DNA from: Planctomycetota bacterium
GTDB lineage: Bacteria; Planctomycetota; Phycisphaerae; UBA1845
NCBI GenBank assembly: GCA_024280855.1
Contig: JAJRPG010000093.1
Location: 1-64,000, forward strand
DNA: 64,000 nt
Direction: 5' to 3'
In this document: positions 1 to 64,000 of the stretch, piece after piece
Position numbering within the stretch: position 1 is the first letter of the stretch
Layout: the number at the start of each line of letters is the position of its first letter
The notes under the pieces: generated by a model
What the model was told of the DNA's origin: nothing
The model's database searches: none
The model's input: only the letters and a program-made list of their open reading frames with translations
Translations under genes and position numbers: made by a program

Positions 1-142
1 ACTGGTTACGCGAGTTTCTAGTTCATCGAATCCAATTGCCCAATTTTTGGCCTCAGAAATTGAAATGGGCTACGCCAGCTTACACGTCCGCCCATATCTG
101 AACGATGGCTGAAAATGAGGATTCTTCAACAGGCTGTTAGGG
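1..142. mobile_element. Right end of a probable insertion sequence, partial at window edge
   Basis: Cas9 homology on the minus strand stops abruptly near position 142. The sequence beyond it starts with CAGCCTGTTGAAGAATCC, read on the minus strand. Ends of the type 'GGCTGTTGAA' are common in IS1182-like and related insertion sequences, so I infer that an IS has landed in cas9 and that only its last ~140 bases lie in this window. The other end and any target duplication are outside. An alternative is a simple deletion junction. Confidence 0.4.
2..112 (+). CDS. C-terminal 36 residues of an unidentified protein, possibly the IS transposase
   Basis: An open frame enters from the left edge and stops with TGA at 110-112. 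It reads in part FLASEIEMGYASLHVRPYLN. It ends about 30 bases before the presumed IS end, which is where a transposase gene would be expected to stop. No family can be assigned from so short a tail, and the frame could be open by chance. Confidence 0.25.
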   Translation: MVTRVSSSSNPIAQFLASEIEMGYASLHVRPYLNDG

Positions 143-963
143 CAGCGTTTCAATTTCGGCTCCAGTTCACACCGACCAACGACACTTTTAGGCCAATATA
201 TTTTCCGCTGACCGAAAATCAATCCCTGACAAACCCACTTGCTATTCGCTTGGGGATCATATAGTACACGCTTAAGATCGTCGGTAAGTAGCTTTGGATG
301 ATGCAGTTGTTGAGTATTCCATAGCTCCTTGAACTCATCCACATACATACTGCGACGAGTATGCAATCGGCGAATTGTGTCACGAAGTTGTCCTTGTTTT
401 AGTTGCTTTTCTGTTGGCTCTGCCTTACGCAAGCTGTGATCAAATGCACTACCAAGTTGATGCAGATATTCGCCAAGCGTTTCACAGTTGGCCTGTTTGA
501 TACGATCGCCCAAGGTGCTTATTTCAGCCAACATACCACTGGCTTCTTTGGCCTTGGCTTTGTCGGTTTTACGATTAGACAAAAAGCCCCGTCGCTGGTT
601 GAGATGTACGAGAATCCGACCGATTTCGAATGGAGTCAGTTTTTCATGCCGTGCCCGCCCACGAATTGGATAGGGATTAATCGCAAGCACCTCGTCTAGC
701 TTGTCGGGAGACTTTGGCAAAAGACCATGCCTAATTAGCAATGACATCAATATACGCTTACGGCGTGCCCGACGGGCAACCTGACGTCGCATGCCACGAG
801 AGTCGCGTCGATTAGCTGTTTTAGATTTTTCACCTCCCTGCTTATCTCGATCGACACCTTCAGGGAAAATGCGCGCTCCGGTGGCGATAATTCGGGTATT
901 ATCTATCAGTGCCCAGCCGATCGAAGTGGATCCCAGGTCAAGTCCTAATGTAATTTCAGCCAT
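70..963 (-). pseudogene. cas9: Type II-C Cas9, N-terminal fragment only
   Basis: RNA-guided endonuclease of a type II CRISPR-Cas system. The ATG at 963 opens with MAEITLGLDLGSTSIGWALI, the RuvC-I motif carrying the catalytic Asp in GLDLGSTSIGWA. It is followed by the arginine-rich bridge helix (RRDSRGMRRQVARRARRKR) and the start of the REC lobe, with the family motif YVDEF and then GRCELEPKLKRCP. Recognisable homology ends there, about 273 residues in. The remaining ~24 codons to the TAG at 70-72 look foreign. Full type II-C Cas9 proteins have about 1,000-1,100 residues, so HNH and the rest of RuvC are missing and this copy cannot cut DNA as written. The reading frame is open upstream to 1092, but that extension is unlike Cas9 and overlaps the putative tracrRNA. 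No cas1, cas2 or CRISPR array lies in the window. Confidence 0.85.
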
Positions 964-1018
964 TTGAGAATTCCTCGAAATATGTCTTAATGAGCGATTG
1001 ACAGGATACCAGATCCTT

Positions 1019-1140
1019 GGCATATTGCGAGTAGTGTAATCGACTCCGGCTTGATAGTCTTTTCGTAACAAGAAGAAAGATTCGCAGGCCACGCTCCACG
1101 GAGCGACCAGCCGTCATGCAATGCAGGGCGGCCTTTTTTA
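1019..1140 (+). ncRNA. Candidate tracrRNA, divergent from cas9
   Basis: Between the cas9 start and the next gene lies a plus-strand stretch with the architecture of a type II-C tracrRNA. It has a weak stem at ~1057-1082 (AGTCTTT with AAAGATT), a perfect GCTCC-AC-GGAGC hairpin at 1093-1104, and a terminator hairpin at 1110-1132 (GCCGTC with GGCGGC) followed by six T. The anti-repeat would lie in ~1000-1056, but it cannot be confirmed without a repeat from the array. Start and limits are guesses; the terminator is the firm part. Confidence 0.45.
1110..1140 (+). terminator. Rho-independent terminator of the candidate tracrRNA
   Basis: A six-base-pair stem with one G-U pair (GCCGTC/GGCGGC) can be extended by pairing within ATGCAATGCA, and is followed directly by TTTTTT at 1134-1139. 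No protein gene precedes it on this strand, which supports a small RNA ending here. Confidence 0.6.
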
Positions 1141-1205
1141 TAGCTTCTCTGTAATCTAAAATAACGGACAAGCGTCAGCCATTTCATTTTTGCTAGCCTT
1201 CACCG

Positions 1206-1270
1206 CTGTCCCAATACTGTCCCAATTTGGGAGGCACGAACCGTAACGGATCAGCACGAACCGGAACGAA
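1206..1270. repeat. Short degenerate tandem repeats in the cas9-hppA gap
   Basis: CTGTCCCAAT occurs at 1206-1215 and again at 1217-1226. GCACGAACCGTAACGGA at 1234-1250 recurs with two changes at 1254-1270. The rest of 1141-1525 shows no gene that I can support; it also holds a 7-bp inverted repeat, ACGTTAC/GTAACGT, at about 1305-1332. Confidence 0.5.
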
Positions 1271-1525
1271 TACAAAACCGTAAGTCTTGTTAGGGAAAGC
1301 AATTACGTTACCGATCGACTATAGCGTAACGTGGGCGGCGAAGAGTGAATAGAATCCCCCCCTCTCCGATTATAACGCATATTTCGTTCATCGCCCGCAT
1401 CCACTATCAATGGCGACGAGCCATGATACGCAACGTCAAGTTTTCGCATCTAGCCAAGTACAAACTGCGCCGCGAACGAATAAACATCCCACATAATGAA
1501 GTAATAAATCTTTACGCTATACCAA

Positions 1526-1560
1526 CAAAAAAAGAGGGCCGAACTTGATGTTCGACCCTC
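1526..1560 (-). terminator. Rho-independent terminator of the pyrophosphatase gene
   Basis: On the minus strand GAGGGTCGAAC pairs with GTTCGGCCCTC across a five-base loop (1534-1560), and a run of seven or more T follows. It lies 44 bases past the hppA stop codon. Confidence 0.85.
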
Positions 1561-1603
1561 TCAATCAAAATTATAAATTACATCCGAACAACGTCGGCTG
1601 CGA

Positions 1604-4306
1604 TTATCCAATACCCAGCATATCAGAGATAGCCGGTGCGAATTTAACCACCAAGCCAGCAAACACCACGCTGACCATACTCATCAGCTTAATCAGGATA
1701 TTCAGGCTAGGGCCAGACGTATCCTTAAACGGATCGCCAACCGTATCACCAACAATCGTAGCCTTATGGGCCTCGCTGCCCTTACCGCCGAAGTTGCCCT
1801 TCTCGACATACTTCTTCGCGTTATCCCAAGCACCACCAGCATTCGCCATAAAAATAGCCATCGCAAAACCACTGGTCAAACCACCAGCGAGCAGACCCAT
1901 CACACCAGCGACACCAAAGACCAGACCCACAACTACCGGAACAGCTATCGCAAGAAGCGATGGGAAAATCATTTCCTTCTGAGCGCCCAGCGTAGAAATA
2001 TCTACGCAGCGTGCGTAATCAGGAATCTTTTGGCCTTTATGCTCCACTTGCACTCTTGGCCAATTTTCAGAGTTCTTCGCATCCGCTTCTGACATACCCT
2101 TTTCTGCTACAAGATAAGCCGCAACTTTTTGGAATTGATCGCGACATTCAAGCATCATCGCATACGCCGCACGACCCACAGCCTGCATGGTTAACGCACA
2201 GAACAAGAAGGCCAACAATACACCGGCGAACATACCACAAAGCACCTTCGGATTCATCAGCGTCACGTTGTAGTAGTCCATAAACTGCTGCAACGAAGCC
2301 TTACGAGACGAGACAACATTAACCTCAAAGTCCTTGCCGTCAGCATCTTTCATCGTCGTCGTTTGAACATTATCCGTATCACGATTCGCAACGGTCAAAC
2401 CTGTGAGCTTCACATTAGCCTTACCATCATCCTCAAGCTTTTTGTCAAGCATCGGCCGCGACCGACGACTCAGCAGCATGAAACCATCGAAGCTTTCCTC
2501 GCCAGTCCCAGCCTGGAACTTAGAAGCAAACTTTCCATGCCCCATATAATAAATATCGCCCAAAGCGGCATCATCCTGCGAGGCTGCATCTTCATCAATC
2601 ACCTTCACATAAGCCACCGCTTCACGGACCTGACCAATACGTACTTCCTCAACATAAGCAGCCATCAGCGCCAGTGCTGTCAACGCAGCTGAACCAATCG
2701 CAAAGCCCTTACCAGTCGCAGCCGTCGTATTACCAAGCGAATCCAAAGCGTCTGTACGATCACGCACATATTCTTCCTGATCCGTCATCACAGCATTACC
2801 GCCCGCGTTATCAGCGATAGGACCATAAGCATCGGTCGCCAGCGTAAAGCCTAACGTCGCCAACATACCCACAGCTGCAAGGCCTACGCCATACAACCCT
2901 AGGATGAATTCGTGTCCACCACCGGCGAACGAAAACGAGCACATGATCGCAACAATAATGATAAAGAGTGAAGCCCAGGTACTTTTCAAACCTTCTGCAA
3001 TACCAGCAATAATCACGGTAGCAGGACCAGTTTCACCTTGAGCCGCAATTCGCTTAGTCGGTTCAAAATCGTAACTGGTATAACGCTCTGTAAATTGACC
3101 AATCGCCCAACCAGACAACAGACCAACCGCCACAGCAGACGCGATACCAAACCACGATACGCCATTCATGCCGTCCAACAAAATATAACAGATGCCATAC
3201 GTCGCAAAAACAATAACAGCACTAGAAGCGATTAGCCCCTTGTTCAACGCGCCCATAAGCTGAGCCATGGTTGCGCCGTCTTCTGTCTTTACCAAATTGA
3301 TCCCGGTCCAGATGCTGGCAAGAATACCAACACCCGCAATAACCATAGGAACAGATAGAAGACGAATCGCATCATCAGCGACATTAGAGTTGCCCAACGC
3401 ATGCGCACCCGCAACACCAAGAGCCGCTGTCGCTAGAATTGAACCAGCGTAAGATTCATAAAGGTCAGCACCCATACCCGCAACGTCACCAACATTATCG
3501 CCAACATTGTCCGCGATAGAAGCTGGGTTACGTGGATCATCCTCAGGGATACCGGCCTCAATTTTACCCACAAGGTCAGCACCAACATCAGCAGCCTTCG
3601 TGTAAATACCACCACCCACGCGAGCAAACAACGCCTGCGTACTAGCACCCATACCAAAAGTTAGCATGACAACCGTAATTTCATGCAGCGACATATCGGT
3701 AAGCCATTTCAGACCAGCGAACCAAAACGTAATGTCGATGACAGCAAAGCCAACGACGACCATGCCCATAACCGCACCAGCGCGGAACGCAACACGAAGT
3801 CCTTCGTTAAGACTCTTACGCGCACCAGCCGTAGTACGATGTGCCGCCATAGTGGCAGTACGCATACCAATGTAACCGCACAACCCACTAAAAAATCCAC
3901 CAGTCAAAAACGCAAACGGAACAAGCCCGTGCTGAACATGAAGACCAAACGCCATCCACATCAGCAGCGCCATAAGCAACATGAAAACAACGAAGACCAC
4001 CTTGTACTGACGAAAGAGATACGCCATCGCACCCTCGCGCACATAACTGGCGATCAAAATCATCTTGTCATCACCCTCGTCGGAATCCAAAACCTCACCG
4101 TAATATTTGCGAGCCATGAACAATGCGACAAAGCCACAAACAGGAGAGATGTACCAAAGCCAGGGAATATCAACGCTACCCGAACCGGCTACATGCGTAG
4201 CTGCTTCGCCGCCATCCTGGGCAAAAGCCGTGGCCCCAAACAGGGCGAGAAATCCGACAGTACATGCAACCCGCAACAACGTGCGGTAGAAGCTAAACTT
4301 GAACAC
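1604..4306 (-). CDS. hppA: Membrane-bound ion-pumping pyrophosphatase (K+-dependent type)
   Basis: An integral membrane enzyme that hydrolyses pyrophosphate and pumps Na+ and/or H+ outward. I chose the GTG at 4306 because AAAGGAG lies eight bases upstream and the protein then starts with a signal-like segment ([20 protein letters not shown]). The length is 900 residues. Catalytic motifs are clear: [34 protein letters not shown] and [16 protein letters not shown]. The motif [10 protein letters not shown] has Ala where K+-independent enzymes have Lys, so K+ dependence is predicted. The Glu in ADLYESYAG is in the place seen in Na+-pumping enzymes, but ion choice cannot be fixed from this alone. 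The usual family length is 650-770. The excess comes from a polar insert of about 120 residues (roughly 560-684) between two membrane helices. It is a single gene with its own terminator. Confidence 0.93.
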
Positions 4307-4834
4307 AATATCTCCTTTACGAGTCATCTTTAGAAATAGGTGAAAGTCTGGACGCCTGCTGCGCCACCCTACCAACCACAACCAGCGGCTCATATGTGAC
4401 CTAAACACCTAACAGTCAATGAGTTACGAACATACCACCAAGATGCCATCCGCGCGGTGACACCCTCTGGACGCGGCAATATAGCAAATCATTCCCATAA
4501 AGCCAATTCCATAACCACGATTTGCTCGAAAAAATGATTTCACCATTATACCCAAACCCTCTCAGTTAAAAACGCCATTCGCCTCAAAAGCGACAAATAT
4601 CGGCCCAAGTGGATTTTCAGGTTAAAAAGCGGCTATCACACCCCAAATCAGCCGATGGGCTATGAGTCACGGCTGTTCACAAAACTGCCGAATCTGAGAC
4701 AATGCCTCGAAATTGTTAGCCCACCAAAGGCCGACCTGGACACAAATACGTGTCCAATAAGCCGGGCGAAAAAAGAGCGGCGCTAGGTTGCGTCGCCGAT
4801 GGAGTCAAACAAGCTCAAAGCGAGGCCTACGCCG
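4307..4834. other. Intergenic region between divergent hppA and apt
   Basis: The two flanking genes diverge, so both promoters should be here. I see no convincing -35/-10 pair, no RNA gene and no further coding sequence. Possible longer N-termini of hppA (ATG at 4327 or 4408) and apt (ATG at 4799) would take up part of it. Confidence 0.5.
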
Positions 4835-5398
4835 ATGATAACCACTGTGAAAGAAACATCAGAACAAATCCATCTCGTCAAACTACGCACTCTCATACGC
4901 GACGTGCCAGACTTCCCCAAACCGGGCATCGTCTACAAAGACATTACCCCCCTGCTACGACACCCGTCCGGACTGTCACTAGCCGTCGAATATCTAACAC
5001 AACCATTTAGAGACTCAAAAGTTGATGTCGTCATCGGCGCAGAATCTCGCGGATTCATTTTCGGAACCGCCGTCGCAAGAAACCTTTCCGCAGGATTCGT
5101 CCCCGTGCGCAAACCCGGCAAACTTCCTCACGAAACACGCGCGCAAGAATACGAACTCGAATACGGCAAAGACGAATTGGAAATCCACGTGGACGCCATC
5201 AACCCCGGAGACCGCGTACTCCTTATCGACGACCTCCTAGCCACCGGCGGGACCATGAGCGCTTGTAGCCAACTCGTCGAATCGCTCGGCGGAGACATCG
5301 TCGGGTGCGCGTTCCTAATCGAACTATCGTTCCTTAACGGTCGGGCTAAACTTGGCGACTATCCGATACATTCGATCCTTACCTACGATCAAGAATAA
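4835..5398 (+). CDS. apt: Adenine phosphoribosyltransferase
   Basis: A cytoplasmic purine-salvage enzyme: adenine + PRPP gives AMP + pyrophosphate. The product of 187 residues has the family's N-terminal DFPKPGIVYKDITPLL motif, the base-binding region (GAESRGFIFG) and the PRPP-binding loop VLLIDDLLATGGT. I chose ATG 4835 over 4799 because the protein then matches the usual length (170-180) and a GAGG lies ten bases upstream; 4799 would add 12 residues. Its product pyrophosphate is the substrate of the divergent hppA product, which may or may not be meaningful. Confidence 0.93.
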   Translation: MITTVKETSEQIHLVKLRTLIRDVPDFPKPGIVYKDITPLLRHPSGLSLAVEYLTQPFRDSKVDVVIGAESRGFIFGTAVARNLSAGFVPVRKPGKLPHETRAQEYELEYGKDELEIHVDAINPGDRVLLIDDLLATGGTMSACSQLVESLGGDIVGCAFLIELSFLNGRAKLGDYPIHSILTYDQE

Positions 5399-5428
5399 AA
5401 GCGTAATGTATAAAAAGGATACGACGCT

Positions 5429-7210
5429 GTGACCCCTGACGCCTGGTTGACACTAGCAACCATCGCCATCGTTCTCGCGCTACTGGTGCGCACCCGCATC
5501 GCGCCAGACGTCGTACTCCTCGCAGGCCTAACCATCTTACTACTCGGCGGCGTACTCACACCCGTACAAGCACTATCCGGACTATCCAACGAAGGCATGG
5601 TGACCGTTGGCGTATTGTACGTCGTCGTCGCGGGCCTGCGCCAAACAGGCGGCGTAGGATGGATTGTAAACTCGCTGCTGCGCCAACCCTCATCCATCCG
5701 CGGCGCACAAGCGCAAATCATGGCCCCCGTCGCCCTGCTCAGCGCGTTCATGAACAATACACCCGTCGTCGCCATGCTAGTCCCCGCTGTCAGTGACTGG
5801 GCACGACGATTCCGCTTATCCGTTTCCAAGCTACTAATACCCATGAGTTACGCGTCAATCCTCGGCGGAACCTGTACCCTCATCGGAACCAGTACCAACC
5901 TCGTCGTCAACGGCTTACTCGTCTCCCAAACGGACCATCCAGGCCTGGGCATGTTCGACATGGCCCTTATCGGCGTACCCTGCGCGATCATTGGCCTTAC
6001 TTATCTTCTAGTTTGTAGCCATTGGTTGCTGCCCGACCGCAAGCCCGTACTGAGCCAATTAGACAACCCGCGTGAGTACACCGTCGAAATGATGATAGAC
6101 GCCGCCAGCCCTTTAGTCGGCAAAACCATTCAGCGCGCAGGCCTGCGTCATCTGACTGGCATGTACCTGGCAGAGATCGAACGCGGCGGGCAAATCCTCC
6201 CAGCTGTCTCGCCGAAAACGCTTCTCGAAGCCAACGACCGACTCGTGTTCGTAGGTATCGTAGATTCCGTCGTCGAGTTGCAACGCATCCGAGGACTAAA
6301 ACCAGCTACGGACCAAGTGTTCAAGCTGGACGCCCCGCCCAGCACGCGATGCCTAATAGAAGCCGTCGTCTCGGACAGTTGCCCAGGCGTGGGTGCGACC
6401 ATCCGCGATTCAAAGTTTCGCACAGTTTACAACGCCGTAGTCATAGCCGTAGCCAGAAACGGTGAGCGCATCAAAAAGAAAGTCGGCGACATTATCCTTC
6501 GCGCGGGTGACACATTACTACTAGACACTTCGCCCGCCTTTCAGGAACAACAGCACAACTCGCGTGATTTCTTTTTAGTAAGCGAAGTAGCAGACTCCCA
6601 GCCGCAACGACACGAACGAGCGTTAATAGCCATGGGCATCGTCGTCATGATGGTCGTATTAGCCAGCACCCAATGGCTAAGCATGTTAGAAGCCGCCATG
6701 TTAGCCGCCGGCCTTATGATAATCACTAGATGCTGCAACACATCGACAGCTAGACGTAGCGTAGACTTTCAAGTTCTCATCGTCATCGCCGCAGCATTCG
6801 GCATGGGTCAAGCCCTACAAACCAGCGGCGCAGCCGGAGTCATTGCCAGCACGCTGGTAGGCTTAGCCGGTGACAATCCACTCGTCAGCTTAGCCCTGGT
6901 CTATCTCATCACGATGCTGTTCACCGAGCTAATCACCAACAACGCTGCAGCTGTATTGATGTTCCCCATCGCGTTAGCAACCGCCCAGTCGTTGGACGTG
7001 AGCTACATGCCGTTCGTTATATCCATCATGATGGCTGCGAGTGCCAGCTTCTCGACACCCATAGGCTACCAAACAAACCTCATGGTCTACGGCCCAGGCG
7101 GATACCGATTCACAGACTACCTGCGCATAGGCCTACCGCTAAACGCCCTAATGTGGGCTACGACTATTTTGCTAGTGCCCAAGTTCTGGCCATTTGAAAT
7201 AGCGGGATAA
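5429..7210 (+). CDS. SLC13/DASS-type permease with two TrkA-C domains
   Basis: An inner-membrane anion or dicarboxylate transporter of the SLC13/CitT-like group. The GTG at 5429 is preceded by AAAAGGAT. The 593 residues comprise N-terminal membrane helices (to ~200), two consecutive RCK/TrkA-C domains (about 208-290 and 298-385; motifs [20 protein letters not shown] and [14 protein letters not shown]), then further helices. Both family signatures are visible: [11 protein letters not shown] with [18 protein letters not shown] in the first half and [14 protein letters not shown] with [13 protein letters not shown] in the second. TrkA-C domains usually bind small ligands and regulate transport. 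The substrate (sulfate, phosphate or dicarboxylate) cannot be told from sequence. It starts 30 bases after apt, so the two may be cotranscribed. Confidence 0.88.
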
Positions 7211-7692
7211 CTTCGACTGGAAAGCTTGACGTAAATATTGTAGGGCACGGTCGTTCTTTCGCCCCAAGGCGGAAGGTTGACCTGCCTTTACCATTGGTCC
7301 GCAAATTTTGACGCCTACCCTATCCTTAATAATCCTATCGCTCAGACCCGCAGTGTCGTGCAACGCCCATTAATCAAAAACAAAATAAACCGCGTTTAGT
7401 AGCACAAAAACACCTTTTCCAAACAACCGGATCTCTCTCCCTCACCCCCTGCATAGATCACCGGCGTTGTTCTTTATATGAGTGGACCGCCACAGAGTCG
7501 TGGCGTGATTGTAGACCGCTCGCTCTTTGACAACTGAATATCGTCCGCCGGGTTCGCTTATTGGCATGTGCCATGACGACGTCGCCCAGTCCGCGCCAAG
7601 ACCACAACTCAGCGCGACTAACTAGGCGTTTTCCAGGCGGGCAGATTATAAACGCCAGAAATATATTTCTGCTGCGCGGCGTATAGCTCTAA
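7211..7692. other. Intergenic region between convergent genes, nothing recognised
   Basis: About 480 bases lie between the permease and the triple-YHS gene, which end towards each other. There is a weak hairpin near 7257-7275 (CGCC/GGCG). No open frame here resembles a gene and I recognise no structured RNA. Confidence 0.5.
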
Positions 7693-7730
7693 TAAAAAAA
7701 CGTCGAGGATGAAAATTATCGCCCTCGGCG
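7693..7730 (-). terminator. Rho-independent terminator after the triple-YHS gene
   Basis: On the minus strand GCCGAGG pairs with CCTCGAC (one mismatch) around an A/T-rich loop, followed by TTTTTTT at 7694-7700. It lies about 57 bases beyond the stop codon at 7788. Confidence 0.7.
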
Positions 7731-7787
7731 GCTTAGATATCCGGATTACGCACTAATGCAAGCACAATATAGTACCGCAGGCGTTCG

Positions 7788-8480
7788 CTAGTGGCCATGA
7801 CCGGAGTGATCGTCTTTGCTTGGCACCAAGTCTCTTGGTTCGAATGTATATCCTTGAGAAACAAGTTTCGGTGCATATTTCCCAGAATTCTTGACGAACT
7901 TTTTATCACACCCCTTACAGCAGAAGTAGATGTTTTCACCCTTAGCCGTCGTAGTAAATACGCTTGGATTAATCTCTTCATCCATGACTGGACACATTGT
8001 CTGATAGGTATAGCTATTGGCCAGTGCAGCCGAATAGTCGCTAGGATTATTTTTATATTTTTTCAAGCAATCCTTGCAACAGAAATGCACCTTTTGACCA
8101 TCACTCTCGACAAAAATGTCGTCACTCACCGGATTGCCCGATACTGGACAAATGACTTGAATTTTCGCACGCTTGGCGAGTGCCTTACGCTGGTCAGCGA
8201 CTACGCTTGCAAATTTGGCAGGATTTTTCTGATACCGGCTAATACAACCGTCACAACAGAAAAATACTGGGCCATCATCAGTTTTAAGTTTCGAAGCGAG
8301 ATTAATTGGTTCATTAGCAATTGGACATTTTGGTAAGGCGGCTGGTGCTGCGGCTTTGTGTCCTTTGCCGTGACCACCTGGGCCATGACCGTGACCTTCG
8401 TGCTGAGCCATGAGCGGCGTGAGGCCTAGCCCACATGCGATAACCAAACCTATGATGAGGTGTTTTGCGAAACTTTTCAT
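7788..8480 (-). CDS. Secreted triple YHS/TRASH-domain metal-binding protein
   Basis: A 230-residue exported protein, probably binding copper or another soft metal in the periplasm. Residues 1-25 form a signal peptide ending in PLMAQ. A His-rich stretch (HEGHGHGPGGHGKGH) follows. Three repeated domains each have a CP(I/V) motif and a downstream FCCxxC: CPIANEP with FFCCDGC, CPVSGNP with HFCCKDC, and CPVMDEE with YFCCKGC. The tail ends in HSGHGH. The start is secure: AGGAGA lies nine bases before the ATG. YHS and TRASH domains are known from metal-handling proteins. The neighbouring sigma/anti-sigma pair and P1B ATPase support a role in copper or heavy-metal defence. The exact metal is inference. 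Confidence 0.85.
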   Translation of the reverse strand: MKSFAKHLIIGLVIACGLGLTPLMAQHEGHGHGPGGHGKGHKAAAPAALPKCPIANEPINLASKLKTDDGPVFFCCDGCISRYQKNPAKFASVVADQRKALAKRAKIQVICPVSGNPVSDDIFVESDGQKVHFCCKDCLKKYKNNPSDYSAALANSYTYQTMCPVMDEEINPSVFTTTAKGENIYFCCKGCDKKFVKNSGKYAPKLVSQGYTFEPRDLVPSKDDHSGHGH

Positions 8481-8834
8481 TGTAACGAATCTCCTAAGTA
8501 GATGTCTTATACGACTATAGCCCTAACACCCCTCTGGTTTAGGTTGCCGATGGCAGCCTTTATAACTGGTTAGGTGCAGCAAGGCCAAGGTTTCTTCCCC
8601 GCTAATCGGAATATGTCTCATATTAAGGCTAGCCAATGTAACTGCTGTGTACTAAAAGAGGAGGTATGAGAGCTGAACAGATGTTGTCATATCAACTAAT
8701 AAGTACGTTTCCAGGGTTAACGGACGATAACATGACAAACTCTAGGTTACTAAATTCTGTATCTAAATTTGGAGGTGGCTGGCCGTCGGACTACTATCAT
8801 GAGGTATCAGGATAACCGATGTGTTAGAGAATTC
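8481..8834. other. Divergent promoter region, YHS gene versus sigma operon
   Basis: Both flanking transcripts start from this stretch. It contains a hairpin at about 8541-8558 (GGTTGCC/GGCAGCC) followed by TTTATAA on the plus strand, whose purpose is unclear. A strong GGAGGT at 8771-8776 has no well-placed start codon downstream. An autoregulated ECF promoter is likely here but no element is certain. Confidence 0.4.
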
Positions 8835-9385
8835 ATGGTCACAAATGAGAATCCCCAGGCTGTGAACAATCATAAGCTAGTTCATCGATGCAAAACGGGC
8901 GACCGAGAGGCCCAGCGAGAGCTTTACGAACAAACTTCGCTTCGCGTTTACCGCTTGCTGCTACGGATGACCGGCAACCCGGATGATGCGTCAGACCTTA
9001 CGCAGGAAACATTCGTCAAAGGGCTACAACGATTAGACCAATTCGACGGGCGATCCGCGATAGCGTCTTGGTTCTATCGAATTGCGATCAACGAAGCGCT
9101 CCAATTCCGCCGTCGAGGCGGAACCTTAACACTAAAATTGAAAAACTGGCACAAGAGAGACTCCAGGAAGCCGCCCTGCCTACGACCGATTTGCAATTGG
9201 ATTTAGAAGACGCCCTCTCGGAACTTTCTTCGGACGACCAGACCTTGTTGCTGTTGAAATATCAAGAGGGGCTTGATTATCGAGGCATAACTGAGGTTCT
9301 CGCATGTGCTGAAGGGACGGTGGCGTCCCGGCTAAACCGTGCGCGAGAGCGATTGCGGGAAATGTTGCAAAAAAGTTACGGGTAA
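8835..9385 (+). pseudogene. ECF-type RNA polymerase sigma factor, split by a -1 frameshift
   Basis: An alternative sigma factor of the extracytoplasmic-function group. Region 2 is read in one frame (from HRCKTGDREAQRELYEQ through DDASDLTQETFVKGL to WFYRIAINEALQFRRR). Region 4 is read in the frame one base back (LDLEDALSELSSDDQTLLL, then EGTVASRLNRARERLREML), ending at 9385. Unshifted, the first frame runs into a stop at 9204-9206. The change must fall in about 9110-9165, around CGTCGAGGCGGAACC. A perfect slippery heptamer is not present (G AAA AAC is the closest), so a deletion, an assembly error or unusual recoding are all open. Start choice is uncertain: ATG 8835 gives a normal short N-terminus, with ATG 8799 and TTG 8769 as alternatives. 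The anti-sigma gene follows 85 bases on. Confidence 0.75.
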
Positions 9386-9470
9386 ATGGGAAGGGCCTCG
9401 GTGCGTTGTGCATCTAAATAGCGTTCATGATACCAGCGATGGATTCTCGTTTTGAGATGACGGAAGTAAA

Positions 9471-10328
9471 ATGAGCTTGTGCTGCGAACAGATTGAACGA
9501 CTTCTCGGACGCTATGCGGACAAGGAATTGTCGCCAGCGGAGCTGAGCGAAGTCGATAGCCATATTGAATTTTGTTCGAGCTGTCGGGCAGAGTTTGAGG
9601 CGCGGTGCGAGTTGGTGGGCGATATCGCCACGGCTGAGCCTGTTTCCGTGCCATCCTCACTTTGGGGACGTATCGAAGCACAACTGGATCAATCGCGGGA
9701 AACTTCTCAGCGAAGTATGCGCCGCTCACGCATGAGGCGCACGGCGTGGGCGATGGCGGCTAGCGTCGTTCTCATTGCGGGGCTGGGATTGTTCGATATG
9801 CCGTCATCAAAAACTACGGCTCAGGCAGCTACTGTAGATTTCAGTGTGCTTCTAAACGCCCTACCGCTCAATGCTCATGCAGCGTTTAGAAAATTTCTCG
9901 CTCGCTATGATGGCAAGGAAACGACACCCATCGCTGCGAAGCGAAATAACCCCACTTTGAATTTTGACACGCCAGCGATTCTACCCGGCGGGTTTCGACT
10001 CAAGTCGATATACGAACTTCGTATCGCAGGCACGCGGGGCATCGCGGCGGCTTATGATCGAGATGGTGAATTTCTCGCAGCGGTGTTTCATGCCCCAATG
10101 AAGCACGAACGGTTTGGCTCTCACGAAAAATTTCCTTGCGTGATTGGGAAGCATTGTGGCTATAAGGTGCAGGTGGGCGAGTGGAAATTGATTCACATGA
10201 CCGACTCGACAACCTGCCACTGTTTGCTAAGCCGGCTTGATGAGGAGACGGGAATTCCACTGGTCATGGCGGCGATAGCGCCTAAGATTTCCAATGCTGA
10301 CGCGCCGAATGGACATCAGCATCCCTGA
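9471..10328 (+). CDS. Membrane anti-sigma factor with zinc-finger (ZAS) domain
   Basis: It likely holds the upstream ECF sigma factor inactive at the membrane. The N-terminus has the zf-HC2/ZAS arrangement: C4/C5 and then HIEFCSSC (H31, C35, C38). A single membrane helix spans about residues 90-108 (AWAMAASVVLIAGLGLFDM). The outer domain of about 175 residues has no family I can name. It contains a His/Cys-rich patch (CVIGKHCGYKV, then TTCHCLL) that could sense a metal or redox state. GGAAG lies eight bases before the ATG. The context of metal-binding neighbours makes copper sensing the best guess; this is inference. Confidence 0.8.
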   Translation: MSLCCEQIERLLGRYADKELSPAELSEVDSHIEFCSSCRAEFEARCELVGDIATAEPVSVPSSLWGRIEAQLDQSRETSQRSMRRSRMRRTAWAMAASVVLIAGLGLFDMPSSKTTAQAATVDFSVLLNALPLNAHAAFRKFLARYDGKETTPIAAKRNNPTLNFDTPAILPGGFRLKSIYELRIAGTRGIAAAYDRDGEFLAAVFHAPMKHERFGSHEKFPCVIGKHCGYKVQVGEWKLIHMTDSTTCHCLLSRLDEETGIPLVMAAIAPKISNADAPNGHQHP

Positions 10329-10387
10329 TAGTTGATAGCACGATTCGAAATCAATAACTTACAGATACGCTTTGATAAACTCTAAGC

Positions 10388-10420
10388 TCCGCGCGGGCTG
10401 AAGCCTGCGGCTCGACTTGG
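10388..10420 (+). repeat. Dispersed repeat, family C copy 1
   Basis: The segment CGCGGGCTGAAGCCTGCGGC sits between the convergent anti-sigma and ATPase genes and recurs nearly exactly at 23071-23102. It is imperfectly palindromic around GAAGC. Confidence 0.55.
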
Positions 10421-10431
10421 ACACACTCTTG

Positions 10432-12534
10432 TCACTTTTGATACAACCTCAGCGAATTCGTTACGACAAAGATGCTGCTTATCACCATTGCGCTCGCGGC
10501 TAGGATGGGATTGAGGATGCCAGTCATAGCCAGGGCTATGCCTATGGTGTTGTAGGCGAATGCCCAGAAAAGATTCATTTTTATAGTGCGCACTATCCGC
10601 CGGGAAAGTTCCATCGCACGGACCAGGGTAAGCAAATCGTTGCTAAGCAAACACACGTCAGCCGCTTCCCGTGATAAGTCCGCCCCGCAGCCCATAGCTA
10701 TTCCCACATCGGCGGCTTTGAGGGCTGGTGCGTCGTTTAGTCCGTCCCCTACCATGGCTACGATTCCCTTCTCTCGACGCAGACTTTCAATTTGATCGAC
10801 CTTATCAGCCGGGGATAACTGGGCTTTGACCGGGACGTCTAACTTTTCGGCTAAGCGGTGCCCGCGAACGGCGTGGTCTCCTGAAAGTATGCTGACGTCG
10901 TAATGCGACTGCGATAGCTGCTCAATAGCTGTCGCAGCCTCCTCTCGCAGTGTTTCAGTCAACGCGAATACAGCTACGCACTGATTGTCCACCGAAAGGC
11001 AAACGAGACCATGCGCATCCGCGCGATACTGCTGAATCTGCTCGTCGAGAAACGCTGGCCAGGTCGGCGCGACTTCTCGAATATACGTTTCACTTCCTAG
11101 CCGAATGGTTTTATTTTTATATACACCCGTCAGGCCTTGGCCGGGTATTGTTTTCATGTTTTCTAATGTCGCTGGCGTGACACTTTTTTCTTGAGCGCAA
11201 GCGATAAAAGCTGTTGATGAAGCGTGGGATGAGGCATTGGCTAGGCCTGTGGCTAATGATAGATTTAACGATGCGGACGAATCGCTCTTGTCAGCGTGGG
11301 CACTGGCGATGATGCGCGTCTGCCCAGTTGTCAGCGTCCCGGTCTTATCGAAAGCGATGGCACGGACGATCGCCAATCGCTCAATGGCTGGGCCATCTCG
11401 AAAGACGACGCCCATCTGTGCCCCGCGACCGAGACCAATCCAAATGGCCATGGGCGTAGCTAAACCTAGAGCGCACGGACACGAAATCAACAAGACCGAA
11501 AGTGCGGTCATCATGGCACTAACGCTGCCACCTCGATGATAACCAAGGTACGCGCCTATAATAGCCATGATGATTACTGCGGGAACAAAAGCACCTGCCA
11601 CGCGGTCTGCGAGGCGTTGATATCTCCCTGGACGCAGCTTGGCTAATTCCAACAAGGCGGACAATCGGCCGACGGCGCTTTGTTCGCCCACGGCTAAGGC
11701 TCGAACGTGTAAATCGCCGTCGATATTGAGCGTGCCCGCATGGACCTTGTCGCCAATTTTTTTGGAAATGGCTTCGCTTTCCCCGGTTAGCATCTGCTCG
11801 TCAATGTGTGCTTGGCCTTGCTCAATGAGGCCGTCTACCGCGATGCGCTCACCTGCTCGGATGTGTAGCACGTCGCCGATACGAACTTCGTCACTGGCTA
11901 TTTTTTCAAAAGATGATGCGCGGCGGACACTGACTTCGTCTGGCACTAACGCACCAAGCTTGGCAAAAGCGTCGGAGGCTTTGAGGCGGCCCGTCGCTTC
12001 GAGATATCGGCCTAGCGTGATTAAGACTAAGACCATGCAGGCTGTTTCATAGTAAACGCGACCGGTATCTGATAAAGTTGATATGTAGGAATATATGAAT
12101 GCGCCAGCGACGCCAAGTACAACCAAGCCGTCGGTCGTAACTATTCGCTGACGAAGTTGAGAAGTCGCGTTAACTAAAATCGGTATGCCTAACATGGCAA
12201 AAACCGGTGTAGCCATGATGAGTGAGATGTAACGGAATAATCCGATGAGCTGAATCGCGGCGGGCGGCGCATTGGTCACGCTTAGGCCATACACGTCTTG
12301 GCTATATAACGCCAAGCTGAAAACCATGACTCCCATCGACAAGAAAACCGACACGCCAAGGCGGGTTAATAGCAAATTCGCTTGGCCCTTTTCGCCGCGA
12401 GCTTGTGTTACTGCTGCTGCGAATTTGCAGCCGTAACAGCAATAGAGAAGTTGTGATTCACCAGACTCCGGCGACGGCTGCAAGCGCGCTGGAACGGGCA
12501 GGCTACAATAATCGCAAAGCAAAGATTGGGGCAT
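10432..12534 (-). CDS. P1B-type heavy-metal (probably copper) transporting ATPase
   Basis: An inner-membrane pump that uses ATP to expel a soft metal ion, or to deliver it to an envelope enzyme. The 700 residues begin with a small Cys-rich domain (CDYC at 7-10, YCCYGC at 31-36) typical of the CcoI/FixI-like branch. There is no classical HMA domain. Further motifs are TGES at 250-253, the membrane metal site CPC at 352-354, the phosphorylation motif DKTGT at 396-400 and GDGLNDAPAL at 596-605. The CPC motif and lack of a DKTGT variant support Cu(I). The nucleotide-binding SEHP motif is replaced by SSHAS at about 435-439, with His kept and Pro lost. CcoI-type pumps supply copper to cytochrome oxidase, so assembly rather than detoxification is also possible. 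It converges with the sigma operon. Confidence 0.9.
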   Translation of the reverse strand: MPQSLLCDYCSLPVPARLQPSPESGESQLLYCCYGCKFAAAVTQARGEKGQANLLLTRLGVSVFLSMGVMVFSLALYSQDVYGLSVTNAPPAAIQLIGLFRYISLIMATPVFAMLGIPILVNATSQLRQRIVTTDGLVVLGVAGAFIYSYISTLSDTGRVYYETACMVLVLITLGRYLEATGRLKASDAFAKLGALVPDEVSVRRASSFEKIASDEVRIGDVLHIRAGERIAVDGLIEQGQAHIDEQMLTGESEAISKKIGDKVHAGTLNIDGDLHVRALAVGEQSAVGRLSALLELAKLRPGRYQRLADRVAGAFVPAVIIMAIIGAYLGYHRGGSVSAMMTALSVLLISCPCALGLATPMAIWIGLGRGAQMGVVFRDGPAIERLAIVRAIAFDKTGTLTTGQTRIIASAHADKSDSSASLNLSLATGLANASSHASSTAFIACAQEKSVTPATLENMKTIPGQGLTGVYKNKTIRLGSETYIREVAPTWPAFLDEQIQQYRADAHGLVCLSVDNQCVAVFALTETLREEAATAIEQLSQSHYDVSILSGDHAVRGHRLAEKLDVPVKAQLSPADKVDQIESLRREKGIVAMVGDGLNDAPALKAADVGIAMGCGADLSREAADVCLLSNDLLTLVRAMELSRRIVRTIKMNLFWAFAYNTIGIALAMTGILNPILAASAMVISSIFVVTNSLRLYQK

Positions 12535-12598
12535 GGCGACGATTTACCTGTACGCTCAATGCAATATTTTTTGCAAAACAAGTATTTCGGTGTCATTA

Positions 12599-12616
12599 GC
12601 CGTCTCACCAGACGGC
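12599..12616 (-). terminator. Hairpin between protease gene and ATPase gene
   Basis: GCCGTCT-CACC-AGACGGC is a perfect seven-base-pair stem downstream of the protease stop and upstream of the ATPase start, both on the minus strand. No T-run follows, so it may be a weak terminator or a regulatory hairpin. Confidence 0.4.
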
Positions 12617-12712
12617 AGTTCGTACACGGTACAGAAATGAATTCAACCGTCTACAGGCAGAAGCATGTTGGCTCGCCATTTTATTTGAATGAACGAATAA
12701 ATAACAAAGTAT

Positions 12713-15337
12713 TTATGGGCAATCGGACGGATCAGAAAACGGATACTCCAGCCCTAGAAAACCCTGAACCGCAAAAAGGATGTCGGAGCTGTTCACAAGA
12801 AAATTCGGCACTTCTCCGCCCAGATCGGCACGAGTTGTGACCATGGCTGCATTGGTAAGTTGAAAAGTATTGACTACCGCTATGATATCGTTGGCCGTAA
12901 CTAATCCGTCCGGTGCCGACCATTCGCCGAAAAAAGCACCGACAGAATCTCCCCAAGAACGTCCTTCCGGCTTATCAGACGTCGATAGCGCTAATGGTGC
13001 TGAAAACAGAACCTCATTAATCGTCGCACGTATTTCGTATGTCGCCACGGGCACGATGTGGCAACCGCTTAGATGTATCATCGGCTCGGTCCAACTTCGC
13101 AATACCGGCGTCGCCGAAATGCGTGACACAAATTGCCCAGTACATACGCCCGCCTTGGGCGAACCATCTTCATTTTGGCAACCCGGATCAAACGGAGCAG
13201 CCACCCAACCAAGCGTCCCGAGAAGCCCCGGTCCGCTGGCTAAATCCACACGGAAAGCAACAATAGCGTCGTTGTTGGGGTCGAACGACACATAACGATT
13301 GTTAGGAAAGTTATACGGATGAATCGCCGGCACTGGCACCGAAAATGCGGCAGCAGGATCGATGGTAAAATTGCCGTCAGAAACATCGAAAAACACGTTT
13401 CCCGATCCCTGTATACGAACACGAGAAGTGCTTGAAACTAAAACGGGAAAAGTGACTAATTCCGAACCGTCATTTGGCGTGTTCAATGCTAGCACGGTTG
13501 GATACGTTAATCCTCCGTCCGTCGATAGCGAAATATCGACCATCGCAGCGTTCACCAAGCCCGCGTCAGTTCCGGCGACATCCCACTGGACCTCTCGCAC
13601 GCCAGCATATAACTCTCCACCGTTAGGCGCCAAAACTACAAATGGACCAGCGCTGGCACCGACTAGGATGGATAATTCCTCAAAAGCAATACCACCACCA
13701 CCTACAAAATTATCACGTACCGTCACACGAAATTCCATCACCCGTGAAGTGGATGGAAGCTGTTCACCAATAACAGACGTACCATTTAAGATACTCAAAA
13801 GTGAAGGAAATGTTCGCGCGGGATTCTCAGTTGGCGAGAAGGATCGGAATATAGGGCTGGTTCCATTATCCGGATCTGATACCGCCTGGGCCGGACCAAG
13901 GTCTCTTTCTTCCCAACAATAGGTAAGCGTATCATTGTCCACATCCTGACCAACAGCAACTAATTCGAACGGTGTCAGCCGGGGAATCGTATAATCGGGA
14001 ACTGGCGCCACAGTCGGAGGCGTGTTCAATGTTGCGCTTAAGACCGAACATGATGAGCCAGCACTACTGAGAACGAATGCCCGTATCTGATCGTAACTGC
14101 GCGAGTGGAAATAAGGGTCGCTATTGTTTTGTATATTATCCGCGCCGCAAATGCCTGCGTAAGCCTGAATGGTTGCGCCGCTACCTGGCTCATAGGCAGA
14201 AGGGCCACTCCTATTATTTCCGCAACTGCCGCCAACGCCATTAAAAGTATGGCTACCACCGAACTGGTGTCCCATTTCATGGGCCACGAAATCTACATAA
14301 AATGGATCCCCTGTCGGTGCAGACTGTCCCGTTACTCCTTGGGCTTTTCGCGCCGCATTACACACAACCGAGAGACCTGCAACCCCACCGCCGCCCGTGC
14401 TAAACACATGGCCAATATCGTAATTCGCGGAGCCGATGATGCTGTCTACTGTAGGCTGGTTCTCGTTTAACATCGCCCCGCCACTTTGATTGGTAAAGGG
14501 GTCCGTCGCTGCTGACGTAAATACCAATAAGTCGTTATTGGGGATAAGCTCTAGGCGAACGCCGACTTCGATTTCATAAATACCAGTCACTCGATTGATA
14601 GCCGTGACAATGGCAGCGAGACCATCGGCGACAGTCCCGCCGTGAAAAGCGGTGTATTCGCCGGTTGCCGAACAGGCTAATCGGTAAGTACTGAGAATAT
14701 CACCCGAACCTTGACTTTGCCTTTGCAAAAGTAAATTTGCGCCAGCTTGTACATTTTCTGCGCCGCAACTCCAGTCGCTTCCAGTTTTAGAATAATCGCG
14801 TTTGTAATAGCTGCTATAAAGTTGAGTATCACCTTTTGAATAAGGGTCGATGTAGTAAGTTCCATTTGGCGAGAGTACCTGGCCATGAAACCCTAGTGGC
14901 GATATATCAAGACGCACTGTGGCGGCGGGATTATCCAATCCTTGTCCACGAAAAGCTCTGATTTCAGGATATTTTTCGGCTAACGCTGGTGGCATCACTG
15001 ATGAAGCCACGATTTCGAATCGTTCAAATCCCCCGTCCGGATTTGGTATTAGCATCACACGAGGTTGTTGCCTGACAGCCTGCCCGGTCACAGGTGGAAT
15101 GGCCTCTAGCTCTACTTTCATCTTCGCGTAATCCAGGAGCACTTGATGAGCGACCTGCGGCCTAATCCAAGACTCACTCAGTTGGCGAGTCGCTGAAATT
15201 TGTTCCAGTGTTGACCAAATCCCGTCAGAAGAGCGCGACACGACAACATCCGCCGCCTGGGAATCGGATGATAACCCGGCTAGGGCAATAACGAGTGTGA
15301 GTAACATTTTTTGGGCAGAATATTTATTGAATTGCAC
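12713..15337 (-). CDS. Secreted metzincin zinc protease with dockerin-like C-terminus
   Basis: An 874-residue exported endopeptidase. The signal peptide spans about 1-28 (ALAGLSSDSQAAD). A reprolysin-like catalytic domain carries HEMGHQFGGSH at 353-363, the full HExxHxxGxxH zinc site. It is followed by Cys-rich segments (CGNNRSG, YAGICG), then beta-rich segments that probably form Ig-like folds (PNGGELYAGVREVQWDVAG). The C-terminus (LVTANDIIAVVNTF, then VNSSDILFAVQGFLG) has two calcium-loop-like repeats like those called dockerin type I in planctomycetes. Many planctomycete exoproteins share this tail, probably for surface attachment. The target protein is unknown. Confidence 0.85.
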   Translation of the reverse strand: MQFNKYSAQKMLLTLVIALAGLSSDSQAADVVVSRSSDGIWSTLEQISATRQLSESWIRPQVAHQVLLDYAKMKVELEAIPPVTGQAVRQQPRVMLIPNPDGGFERFEIVASSVMPPALAEKYPEIRAFRGQGLDNPAATVRLDISPLGFHGQVLSPNGTYYIDPYSKGDTQLYSSYYKRDYSKTGSDWSCGAENVQAGANLLLQRQSQGSGDILSTYRLACSATGEYTAFHGGTVADGLAAIVTAINRVTGIYEIEVGVRLELIPNNDLLVFTSAATDPFTNQSGGAMLNENQPTVDSIIGSANYDIGHVFSTGGGGVAGLSVVCNAARKAQGVTGQSAPTGDPFYVDFVAHEMGHQFGGSHTFNGVGGSCGNNRSGPSAYEPGSGATIQAYAGICGADNIQNNSDPYFHSRSYDQIRAFVLSSAGSSCSVLSATLNTPPTVAPVPDYTIPRLTPFELVAVGQDVDNDTLTYCWEERDLGPAQAVSDPDNGTSPIFRSFSPTENPARTFPSLLSILNGTSVIGEQLPSTSRVMEFRVTVRDNFVGGGGIAFEELSILVGASAGPFVVLAPNGGELYAGVREVQWDVAGTDAGLVNAAMVDISLSTDGGLTYPTVLALNTPNDGSELVTFPVLVSSTSRVRIQGSGNVFFDVSDGNFTIDPAAAFSVPVPAIHPYNFPNNRYVSFDPNNDAIVAFRVDLASGPGLLGTLGWVAAPFDPGCQNEDGSPKAGVCTGQFVSRISATPVLRSWTEPMIHLSGCHIVPVATYEIRATINEVLFSAPLALSTSDKPEGRSWGDSVGAFFGEWSAPDGLVTANDIIAVVNTFQLTNAAMVTTRADLGGEVPNFLVNSSDILFAVQGFLGLEYPFSDPSDCP

Positions 15338-15932
15338 GACGTATTAACACTCCAAAACTTATAAATTATAAACGTGGTGTAGCCCTCAATTTCCAAAACC
15401 GAGAAGCAGTATCAACTGGCTGCGCGCAACGCAGGGCTGCAATTCGCGCATCGCGATACATAAACCCTCACCTACTCCTAATCTACCCCCGTATTGTAGC
15501 ACGAAAATATTGATATTACTCAAACAAGTTAAAATTCTTTAACGAAACCGACGCAACATTGTGCGATTGCACAATATTGCGGTAGTAGATGATTACACGC
15601 TCATGGAAATCACATATTACCGGTCGTGACTTGTGTAATGCGGACGACAGGAGCAGACATTTTATTACTTTTTCTTGCAATTCGGTACGTTTTTTGCTAC
15701 TTTCGTTAAGTTGCTTGGGCTAGAGCGAGTCCGTTATACGAATAATCTCCCTCCTCCGCCATTCGATGGGCTTAGCTTAGGGTCTCTTGGCGTGTATCTG
15801 CTGCTACGGCTAACCGTCGTAATGTTCAGTGACCGCTAGGTCCGTGGTTCATTCTGTTGAGTAAGTACTTCTCGCACACCCAGGTCAACATGCGTTACCT
15901 CTACTCAATGGCGTCAACCGTGAGGCACTACG
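15338..15932. other. Divergent intergenic region with a 7-bp inverted repeat
   Basis: It separates the protease gene (minus) from the TSP3 gene (plus), so both promoters lie here. ATTGTGC-GATT-GCACAAT at 15558-15575 is a perfect inverted repeat that could be an operator. No other gene or RNA is seen. Confidence 0.45.
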
Positions 15933-18170
15933 ATGCGTTCGGAGGCATATTACAAAACCCGGCCTGTGCCAAGACTGTGTCATTGGCTGGTTATTGCGAT
16001 GCTTTTTGGAGCAAGCCAATCGATCGATGTACAAGCGGAATTGTACCCATCAGAAAATACCTCTCAAGCAACTGTTTCGGTCAGCCCAGACATCATCGTC
16101 GGGGATATTCACCAAGTACACTTTTTCGGAGCTTTTACTGATGGTAGAGGTGCGTTTTCGATTGGCACTACTTCCTGTAATATCGGCACGGGGGCTGCGA
16201 ACTGGATTTGGAATACGCCGGACCATCCGGTTATCGCGCAAAATTTTTACCGTTTACATCAAAACCGTTTTGAACAAATTGGCATGAGCTGGGTTAAGCA
16301 TGGTTTTTTTGCCAGCTCACAATCGTTTTGCAGCGGCTCTGGAGGGTGTGTCAGTGATGGTAGCGGAACGACCCTCGGTCCGGGTTGCTCTGACCCTTAT
16401 TCCGCTTCACTTAATGGCCAACAAGGGAATCTTGGTCCTCGTTCGGACATCAACGCACTTACCGGCGAATTTCCTTATCCATTTGTCGCGCAACAATCTA
16501 ATGCATTGCTGGGTCGGCGCATTGTGGTTGAGGAGCCAGACTATTTACCTGAAGTTAATGTTGGCGCGATGTATTTTGCGGAGAGCCAATATGTTACGAA
16601 AGATGATGCGGCGGCCGGGGCACAGCGGAACAATGCTTCCTATCGCCCTATCGATATTTTTAGGGCGCTTAATGGTACGTTAGCCGTCGAGCTTCTTGGT
16701 GATACAGAGCGGACTTTGCCTGCAATTCGTGCCTGGCGGGCTATGGACCCTGACGTTGTTGAGACTGATATTGAAGTGCCAGGTGATGGGTTGTTTATTC
16801 TAGCGGCGAAGGCTACGGATTTGGGTGGTGGTCAATGGGCGTATGAGTATGCGTTGCATAATCTATATGTGCATCGCTCGGCTAGTTGGTTTTCTATTCC
16901 GGTTGAAGCGACTTCAATAATCACGAACGCTGGCTTTCACGATGTGAACTATCACAGCGGCGAAATATATGATGGCACTGATTGGTCATCGGCACAGTCA
17001 TCTCAGGCGATTTCGTGGGCGACAGATACGTTCGGCGTTAATCCTAATGCCAATGCGCTGCGTTGGGGTACGCTGTATAATTTTCGATTCGTAGCTGATG
17101 CGCCGCCGGTGAGTACGCCGGTGACCATTGGCCTATTTCGGCCTGGGCCTATTGGTTCGGTATCGGCTATTACCCTTGGCCCGGCGCGAACGATGCTTGA
17201 TTGCAACGGTAACGGCATGGATGACCTGTGTGATATTGATTGCAACAGCGTGGGTCTTGCCTGTGACCCGATGACATGTGGAATGAGCAGCGATGTGAAT
17301 GCGAACGCTGTTCCAGATGAGTGCGAAGCGGATTGCGACGGTAATGGAATACCTGACACATTCGACGTCGCACTAGCACCATCTATTGATTGCAACAAAA
17401 ATTTGGTTCCCGATTCCTGCGAGCCTGATACGGATGGTGATCTTGTTATTAACGATTGCGACCCGTGCCCACTGGATATGCCCGATGATTCAGACGGTGA
17501 TGGCGTGTGCGATTCTAATGATGGGTGTCCGATGGATGCGGGGAAAGTTGATCCAGAATTTTGCGGCTGTGGTAATGCGGAGACTGATACTGATCTGGAT
17601 GGTTGGCCTGACTGCGTGGACAATTGCCTGAATACGCCAAACCCGAATCAACTGGACGGGGATGGGGATATGATAGGCGACTTATGCGACAACTGTGTGA
17701 CACTTTCTAACTTTTCCCAAATAGACTTAGACGGAGACAGCGTGGGTGATGTCTGTGATCCATGTCCGTTAGAAAACCCTGACGACGTCGATCAGGATGG
17801 GGTCTGCGCGCCTGATGACCTTTGCCCGGATGATGGTATGAAAGTCGCCCCCGAATTCTGCGGGTGCGGGATGCCGGAGACGGATAGTGATGGGGATGGT
17901 TGGCCTAACTGCGTGGACGAGTGTCCGATGAACCCCAATAAAATTGTTGCGGGTATTTGCGGATGCAGCGCGCCGGATGCGGACTCTGACGGAGATGGTA
18001 TAGCTGATTGTCAGGATGTGTGTCCGGGGGTTAGCGACTTAATCGACCTGGACCAAAATGGTGTGCCGGATTGCGTCGAGCGTGTACCGACGGTTTCAGC
18101 ATGGGGATTGTTGGTGCTGGCGCTGCTGCTGTTGACATCGGGTAAGGTTTATCAATTTCAACGGGACTAA
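15933..18170 (+). CDS. Secreted thrombospondin type 3 repeat protein with PEP-CTERM/IPTL-like tail
   Basis: A 745-residue exported protein of unknown role. A signal peptide spans about 1-36 (CHWLVIAMLFGASQ). A domain of about 380 residues without a name that I recognise follows. Residues ~425-715 are Asp/Asn-rich calcium-binding repeats of thrombospondin type 3 style (DSDGDGVCDSNDGCP, DGDGDMIGDLCDNC). The interleaved motif (P)EFCGCG recurs twice, with a variant GICGCS. The end, VPTVSAWGLLVLALLLL then a basic tail (KVYQFQRD), matches the layout of IPTL-CTERM/PEP-CTERM sorting signals: a short motif, one helix, positive charges. Such proteins are thought to be processed by exosortase-like enzymes and anchored or released at the surface. 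Confidence 0.85.
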   Translation: MRSEAYYKTRPVPRLCHWLVIAMLFGASQSIDVQAELYPSENTSQATVSVSPDIIVGDIHQVHFFGAFTDGRGAFSIGTTSCNIGTGAANWIWNTPDHPVIAQNFYRLHQNRFEQIGMSWVKHGFFASSQSFCSGSGGCVSDGSGTTLGPGCSDPYSASLNGQQGNLGPRSDINALTGEFPYPFVAQQSNALLGRRIVVEEPDYLPEVNVGAMYFAESQYVTKDDAAAGAQRNNASYRPIDIFRALNGTLAVELLGDTERTLPAIRAWRAMDPDVVETDIEVPGDGLFILAAKATDLGGGQWAYEYALHNLYVHRSASWFSIPVEATSIITNAGFHDVNYHSGEIYDGTDWSSAQSSQAISWATDTFGVNPNANALRWGTLYNFRFVADAPPVSTPVTIGLFRPGPIGSVSAITLGPARTMLDCNGNGMDDLCDIDCNSVGLACDPMTCGMSSDVNANAVPDECEADCDGNGIPDTFDVALAPSIDCNKNLVPDSCEPDTDGDLVINDCDPCPLDMPDDSDGDGVCDSNDGCPMDAGKVDPEFCGCGNAETDTDLDGWPDCVDNCLNTPNPNQLDGDGDMIGDLCDNCVTLSNFSQIDLDGDSVGDVCDPCPLENPDDVDQDGVCAPDDLCPDDGMKVAPEFCGCGMPETDSDGDGWPNCVDECPMNPNKIVAGICGCSAPDADSDGDGIADCQDVCPGVSDLIDLDQNGVPDCVERVPTVSAWGLLVLALLLLTSGKVYQFQRD

Positions 18171-18179
18171 ATGCACCAC

Positions 18180-18210
18180 GGGTAAGTCCCGAAAAAACCG
18201 GGACGTACCC
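18180..18210 (+). terminator. Hairpin after the TSP3 gene
   Basis: GGGTAAGTCCCG pairs with CGGGACGTACCC (one mismatch) around an A-rich loop, ten bases past the stop codon. There is no T-run, so termination is only probable. Confidence 0.5.
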
Positions 18211-18300
18211 TTGCCACCCGGCGCTTTACTATTGTCACAATGTAGATTTCACCAATCACTTCAAACGCTAGACGGGCTGCATCATTAACCTCATATTGCA

Positions 18301-18349
18301 CGTCCTTCCCCCACCCTTCGAGAGTGCCCGAAGAATGGGACACACGGGT
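18301..18349 (+). repeat. Dispersed palindromic repeat, family A copy 1
   Basis: CCCCCACCCTTCGAG, then AGTG, then CCCGAAGAATGGGACAC. It has the same layout as the copies at 22932, 25497 and 30102 and lies in the same orientation. The palindromic core is CTTCGaG/CcCGAAG. This copy has one arm mismatch and a GGGACA variant. Confidence 0.7.
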
Positions 18350-18384
18350 ATCCGCCTGTTGAATACGACTATCCGCCTGTTGAA
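18349..18384 (+). repeat. Two 15-bp direct repeats, spacing 21
   Basis: TATCCGCCTGTTGAA occurs at 18349-18363 and again at 18370-18384, upstream of the Clp N-domain gene. It could be a double binding site or a chance duplication. Confidence 0.6.
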
Positions 18385-18539
18385 AGTTGCTCTCACGATC
18401 CGGGGTATTGTCGGGCGGCACAGATGAAGATAGAGTAGCGGGTGATCCGTTTTAGTGGTCATTGGTTCTGTGTGAAAATATAGTTTTCGCGTCACAAGAC
18501 TTCAATGGATGGTTGTGATAAGCCTGGGAGTAAACAGAT

Positions 18540-19250
18540 ATGCAAGAGCGATTTTCTGATCGGGCTAGACATGCACTGGCGCTGGCTAACCGTGAGGCGA
18601 CGGACCTCAAACATAATTTTTTAGCGCCGGCTCATTTGATGTTGGGGCTTATCGCTGAGGGTGCGTGCATGGCTACGGAGGCGCTGCGCATGCTTGATAT
18701 TGACCTGGAAGAAGTTCGCGCGGAAGTTCGTAAACATGTTAGTGGCCAAAGTGCGCCTGACGACTCCATGGGGCGGCGTACTCACACTAAAGAAATGAAT
18801 GATGTCATAAACCTGGCTATTGAAGAAGCACGGAAATACGATCATAAATATGTGGGAACGGAACATATTATGCTGGCGATGCTTCAGGTGCAGGAAGGCA
18901 TTCCTGCGAAAGTGTTAAAGGCACGCGGCGTTGATGTTGACACACTTCGCGAGAAAACTGTGGGCATGCTTACGACTCTGCAAGATGATGGTCACGATTT
19001 AGCTCATTCTCGACATGGTGATTTTGAATGGGTTCATCAGCAGGAGTTAGCCAAGGCTTTTCGCTCTTCGACTTTTTGGCACACGATGATATTGGCTGTG
19101 GATTCTGCGAACCGACTGGGTGCGGGCGAAATCGAACCTTCGCATTTGCTTCTGGCCTTGATGCGCGATAAATCAAATGGTATCGCTAAGTTGCTCGGCG
19201 AAAAAGGTGTGACGACTGATTGGGTTCGTGAGCAAGTTTCGCGGGCCTAA
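18540..19250 (+). CDS. Stand-alone Clp N-terminal (repeat) domain protein
   Basis: A 236-residue cytoplasmic protein built only of Clp N-domains, the substrate- and adaptor-binding module of ClpA/ClpC. The first repeat reads FSDRARHALALANREA with LAPAHLMLGLIAEG. The second reads INLAIEEARKYDHKYVGTEH with IMLAMLQ. A third, more diverged one begins WHTMILAVDSANRLGAGEIE and continues PSHLLLALM. No AAA+ domain is present, unlike ClpC (about 810 residues). Such lone proteins are thought to act as adaptors or decoys for ClpCP. The start has GGGAG ten bases upstream. Confidence 0.85.
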   Translation: MQERFSDRARHALALANREATDLKHNFLAPAHLMLGLIAEGACMATEALRMLDIDLEEVRAEVRKHVSGQSAPDDSMGRRTHTKEMNDVINLAIEEARKYDHKYVGTEHIMLAMLQVQEGIPAKVLKARGVDVDTLREKTVGMLTTLQDDGHDLAHSRHGDFEWVHQQELAKAFRSSTFWHTMILAVDSANRLGAGEIEPSHLLLALMRDKSNGIAKLLGEKGVTTDWVREQVSRA

Positions 19251-19358
19251 TGATGTGGGAACAGGTTAAGGTGATGGCGGAGTATCCGACACTGCTGGCG
19301 TTGGCTAATGAAATTTGTTGAGCCTAGTCGCATCTTAAAAAGAGCGGAGTTTTTCACT

Positions 19359-19616
19359 ATGACTATCGAAGAACAGTTTCCTCCTGGTACGCCGGTATGC
19401 GTCACACATTCCATTGATATGGGTGGGAAAAGCGTCAAGGCTGAGGTGATTGGGGGTGTTCAGGCGTGGGAAGAATTGCCGACAGGTAGTTGGCACGCGC
19501 ACGGGAAGAATGATAAGCTTTGGCTCAAGCGTCTGAAACTTCGCAAAGCTGATGGTGAAATCACGCTACTCATTATTGACGACACGACCGAAATCGCAAA
19601 ATTAGAAAAAGCTTAG
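19359..19616 (+). CDS. Small hypothetical protein (85 aa)
   Basis: I do not recognise this gene. It is a soluble, mixed-charge protein beginning MTIEEQFPPGTPVCVTHSID and probably forming a small beta-barrel (PGTPVCVTHSI, KAEVIGGVQAWEELP, ITLLIIDDTTEI). I chose the ATG at 19359 over the one at 19308 because GCGGAG lies ten bases upstream. It follows the Clp N-domain gene by 108 bases on the same strand. Confidence 0.65.
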   Translation: MTIEEQFPPGTPVCVTHSIDMGGKSVKAEVIGGVQAWEELPTGSWHAHGKNDKLWLKRLKLRKADGEITLLIIDDTTEIAKLEKA

Positions 19617-19720
19617 CGTCATCGCGACGATCCATTGGTCTAGTGGCTCGAACATTCTAGTCATCTTAGCCATTGTTTTACCCGCAAAACGTGAGATTCT
19701 TGTTGCCTACCTCCGCTAAC

Positions 19721-21076
19721 ATGCCGGTTCGTATACGATACATCCCCGCTGAAAAATACATCAAGATAATTTTAGTTGGGATAGTTACGCTGGCTGTATT
19801 GTACTGGCTTTTTGGTCATGCGCTGGCTCGATATGCTGGCGAAGAAAACCATAACTCATCCATCCGTTTCGCTCATTTCGGAAATTTCCAGGATTACGAA
19901 TTCTGGGGCGAAGTCATTTCGACGTTTCAACAGCGTCACGCAGGCGTCAGTGTGTCGCAGGAATATGTGGTTGGGAAATCGGGACATTACAGCACAAAAC
20001 TTCGACAACAGGCTATGACTGATACGCTGCCTGATGTTTTTCTGATTCAGCTTGGGCCATTTCCTCAGTTTGCTCAGGATATGGAAGTTGTCGATGATTT
20101 GTTGGATGATAGCCTTGGGGAAGGCGGTCGGCCTAGCCGACTGGATGCTACGGCAGTTCGCGCTTTTCAATGGAATGGTTCGCAACGGGCCATGCCCATT
20201 TCCGGCGGGAATCTGTTGATCTATTTGAATCTTGACTGCCTGGAACGGTCGGCGGAGTATCATCAAAAGACTTTATCGCGACCTATTGGCCCATGGACCA
20301 TAGACGAATTTTATCTACTTGCGAAACAATTGACCTGCGATTTTGATGACGATGGGCAAGTCGATCAATTTGGTTTTTGGTTGCCGCGTTGGATTTATTA
20401 TTTGCCGTTTATGTGGTCGTTTGGGGCTGAGACGATGGATGAGCATGGGCAGTGGCAGATGCATGGCACTGCGTCGGAGCAGGCTATGTCTTTTTATCAA
20501 AAGCTGGCTGTTGGTGATCGTGTTTGTCCGCGAATGGATGAAGTGCCGCAACTTTTTCAGGATACGGGATTCCTGACTGGACGAACCGCGATGTGTATCA
20601 ATGGCCCTTGGTTTCAGCCTTTTTTAGATCAAACACGACTGGCGGGTCGTTATGTGGTGCTCGATATTCCGAGCGGGCTTGGTGGTCGGGCTACGCGGAT
20701 TACATGGGATGGGGTGGCGATTGCAGCGGGGTTATCGCCGGCACGAAAACGCTTGGCGGAGCAATTCGTTCGACATCTTTTGTCGATAGAGGTGCAGTCG
20801 AAAATTGCGCGCGTGGGTCGAGCGTTGCCTGCGAGGGTTGAGGCGCTGCCCATGTTTAGCGAGTCTTCGTCGCATCCTTCTCGTGGTCGATTTGTTGAGG
20901 CATTGAGCTATTCCCGTTTGCAGCCTCGTTGGCCTGGGTTTTCTCAGGCCGATCGAACGGTCAATAAGCAGCTCGTGAAATTGATTGATTCTGAGAATCC
21001 CATCACGCCGAAAGAAATGCTCGAAACGTTGAAACGATCACCGGCTATACTTAAAGCTTTTGAATTAAGGAACTGA
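19721..21076 (+). CDS. ABC transporter solute-binding protein, family 1 (sugar type)
   Basis: An extracellular binding protein that probably delivers a sugar or related solute to the two permeases downstream. It has 451 residues from ATG 19721; a TTG at 19673 would add 16. A membrane anchor or uncleaved signal (IIILVGIVTLAVLYWLFGHA-like helix near residues 14-34) replaces the usual lipobox. The family features follow: TLPDVFLIQLGPFPQF, PISGGNLLIYLNLDCLE, WTIDEFYLLAKQLT with DFDDDGQVDQFGFWL, and GRTAMCINGPW. The substrate is unknown. The operon lacks an ATPase gene. Confidence 0.85.
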   Translation: MPVRIRYIPAEKYIKIILVGIVTLAVLYWLFGHALARYAGEENHNSSIRFAHFGNFQDYEFWGEVISTFQQRHAGVSVSQEYVVGKSGHYSTKLRQQAMTDTLPDVFLIQLGPFPQFAQDMEVVDDLLDDSLGEGGRPSRLDATAVRAFQWNGSQRAMPISGGNLLIYLNLDCLERSAEYHQKTLSRPIGPWTIDEFYLLAKQLTCDFDDDGQVDQFGFWLPRWIYYLPFMWSFGAETMDEHGQWQMHGTASEQAMSFYQKLAVGDRVCPRMDEVPQLFQDTGFLTGRTAMCINGPWFQPFLDQTRLAGRYVVLDIPSGLGGRATRITWDGVAIAAGLSPARKRLAEQFVRHLLSIEVQSKIARVGRALPARVEALPMFSESSSHPSRGRFVEALSYSRLQPRWPGFSQADRTVNKQLVKLIDSENPITPKEMLETLKRSPAILKAFELRN

Positions 21077-21083
21077 CCTCGAC

Positions 21084-22085
21084 ATGCAAGTATCGCGTCG
21101 CACTATTTTCATGTTTTTATGGCCTTGGTTGGTGGGGCTGATTTTTTGGACAGGCGCTCCGATACTTACCTCACTGGCACTTTCTTTTTCACAGGTGAAC
21201 GTAAAGGCAAATTCTCAACAAGCGGCGTGGGTGGGTTTATCACATTATCGCGAAGCGATTGGCGTGCAGGATGATGTGGAAGATTCATCAGCGTCAAGCG
21301 TCAAACAGGTGACACCATATCGCGATGACCAATTTCGCCTTTCGTTGGTTAATTCATTAGTATACACTGTTTTTGCAGTACCGCTCGGATTATGTAGTGC
21401 GCTTTCTGTAGCTTTATTGCTTAATAAAAAGATGCGCGGCATGGGTGTAATACGCACGCTGGTTTATTTGCCGCATGTGCTTGGTGGCGTTGCGACAATT
21501 GTTATTTGGAGCTGGATGCTGAATCCGCAGTATGGCTGGGTGAATGAAGGGCTGCGATGTATTTATCTCGCGGTTGATCCAATTGTGCGTTTGTTTTATG
21601 AGCAAGGCACGGCTGATTGGACGACGCCGAACTGGCTTTATTCTGCGGTGTGGTGCAAGCCGTCGTTGGTGATGATGCATGTGTGGACGATGGGGCCTGG
21701 GATGTTGGTTTTTTTGGCGGCGCTGCAACGAGTTCCGCTTCATGAACGCGATGCGTCGCTATTGGATGGTGCGGGCGCATGGCATCGGTTTCGATATGTA
21801 ACCTGGCCTCACCTTACGCCGGCGGTGCTGTTTAATTTGATAGTTGGGACTATTTTTTCGATGCAAAGTTTTACGGAGCCTTACATGTTGCAACATCCGC
21901 AACAACAAGACGGGCTGCTGTTTTATATGCTTCATTTGTATCAAGTGGCTTTTGAGCCGCCGTATAGGCTGGGCTATGCTTGTGCGTTGGCGTGGATATT
22001 TTTTGTTGTGATAGCTGCGATGGTAACGCCTATGATTCTCGCGTCGCGTCGCTGGGTTTATGAAGCGGGGATGGACGCCGCATGA
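21084..22085 (+). CDS. ABC sugar permease, MalF/UgpA type
   Basis: An inner-membrane permease subunit of a carbohydrate importer, 333 residues with six predicted helices beginning FMFLWPWLVGLIFWTG. The cytoplasmic EAA-type loop that contacts the ATPase is HERDASLLDGAGAWHRFRYV. It begins seven bases after the binding-protein gene and overlaps the next permease by four bases (ATGA), so the three genes form one operon. No nucleotide-binding subunit lies nearby; a shared MsiK-like ATPase encoded elsewhere is the usual solution. Confidence 0.9.
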   Translation: MQVSRRTIFMFLWPWLVGLIFWTGAPILTSLALSFSQVNVKANSQQAAWVGLSHYREAIGVQDDVEDSSASSVKQVTPYRDDQFRLSLVNSLVYTVFAVPLGLCSALSVALLLNKKMRGMGVIRTLVYLPHVLGGVATIVIWSWMLNPQYGWVNEGLRCIYLAVDPIVRLFYEQGTADWTTPNWLYSAVWCKPSLVMMHVWTMGPGMLVFLAALQRVPLHERDASLLDGAGAWHRFRYVTWPHLTPAVLFNLIVGTIFSMQSFTEPYMLQHPQQQDGLLFYMLHLYQVAFEPPYRLGYACALAWIFFVVIAAMVTPMILASRRWVYEAGMDAA

Positions 22086-22909
22086 ATTCAAAGTATGACG
22101 CTATGCGTTCAAACATTTTACAACTAACCCTCTTAGCAATATGCGCGGTTGTGCTGCTGCCTCTTTTTTGGGCGGGGGTATCTTCGTTGCAGCCGTTGGA
22201 TGAGGTTTATGCGTTTCCGCCACGTTTTTCGGTGAAGCACGCTCAGTGGTCGAATTATTCGAAGGCTTTTACGCAACTGCCGATGCTGCGTTTTTTGGGG
22301 AATTCATTTGTGATTGCTTCGACGTCTGCGCTCGGTGCGATTGCGACGGCTTCGATGGCTGGTTTTGCTCTGGCGAGATTCCAATTCGCGGGGCGACGTC
22401 TGGCTTTTGGACTACTGATTGCGTCCATGCTGATTCCGTCTTATGTGCTGCTCGTGCCTCGCTATATGCTTTGCGATGCGCTCGGATGGATGGATACTTA
22501 TAAGCCGTTGATTGTGCCGGCTTGGCTGGGAGGCGGTGCGTTTAACATTTTTTTGTTCCGACAATACTTTCGGAAGATTCCCCGCGAATATGATGACGCA
22601 GCGGTGCTGGATGGCGCATCTACCTGGCAGACGTTTCGATTTGTGATTCTGCCGATTGCCAAGCCAGTCGTGATTACCGTGGGGCTGTTAAGCTTTATCT
22701 ATCACTGGCAGGATTTTCTTGACCCGTTGATTTACCTTTCTGATTTTGAAACTTTTCCCGTTTCGCTGGGACTGAGGATGTATCAATCCATGGCTGGGAC
22801 TTGGGCTAATTTGTTGATGGCTGCTAGCTTGATTGCGCTGCTGCCGGTGGCGATATTGTTTTTTGTTTGTCAGCGGTATGTTTTTCGTACGCTGCAAGCG
22901 GCGGGTTGA
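22082..22909 (+). CDS. ABC sugar permease, MalG/UgpE type
   Basis: The second inner-membrane permease subunit, 275 residues. It opens with a helix (LLAICAVVLLPLFWAGVSSL) and ends with helices around ALLPVAILFFVCQRYVF. The EAA loop is EYDDAAVLDGASTWQTFRFV. Its start codon overlaps the stop of the MalF-type gene, a sign of coupled translation. It forms the pore together with that subunit. Confidence 0.9.
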   Translation: MNSKYDAMRSNILQLTLLAICAVVLLPLFWAGVSSLQPLDEVYAFPPRFSVKHAQWSNYSKAFTQLPMLRFLGNSFVIASTSALGAIATASMAGFALARFQFAGRRLAFGLLIASMLIPSYVLLVPRYMLCDALGWMDTYKPLIVPAWLGGGAFNIFLFRQYFRKIPREYDDAAVLDGASTWQTFRFVILPIAKPVVITVGLLSFIYHWQDFLDPLIYLSDFETFPVSLGLRMYQSMAGTWANLLMAASLIALLPVAILFFVCQRYVFRTLQAAG

Positions 22910-22931
22910 TGGCTTGGCCATCGAAAACTGT

Positions 22932-23012
22932 CCGTCCCCCACCCTTCGCGTCGCCGAACGTTTGTTTTTATTACGAGACTTAACTATCGACGCGAAGAAT
23001 GGGGCACCCCGC
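22932..23012 (+). repeat. Dispersed palindromic repeat, family A copy 2, with spacer
   Basis: CCCCCACCCTTCGCGTCG is followed about 40 bases later by CGACGCGAAGAATGGGGCAC. The outer parts match the other family A copies. The arm CTTCGCGTCG pairs perfectly with CGACGCGAAG, so the two arms changed together. The loop is much longer than the four bases seen elsewhere. Confidence 0.7.
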
Positions 23013-23070
23013 ACCTATGGTACACAACGACTCCATGCCCGCGCTTTCAGCTTGGGTATGCCACCCGACC

Positions 23071-23102
23071 GACGCGCGGGCTGAAGCTCGCGGCTCGTTT
23101 GG
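23071..23102 (+). repeat. Dispersed repeat, family C copy 2
   Basis: GCGCGGGCTGAAGCTCGCGG matches the copy at 10388-10420 with a one-base change. It lies directly before the end of the convergent M1 peptidase gene. Confidence 0.55.
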
Positions 23103-23108
23103 AAAATT

Positions 23109-25292
23109 TTATGAGCGGTCAACTTCGACTATGTTATGGATTTCAAAGTCTGAGCGGATGATCGGTTTTTGGTCATGGAAGATGACGGCGCTGTGGTCGT
23201 AAAAAGGAATGAGCATCGCACGCGGGATAGCTTTGTTGCTGTTGGCGAATAATACCGTTACGCCGCCGCCTTGAACGCCAGGCTGACGGGCGGTGCATAA
23301 AACTGCGTCCCCTGGCTGAGAGAAAGTTACGCCGTCGAACTCGAAACCGCCATCAATCCATTTTAATGGGAATTGAATCGCGCTGAGAAACGCTTCGATA
23401 TAAGGGTCTCGGACGGCTTCTCCCAGGATGAGAAGATTCGTATCGGCTAATCGACCTTGCTCGATTTGGCCGGCTTTGAATACGGTTACGTTTTCGTCGT
23501 CTTTCCCCTCGGCGAAGATCGATTTTAACGAAGTGAATGATTCGGGTACGTCGCCGCTGGGCATGACGACGACCAAACTGTCTTTCGACCTTGTGGCTGC
23601 GGTGGTGGGAATGATTTGCTCAACGGGAATTTTTCTAAAAATGTCGTAATCTGGATCGACCTCTACCGTGAGCGGAATCACATCGACAGCCAATGTAATT
23701 TCTCCGGTTGCAGAGGATAGCGGTACTACGATATCCAAAAAACCGTTGGGATGCGTGATGCGAATCGGGACGTCAAGCTCAAAAGCTGGCTCGCCTTGCT
23801 CCAAGCGAAGTGTCAGGACTTTGTCAGAAGAATCGTAACGAGCCTCGTCCAGTGAAAGCATGGGGGCAGCGCCGCTTCGTACCCATTGACGGAAAAAACG
23901 TTCCAACGAATCGCCGAATTCTGCTTCACATAGGCCTCGGATGTCATCCCAGGAGGCGTAATGGCCTACGAAGTCATGGGTGAATTTTCTCATCACGCTC
24001 CAGAATTGGTCCTGGCCAATTTTCTTAGCGAGCATGTGGAAAACCATCGCGCCCTTTTGATAAGCGATGCCGCGACCGCAACCATCTTCTTGGCCATAGG
24101 TTCCGAGGGGTTTGTCTTTTTCTGGTTTGATGCGAGAGAGGAAGTGGCAGTAATTTCGACGTTTGCGCCGGGCTTCTTCCTTATTGCCATCGAGTACATA
24201 GCCATAATAATTCGCGCCGTAACTGGCTAACGCTTCACACCAATTGCCATCTTCGGTATCCACATGGACGCCGTTGCCCCACCAGGAATGTAGCATTTCG
24301 TGGTCAATGTAACCGTGCGCAGTTTGGGACCGTTTGCCCATGTCAATTACGGCTGAGCTTAGTAGTGTGAATGATGGGAAGGCGAAGCCGCTGCTGAAGA
24401 AGTTATCGACGATTGAAAATTCCTTGGCGGGATATTTTCCGATGAGCGGTTCGTAGTGGCTGAAGTTTCGCTCAACGGCTTCAAACAAACCATCGACATA
24501 GTCGATTTGCGATTCTTTTAGATGGAGGCTGACCTTTGTTCCACGAATGGTTTTTTGAAATGTCTTATGTTGGCCGCCAACAAGCACCATGCTGTCAACG
24601 GGGTATGACGTTCGCCATGCGAGCCGGCCGGTTTGTCTGGAAAGTTCGGGTGCGCGGTCTGCGCCGGCTACCCATTCAAAATCGTTCGTTGATTCTACGA
24701 TGACAGTATAATCCGCGAGCGCACTTACAGCTTCGCCTTCAACAGCTGGGTGAGGATACCAATAGCCTCCGCCGAGATAAACGCCTTCTTCGCCGATGTG
24801 GGCCTGCATTTGAAAGTTATGAATCTCACCCGCTTTTTCACCGGCTGAGACGTCTTGGAATAAGTTGCCGTGATAGTCTACGAAAAGCGTGAAGGATTTC
24901 GCGGGGTGGTCGAGGATAATGTAATGGCTACGGGGTAATAGCTCTTCGTCTTTTTTGGGCACTCGGCCATGACGTACACCAACGACACTCACACCGGATG
25001 CGCGAACGGAGTCGAGGCGTAAATCGGGGTGCAAGAGCAATTCGACATGGGCAGTGCCGTCGGGTTGTCTGTTGGTAATATGCTCAGCGGATAAATCCAG
25101 CACGGCTCGGCCTGTGAGGCTATGGGCTTGTGGTGAGACCTGTAAATCCAACCTGTAGCGTTGGGGGGTTACGGATAGTTGAGGCCCCATTGATGCGCAG
25201 CCTGTTATGGCTGGCAAAATCAATAAGAGGCAAAGTTTTTTTCCGATAGACTTATTTGGTAGAAAGGCTAGCCAATTTGGAGAGATTTTCAT
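23109..25292 (-). CDS. Lipoprotein M1-family zinc aminopeptidase
   Basis: A membrane-anchored zinc metallopeptidase of 727 residues. The lipoprotein signal ends in the lipobox ITGC (Cys32). The M1 site is HEMLHSWWGNG (H331, E332, H335) with the third ligand Glu353 in NWCEALASY. The substrate-binding region before it includes SSGFAFPSFTLLSS rather than the classical GAMEN. The HEMLH...GNWCE spacing is one residue shorter than in aminopeptidase N and belongs to a recognised bacterial subgroup. A C-terminal region of about 280 residues probably includes an extra beta domain. It may clean up peptides in the periplasm. Confidence 0.88.
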   Translation of the reverse strand: MKISPNWLAFLPNKSIGKKLCLLLILPAITGCASMGPQLSVTPQRYRLDLQVSPQAHSLTGRAVLDLSAEHITNRQPDGTAHVELLLHPDLRLDSVRASGVSVVGVRHGRVPKKDEELLPRSHYIILDHPAKSFTLFVDYHGNLFQDVSAGEKAGEIHNFQMQAHIGEEGVYLGGGYWYPHPAVEGEAVSALADYTVIVESTNDFEWVAGADRAPELSRQTGRLAWRTSYPVDSMVLVGGQHKTFQKTIRGTKVSLHLKESQIDYVDGLFEAVERNFSHYEPLIGKYPAKEFSIVDNFFSSGFAFPSFTLLSSAVIDMGKRSQTAHGYIDHEMLHSWWGNGVHVDTEDGNWCEALASYGANYYGYVLDGNKEEARRKRRNYCHFLSRIKPEKDKPLGTYGQEDGCGRGIAYQKGAMVFHMLAKKIGQDQFWSVMRKFTHDFVGHYASWDDIRGLCEAEFGDSLERFFRQWVRSGAAPMLSLDEARYDSSDKVLTLRLEQGEPAFELDVPIRITHPNGFLDIVVPLSSATGEITLAVDVIPLTVEVDPDYDIFRKIPVEQIIPTTAATRSKDSLVVVMPSGDVPESFTSLKSIFAEGKDDENVTVFKAGQIEQGRLADTNLLILGEAVRDPYIEAFLSAIQFPLKWIDGGFEFDGVTFSQPGDAVLCTARQPGVQGGGVTVLFANSNKAIPRAMLIPFYDHSAVIFHDQKPIIRSDFEIHNIVEVDRS

Positions 25293-25448
25293 CGTTAGGC
25301 ACTCCGTCGCATTTTTGAATAATTCGATTCCTATAGCGGAAGCATAAACGATTGATGCGCGGTTGTGTATATCAAAATAATTGGGGAGAAAACGGGGGAC
25401 TGAGATTGATGTTTGTAATCATTGTGTTACCTGAGAGTATATATGCGC

Positions 25449-25482
25449 GATTTGCCCGCAGGCTTGCGCCGTGCGGCTCTGG
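25449..25482 (+). repeat. Dispersed repeat, family B copy 1
   Basis: TTGCCCGCAGGCTTGCGCCG followed by TGCGGCTCTG. The same segment occurs at 29032-29064 and inverted at 43339-43371. It lies 14 bases before a family A repeat. Confidence 0.75.
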
Positions 25483-25496
25483 TCTTATCCCCAAGC

Positions 25497-25542
25497 TCCT
25501 TCCCCCACCCTTCGGGCGTACCCGAAGAATGGGGCACCCGAC
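25497..25542 (+). repeat. Dispersed palindromic repeat, family A copy 3
   Basis: CTTCCCCCACCCTTCGGG, then CGTA, then CCCGAAGAATGGGGCACC. The CTTCGGG/CCCGAAG stem is perfect and the CCCCxACCC/GGGGCACC flanks extend the symmetry. Confidence 0.8.
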
Positions 25543-25700
25543 CGGTATTCGGGGTTGTGGCGTTGGCTAGGGTGTGTATACTCCGAAGTGGTTTGATGGC
25601 CTAGGGAATTTATTTAGGGTCAACCGCGCGACGTTTTATCAGCTACGTCGTGTGGAACGCGCTTACGGTAGGCTGATAAGTTGGGAAGTGCTGGTAGATC

Positions 25701-25931
25701 ATGGCCAAGGACGCAATTGAACTTGAAGGTAGCGTGGTAGCTGCCCTTCCCAATGCTATGTTCCGCGTTGAGGTTGATATGGGTGGCGAGAAGGCCATTA
25801 TCCTGGCAACGATTTCCGGTAAAATGAGGAAGTATTACATTCGTATTCTCCCTGGTGATACCGTTACTGTAGAAATTTCTCCCTACGATGTGTCCCGTGG
25901 CCGAATCACCTATCGCGGTCGAAAGCAGTAG
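25701..25931 (+). CDS. infA: Translation initiation factor IF-1
   Basis: A 76-residue ribosome-binding factor of the S1/OB-fold type that blocks the A site during initiation. It begins [20 protein letters not shown] and ends ITYRGR. The typical core ([20 protein letters not shown]) is complete. Bacterial IF-1 has 71-75 residues. It lies 33 bases before folP, so the two may be cotranscribed. Confidence 0.95.
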
Positions 25932-25963
25932 CCTCTCGATTTGGCCTTGCGAGGTCAATCCTC

Positions 25964-26860
25964 ATGAACGACTCAATCCGGCCACTACTTCGCAGGCCAA
26001 GTTGTCGCCCGCACCGTCGCCCTTTGGTGATGGGAATTCTTAATATCACACCCGATTCTTTTAGCGATGGCGGAAAGTATGTCGAAATCGATGCGGCGAT
26101 TGCGCAGACAAAGCGCATGATCGACGATGGGGCTGATATTATTGACGTGGGTCCGGAGTCTACTCGGCCTGGCGCGGCGAGCGTTTCTGCTGACGAGCAA
26201 TGTGCGCGAGCAATTCCTATTATTAAGAAGCTGCGAGCGCTGGATGATAACATTACGATTTCGATTGATACGCGAATCGCTAACGTCGCGGAAGCGGCTA
26301 TCTCGGCTGGGGCGGATTGGATAAATGATATATCCGCGCTGCGAGATGACCCGGCTATGATTCAAGTGGCTGTGGATAGAAACGCGCCGATTATACTCAT
26401 GCACATGCGTGGCTGTCCTGCTGATATGCAAGCGAATGATGGGCCTGGTTATGATGACGTGATAACAGAAATTTGCGAATTTCTGCAGGAGCGTATTTCG
26501 TATGCTGAAGCGAACGGCGTTGATCCGAAGCGAATCGTTATTGATCCGGGGATTGGATTTGGGAAACGTACCGTGCATAATCTGACTATTCTTCGAGAAC
26601 TCGAACGATTGAAAACTTTGGGGAAGCCTATTTTGGTTGGTGCTTCTCGTAAGCGATTTATCGCCGAGGTGTTTAGTGAAGTCGAATCGCTGAAAAAAAC
26701 GCAAAGGGATGACGACGAATGCAAACCGCTAGATAGCCGACTGGTTGGGTCGTTGGCTGCGGCGACAATGGCTGCGGTGAACGGCGCGTCGATTTTACGG
26801 GTTCATGATGTGCGAGAGACTGTGGCGGCGATGGCAGTGGTAGTCGCTGTAGAGAACTGA
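25964..26860 (+). CDS. folP: Dihydropteroate synthase
   Basis: A cytoplasmic folate-biosynthesis enzyme that joins p-aminobenzoate to the pterin diphosphate; it is the target of sulfonamides. The 298 residues hold all signatures: MGILNITPDSFSDGG near the start, DVGPESTRPGA, DWINDISAL, DPGIGFGKRTVHNL and GASRKRFI. GAGG lies nine bases before the ATG. It is slightly longer than the usual 270-285 because of an N-terminal extension and a polar insert around KKTQRDDDECKP. Confidence 0.95.
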   Translation: MNDSIRPLLRRPSCRPHRRPLVMGILNITPDSFSDGGKYVEIDAAIAQTKRMIDDGADIIDVGPESTRPGAASVSADEQCARAIPIIKKLRALDDNITISIDTRIANVAEAAISAGADWINDISALRDDPAMIQVAVDRNAPIILMHMRGCPADMQANDGPGYDDVITEICEFLQERISYAEANGVDPKRIVIDPGIGFGKRTVHNLTILRELERLKTLGKPILVGASRKRFIAEVFSEVESLKKTQRDDDECKPLDSRLVGSLAAATMAAVNGASILRVHDVRETVAAMAVVVAVEN

Positions 26861-26902
26861 TTATCGCTAGATTTAATGCGATAAACACTTCCTGTTCATC
26901 AT

Positions 26903-27658
26903 TTATGAAATAATTACTTTTTTTCGATTAGCCCGCCCTCTTAGTTGCGGAATGCGCCACCACCAAAGCACTAAGCCACTGGCTGATGTGGCAATCGCTA
27001 GCACGCTCATTCCTGTTAGTAGCCAATGGTTGAAGTTTTCTCGCTCGCCGTAGTCCATGATGTGTAGCATCCAGAAGAAATCGAAGATGCGCCAGAGGTA
27101 GTTTCGGCGTTTTAGAATTTCTCCTGTGACGGGACAGACATAAAGATGCGGCTCTTTCGGGTGATCTAAAATGACCTGATAGACGGGCATCCGGCCACCG
27201 CGATATTCCTGGGGCGGCTCGCCTTCTAAAAGAGTGATCGAAATCACGTCCGCGTCGTGCGCGAAATCTTCCTGGGCGGCGGCGATGGCCTGGGATTCGC
27301 TGATTCGCTGGGTGACTTCACCGCTAGCTGCGTCTACACATGCTAGCGGTTTACGCTTTGGGCCGAGTAGGTCGTAGACCATTCGTCCTCGGCACATGCG
27401 AAGAACGGCCTGCTCGATGACGACTTCGTTTTCAGGTTCGATTGATGCGCGGGCGATGGCTTCTTGTGGCGTAAAATTAACGCTTTTTAGATCGAGCACA
27501 GGCTCGGTGTGAGGCTTGCGGTCTACGTTACCGCGCACATTGTTGATGTGCATGATGGTGAACGCAAAGCCACCGACGCTCCAGGCGAGGAGTTGGAGGC
27601 CCACTATTAGGCCTAGCCAACGATGGACTAAGTACCAATTCTTTTTCCAACGAATCAT
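26903..27658 (-). CDS. PepSY-associated membrane protein
   Basis: A 251-residue inner-membrane protein. An N-terminal helix (HRWLGLIVGLQLLAWSVGGFA) is followed by a periplasmic part with two PepSY-like segments (PQEAIARASIEPE, SESQAIAAAQEDF), then two C-terminal helices around FFWMLHIMDY and LLTGMSVLAIATSASGLVLW. The HRWLG and LHIMDYGER motifs match the PepSY_TM group, which is often linked to iron-siderophore reduction or other heme/electron roles. That function is not shown by the context here. GAGGAG precedes the ATG. Confidence 0.8.
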   Translation of the reverse strand: MIRWKKNWYLVHRWLGLIVGLQLLAWSVGGFAFTIMHINNVRGNVDRKPHTEPVLDLKSVNFTPQEAIARASIEPENEVVIEQAVLRMCRGRMVYDLLGPKRKPLACVDAASGEVTQRISESQAIAAAQEDFAHDADVISITLLEGEPPQEYRGGRMPVYQVILDHPKEPHLYVCPVTGEILKRRNYLWRIFDFFWMLHIMDYGERENFNHWLLTGMSVLAIATSASGLVLWWWRIPQLRGRANRKKVIIS

Positions 27659-27753
27659 AGAACAAGCTCCTCAACCAATTGTGAGATCAAATTAAGTGCG
27701 CTACGTTACTGTAAACGTGAGATGTTTGCACTGTTGTGGAGTTTGGTAGAAAT

Positions 27754-27781
27754 CGTCATGCCCGCGCAGCCGGGTATGACG
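27754..27781 (-). terminator. 11-bp hairpin between SprA-like and PepSY genes
   Basis: CGTCATGCCCG pairs with CGGGTATGACG (one G-U) around a six-base loop, 40 bases beyond the SprA-like stop on the minus strand. The T-run is weak. It could terminate that gene or be a dispersed palindrome. Confidence 0.5.
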
Positions 27782-27820
27782 GTTTCCTGCACTGGCGAGA
27801 CAGAAAGATTTACATACGTA

Positions 27821-28771
27821 TCAAGCTACGGCGTTGAAGATGCTGCCGATTTGGATGGCGGATAACTGCTTGGGAATCTGAGTTGTTGCGACGGTAGCTG
27901 AGACGATCTCGCTGGCACGGTTAGCTACGGCGGTTGAAATTTGTGCGGCTGAGGCTTCGCTTCCGGTTGCGTTGCTGATTGTAGCTGATTCTTCTTCGCC
28001 TCTGGCGTTGGCGGTTTCGTTGGTAATCTTAGCTGATGCTTCGATTTGGTTTTTGTCCTTGCCAACTTCAGACGCGTTTGGGCTGCTTTGCAATTCGGAA
28101 GATGTTTGTCTTTGCTTGGCTAACTCTGCTCTGGCATTTTGCTCGGCGGCGGCGGCTTGGGATGCGACTGAGCGGTCTTGTCCGGAAGGGCTAGCTGGTG
28201 CGAGAGCTGCTCGGCGGACTTGCTGCATTTTACGGATGGTCGCTTGTGGATCGCCGGATACTGGTGAGGTGTCGATGTTTACTTCGCCGCCAACGGCGTA
28301 TTGTTGACCGTCCGGGCCGGACTTAAAATCGAAGGTTGGCCCACCCGTGGCTAACCCCCCTGCTGCGGATTTGTGGGCTTGTTCGTGTCGGCGGACTTCG
28401 CGGTCACTTTCTTTGAGCTTTCGTACCGAGGCCTCATCCTCTTGTGTCAATTCGCTGTCACCATTTATTGAACTGGTGGCTGAGGTGTTGGCTTGTGGGT
28501 CGGCTGATGGCTTTGAAACGTCCCGTTTCTGAAGCGGCGTGGTTTGAGCTGATAATTTTCGAGGCTGTTCTGCTTGGTCGGCTTCGCTTAAAAGCTGGCC
28601 TGCGGCTGAGATTTCGACGGTGTCAACGGGGAGTGAGCCTTGCGTCGCCTGGATTTTCTCCTGGGGAGAATCTGCGCCCTGAGACCGTCGCGCAGCCAAA
28701 GGCCCGGCTACGCCTGCGCCGCCGAACAAAGCGGCTAAGAACGTGTTGTTGTCTGCTATCGCGCCTACCAA
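27821..28771 (-). CDS. SprA-related protein (putative metalloprotease fold)
   Basis: A 316-residue protein with the conserved core of the SprA-related family: [20 protein letters not shown] (HExxH-like HEQAH), [40 protein letters not shown] and [13 protein letters not shown]. This core sits around residues 115-205. The N- and C-terminal thirds are low-complexity, rich in Ala, Ser, Gln and Thr. The family is thought to have metallopeptidase-like activity, but its role is undescribed. The start is a TTG at 28771, with AAGAG upstream; no good ATG exists. Confidence 0.8.
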
Positions 28772-29087
28772 AACTTTTTACACTCTTATTTATACGCCTG
28801 CGACTCTAAGAATACAGTATTACTATCGAATTCCGGGAGGTTGTTAGCCAGTTGGAATGTTGAATTAGCCCGAAACATGACCACAAGTCCGATAATTTCG
28901 TGGATATCAGCAGGATTGAGTTAAGTCAGGCATATTTGTAAAGGCTGAGATGGCATATGTTCAGAGTACCTGACGCGAGCGTGGTGTCAGTTTGGAGGCA
29001 CTTTCTTGGCGCAAAAGCCTTAACCTTGGAAGACTTGCCCGCAGGCTTGCGCCGTGCGGCTCTGATGGGGAGCGTCCTTCGCTGCTA
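28772..29087. other. Intergenic region with a family B repeat
   Basis: It holds the promoter side of the SprA-like gene and the downstream side of pyrD. Apart from the repeat at 29032-29064 I see no feature in it. Confidence 0.4.
29032..29064 (+). repeat. Dispersed repeat, family B copy 2
   Basis: GACTTGCCCGCAGGCTTGCG then CCGTGCGGCTCTG, identical over almost its whole length to the copies at 25449 and (inverted) 43339. Confidence 0.75.
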
Positions 29088-30035
29088 TTATCGCAATTGC
29101 CCGATTAGTTCTTTCACGGAGGATAGGCCGCGTTTTTGCAGGTAGGTGGTTAGGCCTTCGCAAATGTGGATGGGCGCAGCTGGGTCTACGAATAAGGCTG
29201 TGCCTACTGCGATGGCTGTGGCGCCGGCTAGCATAAATTCTACGGCGTCACGCCAATTTGAAATGCCGCCCATGCCAATGATGGGGATGCTCGCCTCGCG
29301 GGCTACGGATTCGTAGACCTGGTTGACCATGCGAATGGCGACGGGTTTTATGGCTGGTCCTGATAATCCGCCGGTGCGATTGGCGAGAATGGGCTTCCAG
29401 GTGTCAACGTTTATCGCCATGCCGGGGATGGTGTTTATGAGTGACAAGGCATCGCCACCGCCTTCGATAGCGGCCCTGGCTGTGGTGGTTATATCAGTCA
29501 CATTGGGAGATAGTTTTACGATGAGTTTGGCTCTTTTTACTAGCGGCCGAATCTCGTCCAGCAGTTTTCGCAGGCGAATGGGGTCGGTGCCAAAGTCTAG
29601 CCCGTCTGCTACATTTGGACACGACACGTTTAATTCTAACGCAGTGATGCAGTCGATTTCGTCGAGCCTTTGACAGACTTTTTTATAATCTTCAAGACTG
29701 TGGCCTACGACGTTGACGATGGTTGGGACGCCTAATTTCTGTATGTACGGCACTTTTTCAGAGACGAAGCCTTCCAAGCCCAGGTTGGCTAAGCCGATGG
29801 CGTTTAACATGCCGCCGCTGGTTTCTACGGTGCGTTCTGGCGGGTTGCCTTTGCGAAGTTCGGGCGAAACGGCTTTGGTGACGAACGCGCCGAGTTTTCG
29901 CAGGTCCATATATTCGGCGTATTCAGGTCCGTAGCCGCTGGTCCCTGAGGCGGTCATGACGGGGTTGGTCAATTTGATTCCGGCTAAATCGACAGAGAGA
30001 TCGACTGATTGCGATGTTGTAGATTCGTTAGTCAT
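29088..30035 (-). CDS. pyrD: Dihydroorotate dehydrogenase, class 1B type
   Basis: An FMN enzyme of pyrimidine synthesis, oxidising dihydroorotate to orotate. From ATG 30035 it has 315 residues; a TTG at 30071 with AAGG upstream would add 12. Class 1 motifs are present: NPVMTASGTSGYG, GNPPERTVETSGGMLNAIG, the catalytic-loop ELNVSCPNV with Cys as base, VKLSPNVTD, and the FMN-phosphate site GMGGISNWRDAVEFMLAGA. The NAD-dependent 1B form needs a PyrK partner, which is not in this window. Confidence 0.92.
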   Translation of the reverse strand: MTNESTTSQSVDLSVDLAGIKLTNPVMTASGTSGYGPEYAEYMDLRKLGAFVTKAVSPELRKGNPPERTVETSGGMLNAIGLANLGLEGFVSEKVPYIQKLGVPTIVNVVGHSLEDYKKVCQRLDEIDCITALELNVSCPNVADGLDFGTDPIRLRKLLDEIRPLVKRAKLIVKLSPNVTDITTTARAAIEGGGDALSLINTIPGMAINVDTWKPILANRTGGLSGPAIKPVAIRMVNQVYESVAREASIPIIGMGGISNWRDAVEFMLAGATAIAVGTALFVDPAAPIHICEGLTTYLQKRGLSSVKELIGQLR

Positions 30036-30101
30036 GGTTGGCACGATCGGGGTAAATGTGGCCGTTGTCAATACAAACCTTGTATAAGCCAGGATGACGC
30101 G

Positions 30102-30145
30102 CGTCCTTCCCCCACCCTTCGGGAGTACCCGAAGAATGGGGCACC
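30102..30145 (+). repeat. Dispersed palindromic repeat, family A copy 4
   Basis: CCTTCCCCCACCCTTCGGG, then AGTA, then CCCGAAGAATGGGGCACC. It differs from copy 3 only in the loop. It lies between the starts and stops of pyrD and the DinB-fold gene. Confidence 0.8.
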
Positions 30146-30150
30146 AGATG

Positions 30151-30639
30151 CTATATGGTGATTGGTTTATTTTGCGTTCGTCTTACGGGTACGAACTGGC
30201 CTAGGTGCATGAGGATGTGGATGCCGATCATGTTGTATATCTCGCCGACGGTTTTGGCGTAAGCCTGCATGGCCTCTGGGGCTAGCTTGCTTAGGTCGTC
30301 GTCAGTGGCAGATTCCATGGCGGCGATGGTTCCTTCACGCTGTGTTTGAATGGCGGCTAATAGCTCTTGCTTTTTGTGGAACTTAGCCTGGTCGTCGGAG
30401 GTGGATGTTTCCTTGGTGTACGCTTCGGCGAATCCATCCGGGAGCGCGGGCATCGTGACTCCTGCTCCGGAAAGCATCTGGTTTTCAGCTACGGCTAAAT
30501 GCCCTAACTGCCAGGCGATGTGGTTTACTCCGGCTACGGGACGAACCATCAAATCTGCATCTGTTAAATCGCCGACGTAGGCCATCATTATTTCCTGAGC
30601 ATTGCTAATTGTATTTTTGATCGCTTCCTTACCTGTCAT
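30151..30639 (-). CDS. DinB-superfamily protein
   Basis: A 162-residue four-helix-bundle protein of the DinB/YfiT fold. The putative metal ligands are the His residues in NHIAWQLGHLAVAE and HILMHLGQFVPVRR, the positions conserved in the family. DinB-fold proteins often act as metal-dependent thiol transferases or have unknown roles. GAGGGACA precedes the ATG. It is probably cotranscribed upstream of pyrD, with a repeat in the gap. Confidence 0.82.
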   Translation of the reverse strand: MTGKEAIKNTISNAQEIMMAYVGDLTDADLMVRPVAGVNHIAWQLGHLAVAENQMLSGAGVTMPALPDGFAEAYTKETSTSDDQAKFHKKQELLAAIQTQREGTIAAMESATDDDLSKLAPEAMQAYAKTVGEIYNMIGIHILMHLGQFVPVRRTQNKPITI

Positions 30640-31044
30640 GACCTGTCCCTCAAAAAAATCTTACGTTTCGTCACCAATCGAGACACCGAAAATCAGTCCC
30701 AATAAAACCGTACTCTGAACATCAGGGATGTCAACTATACATACCTGATATGAGTCTAAGGACCACGTTTGAGAAATTTGAATTCTCTCAATGTGGAGTA
30801 GTTATACTTATATTTCCTGATCTACAAGTGGAAATATGTCATGCAAATCAACCGGGTAATATAATCGGACTTTGACTGGCTAGGTAATCCACCCTAGGAG
30901 GAAATTCAACACCCCTCATTGCTACAAGAGTGCTGCTATCGTAGTCGATACAATCTTGAGGAAAAGGTAACAATCTCATCGAATCCTGACTTCGCCTATG
31001 GATGCCAGATTGATTAATTTTAATAACAGCCAAGGAACACTGGG
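30640..31044. other. Divergent intergenic region, nothing recognised
   Basis: About 400 bases separate the DinB-fold gene (minus) and the repeat-protein operon (plus). It should carry both promoters. No motif is strong enough to name. Confidence 0.45.
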
Positions 31045-32061
31045 ATGCATTATACAAAAACACCTTTTGCTACAACTGCACTTGCGGTCGTGGCGTGGCT
31101 GAGCTTGCCTTTATGCGCGACGGCGCAGGATCAGCATACTCACCAAGATCAACATGTAGATCGTCATACCGATTCCATCGTGACGCCTGAACACGAAATC
31201 ACCCCGGCTGACACCTTCTTGTTGGCTACGTTTGTCCTTGAGGAAATCGAACTCATCCGCGACGAATTAGGGAAGCCTAAGAATACTCAGCCCGTAATCG
31301 ATGTTGCAGGTGCGGCCCCACGCGAGGCCTACTTTCAAGCTGTCACCTTATTCCGAAAAACTGACAAGCTCTGTTTTGAAATTACGAGAGACCGCCATCT
31401 TGATATTGAGATTCAGACGGGCGAAATCGAAGCGAAGCACGTCTGGCATATGATTAACCGCGTAATTAAAAAGCTTAATCTAGTAAAAACGAGGCTGGGT
31501 ATTAAAGAAACCAGCCGAATGCACGATCGAGATTCTGGTAAAGGACCGAGCGACGTATTTCGCGTGATCGTACATGCCAATCGGCAATTGAACCTATTGC
31601 TCGACAAGCGGTTTTTACCAAGCGATGTTTTCCAGCAAGTTACACTGGCTATTAATTACTCTTCGCGCCTGCTAGCTCAATTTCCAGAATCGAACAGGAT
31701 TCCGGACGCTCCCACTTATCAGCGACGTAAGCACCCCAAGGATGTCTATTTTCTTCTGGTAAATTGTTATGGCCATCTTCACGAAATCGCAAGACAATCT
31801 CATGTGGAATCGCTCACCTTGACTTTTAACGAAATTGACATGAAATCAATCACGCCGAGCGATGTCTATGATATCGCCTCTGTTATAGTCTCCGAACTTG
31901 CATTCCTTCATGAGCAAATAGCCAACATTGAACCACCCGCCAAAACTTACTACGCCGGGCGTAAGATTCCTTCTGATGTCTACCAAAGGGCAGGGATGTT
32001 GGAGGCTCAGCTGATAGAATTATTGAGTCGAGTGAACCATTCTTCTGGTTGGCTGGAGTAA
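31045..32061 (+). CDS. Exported protein with PSDVY helical repeats, unknown function
   Basis: I recognise no family. The 338 residues start with a signal peptide ending near CATAQ and a His-rich stretch (DQHTHQDQHVDRH). Five segments then share P(S/K)DV(Y/F) followed by about 18 residues of helix with Leu/Ile at regular spacing: GPSDVFRVIVHANRQLNLLL, LPSDVFQQVTLAINYSSRLL, HPKDVYFLLVNCYGHLHEI, TPSDVYDIASVIVSELAFL and IPSDVYQRAGMLEAQLIELL. Two weaker repeats precede them (APREAYFQAVTLFRKTDKL and AKHVWHMINRVIKKLNLV). The gene is followed at once by two histidine kinases on the same strand, so it may be the periplasmic sensor or ligand-binding partner of that pathway. AAGGAA precedes the start. 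Confidence 0.8.
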   Translation: MHYTKTPFATTALAVVAWLSLPLCATAQDQHTHQDQHVDRHTDSIVTPEHEITPADTFLLATFVLEEIELIRDELGKPKNTQPVIDVAGAAPREAYFQAVTLFRKTDKLCFEITRDRHLDIEIQTGEIEAKHVWHMINRVIKKLNLVKTRLGIKETSRMHDRDSGKGPSDVFRVIVHANRQLNLLLDKRFLPSDVFQQVTLAINYSSRLLAQFPESNRIPDAPTYQRRKHPKDVYFLLVNCYGHLHEIARQSHVESLTLTFNEIDMKSITPSDVYDIASVIVSELAFLHEQIANIEPPAKTYYAGRKIPSDVYQRAGMLEAQLIELLSRVNHSSGWLE

Positions 32062-32072
32062 GCGATACCACT

Positions 32073-34547
32073 GTGAAATTTCTTTATCCTGAATATTATG
32101 AGATGCCGGAACACGTACAGACGTTCAAAGAGAAGAACGGCTTACGGCATCAGCTCATTCACTCACATATGGCTGTGGCGTTAATCGCTTTTTGCGCATT
32201 ACTTTTTTCGCTTGGCTCAATCATGATGTTGCGCTCGAATGTGGTTCGTCTAACGGAATTACGCGAACCGACAGCAAGATCGTCATCCCGCGCCTTGGCT
32301 GGCCTGCATCACACGCTGGCCTCGCTGCGCGGGTGGGTTTCTGTGGGAGATACGCAATTCAAGCATGAACGCAAGCAAGCGTGGGACAATGAAGTTACTA
32401 GCTCGCTCAAAAACCTGCAGGCCTTGAGTGTGAACTGGACAGTACCAAAAAATAATCGTCGGCTTGAGGAAGCGACTCGATTACTGACAGAGTTGAAAGA
32501 GGTGCAATGGCACATCGAAGACGTAGCTCAGTCGCTAGGCAACGAGCCTGGTCGTGTTTTGTTAGAAAATGATATTTATCCTTTAAGCGAAGCCATCGCG
32601 TTGCCTATCACATCATTGATTGACATCGAAAAAAGTCGCCCACCCACTATTCAAAGTAAGAATTATTTGGGTTGGATGGCTGATTTACGTTACTCATTCT
32701 CTCAATGCAGATCGCAATTGTCTGATTATGTAGAAAGCGGAGACGCGGCGACACGCGATAATGTGATAGAAAATTTGAAGACCGTGATGCGCAACGTAGA
32801 AAATATTAATGCGCAACAACAAGTCCTATCTACAGATCAAATCGCGATGTTGAGCGATATAATGTTCAACCTGGAAGCCTATCAATATTTGGTGGAACAC
32901 GTTGTAGAAATCCGTCAGCAAAATGACTGGAATGTCGCGCAGCATCTGCTGGTTACGCAAGCCATCCCTAGAGCGCGCAAAGCGGCCGACTTGCTGGAGA
33001 GCATGAATGCGAGCCAGGCTTCGTTGAGCAGCGTTGATGGTGACTGGGTGAACAAGATTTGCGACATTGCCATCATAGGCTCACTGGTGATGATTACCGT
33101 CTTGATGATAGGGGCACAGGTAGCGTCCACGCGAGGCGCCAGGAAAATTACGGTTCCCATTGCTGCGCTATCACAGGCCACCAAAGACTTAGCTGAAGGG
33201 CGACTTGTCAATGATATACCGATTACGACTAAGGACGAACTTGGTCATCTCACGCAGTCGTTTAATCAGATGCGCCGCCGATTACACGAATCTGATATTG
33301 AAGTACGCAAAAGCGAAAACCGTGTGCGGGCATTGGTAGATACGGCTGCCAATGGCATTCTCACGATAAACGAAGAAGGCACTATTCTAACATTCAATGG
33401 CGAAGCCGAGAAGATATTCGGATACAGCGATGTGGAAGCTATCGGCCGAAATGTGAATATACTCATGCCGTCCCCCTATCATGAATCGCACGATATCTAT
33501 TTACTGCAATATCTCTGCACGGGCCCTAAGAAAGTCATTGGAAAGCGTCGAGAATTAGTGGGCAAACGTAAGGATGGCACGACCTTCCCCATGGAGCTTT
33601 CTGTCTCTGAAATGAACACGGACTCTGTGCGCGCCTTTAGCGGAATCGTGACTGACATCACTAAACGCAAAAAGATGGAAGATGATTTGGCTGGTATGAA
33701 CAGCGAATTGATAAGCGCATCACGCAAAGCAGGCATGGCTGAGATAGCGACTGGGGTGCTACATAATGTTGGGAACGTTCTTAATAGTGTCAACATTTCG
33801 GCCTCGTTGGTTTCAAGCAAAGTGAAAAATTCTCGCCTACCGAACCTTGCCAAAGCATCAACCATGATGCTTGAACAAGGCGAGAATCTTGGCGCATTTA
33901 TTTCGCTAGATGAAAAAGGAAAACGATTGCCTCGATATTTGGCCAAGCTGGCGAATACATTGGCTGATGAGCAGCAATACATTGTTGACGAACTGAGTAC
34001 GCTAGAGAAGAACATCGAGCACATTAAAAAAATCGTCCAATCGCAACAATCAAATGCACGCATCTCAACGATCACCGAAACATCCTGTGTTTCGGAACTT
34101 GTGGAGGACGCTATCACCATCAATGCGCAGGCAATGGAGCGTGAGGGCATTGAAATGGTGCGCGACTTCGATGAATTGCCAAAGGTAATATTCGACAAGC
34201 AAAAGCTACTTCAAATACTCATCAATCTGATCCGCAATGCCAGGCATGCTATCGCTGAAGCAGACAGTAACGAAAAGCGAATCACCGTTCGTATTAAGAC
34301 CAAAGGCGAGCGTGAGATTGCGATTGATGTCATCGATACAGGCATTGGTATTACAGCGGACAACATGACATGTATTTTTCAGCACGGATTCACGACTAAA
34401 ACAGATGGTCATGGATTCGGCCTGCATAGTAGTGTGCTTGCAGCAAAAGATATGAAGGGCGAATTGACGGCATGTAGCAATGGACTACATCAAGGGGCCA
34501 CCTTCAGGGTAGAGTTTCCAGTAACATATGAAATGGTGACAGCATGA
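32073..34547 (+). CDS. Membrane sensor histidine kinase (HAMP, PAS, HATPase)
   Basis: An inner-membrane signalling kinase. A first helix near residues 33-55 (AVALIAFCALLFSLGSI) leads to a periplasmic helical sensor of about 290 residues, and a second helix (IAIIGSLVMITVLMIGAQVA-like) follows. Then come a HAMP domain (ITVPIAALSQATKDLAEGRL), a PAS domain (ALVDTAANGILTINEEGTIL) and the phosphoacceptor box GVLHNVGNVLNSVNIS. The ATP-binding domain has the N-box LINLIRNARHAI, DTGIGI and GHGFGLH. The start is uncertain: GTG 32073 is chosen, with ATG 32103 and TTG 32049 as alternatives. It overlaps the next kinase gene by four bases. Confidence 0.9.
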   Translation: MKFLYPEYYEMPEHVQTFKEKNGLRHQLIHSHMAVALIAFCALLFSLGSIMMLRSNVVRLTELREPTARSSSRALAGLHHTLASLRGWVSVGDTQFKHERKQAWDNEVTSSLKNLQALSVNWTVPKNNRRLEEATRLLTELKEVQWHIEDVAQSLGNEPGRVLLENDIYPLSEAIALPITSLIDIEKSRPPTIQSKNYLGWMADLRYSFSQCRSQLSDYVESGDAATRDNVIENLKTVMRNVENINAQQQVLSTDQIAMLSDIMFNLEAYQYLVEHVVEIRQQNDWNVAQHLLVTQAIPRARKAADLLESMNASQASLSSVDGDWVNKICDIAIIGSLVMITVLMIGAQVASTRGARKITVPIAALSQATKDLAEGRLVNDIPITTKDELGHLTQSFNQMRRRLHESDIEVRKSENRVRALVDTAANGILTINEEGTILTFNGEAEKIFGYSDVEAIGRNVNILMPSPYHESHDIYLLQYLCTGPKKVIGKRRELVGKRKDGTTFPMELSVSEMNTDSVRAFSGIVTDITKRKKMEDDLAGMNSELISASRKAGMAEIATGVLHNVGNVLNSVNISASLVSSKVKNSRLPNLAKASTMMLEQGENLGAFISLDEKGKRLPRYLAKLANTLADEQQYIVDELSTLEKNIEHIKKIVQSQQSNARISTITETSCVSELVEDAITINAQAMEREGIEMVRDFDELPKVIFDKQKLLQILINLIRNARHAIAEADSNEKRITVRIKTKGEREIAIDVIDTGIGITADNMTCIFQHGFTTKTDGHGFGLHSSVLAAKDMKGELTACSNGLHQGATFRVEFPVTYEMVTA

Positions 34548-36358
34548 GCGCAGCAGAAGAAATCACGAAAAATCGTTCGATCCTGATTGTGGACGACAAC
34601 AAATCCATCCACGAAGACTTTCGTAAGATTCTACCTTGTGATGCCGCTGAGGCAGTCATAGATGATGATGAGCTGGCTTTGTTTGGAGATTCTGCAACGG
34701 TGAATGATACTCTCCCGTTTGAAATAGAATCAGCATACCAGGGGCAGGAGGCGTTGGCTATGGTGCGCGAGTCGGCTAAGTCCGGTCGCCACTATGCGAT
34801 GGCGTTTGTTGATATTCGCATGCCACCAGGTTGGGACGGCGTCGAAACCGTGGCTAAAATTTGGGCTTTTGATCCGTACATTCAAATTGTGTTATGCACG
34901 GCTTACTCCGACTATTCGTGGGATGAGATGATCGAGAAATTGGGCATGACGGACCGATTGCTGATCCTTAAAAAACCGTTCGATTTTGTAGAAGTTCGTC
35001 AACTCGCTGAGTCACTTACAGAAAAATGGACCGTGAGTCGGGAATCTCGCATGAAGCTTAAGGAAATCGAGAGTCGCGTGACAATTCGCACGAAAGAACT
35101 TCAAGCTGCTCACGAAGCATTAGCCGAAGCCCGTGACGAGGCTGAAGCCGCTAACGCTGCGAAGTCGATGTTCCTGGCTAACATGAGCCATGAAATACGT
35201 ACACCCATGACAGCCATCCTGGGATATGCCGAGAACATCTTAGAACCTAATCAGCCAAATGAAGAACGTGTCGATGCAGCGGACACGATTATGAGAAACA
35301 GTAAGCATCTGCTGACGATCATAAACGATATTTTAGACCTCTCAAAAATCGAGGCGGGCGAGCTGACCACAGAAACTATCTCGTGTTCCCCGGTCGAAAT
35401 CATCAACGACATTCTTGAACTCATCAAACCACGGGCACAGAAAAAAGGGATCGTTGTTGACGCAAAACTAAACGGTGAGATCCCTGAAACCATTAATAGT
35501 GACCCCACAAGGCTGCGTCAAATTCTGGTCAATTTACTCAGTAATAGTGTCAAATTTACGAAAGATGGTAGTGTCAACATTGAAATAAGCTTAGGCGAAA
35601 CGAAGCATGGAAAGACAATCCTACAATTTGACGTGACTGATACTGGCATTGGCATGACACCAGAACAGGCCTCGAAAATATTTCAGCCATTTCATCAAGC
35701 AGATATAAGCACGACTAGACGTTTTGGGGGCACAGGCCTTGGTCTACACATCAGCAAGCTGTTAGCCGAGGCGCTCGGCGGTGACCTCTTCATTGTCGAG
35801 TCAATTGAGAACAAAGGCACGAAATTCAGAATGACTGTCGAAACGGGGTCGTTAATTGACGTGAAAATGATTGACGCGCTAACGTCCACACCTTCTCGTC
35901 CACAAAAAATTACGACACAAGATGTAGACCTATCAGCTTTTCATATTCTCTTAGCCGAGGACAGCATTGACAACCAGCGTTTGATCACTTTCATTCTCAA
36001 CAAAACTGGCGTCAATCTGAGCTTAGCGGAAAATGGTAGAGAGGCGGTTGATATGACACTATCGGCTCGAAACCAAGATAAGCCCATAGATCTAATTTTG
36101 ATGGATATGCAAATGCCTGAGATGGATGGCTATGAGGCAGCGAGAACTTTGCGAGAGGCGGGATTCGCCGGGCCAATTATTGCACTTACGGCCCACTCCA
36201 TGTCAAGCGACCGCGAGAAGTGTATCAACTCAGGCTGCGATGAATATGCCACGAAACCGATCGATCGAAACGCGCTGCTTCACACATTATCCCAATTTCT
36301 TACGCAATACCGAAAGAGCATTCATCCGCCTATAGTTGGTAGTGCGATAGGCGGATGA
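34544..36358 (+). CDS. Hybrid histidine kinase: receiver, kinase, receiver
   Basis: A cytoplasmic 604-residue hybrid kinase. It starts with a receiver domain (ILIVDDNKSIHEDF; phospho-Asp in FVDIRMPPGWDG; LKKPFDF), followed by a coiled coil (EALAEARDEAEAANAAKSMF). The HisKA box is ANMSHEIRTPMTAILGY. The ATPase has NLLSNSVKFT, DTGIGM and RRFGGTGLGLHIS. A second receiver ends the protein (ILLAEDSIDNQRL; LMDMQMPEMDG; CDEYATKPIDR). There is no membrane helix, so the signal likely comes from the upstream membrane kinase, with which it is translationally coupled (ATGA overlap). There is no DNA-binding output domain. Confidence 0.93.
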   Translation: MSAAEEITKNRSILIVDDNKSIHEDFRKILPCDAAEAVIDDDELALFGDSATVNDTLPFEIESAYQGQEALAMVRESAKSGRHYAMAFVDIRMPPGWDGVETVAKIWAFDPYIQIVLCTAYSDYSWDEMIEKLGMTDRLLILKKPFDFVEVRQLAESLTEKWTVSRESRMKLKEIESRVTIRTKELQAAHEALAEARDEAEAANAAKSMFLANMSHEIRTPMTAILGYAENILEPNQPNEERVDAADTIMRNSKHLLTIINDILDLSKIEAGELTTETISCSPVEIINDILELIKPRAQKKGIVVDAKLNGEIPETINSDPTRLRQILVNLLSNSVKFTKDGSVNIEISLGETKHGKTILQFDVTDTGIGMTPEQASKIFQPFHQADISTTRRFGGTGLGLHISKLLAEALGGDLFIVESIENKGTKFRMTVETGSLIDVKMIDALTSTPSRPQKITTQDVDLSAFHILLAEDSIDNQRLITFILNKTGVNLSLAENGREAVDMTLSARNQDKPIDLILMDMQMPEMDGYEAARTLREAGFAGPIIALTAHSMSSDREKCINSGCDEYATKPIDRNALLHTLSQFLTQYRKSIHPPIVGSAIGG

Positions 36359-36372
36359 GATAATATTCAGAG

Positions 36373-38331
36373 CTAATCCGACGTGTCTCGCTCAGATACA
36401 AGCGAGTTGTTTTCATCACATGTCGCAGGCACCGGCCCTGCGGGGTGTTCCTCTTCGTACATTTCCTTGGTCATCTCTCCGTTGAGCCATGCGGGATTCA
36501 TGGGATACACGGAAGGACTAAACACAGTGGCGTAGATATGCCAAACTAAGATGGCTAATGTCGCAAGCCATGCTTCGTAATAGTGAATTACTTGAGACAC
36601 ATCGAGAACAACTTTTCTGATATTCCAGGATTCGGTAAAAAAGTTCTCAAAGGAAAGAACAATACCTGTGACAGCCATGACTACAGACCCCCAAATGAGT
36701 GCCCAGTATTCTAACTTTTCCATGTAGCTGAAGCGTCGAAAAAGAGGCGGTTTGCTTCTACGTCCAAGGAAAAATAAAACATGGTTATACATATCCGTAA
36801 CATCGCGTGCGGAACCCATGATAGCTCTCAACCATGAGCGGCCTGGCCTTGTACATAAATAAACCAAATGCCATATACCACACAAGATGAAGACGACAGC
36901 CACAACCCGGTGAATCATTCCGCGATAAAGAAATCCTGCCCCACCTCCCCATCCAAATAACGCCTGAACCCACCACGCATCTGAGAATCGAAGGGAAAAT
37001 CCAGTTAAGACTAAGGCCGTAAAGGACAGCATGAGTAACCAGTGTTGAGCCACCTCAGTCGTCGTCATTCGAACGACGCAGACCCCCTTAGCCCTTATTT
37101 TCATGTGTCGATGCCAATGGGCGATATTATGCAGCAGCATAAATCCAATGGTGACGCCAATAAGCCATTTATACACAACCGCCACGAACTGAGGCCACCC
37201 TGACACCGCCCCCAAATCGGGACCATGAATCGGTGATTGGGCCATAACGGATGAAATGCCAGGATGACACTCCCCGCATGTATTTTGCAGGTTCTTAGGA
37301 TTTATCGAGGAGTTTTGATCCGTATGCGGCAAGATAAGGTGGGTACCGTGGCAAGATGCGCAATTGGCCACATGGATATCGCTCCCCTGTCGCTTACGAC
37401 CATGATATGAGTCTATGTAAGAAGGTGATTTTCCTGTAACCATGCCGAATCTTTCGTTGAGGGCAACCGATTCATGACATGGCGAACATGTAGCTTCTGC
37501 AAGCCTAGCTGCACTAACCGGCGAGCGAATATCCGACACCGGTAAGATGCCGTGCTCACCGTGGCAGTGCGTGCATACTGGCGCGTCCATGTCACCCTGC
37601 AAAACAAGCTGACCATGCACACCCATTAGGTAATCACGGGCCACGTCTGGATGACACTTACTACATGTTTTTGGTACGTTAAAATGGTAGACACTCGACC
37701 GCGGATCAGTCGGACTAAGTATACGATGGGCTGTAGGCTCCTCGTCCTCGCTTTGAGGCGAATGACAATCGATACACGCAGCAGCCACGCGCGAACGACC
37801 GTCTATCTGCCTGCCGTGTATACTCCCCTCGTACAGTTTAATCGGCTCATCTCTCAAGACATGGTGGTCTTTAATCAGATTTTCATTTGTATGACATGCG
37901 GTACATGTCTTGTGTAAATTGTTGGGGTGTACATGAGATCGCTCATTAGCCACGGGGAGAATATCGTGCGCCCCATGGCAAGCGGAACACTTTGGAATGT
38001 CCGAATCGGTGCCCACCGTAAGCCGGCCATGTTTGGTATATAGCTCTGCCTCTTCATCATGACAATCACCGCACGACACCGGATCCACATCATCGCCATG
38101 CGGGCGTAGTGAAGTGGCATCAATCTCGTCTTCGGATATGGACGCATGACAATCGGTACAATCCATATCCCCGTGTATTGAGTTGCCCAATACTTCCCGA
38201 TAGCTAGTTTGCGAGGTAGTTTTGTGACATGTACGGCAACTCGTCCCTGTTGAGCGCTGAGCAAATGTGGCTGTACATAGTACGATACTGAAAGCTATAG
38301 ATACTGGAGCGATGATTTTGAGCGTCTTCAT
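36373..38331 (-). CDS. 11-heme cytochrome c fused to a cytochrome b561-type membrane domain
   Basis: An envelope electron-transfer protein. After a signal peptide (residues 1-24, ending TATFA) come eleven CxxCH heme sites: CRTCH, CTDCH, CGDCH, CSACH, CTACH, CIDCH, CSKCH, CTHCH, CSPCH, CASCH and CGECH. The C-terminal ~270 residues form a cytochrome b561/formate dehydrogenase gamma-like domain with membrane helices. Candidate b-heme His lie in LLHNIAHWHRH, RGMIHRVVAV, IWHLVYL and VIHYYEAW. The layout suggests quinone oxidation or reduction linked to periplasmic electron transfer, for example to a soluble reductase. The C-terminal tail is acidic. The two histidine kinases converge on it from upstream; a regulatory link is only suggested by position. 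Confidence 0.88.
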   Translation of the reverse strand: MKTLKIIAPVSIAFSIVLCTATFAQRSTGTSCRTCHKTTSQTSYREVLGNSIHGDMDCTDCHASISEDEIDATSLRPHGDDVDPVSCGDCHDEEAELYTKHGRLTVGTDSDIPKCSACHGAHDILPVANERSHVHPNNLHKTCTACHTNENLIKDHHVLRDEPIKLYEGSIHGRQIDGRSRVAAACIDCHSPQSEDEEPTAHRILSPTDPRSSVYHFNVPKTCSKCHPDVARDYLMGVHGQLVLQGDMDAPVCTHCHGEHGILPVSDIRSPVSAARLAEATCSPCHESVALNERFGMVTGKSPSYIDSYHGRKRQGSDIHVANCASCHGTHLILPHTDQNSSINPKNLQNTCGECHPGISSVMAQSPIHGPDLGAVSGWPQFVAVVYKWLIGVTIGFMLLHNIAHWHRHMKIRAKGVCVVRMTTTEVAQHWLLMLSFTALVLTGFSLRFSDAWWVQALFGWGGGAGFLYRGMIHRVVAVVFILCGIWHLVYLCTRPGRSWLRAIMGSARDVTDMYNHVLFFLGRRSKPPLFRRFSYMEKLEYWALIWGSVVMAVTGIVLSFENFFTESWNIRKVVLDVSQVIHYYEAWLATLAILVWHIYATVFSPSVYPMNPAWLNGEMTKEMYEEEHPAGPVPATCDENNSLVSERDTSD

Positions 38332-38592
38332 GGCTCACACCACCAAACATCCGTGATGTTCACCCAGTTGAAAACGCTATTAGAAACCACAACACGACGG
38401 CCTGACGTAGGCCGACGCCGGGGGCAGACATCACTAGAGACCTTCAATCGCCTAGGTGTAATATTTTGTGTTACACAATTAGGCTCAACTACTAATAATT
38501 TGCAGCACATGGCATACCAGACAAGCAACCTCACATGCATGCAGATTGGATATGTGACATAATAGAGATATTGGCGTCGGGAAGCGTAATCT

Positions 38593-39879
38593 CTAGGGCG
38601 CCAGAGCGGCACTGGCGGTGTAGGCACTAGACCATGCCCACTGAAAGTTGTATCCACCGATGCGTCCATCGACATCGAGGATTTCTCCAATCAAATATAA
38701 GCCTGGACATTTACGCGAAGCCATTGTTTTTGGCTGAACCTCAGAAAGTGATACGCCGCCAGCGGTCACTTCTGCGTAGGCATAGCCTCGACTGTCATGA
38801 ATGGGTAAGGGCCAGGCTGATAATGCGTGAACAAGTTGGCGGCGAACATCTTTAGGAAGATGAGACATGACTGTGTCACCATCAATGTTAAGCGCCTGCA
38901 ACATGGCCTCAGCTAATCGAGCGGGCAACAGCCTTGGCAAGACATTTTTCAAACTCGATTTCGGTTTCTGGGTAGCAAGGTCGAGTAACAAACGTTCGAT
39001 CGCAGCAAAGTCTTTTCCCGGCAATAAGCTTACTGTCACGTTGACCCCGCGGCCCTCATGTCGAGCGCGATGCCAATAGCGAGAAGCATCTAAAACAACA
39101 GGGCCACTCACTCCGAAATGAGTCCATAGCAACGCCCCAAATACTCTAACCAGTTTGCAACCTTCAGCTTGCACCATCATTTCCACGTCATGAGCAATGC
39201 CGGACAACGGCGTGTGGAAATCTCCGCTTAGACAAAGTGGCACCAGTGCAGGGGTCATGGGCACGAGCGAATGACCTAAACGTTTGGCAAGCTCATATCC
39301 CGACCCGTCGCTCCCCGTCTTGGGCATGGCTTGACCACCGGCGGCTAGGACAACTTTTCTAGCGTGAAGTGTCGTATCAGAAGATTGAATTTCAAAACCG
39401 TCGGTCACTGGCTGAATACTTGTCACGCATTGCCCACATCGGATGCTCACCCCACAACGATTAGCCTCGCTTAATAACGCCTCTAAAACAGTGCGGGCTT
39501 TGTTGGTCGTTGGGAAAAGTTTGCCGTGTTCCTCGACTTTGAGTTCGACGCCAATCTCACGAAAAAATGATATTGTGTTTTCAACGGAAAGCTTAGCTAT
39601 CACTCGTTTGATAAATGAAGGGTTTCCCCCGCAATAATCTGAGACGCCGACCTGTTGATTGGTGACGTTACATCGCCCTCCGCCTGCGATCAAAATTTTT
39701 GCGCCAATTTTCTTAGCGCCATCCAGCACGACAATGCTAGCCTGGGGCGCACGCCGGGCGGTGAAGATGGCAGACGCCAAGCCTGCGGCACCTCCGCCGA
39801 CAATAGCTACGTCTATGATGGGATGTTGGCTAACTGTTAACACGTTGTTAATGATACTGGAAACCACGACGATGGGCAT
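38593..39879 (-). CDS. BaiN/HI0933-family flavoprotein (NAD(P)/FAD-dependent oxidoreductase)
   Basis: A two-domain FAD enzyme of 428 residues. The dinucleotide-binding motif is VAIVGGGAAGLASAIFTARR. Family signatures are IGAKILIAGGGRCNVTNQ, PKTGSDGSGYELAKRLGH and GGVSLSEVQPKTMASRKCPG. The end GLYLIGEILDVDGRIGGYNF is the second FAD contact. Members reduce bile-acid intermediates or remain uncharacterised. The start is not certain: ATG 39879 is used, with TTG 39885 and an inner GTG near 39843 possible. No operon partner. Confidence 0.9.
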   Translation of the reverse strand: MPIVVVSSIINNVLTVSQHPIIDVAIVGGGAAGLASAIFTARRAPQASIVVLDGAKKIGAKILIAGGGRCNVTNQQVGVSDYCGGNPSFIKRVIAKLSVENTISFFREIGVELKVEEHGKLFPTTNKARTVLEALLSEANRCGVSIRCGQCVTSIQPVTDGFEIQSSDTTLHARKVVLAAGGQAMPKTGSDGSGYELAKRLGHSLVPMTPALVPLCLSGDFHTPLSGIAHDVEMMVQAEGCKLVRVFGALLWTHFGVSGPVVLDASRYWHRARHEGRGVNVTVSLLPGKDFAAIERLLLDLATQKPKSSLKNVLPRLLPARLAEAMLQALNIDGDTVMSHLPKDVRRQLVHALSAWPLPIHDSRGYAYAEVTAGGVSLSEVQPKTMASRKCPGLYLIGEILDVDGRIGGYNFQWAWSSAYTASAALAP

Positions 39880-40008
39880 AAACAATTAGGTTGGTCATTT
39901 GGTCGCGTCATTTAGTATGCATCAATTTGGTATATTAATCATCCCAATTTGTCAGCGGGTTATCGCCGGTACTGGCAAGTTACCTTTGCTTGAGCTATAA
40001 TTCAGGGT

Positions 40009-42708
40009 ATGGCTACCACACCGATGACAGATGTAGATCGTACGGAAACGCAGGAATGGATTGATTCACTAAAATCTGTCACTGCGACGACTGGCCGAAA
40101 ACGCGCACGCTATCTGCTCGATCGTCTGATCGACTGGGGCAAGCGCAACGATGTCGTCACTCCGTTCTCAGCTAACACGCCTTATATAAATACGATTCAC
40201 GCAGACCGCGAAGCGACGTATCCTGGCGACCGCGCGCTCGAACGTCGCATCAAAAGTATCATTCGCTGGAATGCGATGGCGATGGTGGTTCGGGCTAATA
40301 GAAAATCTCCGGGCATCGGTGGACACATCTCAACTTATTCTTCAGCCGCGACGCTTTTGGAAGTTGGGTCCAATCACTTTTTTCGCGGACACTTAGAAGA
40401 TCAAATCGGCGATCAGATATATTTTCAAGGGCACGCGGCGCCGGGAATCTATGCCCGCGCGTATATGCTGAACCGTTTAACTACGCAGCAATTGGTAAAC
40501 TTTCGACGGGAGTTAGCTGATGGTGGCGGGCTTTCGTCTTATCCTCACCCTTGGCTCATGCCAGACTTGTGGGAATTTCCCACAGTGTCAATGGGATTTT
40601 CATCGTTGCTTGCTATCTATCAGGCGCGTTTCAATCGTTATCTTCACGACCGCGGATTAGCAGATACTTCGCAGTCGCATGTGTGGGCCTTCCTGGGCGA
40701 TGGCGAAATGGATGAGCCGGAATCCCTTGGAGCGATCACGCTGGCATCTCGCGAGAAATTAGACAACCTCATTTTCGTAGTCAATTGCAACTTGCAAAGG
40801 CTCGATGGCCCGGTTCGTGGCAATGGCAACATCGTTCAAGAGCTTGAAGGCGCTTTTCGCGGCGCAGGCTGGAATGTCATCAAGGTACTCTGGGGAAGCG
40901 ATTGGGATCCACTACTAGAAAATGACGAAGATGGCCTGCTGGTCAAGCGGATGCAAGATACTATAGATGGCGAGTGGCAGAAGTATTCCGTTGAATCTGG
41001 TGCTTATTCGAGAGAAAAATTCTTTGGAACCGATCCGAAGCTAGCGAGCGTGGTTGAAAATCTCACTGACGAGCAAATTCGAAGACTTCGCCTGGGTGGG
41101 CATGACCCGGCTAAAGTTTACACGGCCTATAAGTCAGCCATTGAACATGAAGATCAGCCTACCGTTATTTTAGCCCGCACGATTAAGGGCTATGGTCTTG
41201 GCGAAGCTGGTGAAGGCCGAAACGTCACTCACTCACAGAAAAAATTAAACCTGGAAGAACTGCGTCATTTCCGTGATCGTTTCGACATTCCTATTACCGA
41301 CGACAAGCTCGAAGAAGCGCCGTTTTTCCGACCGGACAAAAATTCTGACGAGTATAAATATCTAGCCGATCATCGCCAGGCGCTGGGCGGGTTTGTCCCG
41401 CGACGCCGCGTTCGCGCGCTTCCCCTAAAGCCCCCAGCCGCTGCGCCGTTCGATGAATTTCTAACAGGGTCTGGCGAGCGTGAAGCCGCGACGACGATGA
41501 TGATAGTTCGCCTGCTCAGCAGGCTCATGGACGACAAGGAATACGGTAAACTGATTGTCCCTATTGTCCCTGACGAAGCCCGCACATTTGGCATGGACGC
41601 CATGTTTAGGAAATATGGCATCTACGCCCACTCGGGGCAACAATACGAACCTGTCGATTCACACTTGTTGTTGTATTACCGCGAAAGCACGGATGGCCAA
41701 ATTTTAGAAGAAGGTATTACCGAAGCTGGCGCGATGGGATCATTCTTCGCGGCAGGCACAGCTAACGTAACTTTTGGCATCAACACCATCCCCTTCTACC
41801 TGTTTTACTCCATGTTCGGGTTTCAACGCATTGGTGACCTCGCGTGGGCTTGCGGCGATGCGCGGGCACGCGGATTTATGATCGGATGTACCTCGGGCCG
41901 AACCACGCTAGCTGGAGAAGGATTGCAACATCAAGATGGTCACAGCCATATTCTCTCAAGCACAATTCCTAATCTAATTAGCTATGACCCGGCGTTTGGC
42001 TACGAAATTTCAGTCATCGTCCGCGAAGGCATTAGTCGGATGTATCACGAACGCGAGCCGGTATTCTATTACATCACCGTGGGCAATGAAGCTTATAAAA
42101 ACCCCGCGATGCCTGAGGGCGTTGAAGATGGCATATTGAAGGGGATGTACAAATTTAGTGCGGCTAAGAAGAAAGGTAGCGGGCCTCACGTTCACTTGTT
42201 CGGCAGCGGGGCTATTCTTCGTGAAGCGATTAAAGCTCAGGAAATGCTTGCTGAGCAGTTCGACGTCGCGGCTGATGTCTGGAGCGTCACCAGTTACAAC
42301 TGCCTGCGCAAAGACGCGCTGGCCTGTGAACGCTGGAATATGCTTCATCCATGTGATGAGCCGCGTATTCCGTATATTACCGAAGCCTTAAAAAGCGAAC
42401 CTTGGCCCATCGTCGCCACTAGCGATTATATGAAATCGTTGCCGGACATGGTCTCCAAATGGACGCCGCAGGGCATTTGCTCTCTGGGCACCGACGGGTT
42501 TGGCCGCAGCGAAGCACGAGCGGAGTTGCGCGATTTGTTTGAAATTGATGCGCGTTACGTTTGCTTGGCAGCCCTTCGTCAGTTAGCCCAGCGTGGTCAA
42601 TATGACCGCAAAAAATTGGCAGGTGCGATGAAAAAATTGGGGATCAATCCGGACAAGCTTGATCCGCTCAAAACGCCATTAGCTGACACGCTATTGGATG
42701 AAGATTGA
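40009..42708 (+). CDS. aceE: Pyruvate dehydrogenase E1 component, homodimeric type
   Basis: A thiamine-diphosphate enzyme that decarboxylates pyruvate and acetylates the E2 lipoyl groups. The 899 residues match the AceE family throughout: GIGGHISTYSSAATLLEVG, GHAAPGIYARAYMLNR, SSYPHPWLMPDLWEFPTVSM, the ThDP-Mg motif GDGEMDEPESLGAITLASRE then NLIFVVNCNLQRLDGPVRGN, and GRTTLAGEGLQHQDGHS. E2 and E3 genes are not adjacent, unlike the enterobacterial aceEF operon. The next gene follows with almost no gap. Confidence 0.95.
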   Translation: MATTPMTDVDRTETQEWIDSLKSVTATTGRKRARYLLDRLIDWGKRNDVVTPFSANTPYINTIHADREATYPGDRALERRIKSIIRWNAMAMVVRANRKSPGIGGHISTYSSAATLLEVGSNHFFRGHLEDQIGDQIYFQGHAAPGIYARAYMLNRLTTQQLVNFRRELADGGGLSSYPHPWLMPDLWEFPTVSMGFSSLLAIYQARFNRYLHDRGLADTSQSHVWAFLGDGEMDEPESLGAITLASREKLDNLIFVVNCNLQRLDGPVRGNGNIVQELEGAFRGAGWNVIKVLWGSDWDPLLENDEDGLLVKRMQDTIDGEWQKYSVESGAYSREKFFGTDPKLASVVENLTDEQIRRLRLGGHDPAKVYTAYKSAIEHEDQPTVILARTIKGYGLGEAGEGRNVTHSQKKLNLEELRHFRDRFDIPITDDKLEEAPFFRPDKNSDEYKYLADHRQALGGFVPRRRVRALPLKPPAAAPFDEFLTGSGEREAATTMMIVRLLSRLMDDKEYGKLIVPIVPDEARTFGMDAMFRKYGIYAHSGQQYEPVDSHLLLYYRESTDGQILEEGITEAGAMGSFFAAGTANVTFGINTIPFYLFYSMFGFQRIGDLAWACGDARARGFMIGCTSGRTTLAGEGLQHQDGHSHILSSTIPNLISYDPAFGYEISVIVREGISRMYHEREPVFYYITVGNEAYKNPAMPEGVEDGILKGMYKFSAAKKKGSGPHVHLFGSGAILREAIKAQEMLAEQFDVAADVWSVTSYNCLRKDALACERWNMLHPCDEPRIPYITEALKSEPWPIVATSDYMKSLPDMVSKWTPQGICSLGTDGFGRSEARAELRDLFEIDARYVCLAALRQLAQRGQYDRKKLAGAMKKLGINPDKLDPLKTPLADTLLDED

Positions 42709-42719
42709 GTCTCAGCCGA

Positions 42720-43262
42720 ATGAATCTTTATACAAAAACGGGTGACGACGGAACGACTGGCCTATTCGGTGGGCAGCGGGTTTCTAAGGATGATTTGCGT
42801 GTTCAAGCCTACGGCGAGGTTGATGAGCTTAACGCCGTCATTGGATTGGCTATGACCCACGTCACCGATGCTGAGTTTGCGGAAATACTTCAACAATTGC
42901 AATCTGATTTATTCTCATTAGGCGGAGAATTAGCGACGCCGCCGGGGCAAAGTGTTAGCGTCTCGATTGAAGACTCGCATATTTCCAAGTTAGAATCCTG
43001 GCTGGATAGTTCGTGCGGGGAGACAGATGAATTGCAAACTTTTATACTTCCAGGCGGTTGCACATTAGCCGCGACGCTTCATGTGGCTCGCGGCGTTAGT
43101 CGTCGCGCGGAGCGCTCTGTGGTTAGCCTGTCGCGGGAGTCTTCCCTAAGTCCACACATCATCGTTTATTTGAACCGCTTAAGCGACCTGCTATTCGCCC
43201 TGGCTAGGCTTGCGAACCATCGTAGCGGCGTAGCTGACATACCGTGGATTGCGCCAACCTAA
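42720..43262 (+). CDS. Cob(I)alamin adenosyltransferase, PduO/MMAB type
   Basis: Transfers the adenosyl group of ATP to cob(I)alamin, making coenzyme B12. It has 180 residues from ATG 42720; a TTG at 42705 would overlap the aceE stop. PduO-type motifs are NLYTKTGDDGTTGLFGGQRV (ATP binding), VQAYGEVDELNAVIGLA, SDLFSLGGELATP, and ARGVSRRAERSVV with YLNRLSDLLFALAR. Close spacing suggests cotranscription with aceE. Confidence 0.9.
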   Translation: MNLYTKTGDDGTTGLFGGQRVSKDDLRVQAYGEVDELNAVIGLAMTHVTDAEFAEILQQLQSDLFSLGGELATPPGQSVSVSIEDSHISKLESWLDSSCGETDELQTFILPGGCTLAATLHVARGVSRRAERSVVSLSRESSLSPHIIVYLNRLSDLLFALARLANHRSGVADIPWIAPT

Positions 43263-43298
43263 TCCTTCATTCGCACTTGCTATCGCTATCGCCAGGGT

Positions 43299-43455
43299 GC
43301 AAGACAGAATTGGCGGGATGGGCACGCCGAGCCGGGGTCAGAGCCGCACGGCGCAAGCCTGCGGGCAAGTCTTGTGAAGGCTTGCCCGTAGTGAAGACAT
43401 GCCACCAGGCTCGCGCCAGGTGCTCTGACATGACTCGCCGCCAATTCTGTCTTGC
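43299..43455. repeat. 157-bp inverted-repeat (MITE-like) element containing a family B copy
   Basis: The outer 18-bp arms GCAAGACAGAATTGGCGG (43299-43316) and CCGCCAATTCTGTCTTGC (43438-43455) are perfect inverted copies. Nested inside are GTCAGAGC/GCTCTGAC and a hairpin GGGCAAG/CTTGCCC. Positions 43339-43371 are an inverted family B repeat. No coding capacity is seen. It resembles a small non-autonomous mobile element or a large palindromic intergenic repeat. The whole 43263-43556 gap has no gene I can support. Confidence 0.75.
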
Positions 43456-43556
43456 TCCCTCATTTCCACGACGACAAGGCCTACGCTTGGCAAAACTTGC
43501 TGAACCGAATGTAATAGCTGTTCGTATGTAAAGATCAGGAGCGACTGCTGTCAGCT

Positions 43557-46556
43557 ATGGATGTAATACGAATAGCCAAACCAGACCACCTTCGCCCGCT
43601 TCATGTTTTCATGCTGGCGATAATCGTAGCAGCCGTAGCAGGCGGGCTTTGGATTCTTAGCGCAGCCGAACAGACGGCGCTGCCGGAAGGGGCCATCGAA
43701 TGGCATCAGGAGTCGTTGCTGCGCGCAGTCGTCGCGATTCTTTGTCTTAATTACAAGTTTCCGACGCTGTTCGCTGGCGATGTGAAAGTTTATATACTCT
43801 CTTTGGCGTGTGGCTTATCGCTGTTAGCGTTGAGCGCTACGTTGATAACTCAAAATCTAGATTCATCAGATTCAAACGGCCTGCCCCTTAACGGCGTGCC
43901 GGGTAAAAAGAAACATATATCAGCACTCGCCGCGGCCCAGCTACTGGGCGCGATGTATGTGCTATGGTCTTTTTGTAGCAGCCGCTGGTCGGCAGCGCCA
44001 GACTGGGCACTCGGCGGCAGTTTGCTCATCGCGATACCTTTCTTTTGGTCTTTGGTGATTGGTAACACGCTCAATAAATATGCGGCTCGTATCGCTTGTG
44101 GCATTGTCATGGCACTAGGAACAATCACAGCTTGCATTGCGATATGGTATTATTTCGGCAGGAAACCAGACATGCGGGCTGAGTTTCCGGTGGGCAATCC
44201 CATCTTTCAGGCGGCATGTTTGATCCCACCTATTTTACTAGCGCTCGGCACGATAGTTTCACGCATAACGAACCGCGAAGGGAAGTGGGTGGCTAGCACC
44301 ATTGGTGCAGTCGCCTCGCTCATCCTATGTGGCTATGCCTTTTTACTTTGCGATTCCCGTGGCCCGATCCTTGGCCTGGGCGCTGGCGTTCTCGCGATGA
44401 TATTTTTCTCGTTACCCAAAAGAAAAAAATGGATTCCCGTTCTCGTCGCCTGCATACTGGTCGTTTTCATGTGGATGCGAGTTAGCCAACAGTTGGAAGT
44501 TGGTGTTGGTAACTCACGGGCATCGACTGTTCGATTTCGTGTTTACGCCTGGGATTACGCCTGGCGATTGTTCACACAAAAACCTTTGCAAGGTCATGGG
44601 CAGGGCGGCTTTACATTGCATGGCGATTCGTTTGTTAGCGAGGATGTGCTAAGCGACCCTAGCGTGTTCGAGTTTCGTATCGCTCATGCTCATAACGAAT
44701 GGTTGGAAATTCTTTCCGACCTGGGAATCGTGGGCGGCCTACTTATGGCGGCCTTTATTTTAATGACCATACGCGCGGGCATGGTCACCAAGCAGGAAAG
44801 TAAACGATCCAATGAACGTTGGTTAGTCATTGCGTTGTTGAGCGCTTTTGTCGGTATGATCGTCGAGGAATCGTTTAGCGTAGGCCTGCGCGTTTCGGCG
44901 GTTAGCACCATGTTCTATAGCGTCATTGGCTTACTCTGGGCAATATCCCATCGTGATCGTCCGCCATTGTTTTCATACCTCGCAGCCCAGCGCTGGCGGC
45001 AATTAGTTGCGACCGGACTAGCTGGCACGCTGGGTTTACTGATACTTATTCTTGCCCAGGCCGATTTCGCCAGTGCGCGATCATCACAGCAGATCGAAGA
45101 AGCGCTGGCAAAAAGAGATTTTGACGAAGCGGTGCGATTAACGGAAAAATTTACTGGCCGACTGAATCCGCAACGCGCACTCACGGACCTGCTGAGGGTT
45201 AGCCGAGTGCATATGCTTTCGGCAAAATTTTATCAGGACCGCGCTTTCGATCGAGGGAATCGAGCCATGCAAGACGGGCTAAAAAATAATGCCTTGCTCG
45301 CCCTGGCCGATCAGGACATCACTCAGAGCGAGCAACATCTTTTGTCATCCAGTCGAGCGTTGAAGCTGCTTATTGAACGTGCGCCGGGTTATTTTAATCA
45401 TGGCCGAATTGAATATGCTCTGAATCGTATTCGCGCAGACCGCGCCGCAGCCGTCGGCGATCGCAGTGCGCATGACTTAGCCATGACCAACGCAACCGCT
45501 TCGCTGCAAAGGGAACTTAAACGCCAGCCTTATAACCAAAGTATCGTCTTGGATTATCTTCATACAGCAGGTACGACGATTAGTTTGCAGGATACCGCCT
45601 TGACAATCGCTCCACTGCTTCGCACCAAACGAATGTCGGCAGATTACTTAACCATCTTACGAGATAGGCTGAACACGCCGGAGGGCCTGCGTGAATGGTC
45701 TGAGCTTATGCAACTGACTACAGAAAGTTTACATGATTCTGCTACGGCCACGAAAGACAAATCACTGTCGCGCTGGGCATGCGAATTACTTCGGATGGAC
45801 GCTGCGGTTTCATTTGTGCGCGGGGATTACGCCAAGGCCCAGGAAACACTTGAGCATGTAACCGCAACTTATGACGATCGTCCTCACATGCCATCGCACG
45901 CGAAGGCTATTGGATTCGCAGAGCTTGCGCACTGCCAGTTTCTTAATCATCCCAACCAACCAAAATTTGCTATTGAAAGTGCGAAAATTGCCCTTCGCGC
46001 AGCTGAAAATGTAAATCAGGCCGCTGATTTACAAGAGAGCATTCACTTGCAGATGATCGATTATCAACTGGCAGACCATAACGAAGATGCGCCCAGGTCT
46101 TGGCTAAAAAGCGTCGTAGGAGATGGCTTTACCGATGAGCAACTTGATGTACAAATCGGTGCGAGATACCGTCGCCTGTGTCAGATGCTGCTTAGTCGGC
46201 GAGAGCCTCGCGTGCTGCGCAAATCAGTGAACGACATCATCCCCAACATGATACAATGGAGCCGGCGGGCGATCGAACTAAACCCGGATGACGCCCAAGC
46301 TTACCTGGTCGCGGCGGATTTATCTTTTCACGCCGGCACTTGCGAACGCACAGCTTCTTACATTCGGGAGTCGCTTAACCGTGGCATCCCACCAGAGTCA
46401 GCTATACAATTTTTGACGATGGCTGCGGATGCGAAGCCGGAGTGCAAATTCGTTACGGCGCTGCGTGACGAAGTGATTAAATTTCTGGACAAATCTCAAC
46501 AAGCACAACCAACATCTCCGACCAAGACTCCCTCTGTCGCCCCACAAAATCAGTAA
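43557..46556 (+). CDS. O-antigen ligase-like (Wzy_C) membrane protein with TPR-type C-terminus
   Basis: A large inner-membrane protein, 999 residues. The first ~490 residues hold about 12 membrane helices, with the Wzy_C/WaaL signature in the long loop (VRFRVYAWDYAWRLFTQKP, then GHGQGGF and AHAHNEWLEILSDLGIVGGL). Members ligate or polymerise surface polysaccharide on the periplasmic side. The remaining ~500 residues are helical and repeat-like, with segments such as PDDAQAYLVAADLSFHAGT suggesting TPRs. The substrate is unknown. No other glycan gene adjoins it except a GH26-like hydrolase downstream. Confidence 0.82.
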   Translation: MDVIRIAKPDHLRPLHVFMLAIIVAAVAGGLWILSAAEQTALPEGAIEWHQESLLRAVVAILCLNYKFPTLFAGDVKVYILSLACGLSLLALSATLITQNLDSSDSNGLPLNGVPGKKKHISALAAAQLLGAMYVLWSFCSSRWSAAPDWALGGSLLIAIPFFWSLVIGNTLNKYAARIACGIVMALGTITACIAIWYYFGRKPDMRAEFPVGNPIFQAACLIPPILLALGTIVSRITNREGKWVASTIGAVASLILCGYAFLLCDSRGPILGLGAGVLAMIFFSLPKRKKWIPVLVACILVVFMWMRVSQQLEVGVGNSRASTVRFRVYAWDYAWRLFTQKPLQGHGQGGFTLHGDSFVSEDVLSDPSVFEFRIAHAHNEWLEILSDLGIVGGLLMAAFILMTIRAGMVTKQESKRSNERWLVIALLSAFVGMIVEESFSVGLRVSAVSTMFYSVIGLLWAISHRDRPPLFSYLAAQRWRQLVATGLAGTLGLLILILAQADFASARSSQQIEEALAKRDFDEAVRLTEKFTGRLNPQRALTDLLRVSRVHMLSAKFYQDRAFDRGNRAMQDGLKNNALLALADQDITQSEQHLLSSSRALKLLIERAPGYFNHGRIEYALNRIRADRAAAVGDRSAHDLAMTNATASLQRELKRQPYNQSIVLDYLHTAGTTISLQDTALTIAPLLRTKRMSADYLTILRDRLNTPEGLREWSELMQLTTESLHDSATATKDKSLSRWACELLRMDAAVSFVRGDYAKAQETLEHVTATYDDRPHMPSHAKAIGFAELAHCQFLNHPNQPKFAIESAKIALRAAENVNQAADLQESIHLQMIDYQLADHNEDAPRSWLKSVVGDGFTDEQLDVQIGARYRRLCQMLLSRREPRVLRKSVNDIIPNMIQWSRRAIELNPDDAQAYLVAADLSFHAGTCERTASYIRESLNRGIPPESAIQFLTMAADAKPECKFVTALRDEVIKFLDKSQQAQPTSPTKTPSVAPQNQ

Positions 46557-46681
46557 TTCTATCACGAGCGATCCCGTTGTTTCCCTTGTAATTATAGGGT
46601 AGAATACGGTCAGGCTGGAACCAGGGCATGGCCTGTCAGGTAGTCATGCAGCAAGCCGGGAAAACTTGCGTCGGAGTCCAT

Positions 46682-47674
46682 ATGCGAAGCCATAGTCGAA
46701 TCCGCTATTCTTTATTCAGTGCCCTGACACTGGCACTGGGGTTCATGTTTTTTGGCGCGTCATCAGACCCATCCAGCCACCGTCATCAAAAACTACAGTG
46801 GGGGCGGTATCAAATTTTATGGAGACCTCTCGCTTTCGGGCAGCAAATTGCAGATGAGTCGGCCAAGTTCAAGCGTAAACCCGATTACATCATGTTTTAT
46901 CGTGATCTCGGGCGACCGTACCCGAAAATACCTATCGACGGGGTTCGCGTTAATGGCGCCACGCCGATAGTCTCACTAGAATTATGGTCATGGCATGACA
47001 GGAATCACACGCCTTATCTTCCATTGATTAACGAGGGTAAGTACGACGATTTCCTCCGCCAATGGGCGAAGGAAGCTAAGTCCGACGGACATCGTGTTCT
47101 GTTTCGATTTGGTTTTGAGTTCAACGGCGATTGGTTTTCCTGGTCACTTAAACCCAAAGCTTATGTAAAAGCCTGGCGGCGTGCCCATCGCATTTTCCAG
47201 GAAGTCGGAGCCTCAAACGTGGAATGGATCTGGGCGCCAAATGTCATTAGCTGCCCCAACACCGACGAGAACAATATGCACTTATACTACCCCGGTGACG
47301 AGTTCGTCGATTGGGTCGGAGTGGACGGCTACAATTTCGGCGAGCATCATGACAAGTGGCATCATTGGCAAAGTTTTAACGATGTTTTCAGCGATACCCT
47401 GAAACAATTTGCCAGCCGATATGCCAATAAGCCCATCATCCTCGCAGAATTTGGTAGCGCCCCGGGCAAGGATAACCAGCGTAGCGATTGGATTCGGGAC
47501 GCTTATGATAAAATCAGACTTAATGCTCAAATCAAAGCAGTTATCTGGTTTAACCTTGATAAACGCCGCGAAGGTGAACCCAATTGGCGAATCGACGTGA
47601 CGCCGGAATCGCTGCAAGCTTTCAATGAGACCTTCGCCGCCCCTCTGCTGAATCAATCGGCTAAGCCTCATTGA
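46682..47674 (+). CDS. GH26-like secreted glycoside hydrolase (beta-mannanase type)
   Basis: An exported 330-residue hydrolase. I chose the ATG at 46682 because GGAG lies six bases upstream and a signal peptide follows directly (IRYSLFSALTLALGFMFF). The GH26 landmarks are visible: the acid/base Glu in LFRFGFEFNGDWFSW, VEWIWAPNV, DWVGVDGYN and the nucleophile Glu in IILAEFGSA. GH26 enzymes usually cut beta-mannans. Its place after the O-antigen-ligase-like gene could point to surface glycan remodelling, which is inference. Confidence 0.82.
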   Translation: MRSHSRIRYSLFSALTLALGFMFFGASSDPSSHRHQKLQWGRYQILWRPLAFGQQIADESAKFKRKPDYIMFYRDLGRPYPKIPIDGVRVNGATPIVSLELWSWHDRNHTPYLPLINEGKYDDFLRQWAKEAKSDGHRVLFRFGFEFNGDWFSWSLKPKAYVKAWRRAHRIFQEVGASNVEWIWAPNVISCPNTDENNMHLYYPGDEFVDWVGVDGYNFGEHHDKWHHWQSFNDVFSDTLKQFASRYANKPIILAEFGSAPGKDNQRSDWIRDAYDKIRLNAQIKAVIWFNLDKRREGEPNWRIDVTPESLQAFNETFAAPLLNQSAKPH

Positions 47675-47799
47675 AGTTGCAAAATTATCGCAGGCACAAT
47701 ACCCTATCTTGCTGCTTATTAAGGACTAACGCAGTGCGAAGCCATAGGGTGCGAAATGGCTGCACGGGTATCGCAATAAAAATTTTCCAAGGGCACTCT

Positions 47800-49062
47800 A
47801 TGACCGACTTTGTACACGATATTTTACCTTGCGGCATCGAATACGCCGTCTCTCCATTGCCGAGACGGAAGGTTGTTTGCTTTCAATTGCGGGTCTTAGC
47901 TGGCATGGTGACTGAGCCTACCAACAAGCTTGGCTTGATGAACCTTCTCGGCGAAACCATCGACAAAGGCACCGAGAAATATACGGGGCAACAATTAGCA
48001 GACGAACTGGATGCGATTGGCGCGAGTACCGGCATTGGTGCGGGCCGAGAGACGGTAACTTTTTCCTGCACGGTCTTGCCCGAACATTTGGAACGAGTCG
48101 TGGAACTACAAGCAGAAATGCTTCGAACCCCCACATTCCCGCAGGACATGCTCGACGTCAACATCGATTTAGCCAAGCAGGAATTGAGTACACTCGAAGA
48201 CGACGCCAGCGGGCTGACGGAAAAAATGATTGGCCCACTCGCCTTTGGCCCCCTGCTCGGCAGGCATCCACTGGGCGAAGTCGCCACCTTGGAATCCATC
48301 ACCCGGCAGGACTTAGTCGATCATTGGAAGAAACATTTTCAAGCGGGCAACATCTTACTATCCGTCGCTGGAAATATTGAACCGCAACGGGTGAACGATG
48401 TATTCGAGAAGCATTTTTCTACATTTGGCTCACCCTCGAAACAGGGAAGAGACCCTGCCCCCGTCGAGTTTACGCCGAAGGTTGTACATCGAGACAAGCA
48501 ACTCGAACAAGAGCAAATCGCCATATGTTGGCCAGGGGTCGACGCGAAGCACGAGGACTTCCCCGTCCAGCAGGTCATGCTCGGTATATTGTCTGGCGGG
48601 ATGAGTTCCCGACTCTTTACGGAAGTGCGGGAGAAACAAGGCCTTGTCTATTGGGTTAGCGCTTGGCAGGAAACACCGCGAGGCTGTGGGATGATCTTTT
48701 TGGGCGCATCAACCACACCACAGAACTGCGACAAAACTTTCAATACGCTATTACACGAGGTCAATCGGCTCGCGAAAGACATTACGCAGGAAGAGTTAGA
48801 CCGCACACTTACGGGCATTCTCGCCAGTCAGGAAACGCGCGGTGACAGTACGCGGTCTCGTAGCCATGAACTCGCTTCGGACTTGTTCTTTCACGGTCAG
48901 CCAATTTCTCCTGAGGAAAAAGCAGATAAGTATAAGCGGGTAACTGTCGAAGACGTGAAGCGGTATCTCTCTACATACCCCCGCGATAAAATGTGCGTCG
49001 TTACGCTAGGCCCTAAAGCATTGCAACAGTCATCAATCCCCTCCAAGGCAGAGGTAAAGTAA
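47800..49062 (+). CDS. M16-family peptidase homologue without the zinc site
   Basis: A 420-residue M16/insulinase-type subunit. The start at 47800 has AAGGG nine bases upstream; the frame is open to 47671 but that part is unrelated. Where active members have HxxEH, this protein reads GLMNLLGETIDKGT, so zinc binding is lost. It keeps the R/Y-type substrate loop region (GGMSSRLFTEVREKQGLVY). It ends four bases before an active M16 gene. Such pairs form heterodimers in which the inactive partner shapes the chamber. Confidence 0.88.
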   Translation: MTDFVHDILPCGIEYAVSPLPRRKVVCFQLRVLAGMVTEPTNKLGLMNLLGETIDKGTEKYTGQQLADELDAIGASTGIGAGRETVTFSCTVLPEHLERVVELQAEMLRTPTFPQDMLDVNIDLAKQELSTLEDDASGLTEKMIGPLAFGPLLGRHPLGEVATLESITRQDLVDHWKKHFQAGNILLSVAGNIEPQRVNDVFEKHFSTFGSPSKQGRDPAPVEFTPKVVHRDKQLEQEQIAICWPGVDAKHEDFPVQQVMLGILSGGMSSRLFTEVREKQGLVYWVSAWQETPRGCGMIFLGASTTPQNCDKTFNTLLHEVNRLAKDITQEELDRTLTGILASQETRGDSTRSRSHELASDLFFHGQPISPEEKADKYKRVTVEDVKRYLSTYPRDKMCVVTLGPKALQQSSIPSKAEVK

Positions 49063-49066
49063 CCAT

Positions 49067-50308
49067 ATGAACGATCCATATATTTTGGAAACATTAGACA
49101 ATGGACTACGCATCGTCATCGAACTGATGCCCGACGTACGCAGTGCAGCCGCGGGATTTCTTGTGGACACCGGCGCACGCGACGAAGTAGCTCCACAGGC
49201 CGGCGTCTCACACTTTCTTGAACATATGATGTTCAAAGGCACGTCCAAGCGACACTGGAGTGACATCACCACCGACTTCGACAAACTTGGCAGTTCCTAC
49301 AACGCCTACACCAGTGAAGACCGCACTATCTATTATGGCTGGGTGCGCCAAGCTGACCTCGATGCGCAAATCGAAATCTTAGTGGACATGATGACCTCCA
49401 CGCTTCCAGAAGAAGAATTTCAGATGGAGCGCAACGTCGTACTTGAAGAAATTGCGATGTCCAAGGATCAGATTGAACACGTCGCGTTTGACTTTTTGCA
49501 GGAAAAAGTTTTCGAAGGTCATCCGCTAGCCTGGCCCATTCTCGGTTACGATGAGACCGTTAAAGCATTAACGCGAGACCAGATGCTAGCCTATTTTCAA
49601 CAGCGATACGCCCCGGACAATATGATGCTCATGGTCGCTGGAAATGTTGATCCTGGCGAAGTGATGAAATCAATCAAGCAGCATTGTGGCCAATGGAAAC
49701 CGTCGGGTACGAAGTCAACACGGGTTCCGCCAAAAATGAAAAGTGGAACTGACGTACTAACCATGGACCGATTCAAGCAGCAAATCGTAGCCATCACAAT
49801 TCCCGCTGCCCCAGCTGGGGGCGTCCAGGCTGAGATTGCTTCAGCTGTGGCGACGATTCTAGGCGGCGAAAACTCCCGCTTTTTCTGGAACATTGTGCAA
49901 ACAGGCCTAAGCCCCAGAGCCAGCGCTTTCCACTACGAATTCGCCGACAGCGGCATGATGCTGCTTTACGGAAGCTGCCAACCGGAAAATTGTGAAAAAT
50001 TGCATGATGCAATGCGTGATGAAGCGAGGCGCATTAACGACGACGGTGTAGAAGAGCATGAGGTCCAACGGGTGCGCAATCGCCGTCGCACGTCCCTGGC
50101 TATCGAGGCTGAGGTTCCTTACCATCGACTTACTCAGTTGATGGACGATATGCAGTATCTTGGCCAGCCCCGAACGGTTGAACAGATGCTATCGGAAGTG
50201 GACCAGATTACAGTAGATGCGGTGCAAGATTATATGACAAAATTCCCGCTGAGCGCCGCAGGCCATCTGGTCAGTGTAGGCCCGCGTGATTGGCCTGGTA
50301 ACGATTGA
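49067..50308 (+). CDS. M16-family zinc peptidase, active subunit
   Basis: A processing-peptidase-like enzyme, 413 residues. The inverted zinc motif HFLEHMMFKGT is intact, and the distal Glu lies in ERNVVLEEIAMSKD. The C-terminal half has GGENSRFFWNIVQTGLSP. It follows the inactive M16 gene by four bases and should pair with its product. Location (cytoplasm or periplasm) is unclear, as neither has a clear signal peptide. Confidence 0.92.
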   Translation: MNDPYILETLDNGLRIVIELMPDVRSAAAGFLVDTGARDEVAPQAGVSHFLEHMMFKGTSKRHWSDITTDFDKLGSSYNAYTSEDRTIYYGWVRQADLDAQIEILVDMMTSTLPEEEFQMERNVVLEEIAMSKDQIEHVAFDFLQEKVFEGHPLAWPILGYDETVKALTRDQMLAYFQQRYAPDNMMLMVAGNVDPGEVMKSIKQHCGQWKPSGTKSTRVPPKMKSGTDVLTMDRFKQQIVAITIPAAPAGGVQAEIASAVATILGGENSRFFWNIVQTGLSPRASAFHYEFADSGMMLLYGSCQPENCEKLHDAMRDEARRINDDGVEEHEVQRVRNRRRTSLAIEAEVPYHRLTQLMDDMQYLGQPRTVEQMLSEVDQITVDAVQDYMTKFPLSAAGHLVSVGPRDWPGND

Positions 50309-50309
50309 T

Positions 50310-51107
50310 ATGACGTCCACACCACTTGAAATTACAATCATCTATAGCGCCTCCGGTAAACGAACGAAACGGGCAAAGGTATCGGCGCCACGGTCGGGGC
50401 CTTCGTCTCGTTGGCTGTTGCCAATTGGAATGCTCAGCGTCCTCATCGCCGGCGCCATGGCTTACGCATCCTGGTGGGAGATTGACAAAAAAGTTATCTA
50501 CATGACGCTCATGACCCATACGCCCATCGAGATGGACATGAGCCAACTCGGACAAATGTTCGGCTTACCCAACCCCCCCGCACCAACGGTTGTACCTCCT
50601 GTATCGGCATCTAGGTGGGACATAAAAACGACGCAGGCTATCATGGGCGCATCGGCTTATGGCTGGCTCACCTTCTCGACCATTGCTTATTGTGCGCTGG
50701 CTTTATCGGGAGGGGCAGCCATAGGAAAATCTCGCGGGACGCTGTTCCGCCGATTGGCACTCGTACTACTTTTACTTTGTATAGGCGGTTTAGGCTGGGG
50801 TGTGTATACGGTGTTAACTGAATATGGCCAGCAGTACCCGCCTAAACTCCTCCGCGCGGGCATGTGCGCATTGGCCTTGATAGCCATGCTTTTGGGATTA
50901 TCGCGAAGGCGAAATGTGAAACGCTGGAGTCGGCTGGCTGCATTTGCGATTATCGTATCATCCGCAATGTCAGTACTCGCGCTATACTTGGGACACGAAT
51001 GCGCAGCTATCGACGCTGAGCTTGCGACGCCTAAGTACTTAGCCACAGTTTTTGCCATACAATCAATATACGGTTGGCTGCTTTGGCCAATCTCGTCACG
51101 GTTCTAA
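50310..51107 (+). CDS. Hypothetical membrane protein
   Basis: I do not recognise this gene. From ATG 50310 it has 265 residues. A basic N-terminus (SGKRTKRAKVSAPRSG) precedes a helix (WLLPIGMLSVLIAGAMAYAS). A polar stretch with Pro-rich PNPPAPTVVPPV follows, then four more likely helices (STIAYCALALSGGAAIG, LALVLLLLCIGGLGWGVY, AGMCALALIAMLLGL, LAAFAIIVSSAMSVLALYL). It starts just after the M16 stop and may be in the same operon. Confidence 0.75.
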   Translation: MTSTPLEITIIYSASGKRTKRAKVSAPRSGPSSRWLLPIGMLSVLIAGAMAYASWWEIDKKVIYMTLMTHTPIEMDMSQLGQMFGLPNPPAPTVVPPVSASRWDIKTTQAIMGASAYGWLTFSTIAYCALALSGGAAIGKSRGTLFRRLALVLLLLCIGGLGWGVYTVLTEYGQQYPPKLLRAGMCALALIAMLLGLSRRRNVKRWSRLAAFAIIVSSAMSVLALYLGHECAAIDAELATPKYLATVFAIQSIYGWLLWPISSRF

Positions 51108-51168
51108 ATATGCAATCAGAGGACGTGTGACGATTATCATCGCCGAATAAAATTTAGACAAACTCATC

Positions 51169-51717
51169 ATGGCTTATGTGCCTTACATTTCAGAAGAAGA
51201 CGCCTCGCCGGAGTTATCGTCGATGTACGACAAGTTCCGCGACCCGGCTGGCCATGTAGACAATATACTTCGCATCCACGGATTAAACCCGCCGAGTTTG
51301 GACGCTCATGTGCAATTGTACGCGACGCTCATGCACAAGCGGTCGCCTCTTTCGCGCGTGCAACGTGAGATGATTGCCGTGGTGGTCTCATCCATCAACG
51401 AATGCCATTACTGACTACATCATCACGGAGCGGGGCTCCTTCGACTCACTAAAGATAACACGCTCGCAGATGCCCTCACCAAGGATTACCTCAATGCGGC
51501 TATCTCAGACCCTGAGCGAGCTATGCTGTCTTATGCAGAAAAACTAACCCGCACGCCATCAGCCATGGCGCAAGATGATGTGGAAAAACTAAAAAACGTG
51601 GGCTTTAGTAATGCCGCTATTTTGGACATTTGCCAGGTCGCAGCTTACTTCGCCTTCGTCAACCGCCTCGCAGACGGGCTAGGCGTCGAGTTGGAACCCC
51701 ACATGGGCAACAAATGA
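51169..51717 (+). CDS. AhpD/CMD-family peroxidase-related protein, candidate selenoprotein
   Basis: An antioxidant-type protein of the carboxymuconolactone decarboxylase/AhpD fold ('peroxidase-related' subgroup). The frame is interrupted by TGA at 51412-51414 and then stays open in the same frame to 51717. Read through, it gives 182 residues with the whole family pattern: DNILRIHGLNPPSLDAHVQL, SPLSRVQREMIAVVV, NECHY-U-LHHHGAGLLRL, YAEKLTRTPSAM and AAYFAFVNRLADGLGVELEP. Relatives have CxxC in the NxCxYCxxHHG motif. Here Cys79 is kept and TGA falls exactly on the second Cys (position 82). In AhpD that residue is the one that attacks peroxide. A SECIS-like hairpin follows the TGA. Selenocysteine insertion is therefore the favoured reading. 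The alternative is a simple TGC/TGT-to-TGA nonsense mutation. No selA, selB, selD or tRNA-Sec lies in the window. Confidence 0.75.
51412..51439 (+). promoter_or_regulatory. Candidate bacterial SECIS element after an in-frame UGA
   Basis: After TGA (51412-51414) come 12 bases, then a perfect stem GGAGC-GGG-GCTCC at 51427-51439. The apical loop starts with G and lies 17 bases past the TGA, inside the spacing known for bacterial SECIS elements (about 16-37). The lower stem is poorly paired. Hairpins this short can arise by chance. Confidence 0.55.
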
Positions 51718-51799
51718 AACATGTATTTTGAAAGACAAAACGTCAACCAGCTAGCCAACACTTGCTTCGCACGCCATTCCTGATAAATTACCGCCTCGC

Positions 51800-51873
51800 G
51801 GGCGATTAGCTCAGTTGGCTAGAGCGCCTCCCTTACAAGGAGGAAGTCACAGGTTCGAGTCCTGTATCGCCCA
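51800..51873 (+). tRNA. tRNA-Val (anticodon TAC)
   Basis: A full cloverleaf: acceptor GGGCGAT/ATCGCCC, D stem GCTC/GAGC, anticodon stem CCTCC/GGAGG with loop CTTACAA (TAC at 51834-51836), T stem ACAGG/CCTGT with loop TTCGAGT, discriminator A73. CCA is not encoded. Its 3' end is the attachment site of the element that follows. Confidence 0.95.
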
Positions 51874-51875
51874 GT
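51849..51875 (+). repeat. attL: 27-bp direct repeat in the tRNA-Val 3' end
   Basis: It runs from the T stem to two bases beyond the discriminator (begins ACAGGTTCGAGTCC). An identical copy lies at 59697-59723. The integrase gene starts 95 bases further on. Confidence 0.92.
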
Positions 51876-51918
51876 ACGTCAAACACTATATTTATAGTCT
51901 TATTTGCTCTTTTCCGTT

Positions 51919-51930
51919 GCCTTTAGGTTG
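51919..51930 (+). promoter_or_regulatory. Arm-type integrase site, left
   Basis: GCCTTTAGGTTG is the exact reverse complement of CAACCTAAAGGC at 59631-59642 near the other end. A second half site (ACAACCT) lies at 51934-51940. Paired inverted sites near both att cores are typical of tyrosine-integrase arm binding. Confidence 0.5.
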
Positions 51931-51969
51931 CCCACAACCTATGATGTACATTGAAGAGAGGCTATTGAT

Positions 51970-53376
51970 ATGGTTAAAACGCAGAAATTCAAGAACTCAA
52001 AAAAGCGTAAGGGTGGACGCCAGCCTGTAGCATTTGTCACTCACCCCGATACTGGGGTGGCTGTGAGTGGCTTACGAGTCCACAAGGCATCAACGCGCTA
52101 CTACAGAATAGCTGAGGATAAGAAAACTCGGCACTTTTACCCCAAAGCTGGACGGGTAGGACTGGCGTATCTTCGACGAGCCATCTACGAACACGAATGT
52201 TATCAAAATGGACTGGCTCCGAGTGATGTACTCGGCGTAAGAGTTACAAAGCCGATCTATGATGAGTTTGGCTCTGAACTTCCAGTCGTGGGGACTTTTG
52301 ATAACAAGGGTAACGCAGTCAACGTCATTCAAATTGGCAGAGATAGCTTAGCTGAGTATTTCCGTGAACAACTAAGTAACCCCCTCACTCGTAAAGAATT
52401 CGCTGAGTTGGTGGGTATTCCTGAGCTTGATAATATCCACTCATTGCCACCTGTAGTGGCTCCACTGAGCCTGTCAGAGATTATTGATAGCTACTTGGCT
52501 GATAAGACATTCTCAACAATACAACAGCCTATAGACGCCAAGGCGGTATGGAAGCTATTCACTGGGACTCTGGCTGTGGATAACTTAGAAGATATTGAGA
52601 ATGCGAAGCTCCAGTCATATAAAAAAGTGATTGAAGCAAAATATGCACTGCGGACTCAAAAGAATCACTACGGTATTGTCCAAGGGATACTTAATCACGC
52701 CCATGCTGTCTTTACAGTCCACAGAGATAAGATAAACACCCTAAAGCTTGAGATTAAGCTCAATTGTCAGAACTGGAGCCAAGACAAGAAAATTAAGGCT
52801 CGTCGTAAAAATGCCAAACCTATGTCACCTGAGACATATCGTAAAATGCTAGCTCAAGCTAAAAAGCACTCTCTGCTGGCTCACGCTATTTATCTATCTG
52901 CGGCAAATTTTGCTTATCATGGCAAAGAGGCTACAGATTTGCGAATAGTTGATATTGACTGGGATAAGATGCTATTGTCGAGCTACCGTGAAAAGGACGG
53001 TATCCAGCGGGTAGCTGTAGTATGGACTGAGACCGCTAGAGCTATCAAAGCTTATATGGCGTCTGATGAGTATCTGAGCCACCCTGAGTATGTCTTTTCA
53101 TATACCACAAGAGAAAAGAAAACAGAGAAAATGAACATAGCTCATGTTGTCTTGTTAAATCGCAATTTGCGTGATGACGCTTCATTACCTGATAGCGTTA
53201 AATTTGACGGTATCCGCAGCATGACAAGCACTGCTATGGGAGCCACCAGCATGATTGCTCAAAAGTGGGTGATGGGACACGCTGTATCTGGCGAGCTAGA
53301 TACTTATACTGTCAGAGACGCCACCGAAACCCGTAAAGCTCTGAGCAAAGCCCACAAGGTAATTTTCGGCAAATGA
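51970..53376 (+). CDS. int: Tyrosine recombinase/integrase
   Basis: Site-specific integrase for the tRNA-Val site next to it. It has 468 residues, and AGAGAGG precedes the ATG. The N-terminal half should hold the arm-binding and core-binding domains (around DSYLADKTFSTIQQPIDAKA). The catalytic domain starts near PMSPETYRKMLAQ. Box II reads FDGIRSMTSTA, with Arg kept but the usual preceding His replaced by Phe. QKWVMGHAV supplies the His and GELDTYTVRD the Tyr nucleophile. The box I Arg seems to be His in AYHGKEATDL, by my alignment. Such departures are seen in planctomycete integrases, so activity is not excluded. Confidence 0.88.
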   Translation: MVKTQKFKNSKKRKGGRQPVAFVTHPDTGVAVSGLRVHKASTRYYRIAEDKKTRHFYPKAGRVGLAYLRRAIYEHECYQNGLAPSDVLGVRVTKPIYDEFGSELPVVGTFDNKGNAVNVIQIGRDSLAEYFREQLSNPLTRKEFAELVGIPELDNIHSLPPVVAPLSLSEIIDSYLADKTFSTIQQPIDAKAVWKLFTGTLAVDNLEDIENAKLQSYKKVIEAKYALRTQKNHYGIVQGILNHAHAVFTVHRDKINTLKLEIKLNCQNWSQDKKIKARRKNAKPMSPETYRKMLAQAKKHSLLAHAIYLSAANFAYHGKEATDLRIVDIDWDKMLLSSYREKDGIQRVAVVWTETARAIKAYMASDEYLSHPEYVFSYTTREKKTEKMNIAHVVLLNRNLRDDASLPDSVKFDGIRSMTSTAMGATSMIAQKWVMGHAVSGELDTYTVRDATETRKALSKAHKVIFGK

Positions 53377-53669
53377 TGAGGCTCTGTAAGGCTCTCCACG
53401 AAACGATCAAGATGTATTGTGACTGATTGTACCACCCCTCATATCGCTCTACTGGCTCGCGGCCTACACCTAAGTTTTTTTTCAAGTCCTCAAACCTGTA
53501 GCCGATATTTTTTCAACTTGCGGATGTAAAGTTTTTTTGAAAACTCAAATAACCCGTGAAAAAACGACGCAGCTTACATGCTCTTCCGTATGAATTTCCT
53601 AGCCAGAATATACCGTATGCCACCCCTTCTGAGCTATTGGCTCACTAGAGCTGCTTATCACTTGAGTAG

Positions 53670-53780
53670 ATGACTGACTGGCCTTGTGGACTACTGCTGC
53701 TGGTACTGCTGGTAATGGTTGTCATTGTCTATATCTCCTGTTATATGTACTGGAGTTATATTGGAACTGCTGGCTGTTGA
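53670..53780 (+). CDS. 36-residue hydrophobic peptide, candidate small membrane protein
   Basis: ATG 53670 to TGA 53780 encodes a peptide starting MTDWPCG. A run of Leu/Val/Ile of about 17 residues (LLLLVLLVMVVIVYI) follows, then SCYMYWSYIGTAGC. It would form one membrane helix. No strong ribosome site is visible (GAG eight bases upstream). It could be a type I toxin, a holin-like peptide or chance. Confidence 0.35.
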   Translation: MTDWPCGLLLLVLLVMVVIVYISCYMYWSYIGTAGC

Positions 53781-53792
53781 GTCCTCTATATC

Positions 53793-54141
53793 AAAAGGTA
53801 GATATGGTAGATAAGGGTAGATGCTCTATCTACCCTGCAAACTGCTGTAAGCCCTTGTGGCATAAGGACTTATGTAAATGGTAGAAAAGGTAGAGGTTTT
53901 CACGGGTATCCGTATAGCGTACCTTACACCTTATTATCCACAAATAAGAGTATGAGCATATAGAGAATTACTTAAATTAACCGACTGGTATCTACTACCT
54001 TATATACCAACTCGCTATTTTCTCCTACCTTTTCTACCTTTTACATTTATACGCTCTTATGATACCGTAAGAGCCGTATTTAGAGAATTTAAGGGTAGAT
54101 ATGCTCTTCTACCTTTATCTACCCTTTCTACCTTTTGTAAT
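53793..54141. other. Iteron-like array, candidate replication origin
   Basis: Many copies of GGTAGA/TCTACC cluster upstream of the primase gene: AAAAGGTAGA at 53793, GGTAG at 53806 and 53816, ATCTACCC at 53828, GGTAGAAAAGGTAGA at 53880, TCTACTACCT at 53991, CTACCTTTTCTACCTTTT at 54025, GGGTAGATA at 54093, and CTACCTTTATCTACCC then TTTCTACCTTTTG at 54119-54141. Both orientations occur and the DNA is AT-rich. Satellites and phages often place origins beside the replication gene. The rest of the 53377-54267 gap holds only the small peptide and a promoter. Confidence 0.6.
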
Positions 54142-54209
54142 AGGGACAGAGACTTTCATAATTTATTTATATTTTTCTATTTATTTAGAGGAATCCGTCT
54201 AAGTTGTTA

Positions 54210-54268
54210 TGTAAGTGAGTATAATACAATGCCACACTGATGGCGTCATTTAATAAGAGGAAACCGCA
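54210..54268 (+). promoter_or_regulatory. Promoter and ribosome site of the primase operon
   Basis: A perfect -10 box TATAAT at 54220-54225 with a TGAG just before it, and no clear -35. GAGGAAA at 54258-54264 lies a few bases before the ATG at 54268. Confidence 0.5.
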
Positions 54269-56736
54269 TGTCCAACAAACCAACAACCGACACATTTTTA
54301 TCGCTACTATTTGAACCAGACGATCTAATCGAATTCAGACTAATTGAGTCATACGTTCTAAATAACAAGAAAATATCTTCTCCCCCTATTCGTTTGTGGG
54401 TGAAACGTAAGGACTGGGACACTCAATACGATGAGATTAAGAACCGTAACGACAACGGCTACAATTCATTTTTTGGCGTCTGTCCACGCTTAGAAGTGGG
54501 TAAAGCTAAAAAGGCAGACATTCCACTTGTCCGTACTTTGTGGATAGACGTTGACTATTGCGATACTAAAGACTTCAAGAGCCGACTGGATGGCACTGAG
54601 TTACCTGAGCCGTCTATTGTAGTCCACAGCGGTAATGGCATACACGCCTATTGGCTCTTGGCTGAGGCTGTAGAGCTTAATTCTGATGCTGATAGACAAC
54701 TTATCGAGGGGTTGAACAAGTCATTCAAAGTGGCTCTTGGTGGCGACCACACTCACGACGTAACCCGTATACTGCGACTTCCTCATCCAGAGTTATTCAA
54801 CGTCAAGAACCATAGGAATGGAGCCACACCAAAGCCTGTGACGCTGATAAAAGCTGATGACGTTAGATATACAATCAAAGAGCTAGAGGCTGTCTGTGAG
54901 CCTTATAAGGCTCTTACAACCACAAGCAAAAAAAAGAACAACGCTACTCAGAGGGACGGAGTGGTTTCCTCGCTTGGCAGTGATGCTAAGTCCCCTCTGA
55001 GTAGCTTTAATACTGACAGAAGCACAAAAGATTTTGGGACTATTTGTCACCTCATCCGCGAGGGTAAGACTAAGGATGAGGCGTGGACGATTGTTAAAAA
55101 TACGAGTAAATTCGCAGAGAGAGATTGCAGCTATTTTGAACAAACTTGGAAGAATGCGCAAAGTGACGTTATGAGCCAACAACAAGATAATAGCCAAGCT
55201 AGTGGCACTGTTAAAAACCCATTTATTACCCCTGATTCTATAGCAGAACCAAAAGCTTTTAATACTGATGGACTGCCAAAGTTTATCAAAGAGACGATAG
55301 ATTATATGGCTGATGTCCATAATGTTGATAAGTCAATACCGGCAACTTGGCTACTTGCCACGCTGTCAGCATCTACGGCTAACCTTATGTCAACTATATC
55401 CCCCTTTGCTAATAAACCTTGTGGAACTGAACTACTTACAATTATAGTAGGCAAGTCAGCAAGTGGTAAAACTTATGGTGGGAGTCCACTTGTACAATCA
55501 TTTTCTAAATGCCAAGAACAAGCGGATAGAGATTTCAAAAAAACTTTATTGAAGCTTAAAGTTAAAAAACGTAATCTTGAAGATGAGGAAAAATCTGTAA
55601 GAACTCAACTCACAAAAGAACGAACCAATCCCAAACATACTAAAACCTCAATTACTCATCTTGAGGATAAGCTTGTAGATATAGCACAAAGTATACAAGA
55701 TGCAGAGGACGACTGTAGAGGCGGTAGCTGTCAATATGATGACACAACAGGAGCCGCATTGTTAGAGGATATGAAAGTTACCTTTGATAGAGCCGCTTTT
55801 GTAGGCTCTGAAAGTACAGGATTAAAAAATTTGCTTGCTGGCTCATCTGAACTTGGCTCTGCTGAGGGTATCTTATTAAAATCTTTTGATAGAGATTTTA
55901 TAAAAAGAAAACGTAAAGGTAGCTCAAATTCACCACAAGCACCACACACTCTACATAGTCCAGCAATTACTATGCTTGCGACATATACTCCAGAACTTTT
56001 TGAGATAGAACTAAAAAAACCTGTATTTTCAAATTCTGGATTACTACAAAGATGTTTAGTGGGATATTGCAAAAAAAGAAAACCCGACTATATCACTGAA
56101 AAAAAGATAAAAGAACTAACTAAATGGAACGCTCTTATTACTGAACTTTGTAATATACCAATACCAGTAGACGCCACAACAAAAAATGTATCACCCGTCG
56201 AAGTATCTGTTGAGACTAAAGCTATAAAGTGGCTAAGAACTAATGTACAAAAGTATATGGAAACTGTCTATTATAGCGAAGTGATGGAAGAGGATTTCAA
56301 AACTTGGGTTGAGCGTATGCCACAAATGATAGTTAGAATAGCTGGCATATTACATATAGTCCGTCATAAAAGTAACTATACTAAGCACAAAATCATACTC
56401 GAAGATTTACAACATGCTTGGAATATATATCAGTATTATGCGTCGTCCGCATGTTTTATATTATTCTCACCGGCACGATCTTTTATGGACAGTAATTCTA
56501 ATCTAAATTGGCTGTGGAAGTATGCAGCCTTAAATCCTGAGCCATTCAATAAAAAGACTATAAACAATAAGCACGAGTGGAAACGATTGGCAAGTCAAAC
56601 AAGAGCCAAGGGAGCCGAGATAGTATTAGCAGAGGCACTAGATAGTGGCATATTAAGCTACAATACAAGTAACAAACAATACGAGATAACCGCAGAGGCT
56701 CGTGATTACTACCACCAAATGAAAGGGGTAAAATGA
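54268..56736 (+). CDS. Primase-helicase replication protein (RepB-like primase plus DUF3987-type ATPase)
   Basis: A two-part 822-residue replication protein. The N-terminal ~200 residues look like an archaeo-eukaryotic-type primase: LWIDVDYCD supplies the metal-binding DxD, then HSGNGIHAYWLL, and DVTRILRLPHPELFNVKN. The C-terminal part, from ~340, is an ATPase of the DUF3987 kind, with Walker A VGKSASGKTYGGS, a long coiled coil (LKLKVKKRNLEDEEKS onwards) and a Walker B-like region. A middle segment (KDFGTICHLIREGKTKDEAW) resembles the linker seen in phage primases. It likely starts replication at the iterons upstream. It overlaps the next gene by four bases. Confidence 0.82.
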   Translation: MSNKPTTDTFLSLLFEPDDLIEFRLIESYVLNNKKISSPPIRLWVKRKDWDTQYDEIKNRNDNGYNSFFGVCPRLEVGKAKKADIPLVRTLWIDVDYCDTKDFKSRLDGTELPEPSIVVHSGNGIHAYWLLAEAVELNSDADRQLIEGLNKSFKVALGGDHTHDVTRILRLPHPELFNVKNHRNGATPKPVTLIKADDVRYTIKELEAVCEPYKALTTTSKKKNNATQRDGVVSSLGSDAKSPLSSFNTDRSTKDFGTICHLIREGKTKDEAWTIVKNTSKFAERDCSYFEQTWKNAQSDVMSQQQDNSQASGTVKNPFITPDSIAEPKAFNTDGLPKFIKETIDYMADVHNVDKSIPATWLLATLSASTANLMSTISPFANKPCGTELLTIIVGKSASGKTYGGSPLVQSFSKCQEQADRDFKKTLLKLKVKKRNLEDEEKSVRTQLTKERTNPKHTKTSITHLEDKLVDIAQSIQDAEDDCRGGSCQYDDTTGAALLEDMKVTFDRAAFVGSESTGLKNLLAGSSELGSAEGILLKSFDRDFIKRKRKGSSNSPQAPHTLHSPAITMLATYTPELFEIELKKPVFSNSGLLQRCLVGYCKKRKPDYITEKKIKELTKWNALITELCNIPIPVDATTKNVSPVEVSVETKAIKWLRTNVQKYMETVYYSEVMEEDFKTWVERMPQMIVRIAGILHIVRHKSNYTKHKIILEDLQHAWNIYQYYASSACFILFSPARSFMDSNSNLNWLWKYAALNPEPFNKKTINNKHEWKRLASQTRAKGAEIVLAEALDSGILSYNTSNKQYEITAEARDYYHQMKGVK

Positions 56737-56972
56737 ACATATTAACACCAGAACTACATATTCAAGTCCGCAAGATTGTTTGTAATATGATCTATAACGA
56801 ACAACCACTACAGCCGTATAGTGACAGGACTATGGCAGAGGCAATGGAACTTATCCACAACATACCGGACATATCAGAGTACCGTATACTCAAGCTCCGC
56901 GAAGAACTAGGCTACCCCACTTCGTCCCAACGCAAAGCAAAAGCTGTGGACAAGATAAAGAGCAAGAAATGA
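56733..56972 (+). CDS. 79-residue protein resembling the sigma-54 DNA-binding domain, copy 1
   Basis: A small protein (MNILTPELHIQVRKIVCNMI...). Its C-terminal half follows the plan of the RpoN (sigma-54) DNA-binding domain: a helix ending NEQPLQP, then YSDRTMAEAMELI, then YRILKLREELGYPTSSQRK. RpoN ends with a very similar sequence (PLSDQKIADLL, then the RpoN box ARRTVAKYREELGIPSS). The box itself is changed (DISEYRILKLREELG). It overlaps the primase gene and the next copy by four bases each. Role unknown; DNA binding is inferred. Confidence 0.7.
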   Translation: MNILTPELHIQVRKIVCNMIYNEQPLQPYSDRTMAEAMELIHNIPDISEYRILKLREELGYPTSSQRKAKAVDKIKSKK

Positions 56973-57208
56973 TTATCAAATATACATCCGACTTTGAAAC
57001 AAAATGTACAAAAATGGTAAACGCTCTCATCACTGGCGAGTACCCGTTAAATCCTATTACTGACAGGATAATGGCAGAGTCTATCAAGCTTTATCACGAT
57101 ATAGACATAACTGAATACAGGGTATCTATGCTGAGAAAATCACTGGGTAAGGACTGTTCTGTACTTCGCAAATTGCACGAGAAAAAAAGATACTTGGGGG
57201 GGAACTAA
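56969..57208 (+). CDS. 79-residue protein resembling the sigma-54 DNA-binding domain, copy 2
   Basis: A paralogue of the preceding protein with the same length. It shares the pattern ITGEYPLNPITDRIMAES then DIDITEYRVSMLRKSLG. It lacks the SSQRK ending (KDCSVLRKL instead). It ends in a run of GGGGGG that serves as ribosome site for the next small frame. The tandem pair may form a dimer or two competing regulators. Confidence 0.68.
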   Translation: MIIKYTSDFETKCTKMVNALITGEYPLNPITDRIMAESIKLYHDIDITEYRVSMLRKSLGKDCSVLRKLHEKKRYLGGN

Positions 57209-57300
57209 TGCTAACAACTTATATAAGTTTGACTATATTTTACGCTTCATTTTTCACGTTGCTATACACGCTAGTACAGCCAATGTTTAACAACGATTAG
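57208..57300 (+). CDS. 30-residue membrane peptide, coupled to the previous gene
   Basis: The ATG overlaps the previous stop (TAATG) and GGGGGGAA lies just upstream, so it is likely translated. The peptide (MLTTYISLTIFYASFFTLLY, then TLVQPMFNND) is one hydrophobic helix. Small peptides like this in phage elements can be toxins, holins or regulators. No family can be given. Confidence 0.5.
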   Translation: MLTTYISLTIFYASFFTLLYTLVQPMFNND

Positions 57301-57331
57301 AAGCGTATCAAGTACAAATACCCTACCCTTT

Positions 57332-57366
57332 AGCTCTTATAATTCAAACCTATAAGAGCTAATTTT
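57332..57366 (+). terminator. Terminator of the primase operon
   Basis: AGCTCTTATA (57332-57341) pairs perfectly with TATAAGAGCT (57351-57360) across nine bases, followed by AATTTTA. Confidence 0.65.
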
Positions 57367-57376
57367 ATGTCTGTAT

Positions 57377-57420
57377 ATAAAAATAGTCCACTCAAGCACG
57401 TAACTACTCAAGTGGACTAT
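57377..57420 (-). terminator. Terminator of the capsid gene
   Basis: On the minus strand ATAGTCCACT and AGTGGACTAT form a 10-bp stem (57383-57420), followed by TTTTTATATA. It faces the terminator of the primase operon. Confidence 0.75.
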
Positions 57421-57467
57421 AAATGGAATTTCACCGTCAACGAGACGGCAATCTACAAGAAATATGT

Positions 57468-58790
57468 TTAAGGCGTGATACCTATAATTTTTGTAAATGC
57501 TTGTGGATGAGCTAAAGCAATGTCAACTCTCATTACAGCCAAAAAGCCATATTGATAATTAGCACTGTACAAGTCCTTCAAGACTTCGATACGCAACGAT
57601 GAGCGAATACCCACAAGTACCTGACTGAAGTCACCCACGATGATCGTAGAGGCATCTGAGGCAGTACCTTGGGTTTCATTTATTGGCATATTACTTGTGG
57701 TATACATTGGTATCTTTTCGATAGCTGCTGGCTTGCGTAGTGGTTGATTTGTAGTATCCGCAAACTTAGCTATGGTTTGCCAAGTCCGTGGCGCCATAAC
57801 AATACCACTCATATCACCACCAAAGTTATCGTCTCGGATCAACTTGATACCGTCGATTATCTCATCATAGGAAGTGATAGCCGCTCCATTCACTCCAAGT
57901 GACACGCTGTTGACTCCAGTAGTCAAAGTAATACCTGTAGGCTGATTAGAAGCACCAGAGCCGAGTAATATAGCTCTGTCTAATTCGGCTGCAATAGCAC
58001 CCGTAAATGCTTGCTCAAGTGAATTCTTGATATTGCTACTATCCTCAAGTAACTCACGAGATATTTTGATAAGAGCTGTCATTTTCTTAGGCACAAAAGT
58101 GATAGCTGAGAATGCGGGATCAGCGTCACTGATAGTAGCATTTTCCGGTGTCCACGACACCGTAGCGTCTGTGGATAGTTTAGCTATACGAGTTGAGTCT
58201 GAGTTAAGAACCACTGTTTTAGCACCAGCCTTAAATGCCACGCTCTTGGCACGTAGTTTGTCAATAACTTGAGGCAATAGATTTGTAGGCGTAGTAAAGC
58301 CACCTGTGGAGTCTGTACCCTCTGCCAAAGCTCTACGCTCTATATTATTTTGTGGACCAAGTACAGCCGCTCTAAGCATACCACCAAGAGATAAACCCTT
58401 GTATTCGCCTGAGTCTCTTACTGTACTGACTGTAGTTGCTACGCTCTTACCCTTGGGTATGACGTGAACGCTTCTACCCTCTTTGTCTATCCACAACTCG
58501 TTATCAGTATTGCCAAACATTTCGGCTCTTGTTTTGAAGCCACCAGAACCGCCGTCTGGATACAAATCACCAATACCACTAGTATCGTTTATCTCCATTC
58601 GCTCTTCTGCTAATAGAGCCTCAAGCTTTACGTCCACGCTATCGTATTCAGCATTAACTTTGTTAAATTCTTTGTCTAACTTTTTAGGCACGTCTGTACC
58701 ATTTTCCATATGTTCTGCGATAGTATCAACCATAGGTTTCATCCTAAGTCTAATACTCTCTCTTTGCTCTTGCAATTTTCTTATTTGCAT
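57468..58790 (-). CDS. HK97-family phage major capsid protein
   Basis: A virion shell protein of 440 residues. The N-terminal ~75 residues are a charged coiled coil (LQEQRESIRLRMKPMVDT), like the scaffolding delta domain of HK97. The HK97 fold follows: EGTDSTGGFTTPTNLLPQVI at the N-arm, SWTPENATISDADPAFSAIT and FVPKKMTALIKISRELLEDS in the E-loop and P-domain, then AAELDRAILLGSGASNQPTG, GIVMAPRTWQTIAKF, IIVGDFSQVLVGIRSSLRIE, and the end FLAVMRVDIALAHPQAFTKI. Phages normally encode a protease and portal beside it; neither is here. It is the only structural gene in the element and is transcribed against the replication genes. GGGGGAAGAAAG lies upstream. Confidence 0.9.
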   Translation of the reverse strand: MQIRKLQEQRESIRLRMKPMVDTIAEHMENGTDVPKKLDKEFNKVNAEYDSVDVKLEALLAEERMEINDTSGIGDLYPDGGSGGFKTRAEMFGNTDNELWIDKEGRSVHVIPKGKSVATTVSTVRDSGEYKGLSLGGMLRAAVLGPQNNIERRALAEGTDSTGGFTTPTNLLPQVIDKLRAKSVAFKAGAKTVVLNSDSTRIAKLSTDATVSWTPENATISDADPAFSAITFVPKKMTALIKISRELLEDSSNIKNSLEQAFTGAIAAELDRAILLGSGASNQPTGITLTTGVNSVSLGVNGAAITSYDEIIDGIKLIRDDNFGGDMSGIVMAPRTWQTIAKFADTTNQPLRKPAAIEKIPMYTTSNMPINETQGTASDASTIIVGDFSQVLVGIRSSLRIEVLKDLYSANYQYGFLAVMRVDIALAHPQAFTKIIGITP

Positions 58791-58806
58791 AATTTATCTA
58801 CTTTCT

Positions 58807-58822
58807 TCCCCCACAATGGGGA
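58807..58822 (-). promoter_or_regulatory. Hairpin in the capsid gene leader
   Basis: TCCCC-ATTGT-GGGGGA forms a stem of five to six pairs, 17-32 bases before the capsid start. It pairs with the purine-rich ribosome site, so it may limit translation. This is inference from one short stem. Confidence 0.35.
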
Positions 58823-58928
58823 GACTATTTGTTTTGTCTAATTATCCGCTCCACACTCTCGGACAGATTTGACTGTCTTACTTGTGGCACTACAAACGAT
58901 TTGACGTGAGTAGCATATCGAAATTTGT

Positions 58929-59342
58929 TTATACTTGTTCTGCTAATTTAGCAGATTTAAGAGCTTCAAAGGTAGCTGACAACACGTTGTATGCAGTACC
59001 TTTTCTGAACTTAATATACTCAAAGGGAGCCGTATACATTGTATAAGTCTGGCTCATTTTGATATTAACACCCTCTTGTAGTGAGGCTGTCCGCATATCT
59101 TCGTCGTCACTTCTAATCTTATCTTGATGAGTTTTTTCACTTACTGCAAATGGAAGAACTAGAGAATTTTCTAGCTCAAAATATGTCTGTAACCACTCGA
59201 CTGTATCACTCGTATATCCACGCACTGTACCTACTTGAACTACTGGCTCTTGATTTTGCATAGTCAAGGCGTATTGTACTCGTGGATAAGTTATGTTGAT
59301 TTTAGCTGCCATCTCTTTGATGGTAAAATATCGTTTAGTCAT
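58929..59342 (-). CDS. Helix-turn-helix protein, excisionase/MerR-like
   Basis: A 137-residue protein. The first ~55 residues fit a winged HTH of the excisionase type (YFTIKEMAAKINITYPRVQY, then GYTSDTVEWLQTYF). The rest has no family that I know. It may control excision or the capsid gene that follows 138 bases on. AGGAG lies about eleven bases upstream of the ATG. Confidence 0.65.
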   Translation of the reverse strand: MTKRYFTIKEMAAKINITYPRVQYALTMQNQEPVVQVGTVRGYTSDTVEWLQTYFELENSLVLPFAVSEKTHQDKIRSDDEDMRTASLQEGVNIKMSQTYTMYTAPFEYIKFRKGTAYNVLSATFEALKSAKLAEQV

Positions 59343-59690
59343 TTTGTTGTAAGCTCCTATTTGTTGCTCTATCTATACTTACAACTTTTTGGCTGTAGTA
59401 TCCTCTATATTTGATAACTTTATTATTATACAACAAAGAGTGACAGACTTATGGCATTTATCCACAAGAGGATAGAAGAGGGAGCTAGTGGACTGCTCAA
59501 ATGATCTAAGACTGGACCATTTGCGGATGAGCCAGTAGCTCAAAGGATCAAGAACTTGATCTTTTCATTAGGCTGTGAATAGTTGAGCTTCCAGAGGCTT
59601 ACCCCCCTCTTATTGGCTCTAAAACGGCTACAACCTAAAGGCGTAACCTAAAGTAATGACAAAACAGCCTTTACGCTACCTTAAAGGCAT
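59343..59690. promoter_or_regulatory. Right-end regulatory region: palindrome and arm-type sites
   Basis: GATCAAG-AA-CTTGATC at 59546-59561 is a near-perfect palindrome with A/T flanks and could be an operator for the HTH protein. CAACCTAAAGGC at 59631-59642 and TAACCTAAAG at 59644-59653 match the left arm site. No gene is seen. Confidence 0.45.
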
Positions 59691-59696
59691 ATGATT

Positions 59697-59723
59697 ACAG
59701 GTTCGAGTCCTGTATCGCCCAGT
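59697..59723 (+). repeat. attR: 27-bp direct repeat
   Basis: Identical to 51849-51875. It holds only the T arm and acceptor end of tRNA-Val, not a whole tRNA, so it marks the far end of the integrated element. Confidence 0.92.
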
Positions 59724-59917
59724 TTCCTAAGTCTTGATGTATTCAAGAGTTATGCTCGATACACATCTTAGACCCTAACCCAAACCTGCCCAAAAACCAG
59801 AGAAAGTGTCTGAATTCATGATGTTCAGAATTTCAAATGGCCAAAACATCAAAATTGGAGTAAACGCGCAGACGATCCCCAAGGTTGGAAATAGAGTCGA
59901 ATGCTGCAAACAAGGAC

Positions 59918-60952
59918 TCAGGCTGCTCGTCGATACAGATGATGCAAACCACCAACTTGTGGAATCGATATAACTTCGCCGCGATGTGGCGGTTCAACCT
60001 CTCTTGCTACCGGCGCGTTTCGATCCAAAGAAAGATGAGTTCTCGCCTCATGATAATAATCAAAATACGACGACAAAATGCGCTTGAGATGTTTCTCGTT
60101 GAGGACGATGACGTGATCAAGACACTCTCGCCTGATTGATCCAATTATTCTTTCTGCGTAAGGATTCTGCCAAGGCGACCTGGGAGCCGTAACGACTTCC
60201 TCAATGCCCATATTCATTACCCGCTGCTGAAAATCGCTACCGAAGATTCCATCGCGATCACGTATCAGAAACCGTGGCGAGGTGTCATAGGGAAACGCTT
60301 CGACAATTTGTTGTGCTGTCCATTGGGCGGTTGGATGCTCGGTTACGTTGAAATGAACAACTTTGCGCCGATCATGTTTCAAAACTACAAAAGCAAATAG
60401 AACACGAAATGTCGCTGTCGGAACAGTGAAAAAGTCGATGGCCACAATGTCAATCAGATGGTTATCCAGGAACGTTCGCCAAGTTTGTGACGGCGGCTTT
60501 CGATGTGTTACTCTATACTTGTTCACAGTGGTCTCGGATACAATATGCCCCAATAAGGCAAGCTCCGACTGAATGCGTGGGACACCCCAAGTCGGATTTT
60601 CCAACGACATGCGTCGAATGAGTTTTCGAATCTCTGCTTCGATCTTCGGTCGCCCCACCGTATTGTGCCGCGACTTCCATCGCCAATAGAGTTTGAAACC
60701 TTGTTTATGCCAGCCAACGACCGTATCAGGCTGCACAATGAGCAATACATTTCGCCAGTTTGGCCACAACCTAGAAAGCCAAACCCAGAAGATTCCATCT
60801 CGCTTTCGTAACTTTGGTCGTTTGGCGGAATGATTGAGAACAGCGAGTTGTTGTCGAAGAGCAAGATTCTCAGCGGCAAGATCAGCTTGTGTCCTGACAA
60901 GCGACCGAAACAACACTACGATCATATGAAAAACACTCATCCCTGACTCCAT
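59918..60952 (-). CDS. Transposase with rve (DDE) integrase core
   Basis: A 344-residue recombinase of the retroviral-integrase type, similar to IS3 ORFB/IS481-like enzymes. A Leu-rich N-terminal helix (DLAAENLALRQQLAVLNHSA) is followed by an HTH region (RKLIRRMSLENPTWGVPRIQ). The DDE catalytic residues lie in DIVAIDFFTVPT, RFLIRDRDGIFGSDF and SPWQNPYAERIIGSIRRECL. I could not find terminal inverted repeats in the flanks (59724-59917 and 60953-61166), so the limits of the insertion are unknown. It sits 195 bases outside attR. Confidence 0.88.
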   Translation of the reverse strand: MESGMSVFHMIVVLFRSLVRTQADLAAENLALRQQLAVLNHSAKRPKLRKRDGIFWVWLSRLWPNWRNVLLIVQPDTVVGWHKQGFKLYWRWKSRHNTVGRPKIEAEIRKLIRRMSLENPTWGVPRIQSELALLGHIVSETTVNKYRVTHRKPPSQTWRTFLDNHLIDIVAIDFFTVPTATFRVLFAFVVLKHDRRKVVHFNVTEHPTAQWTAQQIVEAFPYDTSPRFLIRDRDGIFGSDFQQRVMNMGIEEVVTAPRSPWQNPYAERIIGSIRRECLDHVIVLNEKHLKRILSSYFDYYHEARTHLSLDRNAPVAREVEPPHRGEVISIPQVGGLHHLYRRAA

Positions 60953-61166
60953 TTACACTCGATTTCAATTTCGTAAACGTAATGCGGCTAGAGATCCAGT
61001 CAATTCATAAGTCTTTTGCTGACAAGGAGTACGGAATAAACGGGATGGACAGGACCACTACACCGGTAGTGGCTCACTTGTGAAGCGCCCGAGCATAAGA
61101 AATTAATAGGGCAATTATCATCCAATGATAAGCATACAATCCGTGTTGGTTACAAACTTGCAAGCA

Positions 61167-64000
61167 CTAATGCGTTATCCGAGTGCGTCGCATGAGTGGA
61201 TCTATCGATTGACCATCTTGCGTCATTATGATTCGCCGCCTACGCCATAAGTAGACTATCGCACATAGCGCGACCAATCCAAGATCGATACCACCTGTGA
61301 GGAACATGTAATGAGCGACGGCGCCGGTGCCAAATCCGTAGCTGTGTAGACCAATGCCAAGTACGTAGTTTACGCCGACATAGGTCATGATGATTAGCCA
61401 GAATGCCATGATGCTCTTGGTGGCTGTGGCAAATGCGCCATGGGTGAAAACAAAAATAGCTAACGCCACTGCGGCTCCGGTGTAAACAAGGAGTTTCGCT
61501 CCGCTAGGTGAGCCAATACGGGTGATGGCTAGGGCAAAGACAAGCACGAACAGGAGGAAGCCTAAGCCGTAGACCCAGCGAGGAATAACTTCGTGGTCGA
61601 TGCGAACATGTAGAATGGTGATATAGCCCAAAAAGGCAACCAATGACCAGACCTCTTTGGGATCCCAACCCCAATAACGACCCCACGAAGATGCGGCCCA
61701 CATGCTGCCTGTAACGATGCCGATGAGTAGTAAAATCGAACCGACATGGACGTACCAATAGTGAGTGGCGTCTAAGGAAACGGACCAGTCCTTGCGCTTA
61801 GGCGCGATGCACATGACGGCTACCTGCACATGCGCGATGAGCATAGCTAGCGCGAGCACGGAATATGACACCATGATGATGGGGACATGAATCGACATCC
61901 AAATCGTGTCGGCTAATACCGGCGGGATCGGACGGATAAAGTGATTCATGGGTAAACAGTCAGCGAGGAGTAAAGCCAATGCTCCCATGCCACAGGCTGT
62001 TAACGGGACCATGCGATTGTTGAAAACGATCATGGCGAAGATGGCGAACAGTCCCATGCCCCAACTCAGAAATAGTAATGATTCAAACATGTTTGATGCC
62101 GGGATTCGGCCAGCAATTGCCCATCGTAGCCATAACCCGTAGGTCAACACTGCGAACCCTGAAATTAAGCCCAGCGCAACCAAACCATCAAACCACCTTT
62201 TGCGAATCCACATAGCAAGCGCGGCTAACATCGTGGCTGCGAGCATGATTTCCCATGATAGTTGGTATGGTTGAAGTTGATTATAATGCAACTCTACCGC
62301 TATTTTTTCCCCCGATGGTCTATAGGCGGCTGGTAAATTTTGCAATTGTGTATGTAGATTTTGCGAAGCCGTGGTGAAAGCGGCAGCATCATCACTGTTA
62401 AATGCTTGATGTAATTGCAACCATGCTTGCTGCGTAGAAGACGCTGCTGTTTTCACCGAAGCAGAGCTAATAGACGTCCACGCTCCCTGTGGGTCTGTTG
62501 GGTGAGGCACAGAATGAATAGTGCCGCCCATAAACACCTCTCCAAGGGTTGATAGCTTTTCGTTGATACTTGCGACTTTCGATTCGAGAGGATTCATTTT
62601 GGCCGATGAATTACGTTTTGAAAGGTCTTTAGTTAATTGACGGAGTCGTGGATGCTCAATTAATTCTTTGTATGAGAACACTTTCTTTGTAGAAGATAAC
62701 GCAAGCTCACCACGTAGTTCGGCATTGGCTATACTAATCAGAGGTTCATTCATCCAAAATTGTGGATCGAAATTCCATGCAAGAAATACCAAAACCGGAT
62801 CACGCCCCTGGAAAAATTCCGCTCCAGTCACTCTCCAGACTTTATCTCTAGCGAGCGTGTCAAGCGGTGGCCATCGTCCGTCATGCTGGGTGACTAAGCT
62901 ACGGATGGACGTCAGGTCTAGCGTTTGAGGTAACTCGGCGGACAATGCTGATGATGGCAACAGCATTAACAAAGCTGCGATGAAACCTAGCCCGGTAACT
63001 TTTTTTGTCTTATTCCGGTCACGTTGTGGATTTTTTTTCGCAGGTCGGTCGTCCCGCTCAAGTTCCTGTTGTCCATGGCTGTGTCCAGCGTTGTTTTTTG
63101 AGGTCGAATCGATAGCCGTAATTTTTCTTTGCGAGATTTTAGCATTCGCGTCTACGACAAGACAAACACCAGTTCGAGGCCTTTCAGACATTCGTATGAC
63201 TAATACTACAATCATACCAGCGATGAGAATGATGTAGCCAGCGAATGTAACCATCATGCCGGGGTCGTTTGCGACACTCAGATAACTGTAAATATTTTTT
63301 CCATCTTGCTTGTAACTGGATTGATATAGTGTGTATTTACCAAAAGAGACGGGGTGATTCATACTGACAACACGGTTTACTGACAAACCTGTGTCGTCCG
63401 TCAAGGTAATGTGCGATTCAAAAGTTCGTGGTCGCATGGTTCCGGGATAGTATCCAATGTGAAAACGATTCAGGACAACATTGAACCCTAATGAGATCAT
63501 CTCATCGCTAAATGTCACCTCAAACGGCTTACCATCTATGGTCAACGGCATCATGCGATGTTTGGGAATCCACATGTTAGAGTCATATTGGGATGTAGAA
63601 ATTTTCACCTGAATGGCCGGTTCTCTATTTTTACGGATCGGCGTAACCGGATTCATATTCCATTCAAGTCTCGCATGATCGTACCCGGCGATGAGAGTGA
63701 TGGCTTGGTCTGCCCACGGCGTTTGCACGGCAGTATCCATGGCTAATGGGTGAACCGTGGTAGAATTATCTTGAGTGGTAAATCTGACAAAGTATTCACC
63801 GTCAGGCGCTCGTACAATTTCAATAGGTACGCTGGGTGTATCTTGGCTCGTCGTAACAAAAGTCACCTTAAGATCGGTTATGGTTGTGTCGCCGTGCATC
63901 GAGCTGAAGTCTGGGAACTTAGCAAACGCCAGCCTTTTCTCTGTACCGTCGGGGCCAATGACTTCTACTTCGACTGCAGGATTAACTGGCTGCGGCGACA
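61167..64000 (-). CDS. ResB-CcsA fusion protein for cytochrome c assembly, 5' end missing
   Basis: System II cytochrome c biogenesis: brings heme across the membrane and attaches it to CxxCH proteins. The frame is open to the right edge (position 64000), so the start lies outside; at least 944 residues are present. The ResB-like part holds the beta-rich periplasmic segment and a helix (MVTFAGYIILIAGMIVVLVI). A linker of about 340 residues follows. The CcsA part has eight or so helices with the WWD-type heme motif AASSWGRYWGWDPKEVWSLV and His residues such as ISIHVPIIMVSYS. Resident multiheme proteins, like the 11-heme cytochrome here, would depend on it. Confidence 0.9.
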   Translation of the reverse strand, partial: SPQPVNPAVEVEVIGPDGTEKRLAFAKFPDFSSMHGDTTITDLKVTFVTTSQDTPSVPIEIVRAPDGEYFVRFTTQDNSTTVHPLAMDTAVQTPWADQAITLIAGYDHARLEWNMNPVTPIRKNREPAIQVKISTSQYDSNMWIPKHRMMPLTIDGKPFEVTFSDEMISLGFNVVLNRFHIGYYPGTMRPRTFESHITLTDDTGLSVNRVVSMNHPVSFGKYTLYQSSYKQDGKNIYSYLSVANDPGMMVTFAGYIILIAGMIVVLVIRMSERPRTGVCLVVDANAKISQRKITAIDSTSKNNAGHSHGQQELERDDRPAKKNPQRDRNKTKKVTGLGFIAALLMLLPSSALSAELPQTLDLTSIRSLVTQHDGRWPPLDTLARDKVWRVTGAEFFQGRDPVLVFLAWNFDPQFWMNEPLISIANAELRGELALSSTKKVFSYKELIEHPRLRQLTKDLSKRNSSAKMNPLESKVASINEKLSTLGEVFMGGTIHSVPHPTDPQGAWTSISSASVKTAASSTQQAWLQLHQAFNSDDAAAFTTASQNLHTQLQNLPAAYRPSGEKIAVELHYNQLQPYQLSWEIMLAATMLAALAMWIRKRWFDGLVALGLISGFAVLTYGLWLRWAIAGRIPASNMFESLLFLSWGMGLFAIFAMIVFNNRMVPLTACGMGALALLLADCLPMNHFIRPIPPVLADTIWMSIHVPIIMVSYSVLALAMLIAHVQVAVMCIAPKRKDWSVSLDATHYWYVHVGSILLLIGIVTGSMWAASSWGRYWGWDPKEVWSLVAFLGYITILHVRIDHEVIPRWVYGLGFLLFVLVFALAITRIGSPSGAKLLVYTGAAVALAIFVFTHGAFATATKSIMAFWLIIMTYVGVNYVLGIGLHSYGFGTGAVAHYMFLTGGIDLGLVALCAIVYLWRRRRIIMTQDGQSIDPLMRRTRITH

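Follow-up and report, generated by a model that had tools for sequence, protein, structure and literature searches.

Within the window, the 64,000-nucleotide stretch of Planctomycetota DNA that was analysed, the open reading frame at 31045-32061 on the forward strand is a real gene, and its 338-residue product is the founding example of a protein family named here for the PSDVY-type motif from which it is built. The reading favoured here, to which a probability of roughly 0.7 is attached, is that the PSDVY protein is a periplasmic partner of the transmembrane receptor encoded beside it, docking on the receptor's sensor in a signal-dependent manner. The PSDVY protein probably assists bacteria in reading signals from outside the inner membrane, since members of the family are encoded almost constantly next to a gene for a membrane sensor. 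Most bacterial transmembrane receptors have no known signal, and sensing through a partner, or indirect sensing, is established for few of them (PMC6321045).

The original prediction had described an array of seven PSDVY-type helical repeats. Five strict copies of P-[SK]-D-V-[YF] (at residues 168, 192, 231, 271 and 309) and two near motifs do form such an array, and the total rises from seven to eight with a degenerate copy, AKHVW, near residue 131, which completes the register. The looser pattern P-x-[DE]-[VAT]-[YFW] finds seven copies, adding PADTF at residue 54 and PREAY at residue 92, whereas 20,000 shuffles gave 0.03 on average and 2 at most. Repeats thus start near residues 54, 92, 131, 168, 192, 231, 271 and 309, with a spacing of about 38-39-37(or 38)-24-39-40-38 residues, and the same register is seen in relatives. 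By motif scan and AlphaFold2 together, the repeat helices lie on the forward strand at 31204-31269 (repeat 1, PADTF), 31318-31386 (repeat 2, PREAY), 31432-31497 (repeat 3, AKHVW), 31546-31593 (repeat 4, PSDVF), 31618-31674 (repeat 5, PSDVF, at the short 24-residue spacing from repeat 4), 31735-31797 (repeat 6, PKDVY), 31855-31914 (repeat 7, PSDVY) and 31969-32040 (repeat 8, PSDVY).

Structure prediction, proposed at the outset as a check, returns a helix at every one of the eight. The AlphaFold2 model, for which seven sequences served as input, has a pLDDT of 81 and a pTM of 0.77 and consists of eight long predicted helices, each of which starts at a motif. As each predicted helix opens in this way, the PSDVY-type motif is suggested to act as a helix cap. 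Furthermore, alignment of repeats 1-4 with repeats 5-8 by hhalign places the two sets in register with a score of 32.8, compared with at most 16.3 for 20 column-shuffled controls, so that the predicted octet resembles a duplicated set of four repeats. Longer members of the family, of approximately 540-630 residues (L020, L093, L097, L101 and L103), carry extra repeat copies, and the motif positions of L020 look like two tandem octets.

Residues 1-28 (31045-31128, forward strand) resemble a signal peptide, with a cleavage site placed by eye near ATA/Q. A hydrophobic 12-mer is present at the N-terminus of 42 of the 50 family members, and a simple lipobox-like pattern is matched by a single one of the 50, the window protein being without it. 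The His-rich N-terminus remarked upon in the original prediction is indeed present in the window protein; a comparable stretch occurs in 0 of 9 aligned relatives, and for this reason its candidacy as a metal or heme site was rejected and no role for it found support.

The original prediction had called the protein unrecognised, and no known family was found for it. At E up to 1, Pfam, NCBIfam and PHROGs contained no hit for the window protein, the sequences of the PDB contained none at E up to 10, and profile A1, made from the family alignment, likewise found nothing in the PDB. Neither the Pfam profiles for TPR, HEAT, Sel1 and similar repeats nor the Pfam and NCBIfam profiles for solute-binding proteins matched it at E up to 1. 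Ten diverse relatives yielded no credible Pfam match, and a search of NCBIfam with diverse relatives was likewise negative (E up to 0.01). Two relatives showed weak PexRD54_WY hits (E 0.00028 and 0.047), which span 11-18 residues, fall below the cut-off and were discounted as short matches of a repeat-like kind. At the level of fold, Foldseek comparison of the PSDVY model gave no match at E<=0.001 to either the PDB or BFVD, and the best VIA-align result was a Z of 4.7 (3.4 Å over 101 residues) to a fumarate lyase, with no family prominent; the absence of a fold match does not by itself make the PSDVY fold new. A tblastn search of plasmids with the window protein or a dCache-group relative found no match, and a phage origin is without support, as none of 18 pattern matches in viral contigs was confirmed. 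No description of the family or motif was found in the open-licence literature. To judge from these comparisons, the PSDVY proteins are an undescribed, probably exported family.

Downstream of the PSDVY gene, the two overlapping or adjoining kinase genes expected from the original prediction were both found. The first, at 32049-34547 on the forward strand, encodes a sensor kinase with a sensor domain of the type here called TPGN, followed by HAMP, PAS and HATPase_c domains. Its start codon is uncertain (TTG at 32049, GTG at 32073 or ATG at 32103), so that it either overlaps the PSDVY gene or lies just 3' of it. The second, at 34544-36358 on the same strand, overlaps the first by an ATGA and encodes a soluble hybrid kinase (REC-HisKA-HATPase_c-REC), likely a downstream element of the sensor kinase. 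Convergent with the kinases, at 36373-38331 on the other strand, lies a gene whose product joins a multiheme c-type cytochrome to a membrane domain resembling cytochrome b561. The cytochrome had been noted from the beginning; its inclusion in the system was rejected, as it is not a recurring neighbour of the 47 genes surveyed.

The TPGN sensor domain of the window kinase, together with its two transmembrane helices (32139-33164, forward strand), was modelled as entirely helical (pLDDT 80.9, pTM 0.57) and is most readily interpreted as a pair of four-helix bundles, one stacked on the other. Among solved structures the best match is NasR (4akk; Z 18.8, 4.9 Å over 269 residues), and the model also resembles LytS from the XylFII-LytS complex (Z 17.1, 1.8 Å over 121 residues) and, with a lower score, TorS as solved together with TorT (Z 14.4, 2.7 Å over 115 residues); helical-bundle matches are weak evidence, with values of Z below about 13 possibly reflecting a common arrangement, and since generic helical bundles appear in the same list at Z 12-15, only the matches to NasR and LytS stand out, and these modestly. 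In a search of PDB sequences with the sensor profile, LytS appeared at E 0.015, which alone is not significant. The Pfam model 4HB_MCP_1 scores 25.4 bits on the window kinase, under its cut-off of 27, and 28.8 bits, over that cut-off, on a TPGN-type relative that has no PSDVY neighbour; the NIT domain of Pfam gave no match to the window kinase.

Profile searches, of the kind suggested at the outset as a further check, gathered 50 genes from four phylum-level samples (47 surveyed for neighbours at first, and then L117, L118 and L119). The PSDVY gene is linked to a receptor: 44 of the 50 have a co-oriented, adjacent transmembrane receptor gene within approximately 160 bases, mostly overlapping or separated by 40 bases or fewer. 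Whether homologues always neighbour kinases of the window type had been posed as a question, and the answer is that they do so frequently rather than always, given that the adjacent receptors comprise histidine kinases, hybrid kinases, chemoreceptors and Ser/Thr kinases. By contrast with this linkage, HATPase_c and MCPsignal domains (at least 829 matches to the former and 153 to the latter in about 60 Mb of 14 such genomes) mark at least about 2% of genes if one gene is taken per kb, a simple contrast that is inflated by the kinship of the 50 genes, which include clades and near-copies. The proposal of a new type of periplasmic sensor module is consistent with a protein of no known family and a receptor beside 44 of 50 genes; it gains support as regards partnership, sensing by the protein itself being putative.

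The receptors carry three kinds of sensor, namely the tandem four-helix TPGN sensor of the window type, dCache and a chemoreceptor type. Partners were labelled as TPGN sensors in 15 cases, dCache-type kinases in 22 and chemoreceptors in 7 (a group labelled 4HB, for which Pfam shows just HAMP and MCPsignal on L100 and L119), and 6 genes were labelled as having none, these being five genes without a receptor and L103, which lies at a contig end. An output domain was recognised by Pfam in 39 of the 44 receptors, and in the remaining five (L005, L011, L085, L097 and L111) the receptor gene is incomplete, owing to a contig end or a break. HATPase_c is present in 29 of 46 downstream proteins, the kinase sensor domain PF21623 in 22 of 46 and dCache_1 in 18 of 46; MCPsignal occurs in 8 receptors neighbouring PSDVY genes, and a Ser/Thr Pkinase domain in two (L117 and L118). 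The TPGN sensor itself is found on PAS-kinase, hybrid kinase, chemoreceptor and Ser/Thr-kinase outputs. At L080, the chemoreceptor lies upstream of the PSDVY gene, and 202 bases downstream is a GGDEF-EAL protein with a TPGN-like sensor.

Several of these loci have individual features. At L117 (3460-6488) and L118 (3342-6394), the PSDVY gene is followed by one in which a Ser/Thr protein kinase is fused to a TPGN-type sensor, and similar multi-pass membrane proteins come next after both kinases (open reading frames L117:6988 and L118:6397). The chemoreceptor adjoining the PSDVY gene at L082 (2095-5073) combines a TPGN-like sensor with a hemerythrin domain at its C-terminus. The partner kinase of the same-family relative (L011:8932-11769) is interrupted by one TAA, either as a pseudogene or through a sequencing error.

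Linkage of this kind would also be seen if the PSDVY protein were an inhibitor of the receptor or a monitor of envelope stress, clamping the resting sensor and being removed or degraded under stress, which is how CpxP acts on CpxA. The PSDVY protein is, like such an inhibitor, predicted to be all-helical, looks exported and adjoins sensor genes, and the evidence in general fits an activator and an inhibitor alike. This explanation is nonetheless thought unlikely, as the models of Pfam and NCBIfam, those of CpxP type included, leave the window protein unmatched at E up to 1, and a stress monitor has no obvious need of dedicated copies for chemoreceptors, dCache kinases and Ser/Thr kinases.

Sequence divergence ties the PSDVY protein to the sensor of its partner. 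Within the TPGN group, the pairwise distances of PSDVY proteins correlate with those of the partner sensor domains, with r=0.84 and a permutation p of 1.5e-4 (Mantel test on 11 pairs, that is 11 of 15 rows, with L011, L082, L117 and L118 left out). For the TPGN pairs with a recognisable kinase core, the sensor gives r=0.83 and the core r=-0.29, in a comparison of only 7 pairs whose kinase types are unlike. The contrast is slight in the dCache group, where r is 0.94 for the sensor and 0.85 for the core (17 pairs from 22 rows, four long members and L085 being left out). In addition, in a family tree of 44 of the 50 members (six outside 260-480 residues were dropped), partner type changes 4 times, compared with a mean of 21.5 after shuffling, in a tree with several long branches and an uncertain inner order. 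Together, the co-variation with the sensor and the way in which partner type follows the tree argue that, on the sequence evidence, PSDVY protein and sensor stay together while the output changes.

These observations bear on a second alternative, in which the PSDVY protein is a target regulated by the receptor, or a mere operon neighbour such as an envelope structural protein or scaffold, and has no contact with the sensor. A target would be expected to track the output pathway, whereas the PSDVY protein keeps to the sensor across changes of output and, in the TPGN pairs, co-varies with the sensor domain and not with the kinase core; the alternative is therefore considered improbable. In its favour are five Nitrospirota-type PSDVY genes (L104, two in L105, L106 and L112) that have no adjacent receptor. 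Upstream of three of these (L104, L112 and L105:6511) lies a gene for a small protein that looks exported and bears the motif LTGGVIPLLSYD (L112:4462-5025, L104:4451-4990 and L105:7612-8406); its L112 copy has no match in Pfam or NCBIfam. As there is also no TPGN sensor match in genome G510, the PSDVY protein can evidently exist without such a partner. Conversely, seven sites in the order have TPGN-type sensors with no PSDVY neighbour (contig C110 of G000, contig C649 of G105, and G079, G080, G083, G084 and G085), from which it appears that the sensor can work without the PSDVY protein.

The family is patchily distributed. It is present in 4 of 114 genomes of its own order, the window genome counted, and absent from both further genomes of the genus. 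With profile A1, and counting the seed genome in each case, it was found in 4 of 392 genomes of its own phylum, 23 of 398 of the phylum of the gammaproteobacterial MAG G508, 6 of 198 of that of the Nitrospiraceae MAG G510, and 3 of 193 of that of the deltaproteobacterial MAG G505. Named relatives come from Roseiconus nitratireducens, a Micavibrio MAG, two gammaproteobacterial MAGs, a deltaproteobacterial MAG and a Nitrospiraceae MAG. The window protein is 46% identical to the deltaproteobacterial copy and 38% identical to that of a member of its own family, which suggests that the PSDVY family has spread horizontally. That the linkage is simply a by-product of one signalling cassette spreading in this manner, with no partnership involved, would suit both the patchiness and the identities but is highly improbable, because the type of receptor varies by clade and adjacency is nevertheless kept across four phylum-level groups.

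Returning to the PSDVY protein as a receptor partner, we infer periplasmic export, direct docking and dependence on a signal, and the following sequence of events may be envisaged. The exported octet, with its eight capped helices in two related sets of four, would dock on the membrane-distal part of the sensor, its partner in the window being the tandem four-helix sensor of the HAMP-PAS-HATPase kinase. A signal outside the inner membrane would govern the state of the octet, whose docking would shift the sensor bundle and thereby the HAMP domain and kinase beneath, after which the soluble hybrid kinase would pass the phosphate onward.

As to the nature of the signal, a hint comes from the TPGN-type receptors that have no PSDVY neighbour. 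On contig C110 of the window's own genome, a chemoreceptor (L036:7200-9653) has its TPGN-type sensor split by a Tll0287-like heme-c domain (CVSCH), with no PSDVY gene adjacent. The gene next to the TPGN-type sites of G080 and G083 encodes a Tll0287-like chemoreceptor (L127 and L128), so that a Tll0287-like domain lies in or beside 3 of the 7 TPGN-type sites in the order without a PSDVY neighbour; a Tll0287-like gene also adjoins at least two PSDVY loci, L118 and L088. A detector built from two Tll0287-like sequences proved too narrow, recovering its own seeds only and missing cases evident from Pfam, and was excluded from the counts. Tll0287-like domains fused to signalling modules have NO-sensor properties (PMC12889525), and their occurrence at TPGN receptors lacking PSDVY genes thus points weakly to a redox or nitrosative signal. 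A far-reaching and rather doubtful extension is that PSDVY octets constitute a new and widespread class of periplasmic adaptor, with an unseen fold, for all main kinds of receptor, and that those of the TPGN group may replace heme-based inputs, reporting redox or nitrosative state.

If the partner reading is true, the neighbouring gene would provide a simple handle on receptors in approximately 6% of the sampled Pseudomonadota-group genomes (23 of 398, seed included), as well as a direct way to ask how one protein family addresses three kinds of sensor domain.

Among known systems, the Tll0287-like (DUF3365) heme-c Cache sensor is associated with the same receptor classes as the PSDVY protein and also occurs as stand-alone exported modules (PMC12889525), and it is found within or adjacent to TPGN-type receptors that have no PSDVY gene next to them. 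It has, however, an alpha/beta Cache fold and a CXXCH heme site as described there, and the PSDVY protein has neither. The resemblance to the NIT, or tandem four-helix, sensor of NasR is the best fold match obtained and concerns the partner kinase only. A further parallel is QseG, an accessory lipoprotein of the outer membrane that is encoded with the histidine kinase QseE and activates it directly (PMC12691602). Like the PSDVY protein, QseG is encoded beside a kinase and is not a binding protein, but in that source it is a lipoprotein with a single type of kinase partner, whereas PSDVY proteins have several types of partner and a lipobox-like motif is rare among them.

Functional counterparts are TorT/TorS, XylFII/LytS and LuxP/LuxQ, each of which comprises a periplasmic binding protein and a receptor, and such indirect binding is not restricted to one type of sensor domain (PMC6321045). 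As in these systems, an exported protein is linked to a transmembrane receptor, and the sensors of LytS and TorS rank high among the fold matches to the modelled sensor of the window kinase. TorT, XylFII and LuxP share a bilobal binding-protein structure (PMC6321045), whereas the PSDVY protein shows no sequence relation to them and is predicted to be all-helical, with eight capped repeats; rather than a bilobal alpha/beta architecture, its model has eight long helices and strands of merely two residues. The PSDVY protein most likely works, by analogy, as a receptor partner of the TorT/XylFII kind, while its predicted structure places it outside that structural family, and if the family is indeed a receptor partner, such partners would fall into two structural classes, the binding-protein fold being the other.

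Follow-up and report, generated by a model that had tools for sequence, protein, structure and literature searches.

Insertion of selenocysteine (Sec) in bacteria, by SelA, SelB, SelD and tRNA-Sec together with a SECIS element, is an established process, and a 2026 review of prokaryotic selenoprotein families lists among them an "AhpD-like protein, TIGR01926, CxxU" (PMC13188914). The first AhpD-like selenoproteins came from the Sargasso Sea survey, with 27 CxxU sequences (PMC1088965), and others were reported by the Global Ocean Sampling survey (PMC2398784); in both surveys the name designates COG2128 proteins. The statement of the first-pass annotation, that AhpD-like selenoproteins had been reported from marine DNA, is thus borne out by these two reports, and selenoproteins in Planctomycetes are also already known (PMC4807772). 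Because AhpD-like CxxU selenoproteins are on record, the novelty of a further one is limited.

In this work, we describe such a gene in a window of 64,000 nucleotides, contig C6 of a Planctomycetota genome assembly of 4.56 Mb, 96% complete. Its homologues were collected from 60 relatives and from a sample of 294 genomes of the phylum; the best-matching named records belong to Planctomycetota / Phycisphaerales, and a DNA search revealed no phage relatives. We have very little doubt that the window carries a functional selenoprotein gene, with Sec at the UGA of codon 82, decoded by the mechanism proposed below. Features of the window, and those of the same genome which bear on its decoding, are reported in Table 1.

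Table 1. Features of the AhpD-like gene and Sec-related genes elsewhere in the genome
Feature	Location	Strand	Remarks
AhpD-like (TIGR01926) gene, predicted selenoprotein	51169..51717	+	182 codons before stop, codon 82 = TGA
Glu67 codon	51367..51369	+	conserved in 65/66 TGA homologues
Cys79 codon (TGC), putative partner of Sec82	51403..51405	+	invariant in 66/66 TGA homologues
In-frame TGA, predicted Sec82, second position of CxxU motif	51412..51414	+	placed by aligned homologues
His86 codon	51424..51426	+	invariant in 66/66 TGA homologues
SECIS-like hairpin	51427..51439	+	stem 51427-51431 / 51435-51439, loop GGG 51432-51434
selA	C102:55583-56935		569 bits; beside selB
selB	C102:57118-58998		341.7 bits, over cut-off
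tRNA-Sec	C98		anticodon TCA (UCA)
selD	C39 (L097 949-1995)		in-frame TGA, active-site loop CAGUAGK
Deiodinase-family protein (Pfam T4_deiodinase)	C102 (L095 4643-5305)		in-frame TGA at SYT-U-PPF; divergent from adjoining selB
Second AhpD-like TIGR01926 paralogue	C16 (L092 1464-2006)		CYYU (ANDCYYUTQAH), ~38% identical to the window's

One reading frame across an in-frame UGA

The gene opens with an ATG, and its frame, but for the TGA of codon 82, stays open as far as a TGA stop at 51715-51717, so that the protein read through the internal codon has 182 residues. Residues 3-176 match TIGR01926, the NCBIfam "peroxidase-related enzyme" model, with an E-value of 1.6e-47 and a score of 161.6 bits, above the curated cut-off of 81.8 bits; the Pfam CMD domain is matched as well (E 5.3e-11). 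Solved homologues cover nearly the entire length of the protein: PDB 6k40, named "Alkyl hydroperoxide reductase AhpD", aligns to residues 6-177 (E 1.6e-29). The TGA at 51412 had been proposed to divide a single gene, whose halves lie in the same frame and belong to the same family; the frame and the full-length TIGR01926 match confirm it, and the split ORF should be annotated as a single 182-residue selenoprotein, rather than as two truncated ORFs. Comparison with the closest relative, a congener, gave dN/dS values of 0.047/0.98 before the TGA and 0.127/1.22 after it, a pattern from which coding constraint is seen to persist 3' of the in-frame codon.

The motif reads E78-C79-H80-Y81-U82-L-H-H-H-G, and the arrangement of the surrounding residues is that of TIGR01926 proteins, in which a conserved Glu precedes the first Cys by 12 residues and a conserved His follows the second Cys, or Sec, by 4. 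Nearly all strong homologues carry one TGA, and in all 66 aligned TGA-bearing homologues, whose identity is 84% within the genus and declines to about 37%, this TGA occupies codon 82; Tyr81 is likewise invariant in this set. At the same codon, Cys is found in 5 of the 7 aligned homologues devoid of TGA, and Leu, in sequences of degenerate appearance, in the other 2. The alignment, called for in the first-pass annotation as a way to see whether homologues have Cys or TGA at this site, thus contains both, and agrees with the proposal that the TGA replaces exactly the second Cys of a CxxC motif. Judged from these sequences, the position of the codon is far beyond chance.

A tandem pair of AhpD-like genes was observed in another genome (L091, G130:C155:92300-94700), in which the codon of the Sec site is TGA in one copy and TTG (Leu) in its neighbour; this neighbour looks like a duplicate which has lost the catalytic residue.

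A single substitution is enough to turn TGC or TGT into TGA, and Cys homologues do exist: the codon might, in principle, derive from a nonsense mutation, or from a sequencing or assembly error, at the Cys codon of a Cys-type AhpD-like gene, which would then be a pseudogene. The same TGA is, however, shared by 66 homologues, which include the congener at 84% identity and, with few exceptions, belong to other genomes; constraint on the coding sequence continues beyond it, and the genome features the full Sec machinery. A pseudogene is therefore extremely improbable, and both it and a sequencing error were rejected on the conservation of the TGA among homologues, in agreement with the earlier view that a random nonsense hit was not to be expected here.

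The regions flanking the gene contain recognizable elements of other kinds. Upstream, at 47671-50308, lie two adjoining M16-family peptidase genes, a typical tandem pair, related to the YfmF/YfmH families but scoring below their cut-offs. Just downstream, an element of approximately 7.85 kb (51800-59723) has probably integrated in a tRNA-Val(TAC), the last 24 bases of which (51850-51873) are repeated exactly at 59698-59721; the element contains a tyrosine-integrase-like ORF (51970-53376) together with a large ORF of 822 residues (54268-56736).

The hairpin downstream of the UGA

The UGA is followed, after 12 bases, by a GGAGC-GGG-GCTCC hairpin, whose loop starts 17 bases from the codon. Criteria defined for bacterial SECIS elements are a stem of 4-16 bp, a loop of 3-9 nt, a distance of 16-37 nt from UGA to loop, a G at loop position 1 or 2 and a folding energy of -7.5 kcal/mol or lower (PMC13188914). 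The 5 bp stem, the GGG loop with its G and the spacing of 17 nt all lie within these limits, while the energy predicted by ViennaRNA, -7.2 kcal/mol, falls 0.3 short of them; several relatives sharing the register of the window reach -8.4 to -11.1 on hairpin score. The presence of a SECIS-like hairpin after the TGA, as originally noted, is accordingly upheld for geometry and for position, the latter exact and conserved in relatives; the energy of the single sequence is unexceptional.

Taken alone, indeed, the window hairpin has a z of -0.81, 40 out of 200 dinucleotide shuffles being equally stable, and its SECIS-type score is matched by 36 of 60 synonymous shuffles. Among homologues, the energy score measured against synonymous shuffles poorly separates those with TGA from those without (mean z -0.82, n=63, and -0.93, n=9, respectively). 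Since the energy-only SECIS test is uninformative for a single sequence and separates the two groups so poorly, it was replaced by a register-specific stem test, again evaluated against synonymous-codon shuffles.

In the subgroup to which the window belongs, 9 out of 10 sequences form an uninterrupted run of 5 or more pairs in the register of the window, versus 0.8 expected (at most 5 in 1000 synonymous shuffles). The figures are 26 out of 33 versus 4.4 expected for the whole G-L subgroup (at most 11 in shuffles) and 30 out of 30 versus 12.6 expected for the D-L-R subgroup (at most 19 in shuffles), while homologues devoid of TGA featured no excess (3 out of 9 versus 2.5 expected). The significance of these comparisons is overstated to an unknown degree, because the registers were chosen after a scan of the same sequences, which are also related to each other. 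As far as can be judged from sequence, the test did show selection on an RNA hairpin, clade-specific and with a G-bearing loop, which becomes significant only when homologues are compared.

Three or more registers follow the same UGA, with loops at +18 to +20, +19 to +23 and approximately +25 to +30, each within one subgroup. Rather probably, the recoding element was shifted, or built anew, along the gene, with Sec kept at its codon; if this is true, the AhpD-like Sec family would be useful for studying how SECIS elements shift.

Sec decoding in the genome and in the phylum

Absence of selB or of tRNA-Sec had been indicated as an observation able to disprove the selenoprotein reading: selA, selB, selD and a tRNA-Sec (UCA) are all present. 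The selD gene is likely to encode a Sec protein itself, with Sec in its active-site loop, and selenophosphate synthesis would then depend, in turn, on Sec insertion. The deiodinase-family protein adjoining selB, which scores below the cut-off of the NF038285 model, is likely another selenoprotein. Since the genome contains a complete Sec apparatus along with further Sec genes, the organism would be expected to make selenoproteins.

The same genes are relevant to the possibility that UGA is read here as an ordinary residue, either through a reassigned code (Trp or Gly, for example) or through low-level readthrough. All that speaks for it is that the UGA lies in frame. UGA is, by contrast, also the stop codon of this very gene; the in-frame UGAs examined, in SelD, the deiodinase-like protein and the two AhpD-like proteins, occur at catalytic redox sites; and a tRNA-Sec with a UCA anticodon accompanies selA and selB. 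On these grounds an alternative code was rejected, and we give ordinary-residue decoding next to no credence. Sec is almost certainly inserted at codon 82, as initially suggested, a reading supported by the Sec machinery, by the occurrence of Sec and Cys homologues and by a hairpin conserved in position.

Sec-type AhpD-like enzymes appear to be common in the phylum, a strong TGA-bearing homologue being found in 92 of the 293 other sampled genomes. The selA gene is present in 87 of these 92 genomes, versus 104 of the remaining 201 (Fisher p 1.5e-14, for genomes which are not phylogenetically independent). Among the 5 TGA-form genomes without selA, selB was over the cut-off in 4; in G120, TGA-bearing and 90% complete, neither gene was. 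Homologues devoid of TGA, in genomes without selA or selB over the cut-off, have Cys (G076 and G275) or Leu (G315).

Proposed function and comparison with known families

According to the mechanism proposed, SelA would make Sec-tRNA(UCA) with selenophosphate supplied by SelD, and SelB, guided by the hairpin just 3' of the UGA, would bring Sec to codon 82, so that translation would run on as far as the terminal TGA at 51715, yielding a 182-residue protein of the AhpD/CMD family, with C79-x-x-U82 as its redox pair. The spacing of Glu67 is, we assume, that of the proton-relay Glu of AhpD, and the spacing of His86 presumably that of its relay His. By analogy with AhpD, Sec82 would attack, Cys79 would resolve, and Glu67 and His86 would act as relay: the Sec82 selenolate, activated by the latter two, would reduce peroxide, or another oxidised substrate, and be converted to selenenic acid, which Cys79 would resolve as a selenenylsulfide, finally reduced by a cellular dithiol.

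Peroxidase activity is likewise suggested by analogy. Sec might be inserted in an enzyme which is not mainly a peroxidase, and works instead as a disulfide reductase linked to lipoamide or thioredoxin, or on another substrate, as other proteins of the CMD superfamily do; this is an alternative for the function alone, and leaves the Sec reading unaffected. We regard it as possible rather than probable. The TIGR01926 subfamily is named merely "peroxidase-related", AhpD itself can serve AhpC as a reductase (PMC8945050), and no obvious operon partner was seen around the homologue in L052, the sole relative whose gene neighbourhood was read. Against it, an AhpD-like protein of Deinococcus confers CxxC-dependent protection from H2O2 (PMC8945050), and the solved homologue 6k40 is named an alkyl hydroperoxide reductase.

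Among characterized proteins, the Mycobacterium tuberculosis AhpD presumably shares with the window protein an AhpD-type motif, CxxC in its case, and an equally spaced relay of Glu and His. It belongs to another subfamily, has Cys where the window protein would have Sec, and its relay His preceding the catalytic Cys corresponds to Tyr81. Deinococcus DR_1765 (PMC8945050), of which 6k40 is probably the structure, features a CxxC in the same place as the CxxU of the window, and thus differs by a Cys at the position of Sec. The NF041238 family (AhpD_rel_CFYUT) has a related domain (E 2.8e-18) and a CxxU Sec site, but its model spans 357 residues versus the 182 of the window protein, whose score, 66.3 bits, falls below the 175-bit cut-off, placing it outside this family.

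The AhpD-like CxxU family is the closest: TIGR01926 membership, Sec as second residue of CxxU, a SECIS-like hairpin after the UGA and the existence of Cys homologues are all shared, and nothing essential differs, the window protein being distinguished by its CHYU motif and by its occurrence in a Planctomycetota-like genome which has a second AhpD-like Sec paralogue. With the window gene, a known selenoprotein family gains one more member; the finding, correct and well supported, opens no new kind of biology, and adds comparative evidence for a conserved SECIS which shifts its register.
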